From Mytilinidion resinicola (Eukaryota; Ascomycota; Dothideomycetes; Mytilinidiales; Mytilinidiaceae): a stretch of DNA of 64,000 bases. The notes beneath the pieces were generated by a model. The model saw only the letters and a list, made by a program, of their open reading frames with translations, did no database searches and was not told where the DNA came from. The position numbers were made by a program, and so were the translations under genes. How positions within the stretch are numbered: the first letter of the stretch is position 1; every line of letters begins with the position of its first letter. Of the stretch, positions 1 to 64,000 are shown piece after piece. The DNA lies in assembly GCF_010093595.1 (NCBI RefSeq), contig NW_022985440.1:2305890-2369889 (forward strand), given 5' to 3'.

Positions 1-93
1 AATCCGTCTCAATCATCACTGCCAGGCTCTCAACATAATTGACAAAACGTCTATGCACCGCATCGGATACACTACATACCTTCCTCCATTACG

Positions 94-689
94 GTGAACA
101 AAGACCCAAACAGGCCTCGCCGCTATACGCCCAGAATGGCGGAACTTGCAGCCCAAAACCGAGACGATGACGAAGACCAAGGCCACAGCGAGGCATCTAA
201 AGAATCTTTTGAGAGTTCCGATGAGGATAGCTCGTGGACGTCGACTACAGATTCGGACCCTGAGGGCGTTCAGACTGCGCATGCTGATGACGAAGACCAA
301 GATCACAGCGAGGTAGGTAAGGAATATTTTGGGGCTCCGACGAGGAAAGCTCATCGACGTCGACTACAGATTCGGGCCCTGAGGACGTTCAGACTGCGCA
401 TGCTGTCGCGCCGAACTACACACTTATTCCAACCTGTGCAGCCTCGAATGTTGCAAACACGGCGTTGGATATCGGTCCCAGCCCCGGCGCTTGCTGTTTT
501 GATTGGTGGACTTGCTTCAGTGTTCTGACAACCCTCATAAGGCCGGCTTCCGCCCTCGGATGCTGCAGCGTTGTCTACATAACAGTCACCGAGACGTCTA
601 CCTGCGCTTCGCCGAAGTTTGACCTTCAAAACTATCCCAGTTTCCAGACACCGGGTGTTTGCACTTTGCCAGCCCTTCCACAGAATTAG
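94..689 (+). pseudogene. Repeat-containing acidic ORF, frameshifted
   Basis: An acidic, Ser/Asp/Glu-rich frame runs from about 94 and contains a 120-base unit (166-285) that is repeated directly at 286-404. The second copy has lost one base near 332-340, so the frame that continues the repeat peptide after it is the one ending at 689, not the one ending at 528. If the missing base is put back conceptually, the acidic repeat region joins a Cys/Thr/Pro-containing tail. No ATG begins the frame (94 is GTG), so the 5' end may be missing or lie in an upstream exon. I recognise no family. It is either a decayed gene or a gene with an unrecognised intron. Confidence 0.35.
166..404 (+). repeat. Two-copy 120-bp tandem repeat
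   Basis: Copy 1 is 166-285 (120 bp) and copy 2 is 286-404 (119 bp). Both begin GATGACGAAGACCAA and end CAGACTGCGCATGCT. Substitutions are scattered and there is a single one-base deletion in copy 2. The unit is 40 codons, so the original duplication kept the frame. Confidence 0.85.
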
Positions 690-1023
690 GGAGTTTGATG
701 CCGCTGTGTATACTTGCGCATTCATGTGCATTTGGGATTTTGTATGAGCGACATCAAGTAATCTATTAATTTTATGAAGGGGACATTTGAGCAGTCATGT
801 GACGAGTCAGTCTTAGCGGGGAAACTCCACGTGTTCCGCGTTCCACGCCCCGCCCTCCTCCACCATCCCTATCGACTGCAGCCGCCATCCATCACTCTCC
901 GCTTGCATAGCCTGTCATCATGTCGGCGAAGGGCCCTGCACTCCTTGCCTCAAACTTCCTACAAGCAAGACCAACTCGAAGCCCGTTCTCTGCGACTGCG
1001 GGAATCGTTCAAGACACAAGTTC
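690..1023. other. Intergenic, no convincing gene
   Basis: Short overlapping frames only. A 52-codon ATG frame from 920 is open but shows no family resemblance. The segment probably holds the promoter and 5' UTR of the gene starting at 1024. Confidence 0.4.
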
Positions 1024-1590
1024 ATGGAAATCCATCAGCGTGACTCGTCAAGACACAAACCAGGCGTGACGGAGTCTCCACCCTCCACCGGAATGGTGAC
1101 TGCTTTGACCCAGGCCGCGGCCGCTACCACGCCAAAGCATGAGGCGAAGCAGAAGCAGACCCGCGAGGCTGTTATCTACGTGTTAGGCCTGGGCATGACA
1201 TCTATGAGTATCGAGGACCAGGCGCCTGATGGGACGGTAAGCTGGTATGGTATTTAAGGGAAAGAATGGGCATTAACAGTCTTCTAGGCTTTCCGACGGA
1301 TCGAGGGCGGTGGTGTCTCGGTACCACCTAAAACTACAACCGCCAAGGGCAAAACTGCTGATGAAAAGCAAGCGGCACAGCCAGCGAAGAAAGAGAAGAA
1401 GAAGAAGAAGAAGAAGAAGAAGGACACTGGACGTGAGGTTGCGAGTGGCTCTCGTGGTGTTGCGGCATCTGCTGCTTGGTATGACCGGAGTCCGTCGAGC
1501 TATGATATGTTTGACGAAGATCAGAACTGGGGTCTGTGCGATAAGGACTGCGGTTGGTGCGGACACTGCATGGATGGGCTCGATATATGA
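1024..1590 (+). CDS. Lys-rich protein with C-terminal CDKDCGWCGHC motif
   Basis: Two exons, 1024-1236 and 1288-1590, joined across a 51-bp intron (1237-1287: GTAAGC donor, TTAAC-type branch site, CTAG acceptor) keep the frame and give 171 aa. The N-terminal half is Ala/Thr/Gln-rich. Exon 2 carries a run of about nine lysines from an (AAG)n tract, then a Tyr/Trp/Asp-rich stretch, and ends in a compact tail with the pattern CDKDCGWCGHC followed by MDGLDI. The four closely spaced cysteines plus a histidine look able to bind metal or form disulfides. I recall similar tails on uncharacterised proteins of other ascomycetes but cannot name a domain. There is no signal peptide. The true start could be the internal ATG at 1093. 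Confidence 0.65.
1393..1422 (+). repeat. (AAG)n microsatellite encoding polylysine
   Basis: About ten consecutive AAG units lie inside exon 2 of the 1024-1590 gene. Length change by slippage would alter the lysine run without shifting the frame. Confidence 0.85.
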
Positions 1591-2212
1591 AAGAGGTACA
1601 GTCACAGCGAGATGACGTTCTGGCGTAGGTGACTATCGGACTGTATCACAGGTGGTCCATCTGTCGTCCTACAATGACGCGGTGAAACTACAAATGCACT
1701 TGTGCGAGCGCGTCTTTCAAATCACTGACGGGGTGGAATACGATCACTTTGGAAGCTCGCAGACGAACTTCACAATAGTGTGGCTGACACAGCAGTCTTG
1801 TCCCTCACGGAATCTATATCGTAAGGAGAAAAGTCTTTACACCGAGGCTCGCCAGTGCCTGAAGTGTATCAGTGCGTTATCAAATATCCAGATGAGAAGT
1901 GAACGTCCAGACGGCGCAGATGCTTAGAAATTGGGAAGAAAGATCCAAATAATTATCCAGATGGAGAGTTTGCAGTGGGTGACGTAAGAGCTCCTTTGTC
2001 TTTTCCATGTCTCAAAAGTACCACATTGTTGCTTTGCCTCAGCCAGGACAGTGTTGTTCTTTGTAAGCACATTGTTTAGTCCCTGACCGCGATGCATATA
2101 TACATCTGAATCAATCAGGTTGCAGACGCTTTGCCATTTGCACACACATCTGCAGAAAGATCACTCTCATATCATTTTGGAAACTCATCGTCTATCTCAT
2201 AGACCACCAGAC
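1591..2212. other. Intergenic, one short unassigned ORF
   Basis: A 91-codon frame at 1652-1927 on the plus strand is open but has no recognisable features. The rest is probably 3' UTR and the promoter of the 2213 gene. Confidence 0.35.
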
Positions 2213-3946
2213 ATGGGCAACACGTCATCACAAGAATCTAGGACCACACGACTCAGAAATCGCGTTCCTAATGGCAGGACAGCCTTTCGCGGGCTACATG
2301 TCCCTCTTCGACTAGATAGGCGTGAGGCTCCACAGGAACGCAGTTTCAAAGTCTTAGGAGTTGGGAATACTTACTGTCTTTTCATAGACCAGAATTACCC
2401 CGTGCTGAGGGCATCTCGACGACGACACCAACAGCGGCGGCTGGATGATGAGGAACACACGGGAGCACTGATGAGAACAGAGCGCCGCAGATCGAGATCA
2501 CTACCTTCAACATCACCACGGAGTCTGGAAACTCCGCCAGACCTAACTCGTCATTTTCGGCAGCGGAGGTTGGAGCTTGATGAGCAGGTAAGAGTTCGGA
2601 TGGAAGCTGATCGTGGGACTGATCGTGACCTCCTTGGGTCGGTGAGAGGGGCTGACTTTATGGCGCAGGAGATTGAGAGGTGGAGCAGCAGTTTCGCTGG
2701 AACGAGGAGAAGTTCTCGGAATGGGACTACTATCGGTAACCCCAATCCTGTTCCCCTTTCGGATCGATCAAATTCAGCTGCTAGGGCGGATCTGCAACCA
2801 CCGAGGTGTCCAGACTGTAGAGTACCGTATACAGGTCCGGGCAGTGGTGAAACGGGCCCTGTCACTCGTGTCTGCGCAACATGCCAGAGGTTTGTCTCAA
2901 GGCCTGCGGCAGCCCTCGTGAGTCCTCATGCATCAATTCGAACCCCACGCAGAGAGCTGGCACCCTCAAGTCACACAGAGATGAGAAGTGGACGAGACCA
3001 GGAAAGTCGGCTGCTGAGAGGTACTTCAGCGCAAGTTCCATCCCGAACAGCTAATACTCGCCATAATACGCCTTCTCGTAGACAACAGTTAGAAGTTGTT
3101 CCTAGCCTGCAACACTTGCCAGTTCCAGCGCCCGTTTTCCGCCCTTCAGACGCATCATTACATGACACTGACGACTCAACTCCACCTCGGAGAAGCTTCC
3201 CGCGATCCCGTCCCACCCACAATCTAATGGGTTACCTCCAGCTAAGGACCAACGACCTTTGCAGTAGGACTAGGGACGTTCATACCGCGGTGAAAGGCTT
3301 TGAGAGCAGCGCTGTGGATATTCTACACGATTATGATTTTCTCCGGGATTCACCAGCCGGGGAAGAGCCCATCTCCTTGAGATCATCTCACCCAGTTGGC
3401 ATATATCAAGCTCCGTTGACCGATGATAGTCCTCCCGACAATCCCCTCGCCGCCGCCCAGAACACTTTGTTGAAAGACCTCTATGCGAGTGAGGGTGGCG
3501 AGCTACTGAATAATAATAATGACGCGGAAAATAGCTCTGAGTCGGATTCAAGCTACAACTCTCGTTCTGATTTTGGGTTCCCTATCATTCAGTCGGTTGA
3601 GAAGATTGCTCGTGGAGCTATTCGAGCTGCTCAAGCTCTTGAGTTTGAGGTCGGAGAACAAGTCAATCAGGATGAAGCCAGGTCGACCGGAGAGCCACGA
3701 GTTGATCTTCCTCCTCCTCTAAGATTCGGTCAATCAGGCCAAGTTCTAGTCACCGAAAACGTTCGTCGAGAGGTCCCATTGGAAGAGGACGAAAGCATGG
3801 TATCAGAGAGCGAGGTGAGTCCAGACTATCGAATGAGTGCACTTGCGCGCCACTACTGCTCGGGATACTTCAGTGCGTCTTCGGGTTTTTGCTTTGACGT
3901 TGACGTCTCTTTGCGTTAGGCATCACCGCCTATAGTGTCTCAATAG
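2213..3946 (+). CDS. MGNTSS-type disordered protein with CxxC pair
   Basis: The ATG at 2213 gives a protein starting MGNTSS, a possible N-myristoylation signal (Gly2, Ser6). Exon 1 is 2213-3814. A 105-bp intron (3815-3919, GTGAGT donor, TTAG acceptor) joins a short last exon, 3920-3946, giving 542 aa ending SPPIVSQ. Without splicing the frame runs to 3919 with an unlikely hydrophobic tail. The protein is Arg/Ser/Pro-rich and mostly disordered, with one zinc-ribbon-like segment (CPDC, then CATC about 20 residues later) near residues 203-225 and an acidic Asn/Ser-rich stretch near 440. An in-frame 66-bp segment (2322-2387, GTGAGG to CATAG) could be a further intron. Function is unknown; a membrane-anchored zinc-binding adaptor is a guess. 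Confidence 0.65.
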
Positions 3947-4038
3947 CGCCTTGAGTCGACCATAAGTAGTTCACGGCCTCCTTAGTCCACATCAATACAA
4001 TCCTTAGCTCTCTTCCAAATCCCGCAAAATACAGCAGC

Positions 4039-4380
4039 ATGTCCCAAATGTCGAATTACGTCTCCAATGACTCAAGCGAGATTCCAGGGCTAAACGCTTC
4101 GCTGACATCTCTCGCAGAATACAAGCACAAGAGCAGCACGACCACCCCAACATACTCTGAGACGGCGAATCGGCTGTGTAAATTCAGGCCATCCGGTAAT
4201 AGTCTACCGCACCTTCGATCTTGGGCCGCAACCCATGCGGGCTACGCGATCATGTGGTCGGGAACCGTGCGGAAGATGGGGATGGGATGGTTATCATCAC
4301 TTTCATTCTTCCTGAACTCTATCCCAAAACGTGGAAGACCTGGGGAAGTAGCTAGACACATACCTCAACAATGCAGCTAA
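4039..4380 (+). CDS. Small hypothetical ORF (113 aa)
   Basis: An open ATG frame whose N-terminus reads MSQMSNYVSNDSSEI, with a Ser/Thr-rich first half and a basic second half. It lies 93 bases beyond the 2213-3946 gene on the same strand. No domain, signal peptide or splice evidence supports it, so it may be chance or the first exon of a decayed gene. Confidence 0.25.
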   Translation: MSQMSNYVSNDSSEIPGLNASLTSLAEYKHKSSTTTPTYSETANRLCKFRPSGNSLPHLRSWAATHAGYAIMWSGTVRKMGMGWLSSLSFFLNSIPKRGRPGEVARHIPQQCS

Positions 4381-5416
4381 GTAGATTCACTATGAACAAT
4401 ACTCACCAACTTTCACCTCATGCCTTCACAATGCGACGCCCATTCCAACATATACGTCCTTCCGCTCTAGCATTCTCGATCATCCTGCTACGACGGTCAT
4501 GCTTCTATCCGTGACGTGGCCACACCTAACCCAGAAGTCCTGACTACACGCATGCATCCGTGACACCACTAACACACAAACCCAACTGCATTTCAGACGA
4601 TGCTCCTTCTCAGACTCGTGCTTGAGTATCTCCGCTTCTTTACCAAGATAGACAAGTTTAAATACCCCCCCGCCCCACCCACACCCGCGCACGCGGTATT
4701 GGCATCTGAGCAGGACTCGAGAAGTTGTAGGTTAACGAATGCGGATACGGTGTATACGTGCTCATGGAGGTAGGGGCGTTGGGGGTTGTGATGCGCTATG
4801 AGAAGTGACTCTGAGGATACTTAGATCATCATATAGAAGCTGTGATTCCCATTATGGGATTGATATAAAAATAGTAGAAGACTCCCTTTTAAGAGTTCGC
4901 TAGTCACGTTTTGAGGAGGTGATGGGGTTGTCGAACTTCTAATTAGCAAAGAAGAATGCATGATAAGGGCATCGTGTTGGCGACACACACTCTCCATGAG
5001 GAACAAGGTGCATGAAAAATGTTGACTACACATTCTCTAGTAGTGAAGAGAGCCATTCAAGAACGGAGTTGTGTGGCAATGAATGCGTTGGCAGTTTAGC
5101 GTGACAAATATTGCTAACATTTCGCCGGTAAAACCGTAGATCGGAGCATAAAGCTATTTCATCACCTCCGAAGAAAGCCTATCCCTCCACATTTTGCTTC
5201 TGAGGTGTCGAAAAGCTCGCAACATATCCGCCACCCATCCCCCATCCTGCGAGAGTACATACATTCCATATCAATGCAAGGTTCTTAACCGTTCACATCC
5301 GCTTGAACGCCAATTCACTTCAAAATATCTGATCGTTCAAAAAGCAAAGCCATGAAATTTTCATTAACATGCCTGCTAGTATCTATTTCGAAAAAAAAGC
5401 CGAAGTAGTACTCACA
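4381..5416. other. Intergenic, AT-leaning, no gene seen
   Basis: Only short frames without family resemblance on either strand, and no repeat or RNA gene that I can identify. It separates two unrelated hypothetical genes. Confidence 0.5.
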
Positions 5417-6017
5417 TCACCTGAACCCCCATGCTCCACCCGGACTCCCCTGAATCGGCCACCCCAGATTCCGACCAATCTCTGCCGCCCTCGACGACCT
5501 AGGGCCTAGCCCAGACAGCGGGGGCCCATACCCCTCAAGCGGCTGCAGCTGCGGCTGCGCTTGTGGCTGCTGGTGCGCAGGTTCAGGTCGAAGCTGCTGC
5601 TGCCGGGCTGCATAGGCATGTAATTTGCTGGTGAGTGGAATGGCGTACTTGAAGGCTGGAGACACTATGCGCCAGAGCCCATTGAGTCTGGTGATAATGC
5701 ATTTGGCTTTGATCTACTGGGGCCCGCCGTCGCATCATACTATTACCTAGGGTGGGGTTGAAAGGATCTGGGTGGCGGTACGGGCTCGGATAATGAGAGG
5801 AGTACATTGGTGCGCGATAATCGTGGGACTGGGTGGGGAAGGGGGTTTGTAGGGGGGTGGGGGACCCCATTTCTGGAGGGAAGCCGTGAGGAGCTGGGTG
5901 GAGGTGGGGGTTCAGAGTGTTAGGAGCACGGCCAGGCGCAGGGGCGATTTGGGGATTGAAGGAGGGAGGGCCGGAAAAGCCTGGCGGACCGTTTGAAGTG
6001 TAGATGGGAACGGGCAT
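5417..6017 (-). CDS. Pro/Gln-rich low-complexity protein
   Basis: Two minus-strand exons, 6017-5747 and 5664-5417, are joined across an 82-bp intron (5746-5665, GTAATAG donor, CATAG acceptor). The splice moves the frame from the first open stretch to the second, giving 172 aa. The N-terminus is MPVPIYTSNGPPGF; exon 1 is rich in Pro, His, Ser and Tyr. Exon 2 has Gln-rich tracts (QQQ, then alternating Gln/Pro/Ala) and ends GGAWGFR. The composition is that of a disordered protein, such as a transcription coactivator tail or adhesive segment. There are no catalytic motifs, signal peptide or membrane segments. The matching composition across the junction is the main support for the intron. Confidence 0.6.
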
Positions 6018-6610
6018 TTCTCACTGCTCAGTCTCTAGATGCGAGGTAGGCTTTCTGTTACTATTTCAGGGTTGGGATGAGGAGATGATGCTGCTAGACC
6101 AGAGAGAGAGATATATCAGTGAATAGTTTGGTAAAGGAATTTCTCATTAGTACTTATACAAGCAGGTTTGGGAATTGGGAAGAGGCTAATGAAATCCTCT
6201 CCAACGCATCTCCGGTTCGGAGAGTGCGTGGAGAATGTGAGTCTATCCAGAACCGGCTCTGTCTACGACAAGGATGTTGGGCGGCGGATGTGAAGATGTT
6301 GGACGGGAAATTATTGGATGCTATGAGTTGTAATGTGCTGGAGCTTTGGAAAAGCGGCCACGGACACGTGGTAGGGCGTTCGGTGCGCAGCAGGTGGTCT
6401 TTGGGGGACAGGTACCAGAGATGGAGATGTTGTCAATATGTGTGCTCGATCTGTCATGATATTAACATGGGCATGACATGTAAATGATCGCGTTTGGAAA
6501 GCGTATCACTATACTAAAACTGAGAGAAGACTAGCTTTGATATAGGAGAGAGACAGCCATATCACCACACATCACTGCCCGCACTAGCCGACCCTTGACC
6601 CTTGACCTCC
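6018..6610. other. Intergenic between two minus-strand genes
   Basis: A 122-codon plus-strand frame at 6119-6487 begins at GTG and resembles nothing I know. The stretch most likely contains the promoter of the 6017 gene and the terminator of the permease gene. Confidence 0.4.
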
Positions 6611-8399
6611 TCAAGCCTTCGGTGCCTCTTCCAAATATATCGCGCCCTTCTTCTCTACAGCGAGCGTCCTCTCTACATCCTCCGCGCGCTGCTCAGCCGT
6701 CACTCTACCGAAGAGGATATCCATATCCTCCAGCTTGAGGCGGCGCGTTTCTTTGATAAAGAAGAACGCGAAGATGCCCATTGACATACAGAAGATACCG
6801 AACATGAGGAAAGTGCGCCAGCCGATGTGATTAACAGCTTCGGGGGTGATTTTCGTGATGACGAAGTTGAAGAGCCATTGAGTCGCAGCTAAGAGAGATG
6901 TTAGTATGCGTTGGAAGCAACGTGGAGGGAAATGGCAACTTACCACCCATGCCAACACCATACGCGCGCAGGCGCGTTGGGAAAATCTCCGACAGATACA
7001 CCCATGGGACGGGGCCCCAGGATGCGGAGTATCCGATGACATAGAGATAGATCATAACGACCATGGCAATAGACGCAGACGAGACTGTGTCTGACTTCAC
7101 AACCGGTGGATGCGTTGCCAAAACCGCACCGATGATGAACATCATAGTAGCCATCCACGCGGCGCCAGCCAGCAGACTTTTCCTCCGCCCGAAGCGGTCA
7201 ATACCAAGAATCAGAAACAAGCCTGTCGTCACGACCTTTACAGTCCCGTACACACCAGTCGCAAACAGCGACGCAGACGACTTAGACACGCCCACCGTTT
7301 GGAAGATCTGCGGCGCATAGTATCCAATGCTATTCGTGCCGGAAAATTGCTGCCAGAACATGAGGCAAAATCCTGTGAGGAAGCGATAACGGTTGCCGGG
7401 AAGCAAACATTCTTTCCACGTGACGCCCTCGGTCGCGTTAAGCTCTTCTTCGATAGCGGCACGGATTTCAGCGAGTTCCTTGATGACTTCCTCGCTGCCG
7501 GGCTCTTCGCAGCGGATGTGGGCGAGCGAGGCGGCGGCCTCGTCGTGGCGGCCTTGCTTCATGAGCCAGCGGGGGGATTCTTTGAGGAAGAAGAGGCCGA
7601 TGAGCATAAAACCGCCGGGGATGAGTTGGATGGCGACAGGAATGCGCCATTGGCGGGTGGAAACGGGGATGTGAAGGGAGACGCCATAATCGAGCCAGTA
7701 GCTGGGAGGTGTTAGTGTTTTCCAGTCGGTTGCTTCGCGAGGATGCAACATGTGAAGGAGGACAGAAAGTAAGGCAATTGTCTTACGCGAAGGTACTGCC
7801 AATGACCAAGAACTCTTGGAACAACCCGGCAATGCGTCCCCTCACATTCGGTGGACTGTTTTCGCTGACGAAAACAGGAGTAATGCTACTCATGCCACCG
7901 ATTCCTAATCCAGCGATCACGCGCCCGGCATAGATCATACCGATCTCATGGTGAGCGGCGGTTTGGATGGAAGCGCCAACCAAAAAGATCAAAGCAAAGC
8001 CCATGAGGCTGTACCGACGTCCGAAGCGTTCGTTCAGGAATGCGGCAGCGATGGCACCGAAGAAGCAGCCGGCGGTGAGCAGCGACACGACGTTTGAGCT
8101 GACGGAGGCATTTTTGGCGCTGGCAAAACCAGACTTGTCAGTTGGGAGGCCGAAGTCTTGCTTGAATGCTTTGAGGGCGAGGACCGAGCCCATTACTCCG
8201 GTGTCATAGCCTGTGCATCATAGTCAGCGCGCTGAAGATGTTGGAAGCTGAGCATCTGGACTCGTTTCGTTTCGACATGTGTTCCAGAAACTGTGCTCCA
8301 TACAGCGATGGGGGACGACATACCAAACAGCAGCGACCCCATATAGGCTACCGAGGTAAGCAGATAGACCCTGCGGTTCTTGAAGAATTGCGACGGCAT
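6611..8399 (-). CDS. MFS sugar/quinate-type permease
   Basis: Four minus-strand exons (8399-8324, 8210-7787, 7701-6944, 6888-6611) with introns of 113, 85 and 55 bp give 511 aa. All junctions keep the frame and restore family motifs; the first joins SLLFG to YDTGVMGS. It is a plasma-membrane solute:proton symporter of the fungal sugar transporter family, with 12 predicted membrane helices. Visible signatures: ERFGRRYS after TM2, the RVIAGLGIGG helix, ESPRWLM before the central loop, QQFSGTNSIGYYAP in TM7, DRFGRR in the second half, and KETRR as a variant of PETKG near the C-terminus. The close match to quinate/lactose-type permeases is from memory; the substrate cannot be fixed from sequence. 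No quinate-pathway enzymes are adjacent, so it is probably a stand-alone transporter. Confidence 0.93.
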
Positions 8400-10085
8400 G
8401 GTGGCGATGGTGTTGCTTCTCCACTCGAGATTGCAGAAGAACTGGCAGCAGGACCTCGTTGGCTTCCCCAGATGGAGCAATGCGGGAAGTTATAGATTCG
8501 TGCCGAGTTTGTGGAGTGAATCTGGGGCCATCCCCACAGTAAGGTGCCGTGAAGCTGGGGAAGGTGAAGGATTCTCGGTGAGTTTCTCCACGAATGGGAG
8601 TGCAGGGCGGCTAGCGTTCGGCGCGAAGGGTCGTCTGGATACTACATTGCTGTTCTTGGCAGCTTCGTTTTTCTGTTCTTCGCCGTGAGAGAAGGCGAAA
8701 GAGGTCGAATATGCCTGCGCGACCTTGGTAGGAGAAGCCTCAGTCGCGGAGCCTTGAGTGTTGGAGTCTCGGCGGCATTCTCCGCTTGCAATCTCGACGA
8801 GGGACGCTTGGCATCGTGAGCCTGCCCCTCCACCGCCACCTTTCCACCCCCGTCGCCATGTGCCGTGAATCGTGGGTGGAGGTGCGGGCGCGGTGAATGT
8901 GGTTGGCTGGTGAAGGACGTGCAGCTGTCAGGGGCGTGATGGTATCCGCCCAGGCGAGGCGCCTCGACCCTTTCATCCCTCCCATTTCCGACCACCGTCT
9001 CAATATCCACCACTCTGCGAGGCTGTCTCGATGCATGCAGAAGGTGGGGACTGAGAAGCGACGCCTTGAGGCCTGAGAGACTCTGCACTACACAGATTCG
9101 TTTTCCGAGCTATCACTGAGGGCTGCTTGACCGCCGCTGAAACGCTAATATCGCAGTAGACGTGGCTCTATCGGCCGTTTATCATGCATCCGAGCATTTG
9201 GCCCTGGAGCAGATCGTAGAGTTGCCCCAGCAGATGGAGTGATGATAGTGGGACACGGGTGGTGTGAGTGGTTCTTTTCCACATGCATGTTCCGTCTCTC
9301 CGAGCGGTCCTTGCTTCTCGTTCTTGGCGATATCTCTAATTGACATTCTTCGTGCTTGTTAAATCCGTTTGTATTATTTCTCAATCTTGAACATTTGTGG
9401 ATAAGCATCATTGAGCCAGGGATTGTAGTTGTTTTGTAGCTGCTTCGCTGCTGGGTTGAGTTCGCGGCCATACTCCACCAAAATGCTCCGAAAACACCCC
9501 CATCGCCAACCCTTTGGTGTCATCTCTCTCCGCCAAGCCCCGGCTTCTTCCTACAGAGCGAGATCTTATCCGTGCTTGCATACCGATTTAACACCACCGT
9601 TTTGTTTAACGCCCTACCGGCCTCGCTTGGATGCCAGGTTGTCCCTGGCCGCGTTTCACGATAGATCGTGCCCAACCACCTGGTAAGCGACATGAACAGG
9701 GCCCGCTCCGACAACATCTATATTACCATTCCGCCTTGGCGCTCACCGAAATGCCTCCAGCGGCATTTCTGCGACGCCTTTGGATGATTCTGGGCCTCGG
9801 CGTGAATCTCCGTGGTCCAGCCGCTTCATGCACTTGCCCATCTCATCCTGCCGCCCCACCACCTATCCCCTGCTCTAACGGACTCTAGCTTGACCATGTC
9901 TCCGCGCTTAGGCGTAATATGGGCGATTCCATACTTCGATCGAGTATAAGAGCCATGCTGCATCCTTCCGACAGAGACCACACGCTTGAAGCAGAGTCCT
10001 TTCCACGTTCATTCATTCCTTTCGTGTCTATACAATCTTTTTCCTTCTTTCACACACTCATTACACTCGTTACAGCATCTTCATC
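8400..10085. other. Long divergent intergenic region
   Basis: It lies between the divergent permease (minus) and LPMO (plus) genes. The frames at 8642-9088, 9145-9471 and 9429-9686 lack codon structure or family resemblance. It should hold both promoters; the only element I can point to is the TATA-like site listed separately. Confidence 0.5.
9945..9950 (+). promoter_or_regulatory. TATA-like box of the LPMO gene
   Basis: TATAAG lies 136 bases before the LPMO start codon and is followed by a pyrimidine-rich stretch (about 9997-10080) typical of strong fungal promoters. Confidence 0.45.
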
Positions 10086-11262
10086 ATGAAGTCCTTCACT
10101 CTTTTAGCTCTGGCAGCTGCAGCTCGTCTCGCCCAGGCCCATAGCACCGTCTACGCCATTTGGGTTAACGACGTCGACCAAGGCCTTGGAAACAGCGCTT
10201 CTGGATATATCCGCTCCCCATCGAACAACGACCCCGTGAAGGATGTCACGTCTTCGGATATGACCTGCAACGTCAACAATGTTGCGACCGCGAAGACCAT
10301 CTCAGTTGTGGGTGGAGATAAGGTACATTCCACTTTCCTTGACTTTAACACATGCACTAATTTGTGCAGATCACCTTCGAATGGCATCACAACGACCGCA
10401 CCGCGTCCGACGACATCATCGCCTCTTCCCATCTCGGTCCCGTCATGACCTACATTGCACCTACATCCTCCAACGGCGCCGGAGACGTGTGGATCAAGCT
10501 CGCTGAAGATGGATACGATGGCGAATGGGCCGTCAGCCGTCTCATCGCTAACAAGGGCAAGCACAGCATCACCCTTCCTGATCTTGCCGCGGGCACATAC
10601 CTCTTGAGGCCTGAGATCATTGCCCTTCATGAAGCCGAAAACGTCGGTGGTGCCCAGTTCTACATGGAGTGTGTCCAGATCAAGGTCACCAGCGCTGGCA
10701 CAAAGGTAAGATAATCCCCTACTTGTAGATTCCCAGAAGCCAAAAACCTCACATCCAACAGACCCTCCCCGCCGGCGTCGCCATCCCAGGTACCTACTCT
10801 GCCTCCGACCCTGGCATTCTCTTCAACCTCTACAATGGCTTCACCTCCTATCCTATTCCCGGTCCCAAGGTCTGGGATGGTGCCAGCGGTACCGTTGCTA
10901 CCAGTGCTGTCGCAAGTGCCTCCAAGGTTGTATCCACGTCTGCCCCAGCCACATCAGCAGCGGTGGTCTCGTCTGCAATGGTCGTCTCCGCCCCCGCTGC
11001 TTCCACCCCGGCCGCTGTCTCGACCTTCACTAAAGCTGCCACTTCTGCACCTGCATCTACCTTTGCTGCTCCTACCACCCTCGTTACAGCCGTTAAGCCT
11101 ACCAAGGCCGCCACCTCTACTTCCGCGGTCGCCACCGCTACGCCTACGGGCCCCGTAGCGAAGTACTACCAGTGCGGTGGAATTAATTATACTGGCGCTA
11201 CCACTTGTGTTGCGGGAACGACCTGCAAGCACTGGAACCCGTACTACTACCAGTGTGTGTAG
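10086..11262 (+). CDS. AA9 lytic polysaccharide monooxygenase with CBM1
   Basis: Exons 10086-10322, 10370-10705 and 10762-11262 (introns 47 and 56 bp) give 357 aa. An 18-residue signal peptide ends LAQA, leaving His19 as the mature N-terminus, as AA9 enzymes need for the copper 'histidine brace'. The second brace residue is His100 in [12 protein letters not shown]; Tyr177 in AQFYMEC is the axial ligand, with Gln175 and His166 in the usual second sphere. A long Ala/Ser/Thr/Pro linker follows (about residues 225-320), then a CBM1 cellulose-binding module with the usual Tyr, Gln and four Cys (YYQCGG to YYYQCV). It is a secreted oxidase cleaving cellulose or related beta-glucans with H2O2 or O2 and an electron donor. 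Regiospecificity is not inferable. No other cellulase is adjacent. Confidence 0.95.
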
Positions 11263-11934
11263 ATAATTTCGTCTGCAAATGCGCCTGAAAATTAGGATTA
11301 TAGGAGTGGGAGTCGAGCGATGTGGTGCGATTTGGTTTAGGTCTTCAGGTTATGTTTTCACGCCAGTAAAAACGCGATGTTTGCGATTCTTGGTGGCGAA
11401 AATCTGAGTTCTGCCTGTGGTAGAGCTGTCTTATCTTCTTGTATATATACTAGAGCTTTCGTCCAAATTCACTTCTTTGAGTTGAGACAGTCCTTGTCCA
11501 TGCCCATGGTTTTTTCTTTTCGTGATTTCATAATTCTAAGGCTCGTTCTTTCTAAGGCTATAGCCTACAGTCGATGTTTTTAGACAGGTTTCGGCGATTC
11601 TTTTCTGCTGGTGGATCCGAGTGGAAACCTTGACTAGCGGCAGGCTGTCAGCGCTCCATATATCATGCATCATTAGATGTGGACGAGAGGAGTAGGTTGA
11701 ACGGTGCGAAATGGAATGCAGCGTGGCGCTCAGGGTTGGGGCGCAGGGACACGTTAGTCTAAAGACGGCCCCCACGCTGGACCTCGAGACAACCTCTACT
11801 TGACCTTTCTCCACTTCATCGCCATCCTCTGGTACTACTCATTATGATAATCTCTTCTCCTCATATTGGCCCAATTTACACGGATTCTAGCCCTATACTT
11901 CTGACTCGTACCACCAGCCTCCCGATTGACCGTG
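11263..11934. other. Intergenic (LPMO 3' end, DUF6536 promoter)
   Basis: No supported gene. Frames at 11377-11583 (plus) and 11536-11814 (minus) show no resemblance to proteins. Confidence 0.5.
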
Positions 11935-14559
11935 ATGTCGTACGGAGACCACGATTTGGATCATAGCCTCGAGGAACAACACGATTTAGGCCTTACTGTC
12001 CGTCGTCAGACGTATCATCGATTGGGATCTCAAGATTACACAAATATTGGACCTCGAGATTATGAGAGCATCGAGTTAGAGAATCGATCGAGGTAAGATG
12101 CTAGAATACTTACGTTTACTGGCTCCATCTTAACCATAAGGCATAGTCATGGATCATTCCAGCAAAGTTCTAATCCATATAGAGTGCCCCGTAAACCAGT
12201 AGCAGGTTCCGCTAGATCGGGTTTCACTCCACTCATCCAACAAGATATTGGAAACGCTGCGGCAGGACCAGCAGTATCAAAAAAGGCATTCTGGAATGCC
12301 GATTCATGGCCTCTCCTCGTCAAATTTAATAACTGGCAACGTAATAATCGGTACGCCGGATGGCGCCTAGGCGTTCTAGCCGGCTGCATTTTGTCCGTCG
12401 TCGTACTCTGCATCAACGTCATCCTCTTCGCCATTGGAGCTACAGTTGAAGGCGGTTATGTCGATGGCTTTGCTACGCTTCACAAAGGACCTGCCCATCG
12501 CATTGGCAATCTCAGCACCATGTACCATGTTCTCATCAACATCCTCAGCACATCGCTACTGAGTGCTAGCAATTATACCATGCAGGTGCTCTGCTCTCCA
12601 ACGAGGAAAGAGGTCGACAAGGCCCATGTCAAGGGACAGCATTTGAACATTGGAATTCTCAGTACGAGGAATCTTTGGAGCATCAGCAAACGCAGGCTTG
12701 CATTGTGGTGGATTCTGGCACTGTCGTCTGTCCCGCTTCATTTATTGTAAGTCTTGCATTTCGCTTTCTTAGCTTGGGCTTGGTTATCTCTCTTATCACT
12801 ACTATATCCCAGGCCGCCGACTGTACACGTAGTTTTCATATTATGGAGAAAGGGCGGCTAGTGGGTACTGCGGCTTGACACACCATGGATTTAGAGTTTT
12901 TCAAGTCAGTATCCGGAGAAGACGAGTATGAACTAAGATATTCTAGCTACAACGCCGCAATCTTCAAAGTTACTTCCGGAAATCAATATGTTGCACAATT
13001 CGTCAACGTAGCCCAGTCCGACATCTATCACAGTCTCAATACAAGTAAAACTATTCACCGCATGAACAACACCGAGTGGCGTAAGACGTACAGCTCGCGC
13101 TACGTCTCGGAGACCGGCGACATTTATCTCATCGTCGACCAGATTGCCCTCGAATACGAATTTTTCAAGTCTCCAAACCACTCCCTCTCCAATTTCGCTC
13201 TTTCTGCTCCCATGTCCGTGTCAGTCGACCCGGAGAAAGATTCATCGTTGACTAGCAAAATGCAATGGCAGGAGGGATCTTGGTATATACCAGATACCAT
13301 CGCATATCTAAATAAGACGCTGGACTTGTCGGGCAATTACTCTTGGTCTCCGGGCACAGAGTGGGCGGAGAACCCAAACAACACCTATCACATCCAGTAC
13401 TCCTTCGTTAAACCTGCGATCGACCCCAACACAAGCAAAGTTCAGATCGGCCTTATTTTCATGGCCATAGTCATTGGCTGCAATTTCATCAAAGCATTGG
13501 TTATGCTGATCACTTTTCTGGATCATCAGAGTGCATATCTCGTCACCACCGGTGATGCCCTGGCTTCTTTCTTAACAAGACCAGATCCTACAACGGTTGG
13601 ATGTTGCATCTCTGCCTACGATGCCATCGACCAGCGCGTCAAGAAGCTTGTAGAAGCAGGGCCTATTAACGAGGGCCATTCGCAGGATTCATCATTAGAA
13701 GGCGAATTCTGGGTCAAACGGCATCGACTAATCGACAGCGCTATTAGTGGACTTAGAGGCAAAGCAGCCTACATGCTGTACGTTTTCCGCTCCCCCCCCT
13801 GTAGCCACAGTAACCCTAATACGACCTAGCTGCACCATCACCGTCGTTGGCGGCGTGGCCCTCCCCACTACCCTCGGTCTCCACGTTAAAGCCTGGGGCC
13901 CCGCGTCCCCGCTCACCTTCTCCCTTAGCACCCACAACACCTTCAACACGCGCGACCTGCTCCTCAATGCCTCCCTCGCCAACCTCCCACAGCTCTACCT
14001 CAGCATCTACTACATCACCTTCAACGGGCTGTACACCTGCGTCGCCATGGCCTACGAATGGAACGCACTCGGGATTAAAAGAAGAGGCCTCCGCGTCACC
14101 AAAGAAGAAGGCGACCAACGCAGTACGCACTTCCTCCAACTGCCCTACCACTGGGGCCTGCCCATTGCCGCAACGAGCGGGGTCCTCCACTGGCTCATGT
14201 CCGAGACGCTCTTCCTCGTGCGCGCGGACGTCCGCGACCGCGACGGGCAGCTGCTGGATCTGGAGTCTTTCTCCGCGTGCGGGTACAGCTTATCGAGTCT
14301 GCTCGCGCTGGTGCTGGTGGGCTTTGTGCCAATTCTGGTGACAGGGTGGGTGGTTACGAGGCCCCTGAGGCAGCGGGTGCCGTTCGCGGCAGGGAACAGC
14401 TTGGTTGTCAGTGCGGCATGCCATCCGCCGGCGGACGATGTGGATGTGCATTTGAAGAAGGTGATGTGGGGGGAGGTGGGGAGGTTTAAGGACGTAGGAC
14501 ATTGCTCGTTGAGTAGTGCAGAGGTGGGGGAGCCGGTGCCTGGAATGAGGTATGCGTAG
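11935..14559 (+). CDS. DUF6536-family integral membrane protein
   Basis: Exons 11935-12092, 12141-12746, 12947-13777 and 13830-14559 give 774 aa. Introns are 48, 200 and 52 bp. The 200-bp intron is chosen because its acceptor (TTCTAG at 12946) joins SVPLHL to FYNAAIFKV, the pattern expected in this fungal family, and removes an in-frame TGA at 12876. Features: a short polar N-terminus; WRLGVLAGCILSVVVLCINVILFAIG as first membrane helix near residue 115; the SSVPLHL helix; a long extracellular-type domain with several N-glycosylation sequons; further helices after residue 430; and the conserved C-terminal block LHWLMSETLFLVR, CGYS, SAACHPPADD and GHCSLSSAEV. The family is widespread in Pezizomycotina and its function is unknown. 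Confidence 0.85.
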
Positions 14560-14791
14560 GAAAAACAATCTCATAGGATCTTGTGAAGAAGTGGCTGATT
14601 TTGGGCCACTTACATAAACATCTGCCCTCAGACTCCGACGCAAGCTTGATTGGAGTGTCTCCATGATGCAAAATGAGAGCGAGCACTTATGTGCTTAAAT
14701 TGACAGAGCTTTAGCCACGAACCGAGTCCGAAACCACCCCATATCACCCTCGAATGGGACCTTCTCGGCTACAAGCCGTGTACTGCGATAC

Positions 14792-16865
14792 TCAGACAAG
14801 TTCAACGCCGAAGGTCACCTCTCCTTCTGTAGTCCCAAAAGCTGTACCCTTGAACAAGGCGATTGAAAAGGGGATTTGAACACCGTCCTGACTCTGTTTG
14901 AATCCATTTCGCAAATCTGATCGTGAGAAAAAAGTTAGTCAGTGCCAAGTTTTTGTCCATCAGGATTGAAAAGCACCTACTCAGAACTTCCGACCCCTTT
15001 CCGACCTCATCGTCGTGATTCGGGAGTGGCCAGACGCTGTCGTCATCGTCCATGACCAAGACTCTGAGGAGATACTTCGCAGACATGTCAATCCTCAGCA
15101 TTGGCGGAAGAAGAATCCTTGGCGCGACGAAGTCCTGATCGCCCCAGTACGCTTCAGCATTGTTACCCGGGGGTAGCGGCGGATAGCGTCCATTGAAGAC
15201 ATTGGATCCGTCGCGCTCAATCTGGATGCTGATGTACATATCCTTTTTCTCTCCGTCAGGCCTCGCTGATATACTGATCAGACGAAGCTGGAACTGGCGG
15301 AACACTTCAACTTGGTTTGTATACGGATTCCAGACGATGATACCACGCTGGAAGCCCTGGCCCCATCGCGGTTTCGGCTCGTGAACATCAGTGTCGAGTG
15401 GAAGGTTGACCTGCTCGGTAGTAGGAAGGCCAAGGACCCCAGCCGGACCTCCGACGGCAACATACTTATCCTTGAAGTCGCGGAAGACGACATGGCCCCC
15501 TGTGATGAAGCTCCAAAAGACGGCCGCGCCAGTCTCGAAATCCTGCTTCCGGACATCCATCTCCACCCCTTCCACTCCGAACAAGTTGATCTTCACTCCA
15601 GGGACCTTTTCTTCGCTGCGTAAAGGGTAGCCTAGTTTCGAAACACCTCCAGCGGCACGCAACGCGTCATCAATCGCCCCATACACTCCAACGGCGTGGA
15701 GAGGATCTCGCCTCAGGTACCACGTCCCAAGCTGGAAGCGCTGCGAGACGCCACCCTGTGCAATGAACCCATCTTCCGATTTCTGATTCTCTAGAGGAAA
15801 CCCCCATTTGACCACGAGGCCGTCGCCGGACCAGTCTTTCCATATCTGACCGAGGATGGCATGGCTGCCTGTGGCTTGGGACCATTGCAGGGTGCCGTTT
15901 GAGAACTGGATGCTGCGGTCAACACGGTTATTGGCTTCTGTCCAAGCATTTTCGTCTGAGTCCTGGTAGCCTAGTCCAAACTTAATGTGCTCGGGTAGGC
16001 TTTTGTATGCGTCCCAGAGGTCCCCATGCATTTCAAACGCCGCCTCTCTCAAGCTGTAATGAAAAGAGATTGCCCCTTGGCGATACTGTTGGGTCCAAGT
16101 TGAGTCCGTGTTGATAGCAGGACCCAGAGGGTATCCAAGATTGAACAGCGGACGCGTAGTCTCAAGCTTCGTCGTAATGAACCACCGTGGCAAGTTGCGC
16201 TGCTTGTCGACCTCGACCTTGAGCGTGTCCGGGACCCCTAGTTCGACTTTCACGGCAGCGATCGCACCGTTGAAGTTCGTGGGAACGAAGGGCTGCTTCA
16301 AGCCCCCAATTTGGATCGTCTGGGGGTTTTCAATGCCTACGCGTGGATTGCGACCGAAGCCATGGCAGCTTATGGGAATCCCGCCGAGAAATGTAACTAA
16401 CGTGTCTTTGTCCCAGACCAGATCAGCTGAGTACCATTTCCCCGACACAATTTCGGGAGTGTCGAAAATTTCGGTGGCTTGAGATCCTACGACTGCCTCT
16501 CTCACGGCAGCAGCTAGTCTTGGGACCCCTTCAGTGAGGTAGAGAGAGAACGGGATAGCGTCGTTGTGAAGGAGGTATTGCTTGAACATCGGTCCGGGTA
16601 TGAGGGGGTTCGGGGGGCCGGCCATGTATTTGAACACGACTCGAGCATGGAATTGGGCCGTGCCGGCGATGTAGTAAGAGCTGGTGTCTACTACAAGTGG
16701 CGCATCGGGACCGAGAATGACTGCCTGAGGGAGAATTTGCTCCTCGAAAGAACCAGGACCAGGGACAAGCTGGGCGCGACCCGGAAGAAGACTTGCAAAT
16801 GTGCCATCAGGGTTGGCGACGCGGCGATCGTTGAAGAAATAGTCGATGATGGTGTTGGTCGGCAT
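14792..16865 (-). CDS. LGFP-repeat protein with LamG-like N-terminus
   Basis: Exon 16865-14981 and exon 14916-14792 are joined across a 64-bp intron (14980-14917: GTAGGT donor, TGACTAAC branch site, GATCAG acceptor), giving 669 aa. Splicing replaces an implausible read-through tail with a beta-rich ending that stops GVELV. Residues about 45-220 look like a concanavalin/LamG-type beta-sandwich. Then come LGFP-type repeats: LGYPLG near 243, WGFPLENQKSEDGFIAQGG near 355, LGYPLRSEEKVPGV near 415 and LGLPTTEQVNLP near 480, each followed by an aromatic/Gly stretch. The last 150 residues suggest a C2-like fold. LGFP repeats are best known from bacterial cell-wall proteins. No signal peptide or catalytic motif is seen; glycan binding is an inference. 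Confidence 0.85.
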
Positions 16866-17519
16866 CGTGGCGGAGGAGGAGTATTGCTAATGCTCTGGAT
16901 GCGGAGTCTCTTCGCTCTTATGACATTGACCCCATCTTTCAGCTCGGGTTCCAGCTCCTGCAACACAATACTTCAGCTTTTACAGCCAAGATCATATCCG
17001 AGAGTATGACTGGACGAATGGTAAGTCCAAGGATGTGGCTACCTTGGCAAAGTCTGGGCTGTCCAACTTCTGCAAGGCAGCCGAGCTAATGGAAAAGCAT
17101 GAGTTTCTGGCATGGTATATCAAGTTTCAGCTCTTCTCTTGGTGCTATTGATAGATTGGTGAAGGGTAAAGAAGTCGCTGTAACTGTCCAAATTGTATGA
17201 TATAAAGGCCTCAAAGATGCGGTAGATACTCCGTCCACCGCAAGCTAACATAAGCATTAGGTGGCATCGACCTGAAGCTTGCAAAAATTTCTACAAGCAG
17301 GTAGAGTTGACATAGGAAATAGAACGGGTCATGAACAAATCAAGCTTACGCGTGACTGAACAGATGCTGAGCATCCCTGGCGACGTATCCTACTAGTTTC
17401 TGCGACTCTCGAGGCTCAACTCCTTGTATATCGTCCAAATACACATGCAGTGACTATATGAGGCCGTAGAAAGCGGGGAATAACGCACGTCCCATGAATG
17501 CAAGTTTCCGCAACCAATT
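16866..17519. other. Intergenic, no gene seen
   Basis: Holds the LGFP gene promoter. A frame at 17393-17680 (minus) partly overlaps the membrane-protein relic next to it but carries no motif. Confidence 0.45.
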
Positions 17520-18020
17520 CTACGCCACCGAAGGGAAAGCCCAGTTCCACACTGAGAGAAGGCAAGCTGCAAAGGCCGGAGGCATGGGACCATGAAGCCT
17601 ACGCGGTCCAAGTGGAACGTAGAGTAAAGCTGAAGGTTGCAGGTTGATACCCTGACCATCGAAAAAATTGAACTTTTCAACTATCTGTCTCACATTACCG
17701 TCGAACTTTATGCTTTTAGGCCTGTCAATGCCTAGAGGTTTCATCCACCATAGAAGCCTGGAAGGTATGAAACTGTTGTGAAATGACAATAGCCAGGGTG
17801 AAGCGTTCCGAGCGAATGACAAGAAGACTCTGGATGGGTCGGCGGGTGGTTTGTGCGACGAACCACAAGATTTGAAAACGTTTCAGGACTTTGAATGCCC
17901 ATGAAGCCTTAACCTTGTCTAAGATTTCTTCCTCCGAGACGAAAGGCAGTCTCATCCCACTTTCCACCAGACTGTGGAACTCATGCTCTAGATAATCATC
18001 CGCGAGGTCTCGGGCCTGAT
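17520..18020 (-). pseudogene. Relic of a fungal multi-TM protein
   Basis: On the minus strand a frame from about 18020 to 17790 contains EEEILDKVKAS and FQILWFVAQ. A different frame, one base shifted, then continues with LLWWMKPLGIDRPKSI. In order, these match landmarks I know from a common ascomycete membrane-protein family: I-x-D-K-S-K, then LQ..WF..QC, then LWW.KPL.V..P. No GT..AG intron of plausible length bridges the two frames, and an upstream TAA closes the first. I read this as the degraded C-terminal part of such a gene. Family assignment is by motif order only, and a real gene with unusual splicing is not excluded. Confidence 0.45.
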
Positions 18021-18541
18021 CTTATCTATTTTCGAGATTCGCTAGCTCGAATAGTCGTTCCCGCGAAGGCCTTCGTTCGCAATAGTCGCGCTAGAATACC
18101 ACTCTAGGGCTTAAGACGGCGTTGATGCAGCGCAACCTGGGGATGTGTTTCCGTGATGTCTTCTTCGTCAAGAGGATCATACGGGAGAGCTTGAAAATGA
18201 GCAGAATGTTTCTGAACGAAGATGAAATTGATGAGAGTGAAAACGAGGAAGAGGCGGAGAAGTCTCGGGAGACCACCCTTGAAAGCGAACCCCACATTCT
18301 GGCTGAATCATCAAAGGAAGCCCAAAAGTTTGGTGATCGGGATCTGGACTTCTTTCATAATCGTGACTAACAATCTACTTTCTCAAGAAGCTGTTGCACT
18401 CTATGTAATCGTGCATAGTCACACCTGCAGCTCGGTCACGCCATATCCGCTTTTATTCCGTAGAATATAAAACTTCGGCACCCCCTAGTCCCAGCCCTCA
18501 ATCTCGAATTGCCGCATCAAGCCGCGAGTGTCAGTCGTGAC
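18021..18541. other. Intergenic, possible small acidic ORF
   Basis: An 82-codon plus-strand ATG frame (18122-18370) has a Glu-rich middle (ENEEEAEKSRE) but no known relatives. The stretch also contains the DyP promoter. Confidence 0.35.
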
Positions 18542-19723
18542 ATGAACAAACACAAGCTTGCGTCTTTCATCTATAAGATCCGAACGCATCCAAACGCCCA
18601 ACTCGATATCACAAACCGAGGACTACCAGCTGCGCAATCACGTATCCTTCGAGAGGTGCGAGGAACTTCGCTAGGCAAGCGGCATCTTCCAGCACGTCGA
18701 TTTCATCATCAGGCTCTTCTTCAACGCAAGGCGTACCAAACGCATACCGCCGGGCTGATATCGTTGCCCAATATGACCCGCAGCGCATCCACTACAGTAC
18801 AGAGTGTCGACGCGCCCTTGACCGCGTCGGCCACCTTTCTGGTCCTCTCCATCACTGATGGCCCTAGTGCAATCAAAAAAGTTCGCTCGACGCTAGCAAA
18901 GATCAGCGATATCTCCAAGAATGTTGCTATTCGCGACCTTGGGGCCTCCTTCGCGTGCACCGTCGGTATTGGCAGTGATGTTTGGGATAGCGTCACGGGT
19001 CTACCACGCCCAGCAGAGCTTCATCCGTTTCGCGAGGTCAAGGGCAATGTTCATACCGCTGTGTCAACTCTGGGGGACTTACTCTTCCACATCCGCGCGG
19101 AGCGACGCGACCTGTGCTTTGAGTTTGAGCGGCAGTTGATGGATCTCCTGGGCGATTCTGTTTCCGTAGTCGACGAAACGATAGGCTTTCGGTACTTCGA
19201 CCTTCGAGACCTCCTCGGGTTTGTAGATGGAACCGCCAATCCAGTCGGGCCTGCTGTGCCTCCATCGGTCCTCGTCGCGGAGGAGGATGCGCCAGCCATC
19301 GGTGGCAGTTACATTGTCATCCAGAAGTACTTACATGACCTCAAAGCATGGCGCACTCTCTCCACGGAGAAGCAAGAGGCCATTATCGGCCGCACCAAGC
19401 TGGACAATGTGGAGTTAGACGACGTCGCTGAGGGCCAGCAGGCAGCGCACAAGACGCTTGCGACAATCGAAGATGAAAACGGTGACGAGTATAGCATCCT
19501 ACGTGACAACATGCCATTTGGGGCCCCCGGGGCGGGTGAGTTTGGAACGTACTTCATTGGATACTCACGCCGCCTCTGGGTTATCGAGAAAATGTTGGAA
19601 CGCATGTTCATCGGGGAGCCGCCGGGACTGCACGATCGTATTCTCGACTTCTCTACAGCTGTAACAGGGACAGTCTTCTTCGCTCCGTCTGCGAGCCTAC
19701 TTACGAGTCTTGATGATGAGTAA
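18542..19723 (+). CDS. DyP-type (dye-decolorizing) heme peroxidase
   Basis: Intronless. The first ATG (18542) gives 393 aa; a second in-frame ATG at 18773 gives 316 aa, close to the usual size of YfeX-like DyP enzymes, and starts MTRSASTTVQSVDAPL. Conserved features in short-form numbering: GFVDGTANP with catalytic Asp152, proximal heme ligand His226 in AAHKTLATIED, and distal Arg244 in SILRDNMPFG, followed by GTYFIGYSRR. All residues for H2O2-dependent oxidation of dyes or phenolics, or for heme handling, are present. The 77-residue extension of the long form is basic and poor in acidic residues, so it could be a mitochondrial presequence or simply untranslated leader. There is no secretion signal, so it is probably intracellular. 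Confidence 0.9.
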   Translation: MNKHKLASFIYKIRTHPNAQLDITNRGLPAAQSRILREVRGTSLGKRHLPARRFHHQALLQRKAYQTHTAGLISLPNMTRSASTTVQSVDAPLTASATFLVLSITDGPSAIKKVRSTLAKISDISKNVAIRDLGASFACTVGIGSDVWDSVTGLPRPAELHPFREVKGNVHTAVSTLGDLLFHIRAERRDLCFEFERQLMDLLGDSVSVVDETIGFRYFDLRDLLGFVDGTANPVGPAVPPSVLVAEEDAPAIGGSYIVIQKYLHDLKAWRTLSTEKQEAIIGRTKLDNVELDDVAEGQQAAHKTLATIEDENGDEYSILRDNMPFGAPGAGEFGTYFIGYSRRLWVIEKMLERMFIGEPPGLHDRILDFSTAVTGTVFFAPSASLLTSLDDE

Positions 19724-20283
19724 CGGCACCTTTACCCGTATGCTAGGAAAAATGGGATAAGCTTTAGGGGTAGATCGAGGACAATGTCGGAGCAGTAATT
19801 CGCCTAACAATCCCGCCTTTTATGCTTTGGATTGGAAGACGACAAAGTCTTGAATTGGATTGGATTTGGTTGCAAGGGCAAAATTAATGAACGTAATCCG
19901 TCGTCTGGACGGATTATTGACCACTCTGTGTAGGAGGGCTGAAAGCGGATTCTGGCTCTACGCTATTTCAATCATGTATCAAATCCTGCATTCTCACTCG
20001 CTACCTGCTCTAAAATCAATTGGAAAGATACAACGCAAGGCGAAATGAGCGGGGTCTAGACGTGTTCAGCCTCTCTTTACGCCCCGTGGTCCAGCGCTAA
20101 ACTGAGTTAATCCGGGTATGCCTCTCTTCTGGGCTAGTACTTCACCGGCTTGAGCATTGATTGGCTGGAACGTTGCTATTCCCCCCTAAAGGCACCCGGA
20201 GTTGCTCCCTTATACGGTAAGTCTGTGGCTTGATATTAGAGAGGCTGTATTATCGCGTACCTCTGCTCAGTGCTGCCTGCAGC
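19724..20283. other. Intergenic, no gene seen
   Basis: A 62-codon frame at 19860-20048 is the longest and has no support. Contains the HET gene promoter. Confidence 0.45.
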
Positions 20284-23099
20284 ATGGCTTCACCGGACCC
20301 AACCCTAGGGGGAAACATCCCTAAAGCTTCCAGGTACGAAGTATGCACAACCAAGGTTGGACCTCGGGAAAGATCATGCAGGCGCCACACGGCTGACTCG
20401 ATAATGGCACAGCCTCACTCTAACCGCAACAGGCCAACCACTCCTTATTCGTATGGGGCGCAGCACGACAGCCTGCTTGACAACCTCGCTGCAAGGCAAC
20501 TTGCATTTATCCTGGAGCGAGGCCAGTTGTCAAAGGTTGGAGTATCCACTCGACTCCGATGCTTTGCAGCTTTGACGGAGTTACCACACACACACATGGC
20601 GGGCGACGCAGTCGTTGAGCTAGAGTCATTCCCGTCGACAGAAAAGCCCGACTCTTACCCGATCTCGACAAAGCAGCTTTATAATAGCCTTCCAATACGA
20701 CTCGGCTCTCACTGCACTCGGTTGCTAGACATAGACCCTTCGCCACCGTCCGGCGGGGGGCCAAATCCTCTCAAAATCATCGGCCATCTTCGCGTAGTGG
20801 ACTTGCGACAGTCCCCGTCGTTCGTATCATTGTCATATGTCTGGGGCGTGAAATCTTCACCGAGTCACGCTGTCGCGTTTCCATCACAAGAGTGCAGCAT
20901 CGAGGTCACGGAGAATTGCTACCAGGCCCTATGGCATATTCGGAAGCTCTTTGGAGGCGTGTCCATATGGGTTGACTCGATCTGCATCAATCAAGACGAT
21001 GAGCAGGAAAAGGGGGGTCAAATATCGCTCATGCAAGAGATATACAGTTTGGCCAGCTCCGTGTATGTATGGCTTGGGCAAGGCAATGAGGATTCCGACA
21101 AGGCCATGGAATACCTGAGGAGGCGAGCTACTCTGGGAAGACGGCTGCCACTGACGCTTCTGGCTTCGAGTGATTCGGAAAGCAAAGAGCGTGAATACCG
21201 CAAGTTCAAAAAAGCTGCTTGGAGCGACATAATATGTAAGCATCACACTGGAACTGTCCGAACCATAATAGATCTCCGCTGATATGACCTTGAACTACAG
21301 CCCGAATGCCATGGTCCCGGACGAGTGGGGATGGTATCAGCTTGGATAAGCTCCTCGACCGCGAATGGATTCACCGAACCTGGACGTTCCAAGAATTCGC
21401 TTTGGCTACGAATGTTATCACAATTTGCGGCGACAAGGCAATCTCTTGGGACGAGCTTGCTAGCGCTCTTAGTAGCACATCTAGAGGCTCCGGGCTTCAT
21501 ATCGCCGATTCACTTCCTCTCTCCGATGTCATTCTAAATCATTGGCGCTCCATCATCGATCTGTGGTTCAACCTACCTCGCCCTCGGCACATCCAAGGCA
21601 GTTGGAAAGATTGCGGGTCACCAGAACAGACATCTTTCAGAAAGAGTTTGCTTACGCTGTGGGAAGAGGCCGAGCTACCCCCGGGGGTGCGTTTGCTCTA
21701 TTCCATCGCGAATGCACTACTTCAAGTTATTATCTGGGGTGTCTGGGGCTTCACCTCATACAAAATGATGCTCAGCGCAAAGAAGACTCTTTCGCGAAAA
21801 TACCCCGCTAAAGATCAGGATTACATAGCTAGTCGCGCCCTGCCATGGTTTCTAATAGTTTTCGGCTGGCTAATAGCTACCTGGATTGTCGGCGCGATAG
21901 CTCATGGGTTGCGTCAACGATGGCATTTCCTCATGCATGGGTGGAAGCAAGAATGGCTACACCACGATCGCATGAATTCTGAAGAATACAGAGTGCTAGA
22001 TGCTGTTCGGGCAGCCTTAAGAGAAAGGAAAAGTTCAGACCCGCGAGACAAGTCTTACGCCTTGTACGGGATTCTCAAAGCTCATGGAGCATGTCCGTCG
22101 GTGCCAGACTACTCCCTTTCCGTCGGGGAAGTCTATCAAAACTTTGTGCAGGATCTTGTTTCCTGGAAGCCTGCTGCCATCGCCATCATTATGGATGCAA
22201 GCTCGAGGGGTCGAATGAGCTTCGATGGACCGACTTGGGTCCCAAATTGGCAAACCTCAGTACCAAGTGCATGGTTGACGTCCCAACATCGGCTTGGAGT
22301 AAGTGAGACTTGTACACCGCGCCAGACAGAACCATCTTTTGGCATCTCAGGCGCTCAGCTTCATCTTCAAGGGATATGGAGAGGGACTGTCACCTGGAAA
22401 ATCATTATTCATCCTACGACTTGCGATGGGAGCGATGAGTGCTTGAGAGCAGTACTATATCGCATGTTGCTGTTGATGGCGGAAATCAAAGTCCATGTAC
22501 CAGCCAAGAAGCCCAATGATGTTCCTCTTAGCTCGTTGTTTGCCATTCTGGATAAGCTTAGCCCGCAACGAGGACCTACCGGGAGAATGATCAAAGGTAG
22601 TCCGGGAGGACGCGACACTTCCCCGAGGCCGAGTAGATGGGAGAATTTCCCAACTGTGCAAGGACCGTACGACTTCCGGTCGCGGAAGACGGCTTTTGAT
22701 AATTGGGCCTCATTGTACGAGATACTTCAGACATACGTCCCGTCGATGGGAAGATCGCCGGTATTCACGGATGCGCAATTGGTTTCCGAGGATATCCTGA
22801 ACGAAATCAAAGCAAATCAATCAGCCTACCGCTACTTGGTCCGACTGCACAACAGGATCTCGAAGGACAGAAGATGCCTCTTTTCACTCTCTTCAGGATT
22901 GGTGGGCTCCGGCCCACTCGAAATGGAGCAGGGAGACCAAGTCTACCTCTTAGTCGGTGTACCTGTGCCGATGACTCTGCGAAGACAATCGGGAAGCGGC
23001 GCCATGAATGTGGTTGGAGCCGCCTTGGTCCATGGGCTAATGCATGGCGAAGATTTCAAGGAGGGGGAGAAGGAAACAAGTGATGTGGTCCTCATTTAA
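20284..23099 (+). CDS. HET-domain (heterokaryon incompatibility-type) protein
   Basis: Exons 20284-21235 and 21301-23099 (65-bp intron, phase 1) give 916 aa; the ATG at 20404 would give 876 aa. HET landmarks run in order: FVSLSYVWG at about residue 180, WVDSICINQDD at about 229, then MQEIYSLASSVYVWLGQG, and in exon 2 REWIHRTWTFQEFALA and GDKAISWDEL. Two probable membrane helices lie in the middle (around IANALLQVIIWGVWGFTSY and WFLIVFGWLIATWIVGAI). The C-terminus has the usual GDQVYLLVGVPVPMTLR and GAALVHGLMHGE block. HET domains trigger cell death after non-self fusion or other danger signals. It is not an obvious biosynthetic partner of the PKS cluster. The membrane pair is less common and suggests a tethered sensor. 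Confidence 0.92.
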
Positions 23100-23893
23100 T
23101 GTTTCGAACGCCATTATTCCGCAGAAATGGACCCTCTGACTTGAAATAAATGAATGCGGAGGAAGGGAAGGGACAGATGCGAACAACCAGAGAGGTTTGA
23201 GGAGGTAGTAGGGAGGTGGCGGTTGAAGGCTGTGGACGACCGGAACTCGGAAGGCCGTGTAAGATAACCCATACCCACCCGTGAGTTTTCCCAGCACATG
23301 CTAACAAAGGCTCTAGACCCGTCGAAACCTACAATCTCCTCAAAGCGTGTGCCGATGTGGTGCGCGGGAGGGAATGTTCTTCTGGCTTCGCCCTGAAATG
23401 GTTGATAAGAGGCAGAGGAGCTTGATTGAGCGCACTGTCTTCGTCTTCTTAGTAGGGTCGTAGTTCTCAGGATGAGATTGTTCCTCGATGTGGTTAAAGG
23501 GAGACCGATGAGGAATACAGCTAGCCGTGAGGCTAAACGGTTCGGATCGGAAAGAAGAGGATGGGGAGGATTGCCTAGATAGGCTCTGGTGGATAATAAG
23601 CAAGCCGAAGGTATACAGTACCAAGATGAAAGGCTGGACACGCCGTTTTCTCATCTCGCCCCGACTAATGACGAGGTGCTGAAGCACCACAAACTCCGGC
23701 AAGTAGGCCAACTTTCAGCCTGTGAAATCTTCCCGATTCAAGTTCTCAGGGACTTTACATCTTATCAGACTTTCAGATGCGACGAAGCACCTCCTACGAT
23801 GGCAGGCAAGTATGCATACACTTTTGACAAGGCACTGTATAGTTTAACTAGCTCTATATATATATAGCTGATAGCTTAGTCATTATCTCTGCC
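23100..23893. other. Intergenic between convergent genes
   Basis: Between the HET gene (plus) and the MFS exporter (minus). Overlapping minus-strand frames at 23037-23711 look like chance openings in low-complexity DNA. An AT repeat (TATATATATA) lies near 23858. Confidence 0.45.
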
Positions 23894-25595
23894 TTAGCTC
23901 GTTTCCTCCTTTACTTCCCAATTCTGCCTGCCAACCTCTTCGCTCTCAAGAGAAAGCTCCTTCAAGAAGACTGATGCGATACCGGCAATAGCGGCGAAGG
24001 CGGCTAGGACATACCAGATATTCCGCAACGAGTCACCGTAAGCATTAATGATCGCGTCCATTAGGCCCTGCGGCAACGTGACTTCTCTGAGACGGGGGAT
24101 GAATGCTACTGCACTTGCAGACTCTTTCAGAATGGCCACGGATTCGGGTAGGCTCCCAAGCGATGCTATTGCGCTCTCAAAAGTACTAGTGAAAGCCGTT
24201 GCACCGACAGCAAGACCAACAAGGCCTCCAAAAAGGCGGAAAGACACAAGTACACCAATCGCAAGGCCTTGGTCATCGACCGTTGGAGCACTTGCTTGCA
24301 TGGCGATTGTCGGCACTGTGAATAGTATACCTAAGCCGGTGCCAGCAAGAACCTGGAAGCCAGCGGTTTCTGCGGTTGACGTATTTCGGTCCCAGAGTGA
24401 CATGAGACCTATACCCACGGCGAGCAAGATCCAACCCACCCAGATTTCCCAGCGGTACATTCGTGAGGCTTCAACTGCAAAGGCCGCGGCGCCGCTCAGC
24501 ACGACCACAAAGACGCAAAGTGGTAGAATGTGAACGGCAGCTTGAAGAGGTGTTTCGACGAAGACTGCTTGGAAATACAGTGGAAGGTAGAGTAGTAACG
24601 CGTACAGTATGGCGCCGTGGATAAAGGCGCCGACGAGGGTGGTCTGTGCCGTGATATTTCCGAAAATGCGATGAGGGAAGACGGGCTCCGTAGGCCATTT
24701 CTCGTAGATAGCGAAGCCGATTAGGAACAAGATCCCGATGATGAATGGCACGAGTGTCTGCCACGACCCCCACGGGTACATGGCACCCGCCCAACTCAAT
24801 GGTACCGAGAAGAGGATGGCACCAATGGCGAAAAGCAACATACCCAACCAATCCAATCGTCGAAGTTTTGACGCAAGCGAGTCCTCGAGTGGCTTCAATT
24901 GCATGAAGAAGAATGCCAACGGAGCAGTGATACCTATGATGGGGAGATTGTACCACCCCAGCCAGCGCCATGTGGCATACTCACTGAAGAGGGCACCGAT
25001 GATGGGCCCGAGAATACTTCCAACCGCCATTGGGAAAGAAAGTAATCCTATCCAAAGTGGGCGCTCTTTCATCGTGGTCATGTCCGTAACAATGACTTCA
25101 CTCAACACGTCAAGGCCACCGCCGCCAAACCCTTGAAGCACTCTCCCGGCGATCACAGTAGCCATGTTTTCTGCTACAGCAAAAACAATGGCCCCGACGA
25201 AGAAAAACCCCAGTGCTACAAAGAGCGGAATGCGCCGGCCGAGGACATCTGACGTCGTCACGTAAATGGGCTGGACTACGGTCACAGCAAGCATGAAGGA
25301 GATGCTGGCCCAGAAGGCTTCGAGGGTCGTTCCACCGAGCTGCGTCGTCATGACCTGGAGAAGAAGACATTAGAAATCACATGCTTGTGTAACAAAAACA
25401 ACGTACCGGAATTGCGACAGCCAATCCTGTCGAGTCAAGTGAGACGATTAGAACGGCGAGCCATAGCGACAAAGAGGCCAGGTAGAACTGGTAAGGCTTC
25501 TTCCAGTTGGACACGGGTTTTTCCTCTGCACCGAAGGATGTTGGTACATTGCCAGGTTTTTCAATGTCGCCGGAGTTTCTCGTCGCAGACACCAT
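23894..25595 (-). CDS. DHA2-like MFS efflux pump, probable cluster exporter
   Basis: Exons 25595-25407 and 25354-23894 (52-bp intron, phase 0) give 549 aa. The polar N-terminus is followed by about 14 membrane helices. Drug:H+ antiporter signatures are visible: TSDVLGRRIPL (motif A), AGRVLQGFGGGG (helix 4) and GSILGPIIGALFSEYATWRWLGWYNLP (antiporter motif C with the conserved WRW). This fits the 14-helix fungal toxin/drug exporters near secondary-metabolite genes. It sits 1.6 kb from the AOS gene on the same strand, so export of the cluster product or self-protection is the natural inference. The substrate is not encoded in anything visible, and it could be a general drug pump outside the cluster. 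Confidence 0.92.
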
Positions 25596-27228
25596 GTTTC
25601 GAAGTCGATGTAAAAGGAAGTAATTGAAGGAAGAAACAACTCAGGATGAAGAAACAATTCAGGAAGCTTTTCTCCTGCTTCAGGGACGCGAGTCAAACAG
25701 AAGTAACAAATGTTTGTCGTGATAATTGTGCGTTGCTGACAAATGCCGAAGTAAAGCGGTAACTTGTAAGAGCATGAAGCACATCAACGCGGATTAGGTG
25801 AGAACTTCGGGATGTCACCAGTGTGGTGGAATCAAGGTAGTATTCGCGTCGCAAGCAATAACCCTGGAATACGGCAGATCCACAAATCTATGCCGTAGGA
25901 GGTAGGTCCACAAATCTGTGCGCAGCTAGATGAATATTGGCATCTGGTTTCTCATGCAGTTCATCACGATTGGCGTTCTATCCTTAACCTAACGGTGCAT
26001 AGACCCCAGATCCGGAAGTTGGATTTTGGATTTGTTGCTCCAAGTCCTGCGTACGTGACGCCTTCTATGATTTCCCTCGAATGAGGCATTGCGAAGATCC
26101 CGTCATGGTCAGGAACCGATGGCACCATAGATACGAAAATAAATGTTGGGTAGGAAGAAATTGACGTGGCGGCACGCCTTAACAAGCGCGACAGGAGAGA
26201 ATCTCGATCTGGAAATTGTGGGCCGTTGTCATCAAGAGTCCACAGAGTTTGCGGTGCGTTTGGCAAGGGTTCGCATCAGACCGGCTCGCCTTGAAGTTGA
26301 AGTTTCATGGGCAGCCTGCTTTTGCGTCGCTGACTTCCAGAAACATCGAAATATACCGTCAGGCAGCCCCCCAACGTAAGATTCTCTAGAAGGGTGTGAG
26401 GTTGCAGATCGCCTCTTCCTTCTTCCTAGCCGAGGTTTGGGGTGATATCGTCGGCCAAGAGCGGCAGTGGCTTGTGGGGAACATCTAAGCAAGCCTCGCA
26501 GGGATATCCTAAGCCCAAGGTTGTATCCAGTCTAGCATTTCGCATGATAGCACCAAATCAGGAGGAGGATGAGGGTTAACCTTGGAAGGCTCGGCCCGTT
26601 GCGAGCTGTGGCGGCAACGATGTCGAGTGGCCTTTTGGTTTGGGACGGGCACTATCCGCCGCCAACGCGTCTGCCGTGCCCGCCGAAATAGGTAGATAAG
26701 TAGCAGGTAGAAGAGAGTTATAGAGCTAGGGTATTAGTATTAAGCCGTTCCCATCCTCCCGTCCAGTGGCTGAGCTCCGGACATGTGCAGCCACGGAGGC
26801 GAGGGCTCCACGCAACTTAGGCTGCAAACCTCGCAATCTCGGTAAGCTTCTCTCCAACGTCAGGCCCACCATCACAAAAAGTGAGACTCCGCTTAGCGGG
26901 GCGCACGGCGCTCCAAAATCTCACTTTTTGTGATGGCGAGCCTGAGCGTCAGACTATCAGAAGTGCTGAAAAGACTATGTATTCGTGGTGTTTACTAGGA
27001 TCTAATACTAGCAGGCACCTGACCCGCAGGGTTGCCACCCCTCATCATCAGTTCGCTTTCTTTCGGGCTCAATTCTAGGCCAGTCCCTACCACACATGTT
27101 GGATCCTTGGATCTTGTGGACGAATGCGATTGATGGGATCTACTTTCTATGCAACTATGTACCCACCTCCCAGACAACGACCATATAGTGACGCCACCAT
27201 CTAGCCCAATCACGCCTTTCCAAACCCG
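25596..27228. other. Intergenic, holds one inverted repeat
   Basis: 1.6 kb without a supported gene. Frames at 25964-26266, 26143-26379, 26232-26492 and 26881-27213 lack any family resemblance. The only structure seen is the inverted repeat at 26859-26946. No transcription-factor gene for the cluster is hidden here as far as I can see. Confidence 0.5.
26859..26946. repeat. Imperfect inverted repeat / MITE-like hairpin
   Basis: The left arm 26859-26885 and right arm 26920-26946 are inverted copies sharing CCATCACAAAAAGTGAG as a perfect 17-base core, with mismatches further out. A 34-base GC-rich loop separates them. It could be a miniature inverted-repeat element remnant, or fold as a hairpin in RNA. 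No flanking target duplication is obvious. Confidence 0.7.
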
Positions 27229-28800
27229 TTAACGTGCCTCAATGGCAGCTTCTTGGGCCGCATGGACCTGGCGTGCAGCGCGTGGCACCTTGGCCCCCTT
27301 CCCACTCGCTTCTAGGTCGAGCATCTCCTGCGCCCATTCGCAGATGCTATTTGCTAACGCCTCTACTTCTTCGTCTGTGTTACCAGCATGGAACACGATC
27401 CTGATGCGGCTGAATCCTTTGGGAACGACGGGGTAGTCGATCGGGAAGCAGTTGATGCCTGCCAGTTGGAGATGATAGCACAGGAATAGTGTGTAGCGTT
27501 GCCGGGTCATGACCTGGAGAGGCATCAGCATCGTGTCTGCAATATGACTTGGAAGGGGGTATGGACTCACGGGCACGACGTGGGTGACGAAAGGCTTGGA
27601 TTCCCACCCCTCGATGTTAGGAATTGAGAGAATGCCCTCATCAACAGCTTCTTCGTACGTGTCGTTCGACTCGATGGTCTGAGCGAAGTGCTTTACGACG
27701 TGTTGTATCTTGTCTTGCAGCTACAACAACGGTCAGCTACCAGCATTGATGTAGCGTTGGTAAACTCACAGCCTGTGTTTCACCGGACTGCATCAACTTG
27801 TACCCCCCGCGGATTGCAGCAATCATTGGGAACGAGGGGGCAGTGCTGTAAATGAAACAACGCGCGTTGTTCACGAGCGTTTCACGAACAGTGTTGGAGC
27901 AGACGACGGCAGCTATCATTTTGAATCAGCACACCTCAAACAAAGTTTACCCGAACATATTGACTCGCCTCCAGTACAGGCCAGCGCCTTGCCATACGTG
28001 TGCATACGAATGGCGACGTCCTTTTCCAGCCCTAATTGATTCACATATCCGCGACCTTGATTGCCATAAACACCCGTCGTATGCGCCTCATCCACAAGGA
28101 ACTGGCAATTGCCATCGGGGAACACTTCTTGACCGACTTGGATTAGCTCCTTGAGTGGACTCACGTCGCCATCCATGCTGTACATGGATTCCAGCGCAAC
28201 AATGACGGACCGCTTCCCGTCTCGAATGATTTTCTCGGTCTCTTTAATCTCAAGGAGCTTCTCGCGGAAGCTTTCTACGTCATTGTGCTTGAAGCTCTTC
28301 TTGTAAATCGCTTTGCTGATTTGCATGCCTTCGTGCGTACTAGCATGAATGTACTCGTCGTACAGTATCGCGTCTCCAGGCCTTGGAACAGATCCCATTA
28401 TGGCCACATTTGCTTCGAAGCCAGAATGGAACAGCAGTGCCGTCTCTCCATTGTGGAACTCCGCAATTTGTCTCTCTGCAGCCTCAGTGTATGGATTGTT
28501 TCCATTCAAAAGCCTTGAGCCGCCGGCACTAAGCTCAAAATCTGGATTCGCGGCGAGTTCCTGGAGGAACGCTGTTCGAATGAGACCCGACTTGCTTAGA
28601 TGTAGAAAGTCGAGTGTGCTGAAATCGAGAGACTCTGGATGGGGCTCATTTCTGTGCATCGTGAAGACGGCTTTATCAGAGCGCCGGACGTCGAGAGTCT
28701 CTTCGAGATTGCGGTCAAAGCGTGTGGTTGTGTTTTTGAATGTTGGCCCTTTAGGCTTGTGGATGGGGAACCATTGGGCGAGCAGGGTAGCAGTCGTCAT
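27229..28800 (-). CDS. PLP-dependent alpha-oxoamine synthase (class II aminotransferase fold)
   Basis: Exons 28800-27969, 27912-27770, 27720-27571 and 27513-27229 give 469 aa. Introns are 56 (a GC..AG intron), 49 and 57 bp. Family marks: SAGGSRLLNGNN (residues 91-102), YDEYIHAS with PLP-stacking His152, VDEAHTTGVYG with Asp237 and His240, and HTYGKALA with Schiff-base Lys271. The length and motifs resemble AONS/KBL-type enzymes more than the long membrane-anchored serine palmitoyltransferase subunits. The reaction would be decarboxylative Claisen condensation of an amino acid with an acyl thioester. It is divergent from the PKS across 897 bp, so offloading of the PKS chain as an alpha-aminoketone is inferred. 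Sphinganine-analogue and curvulamine pathways use this logic. The amino acid used is unknown. Confidence 0.92.
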
Positions 28801-29697
28801 GATTGAGAATTGCAACTGTAGTAAAAATTGCGTTATATGAACAGGGAAAATGTTATGGAGATTTTGATAAATGCAAAAGTCGACTTGCGTGAAAAACTAG
28901 TGCGAAGAAACCTCGAGCAAAAGTTAGATATCTTCAAATGCTTGATCCCGTCTACTGTCGCAGTATCGCCCCCAAAACCCCACCTTCAGGCTAAGAGGTC
29001 TGCGTATGCGTCTTACCGCATTCCAATGGCCTACCTCATGTACAACGCTGGATCCATTTCCCCAATCCGTTCACCAGCGGTTGATGATCGTTTTCAGACC
29101 CCATACCTCGGCGGCCTTGCATATTAACCCGGCGTCACACCTTCCATTTCCAGCCTCAATCCTGGGCTATGCATTTGATACTGGTAAATGTGTGATGAGA
29201 CCATAATGGCGTACAATATATCGAATTTTGCATCAAAAGGTGGGGACTAGACTCCACAACGCGCGCTCCGGGCGATACCACGATGACCGGCTATACCACG
29301 CTGACCGGAGCACAAGCGCTCTGCTATGATTGCGTATTGAGATACGAAGTGTTGGAGAAATGAGAGAACTTTCAATACAACCTTCTCGATATGGATTGGA
29401 TGATAGGTCTGGAACCTCAGAGCGCGGGATCCAACGGAATGAGCCTTCTTTCGTGGAAAAAGGTGCCACTTCTGTTGGACGACACGGGGCGGCCCTAAAC
29501 GGGGCTCGACAACGGTGAGGATTGAAGTAGCCGCCGCAGAGGAGCTAGATGACTCTTTTAAGACTTGTCCAAGTCCTCATGAGTTGCAAATACACCGTTG
29601 TGTCGTCTTCTCGATAATTAGCCTCCCACCGTGAGCCTCCTCTCTGCTCAGCATTTCATTCGAGAAACCTTTTTACATTTGAAACTCATTTGCCATC
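28801..29697. promoter_or_regulatory. Bidirectional AOS/PKS promoter region
   Basis: The 897 bp between the divergent AOS and PKS start codons has no supported gene. Shared regulation of the pair is an inference from this layout. An 18-bp-spaced direct repeat in it is listed separately. Confidence 0.7.
29275..29308. promoter_or_regulatory. Direct repeat, candidate regulator site
   Basis: ATACCACGATGACCGG (29275-29290) and ATACCACGCTGACCGG (29293-29308) match at 15 of 16 bases and are offset by 18 bp, about 390 bp before the PKS start. Duplicate sites of this spacing suit a dimeric or paired transcription factor. I did not find a clear copy upstream of the exporter or hydrolase genes. Confidence 0.5.
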
Positions 29698-32600
29698 ATG
29701 AGTCCTCACGCCATTGGAGACGAAGGCTACTCCCCAAGTCTCAACGGGAGTGGGTCGTTGTCGGACTCGATCCCCGAACTGAGCACGACGCCAAATGGCA
29801 CCACAGAGGGCTTCCTTCCCATTGCCATCTGCGGAATGGCATGTCGCTTAGGTGGTGGAATCCGATCGCCAGAAGATCTCTGGAAGTTTCTCGTCGACAA
29901 AGGTGACGGGAAGGTCGAGGTTCCTTCTAATCGGTACAACATTGACAGCTTCTACTCACCTACCAAGAAGCCTGGCACCGTTATCACACGGCATGCCTAC
30001 TTCATTGATGACGACCTAACCGGCCTGGATGGCTCGTTCTTCAACATGTCAGCGGCGGAGATTGAGCGATGCGATCCTCAACAGCGACAGATGCTCGAGG
30101 TTGCTCGCGAGGCCATCGAGGATGCTGGCGTTACGGGCTGGAGAGGCAGCAACACGGGAGTGTATATGGGAAGCTATGGCGACGACTGGGCGGACATGCT
30201 GTACAAGGAGCCGCAGCCTGCTGGAGTGCACAATGTCATGGGCCAGTATGACTTTGTTATTGCGAATCGAGTTTCGTACGAGATGGACCTGCGAGGGCCG
30301 AGGTAAATGGACCCCCACTGCTGGCCCCACGCGATGCTTCTGATGTTCTGCTTCATGCTGACCTTGGTAGTTCTATCTCCAAAACAGCGTGCTCTTCTTC
30401 GTTTGTGGCGCTGAGCGATGCATGCCTGGCCATAGCGAGGGGGGATTGCGATGCGGCTCTTGTCGGGGGCACCAGCCTGATTCTGACGCCCAAGACGACC
30501 ATCCTGCTCTCTGAATTCGGCGCGCTCTCTCCCGATGGCTCGTCCAAGGCCTTCTCGGCAGACGCCAACGGCTATGCCCGCGGCGAGGCCATCAACGCCA
30601 TCTACATCAAGCCGCTGCACGCGGCGCTCCGCGACGGCAACCCGGTGCGGGCCGTGCTGCGGGCCGTCGCGACGAACCACGACGGCAAGACGCCGGGTGA
30701 GGGGTACGCCTCTCTTCTCTCGCCTGCAACGATGCTAATCCGCCTTCAGGCCTTACCACGCCCGGGATCGACTCGCAAGAGGCGCTCGTTCGGCACGCGT
30801 ACAAGCTGGCCGGCATCGGCGACTACGCCGAAACGGGCTTCTTCGAGCTGCACGGCACGGGGACCGTCGTCGGCGACAAGATCGAGGCGAATGCGGCGGC
30901 GCGCGTGTTCGGCGGCTGCGGGATGCACATCACGTCGATCAAGCCGAACCTGGGCCACACCGAGGGCGCCAGCGGGCTGACGTCGCTGATCAAGGCCGTC
31001 CTGGCCCTCGAGCACCGCACCATCCCGCCCAACATCAAGTTCTCGTCGCCGAATCCGAGCATTCCGTGGCAGACGGCCCGGTTCGCAGTGCCCGTGGAGC
31101 CGACGCCGTGGCCTGCGAGCAAGAAGGAGCGCGTCTCGGTCAACAACTTCGGCATCGGCGGCACCAACGGCCATGCCATCGTCGACTCGGCCGCCAGCTT
31201 CAACGCGGCGCCCACCCTCAGCGACGCCTCCGATCATCCGCAGCTGCTCGTCTACTCGGCCAACTCGCCCGACGCGCTGCTGAGCATCGCCGACAACTTT
31301 GCACAGTACCGGAGCAAGTACCCGGAACGCATCGAGCATCTGGCCTATACGCTGGCAAACCGCCGCGAACATCTCCCTCACCGCGCCTTCGTGGTCGCAA
31401 GCAGAGAGAAGCCGGGCAATGTCTCGCCCGCAGTCAAGCCGTCACAGGCACCGAGCGTGGTCATGGTCTTTACGGGCCAAGGGGCCCAGTGGCCGCAGAT
31501 GGGACGCCACCTGGTTCGCGCGAATCCCGTCTTCAAGGCGCGCATCGAGTGTCTGGACCGGCACCTGAAGAGCCTGGGGCCCGACGCGCCCTCATGGACC
31601 ATCGAGGCGGAGCTGCGCAAGCCAGCTAAGAGCAGCCGTCTCCACCTCGCAGAGCTCGCGCAGCCTCTTTGCACAGCGGTCCAGGTCGCTCTCGTCGATG
31701 CCCTGGCAGCTCTCGGCGTGCACCCTTCTGCTGTAGTCGGTCATTCAAGCGGCGAAATCGCGGCTGCATATGCCGTTGGTGCGTTGACTGCTCGGCAAGC
31801 CATCACCGCGGCTTTCTTCAGAGGCCTTGTTGCCAACAAGCAGGAGCGCAAGGGGGCCATGGCGGCCATTGGCTTGGGCTGGGCTGACGTTGCCCCCTTC
31901 CTCGTCGACAACGTTGGAGTCGCTTGTGAGAACTCCCCCAAGAGCGTTACAATCTCTGGCGATGCTGGGAAGGTCGAAGAGGTCGTTGCGGCAATCCAGC
32001 GCGAGCGACCCGATGTCCTGGCCCGGCTGCTGAAGGTCGAGAAAGCGTACCACTCCTATCATATGAAGGAAGTCGGCGACGAGTATCTGCGGCTGATGGG
32101 TGACGACTTCGTCCCCAATGCCCCACACAAGCCGTTTTTCTCAAGTGTCACCGGCGGTCTCTTGAAACCCGAGAACGACTTCACACTTGGGCCGAAATAC
32201 TGGCGCGCCAATCTAGAGTCGCCGGTGCTGTTCAAGGACGCCGTGGAAAGTATAGCAAAGCACGGTGTGGGCAAAAATGCCGTATTTCTTGAGATTGGGC
32301 CTCACTCTGCTCTTGCTGGCCCGCTACGCCAGATTTTGACAGAAGCGGGAAACAACGCCGCGCCATACATTTCCGCTATGATTCGCGGAGAAAACTCTGT
32401 AGAGTCGTTTCTGTTTGCTGTCGGCAAGTTGTATACGCTTCATGTCCCGATTGACTTCAAGGCTTTGTATCCCGAAGGTGTCACTCTAAGCGATCTGCCC
32501 CGGTATCCTTGGGATCACTCCAAGAAATACTGGCACGAGACTCGAGTTACCGAAGCATGGCGACAACAGCCATTCCCCTACCATGACCTTCTCGGTGTCA

Positions 32601-35600
32601 GGACTTTGGAGAGCACGTCGCACGAACCCACTTTCAAGAACATGCTGCACCTGGACAATGCTCCGTGGCTGCGCCATCATTCAGTTGGAGAGGACATCGT
32701 CTTCCCCTTCGCCGGCTATATTGCCATTGGTGCGGAGGCCGTGCGGCAGATCACTGGAGTGGAGGAGGGCTTCCGAGTGCGCAATGCAACTGCAACTACC
32801 GCTCTCGTAACCCCAGAGAGCACGCCCGTCGAAGTAATTACTTCATTCCGAAAGGTCCGACTTACCAACTCGCTCGATTCTGACTGGTGGGAGTATAACG
32901 TATCATCTTACAATGGTCATGGCTGGACTAAACACTTCACCGGTGAAATCAGATCGTGGTCCGAGAATCTTGGTGTTGCCAGTGAAAAGGATCTCAACAT
33001 CAAACCGCCGCGCAAGTGCAGCGCAAAGAAACTCTACGAAACACAAGCGCAATCTGGTATGGTATACGGACCCGACTTCCAGGGCCTAGAGGAATTGAGG
33101 TCGCCTACCAGTCTTCCGGGCTACGGAACAGCTACTGTGCGGAACAACAAACTGGGCGATGAGGCAAACTACCACCTGCACCCTACCATTGTCGACTTCT
33201 CAATTCAATTGCTGGTCGCTACCGCCTTGATGGGCCTCAGCAACGACTACCGGGTATACTTGGCTACGAGTGTTGCCGATCTAAAGGTGACCCGCTCTTC
33301 GGCGGACCTTAAAGCTATTGCCTCCGCATCGTATGCAGAGGACGGTTCGATCGTCGGAGACTGTCAATACGTGGCTGACGGCGTGGTTGTCCTAAGCATG
33401 ACCGGGTTTAGCTTGAAGGAGAAGCCCAATCGAGGGAACACGGATTCTCATGCTTCAGCTCGTTACATTTTGAGGCCTGACATCAATTTTCAGGACGTCA
33501 ACGAGCTTGTCAAGGCAAAGCCAGGCTACTCATCATATGGCCCTGCACTCGATGAGCTTACTCGACTTAGCTTGGTACTCTCTCAGCGTAGTCTTGAGGG
33601 TCTTAGTACAGAGGCGTCCCATCTAGCCAAGTATCATGCGTGGGTCAGCGAGCAAGTGCAATCATTTGAGCCGACTTCCATGCTCACTTGGGCACAGGTT
33701 GGAAATGGCGAGTTGGCAGCCATAATCAAGTCTCAGGTCGAGTATCTGTCCAATACCCCAGCCTCTAGCGCTGCGCACGCCCTAGCCAAAGTCAGCTCTA
33801 ACGTGGCCCGAGTTTTCTCTGGCGACATTGATGCCCTCGATCTTCTTCATGAGGATGATCTGCTGATTGAAACGGAAGCTCTCATCAAAGACTTTGAAAC
33901 GTCTGAGTTCCTGCGAAGCCTGTCGCATAGCAAGCCTAATCTGCGTGTTCTTGAGCTGGGAGCTGGCACTGGCATCTCTACTACTAAGTTTTTGAGCGAG
34001 CTTGCGAACTCTTATTCCAAGTACCATGCGACGGACGCCTTGACACACGCTGTTGACACGTTGAAGGAACGATTCAAAGGCCTAGCTAATACCGCCTTTG
34101 GCATCCTCGATATCGGTCAACCTCTGGACGGCCAATTGTTTGAGGAGGGGCAGTATGACTTGATCATCGCCAACAACATCGTTCATCATACGCCGAATCT
34201 GATCAATAGTCTGCAAAATGTGCACAAGCTTCTCAATCCGAATGGTTACCTTCTCCTTCAAGAGCTATCGCCATCCGCTAAGTGGGCTACCGCAATCTTT
34301 GGAATCCTCCCCGAATGGTCGAAAGACGCGGATATTCGAGGCTCCTTCGAAGCCAGTGTTGACTCCGCTACCTGGATCCAAGTGCTCGCAGCGACAGGCT
34401 TCGACGTCGACGGTATAAGCGCGTCTTCGAAGTCTGAGAGTCAGCTCAACACTATTGCAATTGTGCGGCCAAAAATCCTCATGAATACTCCTTCCAGAAG
34501 GATCTCACTTCTTGTTGGGGAAGGGTCTGATACTCCACGGGTTCTATATATAGACCAGAAGCTGCGAGAGCGAGGATACGACGTCTCCTATATTACACTC
34601 AGCGATGTTCCAGCTGCTGGGCAGGATATTATCTCTCTCCTGGATCTTGGCAAACCTTTCTTTGAAGGTTTCAACGAGAAGCATTACGAGAAACTGCAGA
34701 ATTTTGTTGCCAGCGTCAACGGCTCTGGGATTTTCTGGCTAACGCAGCTCTCTCAAATCTACGTTACGGATCCTCGTTACGGCCAGATCGTCGGTCTAGC
34801 ACGCACTATTCGTAACGAAGTGGGCATCGACTTCGCTGTTTGTCAAACTGATCTGGAATTCGCTGATGACAAAGTTTGGGAGGTGTTCGACAAGTTTACT
34901 AATAGGCAAACAGGGGACATCTTCGAGCCAGAGTTGGAATACGTTGTCACTGATGGGCAGGTTCATATTGGGCGTTACTACCCACACTCCATTCCTGACG
35001 AGCTGCTATCGAGCAACCCCGACGGTCCGGTCGTTTTGACTGTCGAGAAGGGTAGTCGTCTTCGTGGATTGCATTGGGAGCGTCGGAAGGCCAAGGTTCC
35101 AAAAGACGACGAGGTCCAGATCGAAGTTCATTATACTGGACTGAACCGACGGGTATGTGATGAGCGAAATCTGATGAAGTTTGGATGCACTGACAATACT
35201 CTCTTCCAGGATGTGTCTATCGCGACAGGAATCATCGACGCCGTTGAACCTGCCCTAGGCATTGAGGCAGCCGGTGTTGTGCGAGCTGTGGGACCCAATG
35301 TGAAGAAAATTCATGTCGGAGACCGCGTAATGACTCTTAGTGGGAATAATGCTGCCTCGGTAACCACAGACTCCGAGTCGTATGTTGTCAAGATTCCCGA
35401 CAAATTCAGCTTGGATGACGCAGCGACTATGCCATTTGCATACACCACTGCGCTCTACGCTCTACTTCAGGTGGGCGGTCTGGAAGAGGGACAGGTAAGC
35501 TTTGAAACTCGATCGAGTAGTCAACAATAATGACTGAACCCCACAGACTGTTCTCATTCATAGTGCGGCAGGCGGAGTTGGACTTGCCGCACTTCAAGTA

Positions 35601-37395
35601 GCCGAGACAATCGGAGCCAAAATTTTTGTAACTGTTGGGTCCGAAGAGAAGGCTGCGTATCTTGTAGAGTCATACAATCTGCCAAGGAATCGGATCTTCG
35701 ACTCTAGAGATTCATCATTCGCCGATGCATTGAGGCGTGAGACGGATGGAAAAGGCGTCGATCTCGTCTTGAACTCGCTATCGGGCGAGCTTCTCCACGC
35801 AACATGGCGCACAGTCGCTGAGTTTGGTAAATTAATCGAGATTGGTAAAAAGGACATCTTGGGAGACGCAAAGCTGGATATCAGCGTATTCCTCCGTAAC
35901 AGGAGCTACTCTCGTGTTGATATCGAGCACGTTCGTAAAAATAGGCCGGAGATCGTCGCAAGGTAAGCACACACATGATTCAATCGCATCCGATCGCTAA
36001 TGAGGATCCTCAAGACTTCTCAAACGCACGCTCAAGCTGTATGCTGAGGGCCACATTGGACCAATACGCCCAACCAAGATTTTCCCTGCGACCGGAGCGT
36101 TGGAAGCCATTGAGTACATGCAGAACGGTGCTCACTCAGGTAGGGTACTTCTTGAGCTGCGCGAGCCTAATGGACATACTCATCTGACCTCCGGGGTGGT
36201 GGAGCAACGACGCCAGCCTGCATTCGACCCTGATGCTTCATATCTCATCGTCGGAGGTCTCGGTGGCCTTGGCCGCTCCGTCTCCCTCTGGATGGCCACG
36301 CATGGTGCTCGAAATCTCATCTTCCTCTCGCGAAGTGCAGGCAAGCGTGCTGAAGATGCGGATCTTGTACGCGAACTGGATTCGATGGGCTGCCGCGTGC
36401 AGTTGGTGCAGGGCAGCGTCGTCAATAAAGACGACGTGGTGTGCGCTATCAATGGTGGTCACTCGCCGCTGAAGGGCATATTGCAAATGTCCATGGCGCT
36501 CCGCGATACTGTGTTCGCCAACATGACGTGGGAAGACTGGGACGCTGCGACGGGCTGCAAAGTGCAAGGTACCTGGAATCTGCACGACGTCAGTATCGCT
36601 GCTGGCAGCGAGCTCGACTTCTTCGTCATGTTCAGTTCCGTGTCCGGTATCGTGGGCAACATGGGCCAAGCGAACTACAACAGCGCAAATACCTTCCTTG
36701 ATGCCTTCTGCCAGTACCGCGCCGGACTCGGTCTTGCGGGCTCGACGATCAACTGCGGTGTTGTGGAGGATGTGGGTGTTGTTGCCGAGAATCAGGATAT
36801 TCTTCGCCGCTTCCGGGAACAAGACATCTGGACTATCAAGGAGAAAGATGTCATCGACGCCTTAACTCTTGCGATGGACAAGCCGACCCTTCGCCCAGGC
36901 GACGTCGACGGCTTCGTATCGCCCAATACCTTCATGCTCGGCATGCAAACCACCACTCCGCTCAGCAGTCCCAAAAGCCGCGCCGTCTTCCGCTCAGACC
37001 CACGCATGGCCTTCTACCACAATCTAGGTTCTAATACCAGCGACTCTGCATCGGAGGCTAAAACATCCAGCGACACGGTACTCAAGACATTCGTTGCGCA
37101 AGCCAAAGCTGACCCTGCTATCCTCAGCACATCCGACGCGACGACATTGCTCTCGCGTGAAATTGGCAAGAGGGTGCTTGCACTACTAGTTAAGGGAGAT
37201 GATGAGGACGTGGACACCAGTCTGGGTCTTGCGGATCTGGGTATTGACAGCTTGCTGGCGATTGATATGCGCATGTGGTGGAAGCAGGTGTTCGGGTTCG
37301 ATATAAGCGTTCTGGAGATGTTGGGAATGGGCACGTTGGAACAGTTAGGGAAGCTGGCGGCAAGTGGGCTGCTGAAGCATTGGGGGGTTGCGTAA
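29698..37395 (+). CDS. Highly reducing type I PKS (KS-AT-DH-MT-ER-KR-ACP)
   Basis: Six exons (29698-30302, 30371-30696, 30750-35152, 35210-35494, 35547-35962, 36015-37395; introns 52-68 bp) give 2471 aa. Active sites: KS Cys209 in KTACSSS, His345 in HGTGT and His380 in KPNLGH; AT Ser643 in GHSSGE and the YHSYHM His; DH His953 in HHSVGEDIVFP and Asp1126 in HPTIVDF; C-methyltransferase SAM motif LELGAGTG at 1378-1385; ER LIHSAAGGVG from 1876; KR LIVGGLGGLG from 2089 with FSSVSG and Tyr/Asn in ANYNSAN; ACP phosphopantetheine Ser2424 in GIDSLL. All reductive domains and the methyltransferase look intact, so a reduced, possibly methyl-branched chain is expected. No thioesterase, reductase or NRPS follows the ACP: release must be in trans, most likely by the AOS or the downstream hydrolase. 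Confidence 0.97.
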
Positions 37396-37956
37396 CCATC
37401 TGTTGAGAACTATATCAATGTCATCGCCTTTATTCACCTCCCCACTAAGAGCGCGTTCGGTTGCCTCGTACGGTAGCGTACGTAGCCCAAGGCATAGGCG
37501 AGCAATTCGTTGCCACGCGAAATACGTGTCCTCAACTTCGCACCCTCACAACTCCACCACCACGCACTCAATATATACAAATAATAGCTTGTTTTGAAGC
37601 CTGTGACCTGCTGGATTTTTCCATCAATTAACCTGGACCTGCAGATATTTGATTGAACGTAGCGCTGCCACCCACACATTGGCCAACATCGCCGGGTAAC
37701 CTGCAGATCTGGTCTTCGTTGGACATTGCACGACATATGGAGATTACGATATTGCTAACAACACATTATAATCACATCTCAGCATTGCTATCTAAGATTA
37801 AGAGGACTTTCTTGGGTTTATGCGCCATTGCGTCATAGTGTCCTAGGATAATACGAATTCCGATCAGGCCGTTCATCGCACTAACGTGCATAGCTTCCTC
37901 CCAAGCCCAGACTTGATTATACTCCATTTCACCAACTTCTCCCCAGGAACAACACA
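37396..37956. other. Intergenic between PKS and hydrolase
   Basis: 561 bp between two plus-strand genes, with PKS terminator and hydrolase promoter presumed. Short frames only. Confidence 0.5.
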
Positions 37957-38805
37957 ATGTCCTCCCAAGAATCCAGCCCCAAGGAGGCAAACCTAGAAGT
38001 CTCTTACACCCGTCTATCCCCCTCGCCAGACCCCAATGGCAAGGACCCACCCCATGCCCCCATTGTCTTCCTCCATGGCCTTTCAACCTGCCACATAGAA
38101 TTCTCTCGCACCACCCCTTTCCTCTCCAAGGACTACGATCTCATCCTCGTCGATCTACCAGGGCACTCGCGGTCGAGGGACATCCTCCCCTTCACCCTCG
38201 ACAACGCCATCAACGCGCTCTCCCATCTCGTCTCGACCAAAGTAGCGGGCGGCAGGGCGCACGTCGTCGGCCTGTCGCTCGGCGGTTTCGTAGCGCTGGA
38301 GCTTGCGCGACGGTGTCCGGAGCTGGTGCTCAGCCTGTTCTGCACCGGGTGCGCGCCGTTGAGCGGGTACAGGAAATGGTTCATCTCGCGCCCGCGCCTG
38401 ATGGGCGGGATCGAGATCCTGTCCGGGAAGCTCACTAGCGAGTGGATGTTCTGGTCTTATATCGGCGTGGAACCGTTTCCGAGGCTCAGGGAGGAGATGC
38501 GAAGGAACCATTCCATGGAGCTGCTGAGGTCGGGGTACGGCGCGTGTACTAAGGTGACCATGGAGAGCGTTGCTGAGATCCGGGGCGTGCGGATCGCTAT
38601 CGTGGCGGGCGGGACGAAGGATAGCGTTGAGCAGACGAGGGAAACAGGGAAGGTGCTCGCGAACACGAATCTGGAGTGCAAGGCATTCGTGGTGAGGGAC
38701 GCAGTTCACTTGTGGGACTTGCAACTCCCAGAACTGTTCGCCCAAGGCGTAAGGGCCTGGGTCGAGGGAAGTGAGATGCCAAAGGAATTTGAACTGCTGA
38801 AATAA
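37957..38805 (+). CDS. Alpha/beta hydrolase, cluster-associated
   Basis: Single exon, 282 aa. The fold is shown by VFLHGLS (oxyanion loop, residues 37-43), VDLPGHSRS (65-73), nucleophile elbow GLSLGG with Ser107, candidate acid Asp222 in GGTKDS and catalytic His251 in DAVHLWDL. There is no signal peptide or membrane segment. It follows the PKS on the same strand, so it may act as a trans-thioesterase that releases or edits the polyketide, or hydrolyse an ester or lactone in the product. General serine hydrolases of this size are abundant in fungi, so location is the main evidence for a cluster role. It is the last intact gene before the RIP-degraded block, whose first AT-rich bases follow within about 20 bp of its stop codon. 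Confidence 0.9.
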   Translation: MSSQESSPKEANLEVSYTRLSPSPDPNGKDPPHAPIVFLHGLSTCHIEFSRTTPFLSKDYDLILVDLPGHSRSRDILPFTLDNAINALSHLVSTKVAGGRAHVVGLSLGGFVALELARRCPELVLSLFCTGCAPLSGYRKWFISRPRLMGGIEILSGKLTSEWMFWSYIGVEPFPRLREEMRRNHSMELLRSGYGACTKVTMESVAEIRGVRIAIVAGGTKDSVEQTRETGKVLANTNLECKAFVVRDAVHLWDLQLPELFAQGVRAWVEGSEMPKEFELLK

Positions 38806-39279
38806 CAGGCGAGAATCTATAAACGAAAAAGGAAAGGAAAAAGGAATAACGTACTCTATAAGGGGGACTACTAATCGTACACCCCCTAATTCCTAGACGT
38901 ACACCCCCTTTTCACTATATATACACCTCTTCCCCCCCCCTATTGCTTTACCACCTTTTAATTAGCTTAGAGGGCTGCTCTATAGCCTCTAATTCGCTTG
39001 CTTAATTTGCTTACTAATTCTAAATACTTTTTTTAAATGCGGCTATATATTACGGCTTAGGCCGCGACTAATAAAGTTGCGGACCCTACTACTAAACCCT
39101 AACTCTAGTAGACTAATTAGAAGTTTTCTAGTTATAACTATTAACTATAACTGCTACTTTAAACCCTAGAGCTAAATATTATATATTAATAGCTATTTAA
39201 GTAAAAGCCTATATACTTAAGTTCTACTATATACTATAAAAAAAGTTTGCTAGCTACCTAACTATAAAGCTATTTTAAA
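38806..39279. other. Start of AT-rich block, no gene
   Basis: Includes a short direct repeat of CGTACACCCCCT (about 38877 and 38900) and C-rich runs, then AT-rich DNA. Isolated CCCTAA words occur near 39095-39310 but do not form a telomere array. Confidence 0.5.
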
Positions 39280-39960
39280 CCTCTTAGAATATATATATAG
39301 AAACCCTAACTAGGTCTATAATTTCTAAACTAAACTTTTCTATTTCTATTAAAATAATAAGGAATTTAGTACCTTTTTTACTAAGTTCTAGCGCTTAGCC
39401 CTAAAAGGAAAACTTTTTAAAAAAGTATTACTAACCCTTCTAGAAAAAGCTATTAACCGTAAATTAAAAGGGATACTACTCTACTATAAACCTTCTAATA
39501 AAAAGTACTATATATTTACTAAGTTTTTCTAAAACCTAAATAACTGCTATAAGTAATATAAAACTTCTACTACTATAGCGCTAAAACTGTATACTATTAC
39601 TACTAAAAGTTGCTAAAATATAGCTATTCCTATTTAAAACCCTATATATAAACTACTATTTTTTTTTTATATAGCTCTAAAACTATATAAACCTACTAGA
39701 AAACCTATAGACCTATTAAGGAATTATAGGAAGTATAGTAAGTACTTTTACTATAGTTTAAAAAACTATTTTATTTATAACTGCCCCTAAACTAAGTATT
39801 AGAAGTATAGCTAAAAAAAGGGTTATATTGCTATTAATAAGGTTATATAGAGAGGAAAAAGGCTTTAGCTATAAGCTATATATATAGTAGAGCGCGTAAA
39901 ACGCCGGAAAAACTTTTAGCTTAGGATTATATAACGTCTATATATATAATATCCTGTAAC
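39280..39960 (+). mobile_element. Retrotransposon gag relic
   Basis: Read through its stops, the plus strand gives a gag-like run: an EFSTFF element near 39362 followed by an Arg-Leu-Ala block and a helical leucine-rich segment, the usual capsid pattern of fungal LTR retrotransposons (YxNP.., then F..F...F..LA). Stops are at Gln/Trp-like positions. The boundaries are approximate and no pol is attached. Confidence 0.45.
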
Positions 39961-40132
39961 CTTAATAGCTACTAAAAAAACCTAAAAAAATAGCGTAATA
40001 TATACCCCCTTTTTTAAAAACTAAGCTTTTATAAAAACCTAGATATAAAAAGCAACTTACTATATAAACTTATATAATAAATAGCTAATATAATAATATA
40101 GTAATATTCTAGTAGTCCGGTTAAGTAGGTAG

Positions 40133-40634
40133 TGTTACGGTAATAATATATCGGGTATTTAAACGCGAGATAGATAAGTATTAGATTTAAAGAAGAATAA
40201 CTACGTGCTATTACTATAGTTGGTTATAAGACGTTAAAATACCGAATTGAATTCGGGACGGGAGCCAGGCTATATACAGGACGAGAAAAGGGGCTCGTAT
40301 ATAGCGCGTGGCCCTAATAGAATTAGGAATTAGGTGGCAGGCGCGTGGCGCACGCGTGTGCACGTATGCGGTAATAAGGTGTTAGGGGATTAATACTTAG
40401 AGGAAGGCTATAATTAATACTGTAATAGGTAGAGTTTAGTTCTTTAGTTTAATAAAATAGGCAGGCGGTTTAGGCTTTTATAGATTATAGTAGTAGAAAT
40501 TAAAAACCCTATAAAGGCAGCCCTTAATATTTTCTAATAGTTGCTAGTAGTAGTATAGATATAAGCTGCCGATATAGCAGACCTTATATTATATATTATT
40601 ATCCTAAAGTTATAAGTTAATAATTTCCGTAACT
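40133..40634 (+). repeat. Possible solo LTR (about 502 bp)
   Basis: It begins TGTTACGG and ends near CCGTAAC, an inverted terminal pair typical of an LTR, and is of similar length to the chromovirus LTR. It is less RIP-altered than its flanks (more CpG and GC). No second copy lies in the window, so the limits are tentative. Confidence 0.35.
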
Positions 40635-42894
40635 ATCTATTCTTTTATAGGCTTATTATTTCCCTTATATTATATTAGCTCGGGTAGTAGTATAGGTTTA
40701 GGCCGGTTCTAGCCTTTAATTAGGTTAGAAGTATTAAGCCGGAAGAGTAATAAATAGAAAATATTATATATTTTTATATTAGATAGTAGGTTAAGTTAGA
40801 AAGCGGCGCCGTAATTAATAACCTTATTAACCCGGAAGGTGTAAAAACTTAATAGGTAAATAGTAATTAGAAAAGGTTATATTACTATACTATAGAAGTT
40901 GTAATATAAAAAAAAAAAAAAGGTTAAAAGCGCAGCCGCTAAAAGTAGGTTCCTAGCGCGTTTAGCGCTAGCTGCTAGTACGCTCTTCTAATTATTATAT
41001 AACTATATAATATTTTATAACTATAGGTAAATATTACTTATAAAATAAAGGAAAAGGCCGTTTAAGGCCTAATACTACTTCCCTTTTCTATAGGTCTAAG
41101 CTTCTATAAGAAGTAGTAAAAGAAAAAAGGTTATAAATCGAATAAATAAGCTTCTAAGCGCTAGTATACTTAGAAAAAACTTGCTAAAAAGTGCTAATAC
41201 TATAAAAATTATTTTAATCTTCCTTTTTAGGTTGCTAGTTAGGTAGAAAAACTTAGGTAGAAGAGTAGGGTTTATATAGGTATTTCTAGTAGAATAGCTA
41301 GGTATTATAGTAGTCTAGCTAATTCTTTATAGGTTCCTAATAGTATTAAGAGTTGTTTTTCTATTTAACTTTATATTAGACACCGCGTTTAACTTATTTA
41401 GAATTAACAATTTTATTAATAAAAAACTCTTTTTTCTAGGTTTTTATTTCTTTATCCTAGACTAAATAAATAGGCTATAGTTTTAGATAAAACTATAAAG
41501 GTACTAAATTAGGGTAGTACTAGTATTATAATAATATAGGTTAGAATAGTTATAAAAAGGAGTATTACGCATTACTAAAAAGAAAGAAAATAGAGTTTAA
41601 TTATATTATACTAAGTAGAGGCTAAGGCCTAATACGCTGCCGAAGGCAGGCTAAAAATAAGAAGATAAAGGATAATAATATTTAGAAGCAAGCCGCTACT
41701 ATTAAAAAGGGGCCTAATTACCTATTATATACCGTTTATATACTAGCACCGGTCTACCTTACTATATACCTTTCTATCTAGAAGTTAACCTATAATAATA
41801 TTCCTTTATACTAAGGTAAACTGCTAGCTATAAAGGGAATATCTAGAGTAGGAAATAGAAATATAGAAATAGAAAAAGAATAGGCCGCCTATTATAGTAG
41901 GCTAGAAGTAAATAGGTCTATACTTTTCCACCTTATAACCTGCTATTTACAGCAATTTATATAGTACTAAAGTAAAAAAAAGGCTAAAAAAAAAGGGAAT
42001 AAACTAGAAAGGCAGTTACCTAATAGTTTCTAATAACTATATTTAGTAGCAGCCTTCTAGAAAGAGGATAAAGGTTATAACTTTTTATAAGAGCGAGAAG
42101 AAAAGGGTTAAAAAAAGGTAGGTTGCGCGTGCGCTTAGCTTAGAAAGCCCGGTAGACTATTTATTAGGGTTTATCTATATATTATTTACGTAATACTACT
42201 AAAGCTAACTAAGGAGATAAATAAATCTAAGCCTTTAAAAAGTATATACCTATATATAGCTTTATAAAAAAACAGCTACTAAATACACCTAAATTAGCTA
42301 GTAGTAGAAAATACTTACTTATATAAAGCTATAGAAAATATATAAAAAGCTATAGATAGTATATATCTATAAAAGACTGCAGAAAATTTATAGATATCTG
42401 CGCGCTTATTAGGAATAGCTATATAGGCCCTTAAAGCCTTATTATTTATATTTATTATACTCTAATAGTTAGGCTTATTATAGTACTAATTTTTTAAATA
42501 CTATATTTCTTTCTTTTTAGAGTACTTCTATATATTAAGGAAAAAGAATTTTTACCTAAAAACCTTTTTCTTAGTTTCTTAGATAATAGGCTAAAGTTGC
42601 TTTACTTTTTTAATAATCTCGGAGTAGTATTTAGCTATTTATAGATTAATATCTTATAAACTACTACTAAGTAAAAGGTTTTAATTAGTAAAAATAGCAG
42701 GTAAATCCTATTTCTATAGGCTAATTAAGGCAGCGCAGATTAGATAAAAAGGGTTAATTTCGGCAGCTATAGGAAAGTAATATAGGGCCGTCCTGTATAT
42801 AAAGCTATAGCTCGAAAGTATTTTTTCTATTATTATAAAGTCGTGTGCTGCCTATAAAACTTCCGGCTATATAGTTTTTTTAGTAATTTCCAGG
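40635..42894. other. Unassigned RIP-degraded DNA
   Basis: No open frames. Plus-strand read-through gives Ser/Lys/Arg-rich peptides with no motif I can name, especially around 41,700-42,400. Probably transposon remains. Confidence 0.4.
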
Positions 42895-43290
42895 TAAATA
42901 TATTATTATTATTAAATTCTATTACGCTAGTATAGCTTCTATTAGGGTTTATATAGCTGTTCTATCTAGGCTAGTTTATAAAGAAAAACCGTTTACTACT
43001 ATATAGTATTCGGATAAAAACCCCGTCCTCTATAGTATATAGCGCTAAGCGCTTTTCTTATTATTATATAGCTATTAGAAATATATAGTAGATCTATTAA
43101 GTCTACTATAAAATAAGCTATTATAATACTTTTTTCTAAATCTATCCGGGTTTTATAGTTATTCTTTTAGGCGCAGGTTAAGTTAATTCCGAAGTAGTAA
43201 GCTGGTTTAGGATTAGCGTAAGGGCACGCGTGCTGTTATTTCGCACGCGTGCCCTTTATTAAGGCGTTAGTTCTTAAATTAAATAATATA
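42895..43290 (-). mobile_element. 5'-truncated LINE 3'-end fragment
   Basis: It starts with a (TTA)n run near 42903, i.e. a (TAA)n tail on the minus strand, then matches the LINE 3' region at 47,151-47,520 in order: TCTATTAGGGTTTATA, AAAACC..CTATAGTATATA, AATC.ATCCGG, and a closing GCGCGTGCCCTTT-type block. Short 3' fragments are usual for target-primed LINE insertion. Confidence 0.6.
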
Positions 43291-43380
43291 TATAGAGGTA
43301 GTACTGTATAGGCTATAATATATATAAAAGCTGCGGTATATAAGTAAATATAGCTATTAGGTAGGTGTATAATATAGGCG

Positions 43381-43431
43381 GTATAGTATATATAGTATAT
43401 ATAGTATACGCAGTATATATAGTATATATAG
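43381..43431. repeat. TATATAGTA-type microsatellite
   Basis: Several units of TATATAGTA with one interrupted unit. The frame open on the minus strand here (43236-43436) encodes only Tyr/Ile repeats and is not a gene. Confidence 0.75.
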
Positions 43432-44020
43432 GGCACTGTAAGCCCGATAAGCAGCCTATATAAGGCGGTGCTATAAACCTACTCCTATATTATAGTAAGT
43501 AGAGCAGATGCTTAAGGTATAATAGAGCTAGTAATAGCGTTATAGCCGTTTAAAGGCCCTCTACCGGATAATAATAATAATAAACCGTATTACTAGAACA
43601 GAAGAACAACTATTAAAATAGGTATAAAAACTATCCGATATATATCTACTTATATAGAAAGTAAGCTAAATATAAAGCTAATACCTAGGCGTATAATAGA
43701 ATACCTTTAGAGTAGTAATATAAAGTTTTTACCTTTCTTTCTATTAAAGCTCTTATTAACTAATAGTATTTATAGTGCCTATAGTATTACTAAAGCTATT
43801 AGCAGTTAATTAGAGGACCTTAAATAGTATAGTACTTATAGCTTTTACCTAAAAAATAGTATTTTTATAGCGGTTAAGTAGAAAACCTTAAATAGTATAG
43901 TGCTTATAGCTATTAATAATACCTATAGGCGCCTATTAGTATATAAAAAAGCCTAAAGCTTTTAAAGGGAAATAGTTATAGCTAGTATAGTAGGGGTAAT
44001 AGAGCCGTCTGCTAGATAGG
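43432..44020. other. Unassigned RIP debris with local duplication
   Basis: A segment of about 75 bp near 43,805-43,860 is repeated imperfectly at 43,880-43,925 (shared words CCTTAAATAGTATAGT and CTTATAGCT). No element assigned. Confidence 0.4.
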
Positions 44021-44258
44021 TATTATAACCTGTAATATAAACCACCTAAGCGCAGAGGTACTTATAGAAATAAGTAAGTAGATAAAACTAATTATAAAAG
44101 AATAGGTTATAGAACTAAAAAAGTTACGCGTAAAATATATAGAAATCCTGGATTCCCCTATAAACTGCTAGTAGATAGAAATAATCTAGAAAACAAGACG
44201 TTATAAAATAGAGGGTTATATACCGGCTTAAAAGTGCTTATAGTAAGCAGGAGCAAGC
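44021..44258 (+). repeat. Truncated chromovirus LTR copy
   Basis: Its start (TATTATAACCTGTAATATAA) and the block GATTCCCCTATA..CTGCTAGTAGATAG align with the LTRs at 44,259 and 56,503. It is cut off where the next LTR begins, so one LTR appears to have inserted or recombined into another. Confidence 0.7.
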
Positions 44259-44765
44259 TGTTACAACCCGTAATACGAATAACCCGAGCGTAGAGGCACT
44301 CGCGGAAATAAGTAAGTAGATAAAACTAATTACGTAGAACTAGGTTACGGGACTAAAGGGGTTATATATAGGACGTATAGGGATCCTAGATTCCCCTACG
44401 GACTGCTAGTAGATAGGAACGATCTAAAAAGGGGATATTATAAGAATAGAGCTACGTAATAGCTTAAAGGGCTCGAAGGTGCGAGCTAGGCAAGCGCTTA
44501 AGGGACTTAAGGCTGCGAGCTAGAAGAGCAGCTTAAAAGGCTCGAGGCTGCGAGCTATACGAGCAAAAGGTTTCTTAGAACGGACTTCTTATATATAAGG
44601 ACGCTCCTTTGCATAAATAGAAACCTCGTGTTTAACTTAAGACTTTAATACTACCTATTAGAAGTAATAACCCCGTTTTATACCTTAATTAATTATTGCC
44701 TTACCTTTTAAAGACTATTGCACCCCGATAATAACTTAACCTATACCCTGCCTTAGTATATAACA
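44259..44765 (+). repeat. LTR of Ty3/gypsy copy A (about 507 bp)
   Basis: Begins TGTTACAACCCG and ends TATATAACA, giving the TGTTA..TAACA inverted ends of an LTR. It contains three tandem 34-35 bp units (44462-44565). Homologous to 56,503-57,008. Confidence 0.8.
44462..44565 (+). repeat. Three tandem 34-35 bp units inside the LTR
   Basis: Units start GCTTAA at 44462, 44496 and 44531, each containing a GCGAGCTA word. The same array, more RIP-altered, is in the copy B LTR near 56,706-56,808. Confidence 0.75.
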
Positions 44766-44875
44766 CTTAGAAGGTATAGAAAAGACGACCTATTATACGA
44801 GCTAGCTTAATAAACTTATAGAAGGAAGGTATAAGCTAGCTTACTAGGCTTATAAATAAGTATAATAAGTATATA

Positions 44876-45072
44876 GGTTTTTTAGGACAGAGCTTTTATA
44901 TATAAGAACGCTTCTTTATATAAATAAAAACCTTATATTTAACTTAAAACTTTAATACTACCTATTAGAAGTAATAACCCCGTTTTATATTCTAATTAAT
45001 TATTACCTTACCTTTTAAAGACTATTACACCCCGATAATAACTTAACCTATACCTTGCCTTAGTGTATAATA
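44876..45072 (+). repeat. Duplicated 3' half of LTR within copy A
   Basis: It repeats the last part of the LTR at 44,570-44,765 (AGGTTT..TTAG, GACTTTAATACTACCTATTA-like block, CACCCCGATAATAACTTAAC block) about 306 bp further on, then runs into gag. Copy B lacks this duplication. Confidence 0.7.
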
Positions 45073-47987
45073 CTTAGAAGGTATAAAAGAGATAACCTAT
45101 TATACTTTAAACACCGCTATATTAAAGAAGTTATATATAAGCAATTAATTAGGATAGCCCTACTAATCCTTTTAGACAGTATAACTACTAGACTAACTCT
45201 AACTATACCTAAAGTAGTAATATATATATAGGTATTGCTTATATAGCTATAAATACTAGAAAAAGCTAGCAATACTAAAAACGAAGAAATTGCGGCTTTA
45301 TAGGGGAATTTCTAGACTATTTAAAGGGAGCTTACTACTAGTAGAACGGTTAGCTATAAAGGCTATAAGATAAATAAACCTAAAAAGTTTACTAGTAATA
45401 AAAGAACTTTATAAGCGTTTATAACGTAGATAAGGCTATACCTGCGTATAAACTAGAGCAACTTTAAATTTAAATTAGATAAGGTTTATATAGCAGCTAC
45501 CTTCTTAAAAAAAGAAGTGTTTAACTAGTTTAACCTAATACTTATAAACTGGCTTAGCAACGCCGACGCAGATAATCGGAAACTAGAAACTAATATTATA
45601 TTTAGCAACTACGAATACTTCGAGTTAGTACTCTAGATAACCTTCGGAGACACTAATAAAAAACGGACGGCGGAACAGAAAATTATAGTTCTAAAGTAGA
45701 AGAGCTTAACTAGCTGCTATACTTTAGAATTTATATAAATCGCGTTTAAGCTATTATAGGGAGATAAAGCTTTATAAGTATAATACTATAGAGGTTTTAA
45801 GGAAGATATTAAGAATAAAATTATATAAGGTAAAAGGCCTCTAATACTCTATAAACTTAAGAAAATAGCAATATAAATTAACAGTTAATAGTATAAATAA
45901 TAACTAGAACGGGCAGATAAAAGGGGACTTTATTCCTACGCCTAGCTAGCTAAACTAAAGCTAAAAGTAACTAACTATAACTATAAAAATTGTATAGAGA
46001 TTAATATTATAAAATAATATAATAACTAGAAAAGTAGACTAATTACCGATAAAAAGAGGTAAGATAGAAAGTATAGTGGCGCATGCCTATTATACGGAAA
46101 ATAAGAATACTTCGCGAGTAAGTGCTCTAGGAACACCCGAATAGCAGCAGTTATAGTAAAGCCGAATATAAACCGCTATAATTCTATATTATAGACCGCG
46201 TACTATAATAATAACTACTTTATTTAGTAGTTAGATAAGTAGGTAATAGGGTATTATCTAATATAAAAGGCAAAGGGATATACTATTACTATAATAAGGA
46301 ATAAAAAGTATAATAGCAACCCTATAAACAACTACTACGCAGATATAAAAGTTAAAAGTATAGAGATTAACTACCTATTAGAGACGGATAAGGTATTTTA
46401 GATAATTAAACCGCGATTAGAACCCCGAACTAATATACCCGAACTATAAACTAATAGTAAAACTAAGTTACTAAATATAGAAGTATAGGTTAATAGAGTT
46501 ATAGCTATATATAAACAAAGCGTAAAAGAAATTCTTACACGCCTTAATAAGGGATAAGAAGTATAAAAGGCTAAAAACGCTATAGCGGGCGCAGAGCCGA
46601 GAGCACTAGCTAGTTACTAATTCCTAAGAGCTGTAGGAAGAGTTATAGAACAGCTCGCTAGAAAAGAAAAAGTAAAAATAGCCGCAGCTGTAGGAATAAC
46701 AACAACAACTATTAACGCCGAAACCCGCGCGAGATTAAATATATTAAAAGGCTTAAGCCGCAATATCTAGTAAAAACTAGATAATAAATCACCTATTAAG
46801 AATAGTAAGAAGTACTATAATAGTAATAAAGATTACGAACTAGAAAAGTAGTCTAGTAATAGAGAATTTAGTATTAGGCTAGAGTAAAAACTGCTAAAGC
46901 TATACGGAAGCTAAACTAAAATTAAGATTTATAGAATATTGCACCCTATTAGCGAAACAGGTGTCTATAATAAGGAAAATAAATAGCTAGATAGAAACCA
47001 CCTACTTTATAGATAGATATTTTAGGTATTATATATTAAAGATAAATATAATAAGCATATAATATATAAGAAATATTAAGGATAGTACCTATATTAGATA
47101 AAATATTATATTATTACGCAACTAGTACTATTTAAGGAAATAGAGCACTATTATTATTATTATTATTAGGTTCTATTAGGCCGATTTAGCTCCCGTTAGG
47201 GTTTATACAGCAGTGCTATTTAGGTTTTATTTATAAGGGGAAACCGTTCGCTCTATAGTAGTTAGGTGAAAACCTTATTTTCTATAGTATATAACGCCTT
47301 ACGTTCCTTTTATTTCTGCGCAGCTATAGAGGACGCGTGGCAGCTCTATAAGTATTACTATAGAGTAAGCTATTTTAATATATTCTCTAAAATCGATCCG
47401 GTGTCCGTAGGCCCTAGGTTCCAGGGTTATATAGTGTCTAGAAGGTTAGTAAGGTCTAGGATTTATATTAGGGCGCGCATGCCCTTACTATACGCGCGTG
47501 CCCTTTTTCTTAAAAGCTAAGGTATTAAATTAAAGGATAATAGGAAATTAGGGGGGTTGCCCTATTACGGGCGTGCCTATAGCTATATAATATGCGTATA
47601 TGCGTGTAGTTCTGTTTTTAGGGCGTGGCTATACAAGTCGGCTAGCTGTATAGCCAGCTTTTCTATTGCTATCTCTCTAGCTATAGAAAGGTAGGGTAGG
47701 AGGTCTATCTAGTGCAGGAACTATTGCGAAACGGCCTTATTTCCTTTATAGTTTTTGTATAGCTATATATACGTTTTTATTCTAGCCTTAAAAAATATAT
47801 TACCTCTGCTATTATAGTGTTATTTACAGTATATTACTATATATTTTAGAGACTATAGTATATACCCGCAGGGGCACGCAGGTAAAAGGTAATTAGGCAC
47901 CCTTATATAGTGCAGGTATACGTTAAGCCCTATATATTCTATTTATAAAAGCGTGATAATTAAGCTTTTTACTTTTATAAGCTTATA

Positions 47988-48043
47988 ACGTATTCTATAA
48001 GCAAGCCGTTTACCTAAGCAAGCCGTCCACTTTATTATAAAAA
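47988..48043 (+). repeat. Left terminal inverted repeat of Fot element
   Basis: Starts ACGTATTCTATAAGCAAGCC and includes an internal direct repeat of AAGCAAGCCGT. Its inverse is at 49,773-49,827 with a few RIP-type differences. Confidence 0.9.
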
Positions 48044-49772
48044 CGCGACGCGTTAACTTCTAACTACTATATATCGATAATATAACATGTAATTAATATA
48101 AAATAAAGGTCGAATATATATAGCTATCGCAGCAATTAATTAGCAGCAATTTAAAAGCAAACGGCGCGCTATTACGATATATAACGTACCCAGAAGTATA
48201 CTTCGAGATCGACGCGCTGGAACAACCCCACGACGCGATTCTAAGCCTAATTCGAAGAAGCTTTCCAAGCTGGAGGAATTAGTTGTTATTTAATATATAC
48301 TCGACCTAGATTTGCAAAGATTTCCGCCCAACCTGTATACTGTACGAGAGATAGCCAACAAATTGCTTACTAAGCGCGCCGCCGGCCACGTTGGTAAGAA
48401 CTGGCTAGAGAACTTTATTAAGCTAACACCTAAGCTTAAAATACAATTTAATCGAAAGTATAATTATTAAAGAGCTTTATATAAGGATCTAAAGGCAATT
48501 AGCGATTAGTTTAAGCTTATACGCAATATAAAAGCAAAGTATAGCATTCTAAATAAAAATATATATAACTTTAATAAAGCTGGCTTCTAAATAGGCGTTA
48601 TCTTAACTAGCGTAGTTATAATAGGCTCTAAGCGGCGCAATCGTCTAAAATTAATACAGCCAGGCGATCGCGAATAGACGACGATAATCTAAGGAGTTAA
48701 TGCCTGTAGATAGGCTATCCCGCTATTTATTATCTTTTCGGGTAAGTACTACCTCTCTATATAGTATAAAGGCAATAATATACTACTAGACTAGGTTATA
48801 GCAGTAAGCGATAATAGCTAGACGACGAATAAGCTTAGTATTGCCTGGCTGCAGTATTTTAATAAGTATATAAAGGATCGCACTATAGGCACGTATCGGC
48901 TGCTAATTATTAATAGCCACGAGAGCTACCGCTCGCTCGAATTTAAAGAGATTTGTAAGGAGAATAATATTATTACTCTCTGCATGCCAGCGTATTTATC
49001 GCACCTGCTGCAGCCGCTTAATATTAGCTGCTTTACGCCGTTAAAAAAGGCATACGGGCGCTAAATTAAGGACTTAATACGCTACTACATCAACTATATT
49101 ATAAAGCTAGAGTTCTTGCTAGTATTTAAAGCAGCCTTCTATAACTTAATTATAAAAAGCAATATTTACGCAGGCTTTTAAGGTGCAGGCCTTATACCGC
49201 TTAATCTAGAGGCAGTACTCTTAAAGCTTAATATTCGGCTTCGTATACTATTGCCTCCTACTGTAGTAGAGGCTTAATAGGAATTAAAAATACTAAGTAA
49301 CGCTCTTAAGCTAGGCTCTTAATTAGCTTTAATTTATAATTATATTTAAAGGTATTAAAATAGCTCGCCTATAGCAATTTTTAATGCGCTTAGCAGCCTT
49401 TCTAAAGGTGCTGCAACGATAATATATTAAGCTACGCTACTGCGCGATACAGTTGCCAGCCTTTAAAAGGTAAATAAAGCCGCTATAAAGCGCAAGGCGC
49501 GCAAAAAGAAGCGGATTTAGAAAGAAAGAACTCTAATAATAGAAGCAGGCTTTTAAATAGCTGCTTAAAGGCTTAATAAGGACGCCTAAAGTAAAAGGCA
49601 GCAAGGCAGGGCAGATTTTAGCGGGAGCGCGCGGCGCTATAGATACTGCGGCAAGCTAGGGCATAATATTTATACGTGTAAAAATAATGCAGAGGTTGCT
49701 GCAGATTAGGCTATAAGTTATATATAGTTAATATCTATTAGCGTTGTAGAGTAATTAACGTTTAAGGCCGGT

Positions 49773-49827
49773 TTTTATAATAAAGTAGACGGCTCGCTTA
49801 GGTAGACGGCTCGCTTATAGAATACGT
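49773..49827 (-). repeat. Right terminal inverted repeat of Fot element
   Basis: Reverse complement starts ACGTATTCTATAAGCGAGCC. Followed by the TA target duplication at 49,828-49,829. Confidence 0.9.
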
Positions 49828-51337
49828 TAGTATTTAGTTGCCTAATTTTTATTCCATTTTATATTAAGGGCCGGTATAAAAGGGCCCCTTTATTTCTTTC
49901 TATAGGCTTTCTATTTATCCCTCCACTTTTTCTTATATACTTCCTATATTACTTTTTATTTTAAAAGCTTATATAAGTTGTTTAACTACTCTTTATACCT
50001 CGGGGCTAGTGCTATAGCCTTAACCGCGAGCCTCTTTAGTACGTTACGCCGGCTCGGCTTATATTTAGGCGTTTTCCTAGGCTTATAGTATCTTTTAATA
50101 GTGTCTCTAATAGTGCAGCACGTGGTTTTAATATGCTCTTTAGCCTAGCCTGCGCGCGTGCGGTCCGCGTACGCTACCGTAAGTTCCTCTAGCTTAAGCC
50201 TTAGAGGGGGGCAAGAGGTTTTATATTTAAGCGTTTTAATATCTATTATTTTATACGCCCCTGTAATAGTATAGAGGTAGTAGTTCTAGGCCGTTTTAAG
50301 TTATTTAATTTTTACTTTGCTAATTTATTCCTTTATACCTAGTATTAGAAACTAGGTAGTGCACCTATACGTAAAAACCGGCCTAATAACTGCTAAGTAT
50401 ATATACTATGCTTTTTAGAAGCTTGCGCCCTATATTAATACTATTAGCCGTGTAAGGGCTTCTATTTATACTATAGCCTTTTCCTTTATAATACGTATAT
50501 GCGGGCCCTATTTAAGTTTAGAGTCTACCTAGACTTTAAGCACGCAGAGCTCTATAATTAGGCCCTTTATAAAGCCTTAAATATTTACTATAGCCTTTAT
50601 ATTTACTATATTTAAACGGCGCCTTATAAAGTGTATAAAGTAATACTTATCCAGGGCAAATACTATACTGTGCTTCTTCGCCCACTCTATACACCGTATA
50701 TGCGCACTTTCGATTGCCCTGCAGTTTTTTTCCGTGCTTCTACTAAATATAAGAATGTTAGTGTTGTTTATAAACCTATAGGCTATTATATTACCTTTTT
50801 ATAGTGCCGGCAGGAGCGTGCTTATAAAGAATAAAAAGAGGATTAGTAAGAGTAAAAATCCTTATAGTATGCCTGTGTTAACCGGGATAGTTTTAGCGAT
50901 ATATCTTCTAATAGAGAGTTTTATAGTTCGGTTCTATAGGAATAATTTTATAAATTGGACTATCTATTCCGGTATATATTAGACCCGTAGGTTATATATT
51001 ATTCTTTCGTAAGATACTCTATTAAAGGCCCTTAAGATGTCCAGGCTAAAAAAAAAAGTAATAAAGTAAAAGTTGCCCTTCTATACGGTTTATATTTGTT
51101 CCGTAAAAAGTTTTAGTACTGTCTGCGTAGATTATTCGGGCCTTACGCCTATTTAGCTCGGTAGGAGCATACCTTTCTCCTCTGCTATTTTAGATAGTTT
51201 TCGTGCTATAATACGTTTAAGCAGCTTACCTACTATTTCTAGCAGCGCAATTAGCCTATATAACTTCGCTATATTATAGAACGCTTTCTAAGGCTTATAT
51301 AGCACTATAGTACTTAGGTTGCAGTACTATAACCTAG

Positions 51338-51576
51338 GGTTAGCAACTTATATATAGTAACGTATTAGAATAGCATATTAATATAGGAGGAAATAATAGG
51401 TAGTATAATAGCAGTGCTGTAGCATAGTATTAGTACTATATTAGGAAACAGGATAAATTAAGTAACGCGTTAGGAAGAAATACCACGTTATGCCCCCGGG
51501 GCTAGCCCCTCTCCTTTCCCTAGTATATAAACAACAAGCTAGACACCTATAGAAATTAGAGTTTATATTAATTTTA
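51338..51576. mobile_element. LTR-like insert within the LINE RT
   Basis: About 240 bp separating two RT blocks of the LINE that should be contiguous. It is flanked by AACCTAG (left) and AACCTAA (right), a possible target duplication. The ends GTTAGCAAC and TTTTAAC suggest TGTTA..TAACA LTR termini altered by mutation. It contains an unusually GC-rich piece (CCCCCGGGGCTAGCCCC) and may be a solo LTR. Confidence 0.45.
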
Positions 51577-53689
51577 ACCTAAGTACGGTGATTAATTCTT
51601 TATACGGCTGTAGGTGGTGCCCTATATATATACACCTAGTAAAGAACTTAGCTAGCGTTAGTGCTAGCTGTATTTCGCATTTTTTAAGGATTCTGTTAGT
51701 TATCTTTATAATACCTAGGGCCTTATCCGGGGCTATTTCTATTAGCACGGAGAGGACGTTTTCTACTATAACGTTTTATAAGGACTTATACGGCTCTAGG
51801 TATTAGTATCCTTTAATATCGGAGAGGTCTGCCTCTATAGAGGGTAGGAAGAACTATTCTATAAGTATTTAGGCCTTGGTCTTGTTATCTATATAGAGTA
51901 TTGCGTTATTAAGCCGTAAAAAAAGGGGAAATTAAGGCGGTGGCCGTAGTTCTTTTCTAATAGTTCTGCCCTATTTAGCTAGCTTCTATACGCCTTTCGG
52001 ATCCGATATAATTTTATTTACTGCGCGGCGCTATACTTTTATACTTTTTTTGCGTATAGCTCTTTTCTTTCTATTATACTATACTCTGTATAAAATCTAG
52101 TCCTCTACTATTCTTAATAAGCGCCAGGTCCTATAGGCCCGCCTTATCTCCCGTACTTCCTTAGTGTACTTTATTAACCACGCAGGTAATACTTATTTTA
52201 ACGGCTTTATAAGTAGTATAGTTTTGTCTATTATAGCTTATATATACTTATATAGGCGGTGTGCAAATATATTAAGATTTTCCTCCGTCTCCTATAGGTT
52301 ATTCCGAGTTTCTAGCTTATCTAGCTATATTACTAGGTTCTCTTATACTTTTTTCTATACTATATCCTTCTACAGCCTACGCTGCGGGGGTTCGGCTGCC
52401 TTTAGTAGTAAAATATCGAACTCCGTGTATATAGGCCGGTGATTAGAGTTGCAGTTCTATTCCTTTTATACTATAGAGGAAATTGTTTATTCTATTAGCT
52501 ACCCTATTATAAATATAAGGTTAATTATAGACTATAATATTCCTCTTGCCTATATTTCTAGCCCTTCCTCCGTGGCTAAGTCTATACCTGCTTCGCGCGT
52601 AATATAGAGGAGCTCTTCTGCTTACTTCTTAATTTATATAACTCGAACTCCTCTCTATAGCAAATAGTATAGGTTTATATTTCTAATAAAAATATATTCC
52701 GCTTTAGTATTATTTAGCAGTAGAGGTAGTTCCTGTATAATACTATTAGGGTTCGGGTTATAGATATTATAAATATAGATCCTCTCTCCTCCTGCGCAAA
52801 GAAAGAGGGTGTTAAAATTTAGTAAGTAGTGTATAACCGACTACTTATTAATATCTAGTTATTTATTAATATATATATAGGCTCTTATATATTCCTTTCC
52901 TATATACAGTAGATAGTATAACTTTGTTATATACGTTATATATACTATATACCCCTGCCTTTACCTATATAGGTTTTTCTATAGTTTTTATATAGCTAGT
53001 ACTATAGGTTGCAGGCTGGCGTTCTCCGCCTTTTTAAGGAGCTCCTTTTAGGTTATTAAGTTTTTATAGACGTTATACTATATAATAGTAAGGTTATTCG
53101 GTCGTTTTAATATTAGCTTATTTTAGTGTCCTTTTATTATTTCTTAGCTTGCCCGTTATCTACCTAGGTTCTTTGCTTAGCGTAGATCTATTAGTTAGCT
53201 AGGTTATTTTATAATAATAGTATTTAAACCTTTCCGCTTAATATTAGCTAATCGCCTCCGCCGTATATAGTTTATATAGCTAGCTATAGTAATGCTTCCG
53301 GCAGTATAGCTAATCGGTTAGGTCGCGTAAATTAGGCGGGCTGCGTTCTACTTCCGATTCTAAATACCTTGTTAATAGCGGGCTAGTCCTTATCCGCTGT
53401 AAGCACCTTTTTTAGCCGCCTAGGTCCGGGTTTCTTCGAGGGTATAGGTATAGTAGAAGCCGTAGATGCTATAGAGTCTATAGAAAAGGGCTTTTCTACT
53501 TATATTTTAAACTCTTCTATATATTACACCCTTTTCTTTAGAGCTATTTTCCTTGCGTGCTATTATTTATTATATAACTGCGCTTAGAATATATATAGTT
53601 TATTGCGCTCTGCGGCGTATTAGCGTAGTGTTATCTATTTCTTATTAAGGGCCCTTTGCTAGGCCCCCTTTTAAATAGTATATTCGGCA

Positions 53690-53880
53690 CTATATAACAG
53701 GTGGTTTTTATTACAGTTTGCGTATTTCTTAATAGTCTTATCCGGGCACACTCTCGTATTATACTCGCCTGCGCATACTATATATTTAATATTCTTTTTA
53801 CAGTACCTTATAATATGCCTATAGCCCTAGCAGTTAAAGCACTGCGTGGCTGTAAATCCTGCCTTATACCTTAAGGCGTC
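53690..53880 (-). other. ORF1 zinc-knuckle remnant of the LINE
   Basis: On the minus strand a C-x2-C-x4-H-x4-C array (CFNC, GYRH, then C) is followed by a second C..C..H/N..C-type knuckle (VCAGEYNTRVC). A TAG lies at a Trp or Gln position. Typical of LINE ORF1/gag proteins. Confidence 0.7.
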
Positions 53881-54987
53881 GAGTATATAGCTTTCCTAAG
53901 CAATGCCGTTATTAATAGCGTTATTCGCTATTATTTCTGTTTATACGCCTATAATAGCCGAGCTTGCATACTATACTAGGTTTGCCTGCGCTGCGGTAAT
54001 AGCTGCCTTATTCTTCTATATAATCTTATTAATTATAAGTCCTAGGTTATAGGTTGCATTATTTTCTATTACGTTCTTCCGTAGACTTAGGTTATTAAGG
54101 TCTATCTCCTTAGGCATGCTATATACTTCGATAAGCACTATAGGCGTGCGTATAGTGGCGGAGGAGCCTAAAACAAAAACCTAATCCTTTTTTTTTAGAA
54201 GGGCGTTTTTTAATAGCTTATCCGCGATAATTACCTTAATATTACCATTTTATAGCTTCCTAATACTACTAATCTTTATAGTTTCCGGCTCTCCCGCTGC
54301 TTATAGCTTTTTTATAATATAGTTGTTCGTGTATATCGCGTTAGCCGCTTGCTAGGCGTTGTTTTTAATATAGATATTGATTTCGTGGAGGTTGTTTATT
54401 ATATTCTGTCCGATTCTCGCGTTCTGTCCAATTTATATAGCTTGCCCGATTTGTATTGCTATTAGGGCCCTTACTGCTACAGCTGCGTATACCTTATTTC
54501 CTTAAGCTTTTAGCTTGCTAATACTCTTTTTTATATTCTTTATCTCCTTTATTAGTTCCTTTTATAGCGTATTCTTCCGTTCGTCTATAGTTCTTTATAT
54601 ACGGTGGAGTCCTTTCTTAGTATTTATAAGTCCGAAAAACGCGTTATTAATGCACGCGACTATAGCCTAGAGGAAATCTATACTAATAGTATTAAGGGGC
54701 TAACTCTATAGGGCGCTTTGTATTTATTATACTTTATTAAGTATACTTAGGGTTTCCGGCCTACGTGCTTAGCTAATTATAACTTCTATAGAAAAGGGTT
54801 AGGGTACAGTAGCCTACTTTACCTACCGCTGCCTACTGCTGCCTCTAATTAGTATTTATACCTACGCTCCCTATATAGTATATAGTCTGCTTATACGGCT
54901 TTATAAATTAAATAGAGTTCACGTTAATTTACAACCTAAATAGTGCGCTTATAACACTTCTATACGTGTTAAAAAGGGGCTTTTAGT

Positions 54988-56502
54988 TATATTATTATTG
55001 TAGGTATTATTGTTATTATTATTATTGCGAGTGTAATCTAAGGTTAAAAGTTGCAGGAAAGATTTAACCTACTATAATACTACTACTACTGCCCGGAGGG
55101 CTTTATAATTGCGTACGATTGCTCTAAGTGCCTTAAGAAGCCTATTAGAACTCCTTTTAGCTTCGATTTCCAACAGCTTATTAGGACGACTGTATTGTAT
55201 TTTTATATTTATCGATATATATAAAGAGCTTAAGTTATTTAAAGTTAATATACCCCTTATATATTACGGTACGGTAGGTGTTACGCTACCTAGGAACAGA
55301 CGTTATAACGTATACTAATTATCGCCGGGACCCTTAATATTAAGTACAGGGTAACTATTTTTAATATATAGCAGTATAAGCTTATCCGAACTAACAACTT
55401 TATATACCTCTAAGTAAACAGCTAAGGGACTTACTATTATCCCTTAATTCTTAAAATATAAATATAGGCGGAAAGTATTCTATATATAATATATAATCGC
55501 TATCTAATTCTTTAGATTAAAATCGGTCGGTGCCCTATTTAATCCTCTTGCAGCGCACGCGAGCAAATTTATATATAGCACTATTAAGCTTTTCGAATTT
55601 ACTAATATATTGCTTAGTTTAAAGTTCTGCGGGGGGTATAGCTATATATAATTTGTTTTTCTTTTCGACCTTAAAGACTTTATATACTATCTTGCTATTA
55701 TTAATAGTTAGGTGCAATTTATAATAAATATTTAGAATAATATATATTTTAGAAGATTTATTAGGGGCTATTAAGTAAAAGTAGAAATCGTTTTTTAGAG
55801 GTTTAGGGCTGTATAGCGCGAAAAATCGTTTATTTATAGCTGCTGCCTCTAGCTTATACTAAACGTGAAAACGAAGAATAACTCGCTTTAGGTTATTATT
55901 AGATTCTATTTTAACGGTGTAACTTAAGGCTTTCTAGTATTACTAACTCTAATTCGTGTATAGCTAGTTATAAACGCAATATAGACCCGGTAGCGCGCTA
56001 TATAAAAAATAGTAGTAGGTTTAATAATAGTATAGAAGGCGTTAATATATTAATAAATAATTAAATCGGGTCTTAAAAATCTATAATTAGGAGTTAGGTT
56101 AGCTAGCCGTTGGAGACGCTTATATATATTAATAGCGGTGGCCGACGTCGGTTTACGATAACTGTAAAAAGTTAGCAAAATTACTATAAAAGTTAAATAA
56201 TACTTTACCTTTAGAAGATAACCTATATTATTACTAGATAAAACTATAGAATACCTAATATTAGTTATAAAATTCGTCCCTGCAGCGATGTTCTAACCGC
56301 CTGTATCTAGCCGCGGTAATATAGTAGCTAGGTTAACCTAAAACGCGGCTTAGTACTATAATTAACTAGTCCGCGTTATAATTATCTACAACTCTATATA
56401 ATAATATCTAAATACTACTATATTTTTAATAGCGTTATTTTGGCTTCTATAGCTCCCTTAAAACGCTAGCGTTACTACTTTACTAATAATTTACTAGCAC
56501 TA
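54988..56502. other. Unassigned AT-rich stretch with TTA tract
   Basis: It starts with a TTA-rich run (54,988-55,027) like the tail of a minus-strand LINE, so it may be another LINE fragment. Both strands are full of stops. A 69-codon frame (55,109-55,318) has no relatives. I cannot assign it. Confidence 0.4.
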
Positions 56503-57008
56503 TATTACAACCCGTAATATAAACAACCCGAGCGCAGAGGCACTTATAGAAATAAGTAAGTAGATAAAACTAATTATATAGAACTAGGTTACGGGACTAA
56601 AAGGGTTATATATAGAACGTATAGGGATTCTAGATTCCCCTATAGACTGCTAGTAGATAGGAATAATTTAAGAAGGGGATATTATAAAAACAGGGTTACG
56701 TAATAGCTTAAGAGGCTTAAAGGAGTAAGCCAGGCGAGCGCTTAAAGGGCTTAAGGCTGCAAGCTAAGGGAGCAGCTTAAGGAGCTTAAGGCTGTAAGCT
56801 ATATAAGTAAAAGGTTTCTTAGGACGGAGCTTTTATATAAAAGGACGCTTTTTTATATAAATAGGAACCTTATATTTAACTTAAGACTTTAATACTACCT
56901 ATTAGAAGTAATAACCCCGTTTTAGACCTTAATTAATTATTGCCTTACCTTTTAAAAACTATTGCACCCCGATAATAACTTGCCTATACCCTGCCTTAGT
57001 ATAAAATA
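56503..57008 (+). repeat. 5' LTR of copy B
   Basis: Aligns base for base with the LTR at 44,259-44,765, differing mainly by C-to-T and G-to-A. Its start TG reads TA and its end reads AAATA in place of TAACA. Confidence 0.85.
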
Positions 57009-60000
57009 CTTAGAAAGTATAGAAAAGACGACCTATTATACTTTAAACACCGCTATATTAAAGGAGTTATATACGGACGATTAATTAAGATAGCCCTACT
57101 AACCCCTTTAGGTAGTATAACTGCTGGACTAACCCTAACTATAACTAAGGTAGTAACACGTATATAGGCGTTGCTTATATAAATATAAACACTAGAAGAG
57201 GCTAGTAATACTAAGAACGAAAAGATTATAGCCCTATAGGGAAATCTCTAAACTATTTAAGGGGAGCTTACTACTACTAGAGTAGTTAGCTATAGAGGCT
57301 ATAAAATAAATAAGCCCGAAAAGTTTACTAGGGAGAGAGGAGCTTTGCAAGCGTTTATAACGCAGATAAGGCTATACCTGCGCATAAACTAAAGTAACCT
57401 CGAATTTAAATCGGATAAGGTCTATATAGCAGCTACCTTCTTAAAAAAGGAAGTATTTAACTAGTTTAACCCAATGCTTATAGACTGGCTTAGCAACGCT
57501 AACGCAGACGATTAGAAACTAGAAACCAACGTTATATTTAGCGACTATAGATACTTCGAGTTAGCACTTTAGATAACCTTTAGAGACACTAATAAAGAAC
57601 GGATAGTAGAATAGAAAATAGCAGTTCTAAAGCAGAAGAGCTTAACCAGCCGCTATACTTTAGAATTTATATAAATCGCGTCTAAGCTATTATAGGGAGA
57701 TAAAGCTCTGCAAGTATAATACTATAGAGGTCTTAAAGAAAATATTAAAAATAAAATTATATAAGGTAAAAGGCCTCTAATACTTTATAAACTTAAGGAA
57801 ATAGTAATATAAATCGATAGTTAACAGTATAAGCAACAACTAGAACGGGCAGATAGCCTAACTAGCCAGACCTAAACTAAGAGTAACTAACCGCAACTAT
57901 AGAGATTGTATAGAGATCGATATTATAAAATAACGCAATAATTAGAGGGGTAAACCAATTACTAATAAAGAAAGGTAAAAAAAAAGGCGCAACAGCGCAT
58001 GCCTATTATACGGAGAATAGGAACACTTTGCGAATAAGTGCTCTAAAAACACCTAAATAGCAGCAGTTATAGTAAAGCCGAATATAAACCGCCACAATTC
58101 TATATTATAGACCGCGTGCTATAATAATAACTGCTTTACCTATTAGGTAAATAAGCAGGTAATAGGGTACTATTTAATACAGAGGATAAAGGGACGTACT
58201 ATTGCTATAATAAGGAACGAAGAGTATAATAGCGACCCTATAGATAACTACTACGCCGACGTAGAAGTTAAGAGTATAGAAATCGACTACCTATTAGAGA
58301 TAAATAAGGCGTTCCAGATAATTAAACCGCGATTAGAACCCTAAACCAATATACCTAAGCTACTAGATAATAGTAAGGCCGAGTTACTAAACACGGAAGT
58401 ATAGGTTAATAAAGTTGTAGCTATATATAAATAAAGCGCAAGAGGAATTCTTACACGCCTTAATAAAGAACGAGAAGTATAAAAGGCCGAAAACGCTACA
58501 GCAGGCGCAGAACTAAAAGTACTAGCTAGTTACTAATTCCTAAGAGCTATAGGAAGAGTTATAGAATAGCTTACTAGAGAAGAGGAAGTAAGAATAGCTG
58601 CAGCCGCAGGAATATTAATAGCAACTATTAGTGCAGGAACCTGCGCAGGATTAGATATACTAGAAGGCCTAAGCCGCAATATCTAGTAAGAACTGGATAA
58701 TAAATCACCTGTTAAAAATAGTAAAGAATACTATAATAGTAATAAAAATTGCGAACTAGAAAAGTAGTCTAGCAATAGCAAATTTAGTATAGGGCTAGAG
58801 CAAGAACCGCTAGAGCTATATAGGAGGTAAACTAAGATCGAGATCTACGGAGCTTTACACCTTATTAGTAAAATAGGCGTCTATAATAAGGAAAATAAAC
58901 GGCTGGATAAAAACCACCTATTTTATAGACAGATATCTTAGGTATTTTATATCGAGGATAAATGCGACGAGTATATAATACACAAGAAATATCGAGGATA
59001 GTACCTATATCGGATAAGATATTATATTATTATACAACTAGTACTATTTAAGGAAACAGAGCACTATATTATAGGTAAGAAAAACGAACTTATAGAAGTA
59101 GCTACTATAGTTACGGACCCTTAGTACCTAATAGAATATAGGAAAAGTAAAAACTAGCGGATATGCTACCAGGATTTATATCTAGTATATTACGAAATAA
59201 AACACGCGAACTATTAGCTATAAGAACAGCTAAAAAACAAGTAGGCGCTTAAGTAACAGAACGGCCAGAGCAGCTAAAAATAAGGTTCTATAGAGCAGCT
59301 AAAAACAAAAAAACGTAAACTGCAACTATTGCTACTCTAGTAGGAAAAGCCTATATTATAGAAAAAGAAAGGAACCCGGCAATATAGCCTAACTCTATTC
59401 CTATTTAGAACCACAGACACGTAATCCTATTAGTTAAAATTAGTAGGAACCCGGCGAGAGCACTGCTAGATAGTAGCGCGTAAGGAAATTTTATATCCTA
59501 TAACTTTATTAGAAGAAACCAGATCCCTTAGCAATAGAAAAACAGACCCTATAAACTATATATAGTAGATAGCACACCTGTATAACACGGCAATAGGTAA
59601 GTAACTATAGAAACTTAACTAGGCGTTATATAGATTAAAGAATATAGAAAAACTATTAGTATAGATATAACTAACACGGCGAGATATAATATAATCTTAG
59701 GTATACTATAGCTAAAGCAGTATAACCCCTAAGTTAATTAGAAGTCTAGTAAAGTAAGGATTTAATCGGAAAGCGGACTAAAAAGCACCCCGCGCTAGAA
59801 TAAGCCTAAGCAAAAACAAGATATTAATATAGATACTTTAAAAGGCAAAAAGGCCTAAAAAAAAGATAGGGCAGCGAGCTAACAGTGGCCTAAACCCCTA
59901 AGCAGCCGGTAGCTAGCTAAGGCAGTAAAAGCACTAGTTATGCTAGAAGAATACAACGAATTTAAAGGAATCTTTATAGAAAAGGTTTAGAATATATTAC

Positions 60001-60095
60001 TATAGTACTAACCTTAGGATTACTATATTCCCCTAGTACCAGGCGAATAACCGCAGTTTAGACTAATCTATTTACTAGCCTAGAATAAGCTGGAA

Positions 60096-60392
60096 GTGCT
60101 AGAAGAATACTTAGAAAAAAACCTAAAGCAAGGATTTATTAGACTATTAGGATCGCCTGCAGGTTACCCTGTAATATTTATCCTAAAGGTAAATAGTAAG
60201 CTACGCCTTTGCGTGGACTATAGACAACTAAATAAAATTACAATTAAAAACCGCTATCTATTACCTTTAATCTCCGAACTTAAAAACCGACTATATAAGG
60301 CTAAGTACTTTATAAAGTTAGACCTATACAAAGAATACTATTTAATTTGGATAAAAAAAGGAGAAGAGTGGAAAACGGCTTTTAAAACTTAA
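60096..60392 (+). pseudogene. Reverse transcriptase fragment of chromovirus B
   Basis: The longest surviving frame in the AT-rich half (98 codons). It shows GFIRLLGSPAGYPVIF, LRLCVDYRQLNKITIKNRYLLP and FIKLDLYKEYYLIWIKKGEEWKTAF, the fingers and palm blocks of Ty3/gypsy RT. The Ala-Tyr normally following LDL reads Lys-Glu-Tyr here. It is part of the larger inactive element, not a gene. Confidence 0.9.
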
Positions 60393-63004
60393 TACGGACA
60401 CTTTAAGTATACAGTAATACTATTCGGGCTTACTAATACGCCAGTAATATTCTAGGCAGTAGTTAACTTAGCGTTAAGAGGCTACCTAGATCGGTTTACA
60501 GTAGTATACCTTAATAATATCTTTATATACTTAGAAACGCTAAGCGAATATAAAATATACGTGCGAAAAGTACTCGAAAAACTTAGAAAATACAATTTTA
60601 TAGTAAACCCGGATAAGTATAAGTTCTATAGGTAGAGAGTTAAATTCCTAGGATGCGTTATTAGTCCAGGACAAATTAAGATAGAAGAAGGCAAGGTGTT
60701 CTCTATTTAAAAATAGCTAGAGCCCGCAAATTTAAAGGAACTATAGTTGTTCCTAGGGTTAGCTAATTACTATAGGCAGTTTATTAAGGGCTACTCGAAA
60801 ATTGCAGAGCTACTTATAGAACTTACTAGAAAAAATATTAAATATAGATAAACCCTAGAAGCACAGAGTGTATTTAATAGGTTAAAAGCATAGTTTACTT
60901 TAAAACCAGTATTAGCAATCTTCGACCTATAGAAACCAGTTACTATTAAAAGTAATATATTAGATAAGGCAGTAGGAGTAATACTTAACTAACTAAACGA
61001 ATAAGGGAAACTGTATTCTATAGCGTTCTACTTATAAAAGCTAAGCATAGCTAAGCTAAACTATAATATCTATAATAAGGAACTATTAGCTATAATAGAA
61101 GTATTTAAACAGTAGAGAGTTTACCTTAAAGGGGCAGTATATATAGTACAGGTGTATATAGACTATAAGAATTTAATATACTTTATTATAACTAAGGAGT
61201 TAAATAGGAGATAGAAAAAATAGTTAGAAAAACTAGGAACCTTTAATTTTAAAATTATATACCGAAAGGGATTTAAAAATACTTATATAGACGTATTTAG
61301 CAGAAGGCCGGACTATATAGAAGGAGCCGAGAAAACTAGGCAACCTATACTTAAAGAAACTAGTCCGGGAACCCTTAAATTTAACTATATATAAGCAGCA
61401 GTTGCTTACAGGTTCGAGGATAATAAGTAGTATAAATAAATTAAGGCAGCACAGAAGGTAGATTAAAAAAGCCGGGATTTAGCGGGTTATAACTAGCAAA
61501 GCTTGCGCCCAGAACCTATAAACCAGGAACGCGGAGAAATCCAGGACAGTATTATCACCTTATAGAATAAGATATTTATACCTAAGACCTTATAAAAAGA
61601 GCTTATTAAGGAATTCTATAGTATACTAGTGCACGGGCACTAGGAAGTAGAAAAAATACGGGAAAGAATTGCAAGAACATTCTATTTCCCCGGACTCCGG
61701 AAATTAACGGAGAAAATAGTACACGAATGCGAGTATATAAAGAATAAGTCGGTATAACACGCACTGTATAAACTAATAAAGAGTCCCCCTATACTAGAAA
61801 AAGTATAGAAATCTATTATATAGAACTTTATAGTTAAGCTACTACAGTTTATTAAACCTATAATAGGTATAAAGTATAACGTAATATTAGTAGTTATAGA
61901 CCGACTAACTAAATATATATACTTTATCCCCTACTAAAAAGTATTAACGGCAGAAAATCTGGCCTACGCTTTCTTAAAGTACGTTGTTAGCAACTACAGG
62001 CTACCCTAGGAAATAATTTCAGACCGAGATAAGCTTTTTATATTAAAATTCTAGCAAACCTTTACCGCATAACTAGGGATAAAGTATAAGCTTTCCACGG
62101 CGTTTTACCCTTAAACGGACAGGTAAACGGAAAGGCTTAATTAGACTTTAGAATAGTACCTATAATACTATATTAATTATAGGTAAGATAATTAGGTATT
62201 ACTATTACTAATAGCCTAGTTCGCCTATAATAGTGCATCTATAGAGTTAATAAAGGTATTACCCTTTTTTATAAACTACGGTTTCGATCTAAAGGCGTAT
62301 TAAAAACCCCAACTTAATAGTATAAGGGCCTAGAGGGCACTGCTATTAGTCGAAAATATTAAAGAGCTATAAAGGCAGCTCTTAATAGATATCTAATTCC
62401 TAATACTAAGGTTAGTAAGATATTATAACTAACACCGGAGTATTACACTAACCTTTAAAAGGGGAGATAGAGTTTACCTACTCCGTAAAAATATTAAGAC
62501 AAAATAACTAAGTATAAAGTTAAACTATATTAAGATTAGACTATTCGAAATATAGAATATTATTAGCCTAGTAAACTATAAGCTTAGGCTGCCTAATAGA
62601 ATGAAAATACACCCGGTCTTCTATATATTACTACTAGAACCCGCACTACTAAACGCTAAGCTAGAAAACGATATAGAGGTTAATAATAATAATAAATATA
62701 AGGTTAAACAAATCCTAGATTCCCGATAAAGTAATTAGCAAAAGAAGTACCTAATTAAGTAGAAAAAATACAGCACCTCTAAGAATATATAGGAACCGGT
62801 TAAGAGTTTAGCGAACTATTAGGAACTCCTGCAGCAGTTTTACCGCCAGAATCCGGAACAGCCTAGAAAGACGGCAATAGCGCACCGTCTAACTAGAAAG
62901 GATTAAAGGAACCTAAAAAAGGAATACTACTGCTATATAATTAGAATATATAGCAATAGAACAGACGGCTAGCAGTGCCTAGTATACTTAGAAAGAAAGA
63001 AAAA

Positions 63005-63285
63005 TACCCGATAGTTCCTAAGGTAGAAGGTAAGCCTTCCTGCTCGGCACGCTTTTATTCTTTCTACTTAGCCTCCTTCTAATTATCTTCCTTAAGCTCT
63101 TCTAGAGTCTTAAAACCGCAATATATTATCTTCTTACCACGCTTACGCAATAGCTTTTTTTAAGAATCTAGGCAATCTAGCTTTACTATAGCCGCTTTTA
63201 GAGTTGTATAAGTTTCTAACTTCTTATAATAAAGTTTATCCTTTTTATAGACCAGCTTCCGCCCTAGAAAGATTAGCTAGGACAT
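63005..63285 (-). pseudogene. Antisense ORF relic near chromovirus 3' end
   Basis: On the minus strand from an ATG at 63,285 the frame reads a Lys/Leu-rich, coiled-coil-like protein: KLVYKKDKLYYKKLETYTTL, a KLLRKRGKKI block and a TLEELKED block. It is broken only by a few TAG/TAA codons at Trp- or Lys-like sites. It runs opposite to gag-pol, between the chromodomain and the 3' LTR. I recall comparable short Leu/Lys/Glu-rich proteins tied to fungal gypsy elements but cannot name a function. Confidence 0.5.
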
Positions 63286-63649
63286 AGTTATAAATAACGG
63301 TAGATTATAACAGCTTATAAGTAGCTGCTAAAATACTAGTAATATTATAGTTCGATTATTGCGCCTAAACGCAGGCGGTATAATAATCTAAGTTAGATAT
63401 AGAAACTACACACGATAAACCCCGAAACTTGCACCAGGAATAAGGTATAACTTTTAAACCAGACGCGTTAATACGATTAGTAAGTATAAAATAGCTTTTT
63501 TATTTTTTAGCTTTTAAAGCGTTAGATATTATAAAGAAAAAAATAGAATAGCATAATAATAGCCTAATAGATAGGGTATTACTAGCTACTTATCTAAGAC
63601 CCTACTATAGAAATACTTTCGGGCCGAAAGCCTTAAAAAGGGAAGCGAG

Positions 63650-63790
63650 TGTTATAACCTGTAATATAAACAACCTAAGCGCAGAGGTACTTATAGAGAT
63701 AAGTAAGTAGATAAAACTAATTATATAGAACTAGGTTACAGAACTAAAAGGGTTATATATAGAACGTATAGGGATTCTAGATTCCCCTAT
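63650..63790 (+). repeat. Truncated 3' LTR of copy B
   Basis: Begins TGTTATAACCTG directly after a purine-rich tract and matches the 5' LTR up to GATTCCCCTAT, where unrelated sequence begins. Confidence 0.85.
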
Positions 63791-64000
63791 CCTACGGCGG
63801 TAAATAGAACCAGCTCTTATTCCATTTATTTATTAAGGATAGAAAATACTAGACCAGGGCGTAGATTTAGGTATAGGGCTTATTCTATTTATTTTTTAGA
63901 GGCAGGTTCTATTTATATCCCGCAGCCGGAATTGCACTAAATTTTAGTATATTATTCAGCGTATTTAGTTGCACCCCCCAGCCGATTTGCATTAGGTTAA
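63791..64000. other. Unassigned sequence after truncated LTR
   Basis: Different composition from the LTR; contains GTTGCACCCCCCAGCC near the end. Probably the edge of another element continuing outside the window. Confidence 0.35.

What the first reader, a model, noticed from the sequence alone, without database searches (positions are those of the whole stretch)
27229..38805. Divergent AOS / highly reducing PKS pair with trans hydrolase: candidate aminoketone-polyketide pathway
Seen: a complete KS-AT-DH-MT-ER-KR-ACP synthase ending at its ACP, a PLP alpha-oxoamine synthase with an intact Lys271 site divergent from it, and an alpha/beta hydrolase behind it. Known: fungal pathways such as fumonisin/AAL-type and curvulamine-type release reduced chains by AOS-catalysed condensation with an amino acid. 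Inferred: the product is a reduced, perhaps C-methylated alpha-aminoketone or sphingoid-like amine. The short AONS-like AOS rather than a long SPT-like one, and the lack of P450s, suggest a compact variant I cannot match to a named cluster.
Basis: partly seen in the sequence, partly recalled or inferred. Interest (0 to 1): 0.85.

Follow-up and report, generated by a model that had tools for sequence, protein, structure and literature searches.

The report
Fungal polyketide synthase–oxoamine synthase pair
A fungus carries side by side a polyketide-chain builder and the enzyme that would cut the chain loose by joining it to an amino acid; the arrangement resembles the known sphingofungin pathway but sits on a separate branch, for which I found no description, with an altered substrate pocket.

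Summary
The PKS (29698-37395, 2,471 aa) and the divergent alpha-oxoamine synthase (AOS, 28800-27229, 469 aa, Lys271) are intact. The PKS is identical to a Mytilinidion resinicola protein. The AOS is a homologue of SphA, the sphingofungin aminoacyl transferase (49% identity, E 1e-148); a biotin AONS and ALAS- and SPT-like genes lie elsewhere in the genome. AOS and PKS travel together: 28 pairs on equal-length contigs, tree distances correlate at r 0.90. So this is a PKS-AOS pair of the published sphinganine-analog (SAM) kind, but not in the SphA clade (p 8e-5), and no P450 or separate reductase was found in the window. It differs by an intact methyltransferase motif, altered in the three SphB-like proteins checked, and by Leu63 where SphA, BioF and ALAS have Asn (14 of 14 ungapped clade rows). 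The hydrolase is not part of the conserved unit (0 of 120 listed homologues). Likely product: a reduced, probably C-methylated alpha-aminoketone (inference).

The parts
29698..37395 (+). Highly reducing PKS, KS-AT-DH-MT-ER-KR-ACP, 2,471 aa; exons 29698-30302, 30371-30696, 30750-35152, 35210-35494, 35547-35962, 36015-37395
   Evidence: 100% identical to P0121
27229..28800 (-). SphA-type alpha-oxoamine synthase, 469 aa, PLP lysine 271; exons 28800-27969, 27912-27770, 27720-27571, 27513-27229; first intron GC-AG
28801..29697 (.). Intergenic region between the divergent AOS and PKS, presumably a shared promoter (inference)
   Evidence: Gene models
23894..25595 (-). MFS efflux-type transporter next to the AOS; membership in the pathway not shown (start codon read by eye)
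   Evidence: PF07690 4e-27; DHA2/EmrB-like below cut-off
37957..38805 (+). Alpha/beta hydrolase, 282 aa, 561 bp behind the PKS; a neighbour, not part of the conserved unit

Best explanation
This is a minimal PKS-AOS biosynthetic pair. The PKS builds a reduced, probably C-methylated chain on its ACP. It has no thioesterase, so the divergent SphA-type AOS takes the acyl chain, condenses it with an amino acid bound to PLP at Lys271 and decarboxylates it, releasing an alpha-aminoketone. No separate reductase or P450 gene was found in the window, so the ketone either persists, cyclises or dimerises, or is reduced by an enzyme encoded elsewhere. Shown: intact genes, family, co-occurrence on contigs, tree congruence, active-site residues. 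Inferred: chain transfer from the ACP, the amino acid used, methylation, the product, and any role of the MFS gene.
For: Intact domains and motifs; AOS nearest to solved SphA-type structures; characterised SphA-SphB precedent in which a PKS without recognizable thioesterase hands its chain to SphA (PMC10936153 passages); 28 AOS-PKS pairs on equal-length contigs, six with near-consecutive locus tags; Mantel r 0.904 over 29 pairs, 0 of 5,000 permutations; two pairs in Hypoxylon sp. FL1284 sort to different clades in the same way in both trees.
Against: No expression or chemical data. Residue 63, believed to help hold the amino acid (recalled), is Leu instead of Asn, so activity on ordinary amino acids is not assured. 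Eight of 14 other focal-clade AOS rows have no listed PKS on an equal-length contig. Equal contig length shows a shared contig, not adjacency. Shared species history can inflate the tree correlation.
Confidence: 0.76

Rival explanations
1. The hydrolase releases the chain as a free acid, and the AOS acts later or not at all.
For: Same strand, 561 bp behind the PKS; trans hydrolases release other fungal polyketides (recalled).
Against: 0 of 120 listed hydrolase homologues lie on a contig of a listed AOS or PKS homologue; the closest named relatives are in Melanomma and Xylographa, and no named row is from a focal-clade species (many rows are unnamed). No acyl-activating enzyme among the ten further ORFs scanned.
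Confidence: 0.07
2. The AOS is the housekeeping biotin AONS (or ALAS) and stands next to the PKS by chance.
For: The BioF model is its best NCBIfam match in the C. berberidis orthologue (2e-74, but 250 bits against a cut-off of 426; SphA-like P0083 matches the same way). A clade of BioF with the whole focal group is not rejected (p 0.09).
Against: The genome has a separate BioF between DAPA-aminotransferase-like and biotin-synthase-like ORFs and ALAS- and LCB-like genes elsewhere. BioF inside the nearest trio is rejected (p 0.0015). Pairing with PKSs recurs in many genomes.
Confidence: 0.04
3. The product is a true sphinganine analogue (2-amino-3-ol): same pair, but a 3-ketoreductase from elsewhere reduces the ketone.
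For: Kim et al. kept clusters without SDR as SAM clusters and argue that another SDR can substitute (PMC7376913 section 12); only 26 of their 43 non-Fusarium clusters had an SDR.
Against: No SDR besides the PKS KR was found in the window (the profile was built from adh_short_C2-type SDRs only); the focal clade is not the SphA clade.
Confidence: 0.35

Closest known systems
Sphingofungin SphA-SphB pair (Aspergillus fumigatus)
   Same: SphA-type AOS (49% identity to P0083 and P0087), HR-PKS ending at the ACP, MFS gene nearby
   Different: Separate AOS and PKS clades; no P450 or separate SDR found; MT motif intact here but altered in the three SphB-like proteins P0230, P0164, P0184 (called SphB-like by their clade and organism); Leu63 instead of Asn
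SAM clusters SAM1-SAM5 of Kim et al. 2020 (PMC7376913)
   Same: Adjacent PKS and class II aminotransferase; SDR often missing outside Fusarium (26 of 43 have one)
Fungal biotin AONS (own BioF, G000:C12)
   Same: Nearest housekeeping paralogue in this genome, 46% over the first exon; intron at the same place behind the PLP lysine
   Different: BioF lies in a biotin gene cluster and has Asn at position 63
Fumonisin/AAL pathway (FUM1-FUM8)
   Same: HR-PKS chain released by an AOS (literature)
   Different: The AOS is short and SphA/AONS-like rather than SPT-like; no SDR or P450 found

Membership tests
Alpha-oxoamine synthase | Fold-type I PLP enzyme with catalytic lysine and stacking histidine | tested here: met
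   PF00155 7e-34; Lys271 in 15 of 15 focal rows, His152 in 15 of 15 (role of the His recalled)
Sphingofungin pathway (SphA/SphB) | AOS in the SphA clade | tested here: not met
   One clade of focal rows and SphA rejected, p-AU 7.6e-5
Sphingofungin pathway (SphA/SphB) | HR-PKS without thioesterase paired with the AOS | tested here: met
Sphingofungin pathway (SphA/SphB) | 3-ketoreductase SphF nearby | tested here: not met
   SDR profile finds only the PKS KR in window ORFs of 30 aa or more; PF13561 search 0 of 20 matches in the window, but only 18 of 345 candidates scored
Sphingofungin pathway (SphA/SphB) | P450 SphH nearby | tested here: not met
   0 of 112 matches in the window, 92 of 226 candidates scored
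SAM cluster (Kim et al. 2020) | PKS and AT within five genes of each other | tested here: met
   Divergent neighbours
SAM cluster (Kim et al. 2020) | SDR in the cluster | tested here: not met
   the authors accept clusters without it
SAM cluster (Kim et al. 2020) | Product is a sphinganine analogue | not testable with these tools
   Needs chemistry
Fumonisin/AAL (Fum8-type) | SPT-like AOS | tested here: not met
   469 aa, SphA-type structures 1e-148 against 2.6e-29 for the best SPT structure
Biotin AONS | Gene is the genome's biotin-pathway AONS | tested here: not met
   Separate BioF in a biotin cluster; tree place of BioF unsure
Curvulamine (CuaA/CuaB) | AOS in the CuaB clade | not tested
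   No CuaB sequence identified; paper search empty

The most novel reading that the evidence does not exclude
The focal AOS clade (15 rows, from several fungal classes by recall) has rebuilt its amino-acid pocket: Ser-Asn-Asp became Thr-Leu-Asp and the loop residue 99, usually Asp, became Asn. The Asn believed to hold the amino acid's carboxylate (recalled) is gone, so these enzymes may take an amino acid or amine that no characterised AOS uses. With a C-methyltransferase whose motif is intact and no reductase beside it, the M. resinicola pair would make an unseen class of branched aminoketones, perhaps cyclising to pyrroles, pyrrolines or pyrazines.
Probability: 0.18. Interest if true: 0.65.

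Novelty: new member of a known kind. Interest (0 to 1): 0.36.

Why it matters
It turns an unmatched lead into a defined branch of fungal PKS-AOS pathways, whose known members include inhibitors of sphingolipid synthesis, and it gives one testable handle on amino-acid choice: residue 63. The published predictor (ALAS position 83) cannot settle it, because Ser at that position is shared by BioF, SphA and this AOS; the 2020 paper predicted alanine for the SAM1 group on that ground, whereas SphA was later reported to use aminomalonate. It also suggests that such AOS genes can be missed by annotation because of a GC-AG intron just behind the catalytic lysine.

Tried and rejected
Trans hydrolase as part of the pathway: rejected for lack of co-occurrence. 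Housekeeping AONS, ALAS and SPT: rejected, with the caveat that own BioF is a long branch and its grouping with the whole focal set was not formally rejected (p 0.09). Membership in the SphA clade: rejected.

Paper searches returned no paper. Searches (1 paper; 2 papers) gave listings only, not opened; 14 (19 listed), 42 (6 listed) and 43 (10 listed of 21) led to the six papers opened, none read whole: PMC7376913 (abstract and sections 5, 8, 9, 12, 15, 20), and passages of PMC10936153, PMC6148460, PMC11906848, PMC8403587 and PMC12821873 ('Mytilinidion' and 'Cucurbitaria' have 0 occurrences in the last). The role of ALAS Asn54/AONS Asn47 is recalled; search 41 for it was empty and one search shows only Arg378.

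Gene neighbourhoods of the fungal relatives could not be fetched with these tools; pairing was judged by equal contig length and locus tags. The bacterial-type promoter scan of the intergenic region says nothing for a fungus. Structure prediction was not run: no coordinates are returned and relatives at 49% identity are already solved. A check for insertions right at the intron-1 junction flagged only P0030, P0034 and P0056, fewer than the eye finds in the alignment.

Dropped before counting: AOS homologues under 400 aa (P0060, P0119) from trees and residue counts; Hem1 and Lcb2 from the count of 84; contig lengths of 3,000 or less from pairing; the PKS tree used 38 proteins, first 1,300 residues; the AU tests used 32 rows; the PKS motif table used 29 proteins. 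Only the best 120 hits of each protein search are listed and used (754, 3,384 and 2,116 were found).

Full report
What is there. The window is the last 64 kb of a 2.37-Mb contig of a 47-Mb genome. The PKS model is 100% identical over 2,471 aa to a protein named from Mytilinidion resinicola (P0121), a Dothideomycete, so the window comes from that species or a near twin; the contig length given with P0121 (2,378,844) differs from that of C4 here (2,369,889), unexplained. Pfam gives KS, AT, DH, MT, ER, KR and ACP in order, ending at the ACP. The AOS runs divergently, 897 bp away, 469 aa, with Lys271. Its first intron uses a GC donor: read so, the protein is colinear with SphA and BioF behind the lysine; the downstream GT gives a 38-nt intron and six extra residues. 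Own BioF has a GT-AG intron at the same place. Several annotated relatives carry insertions or gaps near there (P0007, P0012, P0016, P0030, P0034, P0082; a narrower check flagged P0030, P0034 and P0056), and no M. resinicola AOS is among the 120 listed hits of 754: the gene seems to be missed by annotation.

What family. The two nearest solved structures are 9dos and 9pep (E 1.4e-148 and 2.1e-146), named 8-amino-7-oxononanoate synthase and aminoacyl transferase sphA; the next is an ALAS at 1e-35. Stretches of 9dos and 9pep occur in P0083 and P0087, each 49% identical to the window AOS, and the two form one clade with P0090; I call these three SphA. In A. fumigatus SphA with SphB, a PKS without recognizable thioesterase, makes the first sphingofungin intermediate with aminomalonate (PMC10936153, passages). 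Kim et al. 2020 (PMC7376913; abstract and six sections) look for SAM clusters by PKS, aminotransferase and SDR; of 43 clusters outside Fusarium only 26 had an SDR. So the kind is known.

Not housekeeping. The own-genome search returned 11 matches: four are pieces of the window gene; three on C12 are BioF, lying between DAPA-aminotransferase-like and biotin-synthase-like ORFs (these names are my reading of the ORFs, not a family search); C8 looks like ALAS, C11 like LCB2 and C25 like LCB1 (same basis); one on C32 is a relic.

The pair is a unit. Six combinations show near-consecutive locus tags: Anthostomella, Circinaria, Psora, Endocarpon, Fusarium anthophilum, Monosporascus ibericus. With the window pair included (29), tree distances correlate at r 0.904, 0 of 5,000 permutations as high. 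Species relatedness could inflate this, but Hypoxylon sp. FL1284 has two such pairs, which sort to different clades in the same way in both trees. Of the 14 other rows in the focal AOS clade, 6 have a listed PKS on an equal-length contig; 8 do not, Coniothyrium glycines among them.

A separate branch. The AOS sits in a 15-row clade (SH-aLRT 99; 11 rows, 100/99 in the careful tree), apart from SphA. One clade of focal rows and SphA is rejected (p-AU 7.6e-5). BioF inside the nearest trio is rejected (0.0015), but BioF with the whole focal set is not (0.09); BioF is a long branch and its place is unsure. The PKS tree (38 rows) shows the matching grouping.

What differs. In the PKS the MT keeps GAGTG and the first His of NIVHH. 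Of the four proteins in the SphB-like PKS clade, three (P0230, P0164, P0184) have Y or R for that His and an altered glycine motif, while the fourth (P0157, Trichophyton) keeps the His. Within the focal clade the MT and ER are not uniform: A. sclerotioniger lacks the His; the ER motif GGVG is intact in the window and C. berberidis but altered in the others checked. That these motifs mark activity is recalled. In the AOS, residue 63 is Leu in 14 of 14 ungapped focal rows (one of 15 is gapped) against Asn in 64 of 84 others, SphA and BioF included, the other 20 having T, C or S; Hem1 has Asn, Lcb2 Tyr; the 9 sister rows have L or M and the next 12 have S, C or A. So the loss of Asn is not confined to the focal clade, only the Leu with Thr62 and Asn99 is close to it. 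It aligns with residue 47 of E. coli AONS (shown with the C. berberidis orthologue). From recall, this Asn binds the substrate carboxylate; the second contact, an Arg, is supported by papers for SPT and ThAOS, and an RIR motif is present here (its match to that Arg is my reading). Ser95, at the ALAS-83 position, is Ser in 15 of 15, as in SphA and BioF, so that predictor does not discriminate.

What is missing. A local SDR profile over window ORFs of 30 aa or more hit only the PKS KR (8e-9), while the two held-out control SDRs scored 5.7e-54 and 1.1e-42; it was built from ten own-genome SDRs of one Pfam type, so a distant reductase could escape. Genome-wide searches gave no P450 (0 of 112 matches; 92 of 226 candidates scored), no adh_short_C2 (0 of 20; only 18 of 345 scored, so weak) and no Zn2Cys6 regulator (0 of 149; 150 of 296 scored) in the window. 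Pfam on ten further ORFs gave a sugar transporter, AA9, LGFP, DyP peroxidase, HET and MFS, and nothing for four. Beyond 39 kb the DNA is 28-36% GC with TA/AT 1.7-1.8 and low CA+TG and no ORF of 150 aa: RIP-like sequence. Cluster genes may have been lost there; not tested.

Verdict. A real, intact PKS-AOS pair of the SphA/SAM kind in a branch for which paper searches gave no description (open-access papers only). The pocket change is the one surprising feature; its meaning is untested.

Noticed in passing
window 27968-27913: GC-AG intron behind the catalytic lysine of the AOS; several annotated relatives have insertions or gaps near the same place, so gene models of this family are probably often wrong there.
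   Followed up: partly
window 39000-64000: AT-rich, RIP-like 25 kb running to the contig end, directly behind the hydrolase gene; no telomere repeat (TTAGGG or CCCTAA) in the last 3 kb.
   Followed up: partly
window 26855-26950: Short inverted-repeat (MITE-like) element between MFS and AOS genes; copies or part-copies at four other places, on C2, C27, C29 and C7.
   Followed up: partly
L023 (G000:C32) 8487-8756: Decayed AOS fragment, 35-51% identical to four AOS queries; no PKS match at E 1e-3 in the first 10 kb of C32.
   Followed up: partly
L020 (G000:C12) 308844-314806: Biotin gene cluster: DAPA-aminotransferase-like, BioF and biotin-synthase-like ORFs side by side (names by reading).
   Followed up: partly
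window 20221-23099: HET-domain (heterokaryon incompatibility) gene upstream of the pair.
   Followed up: no
PKS homologues P0123, P0159, P0145: The ER NADPH motif is altered in several focal-clade PKSs but intact in the window and C. berberidis, hinting at less reduced products in the others.
   Followed up: no
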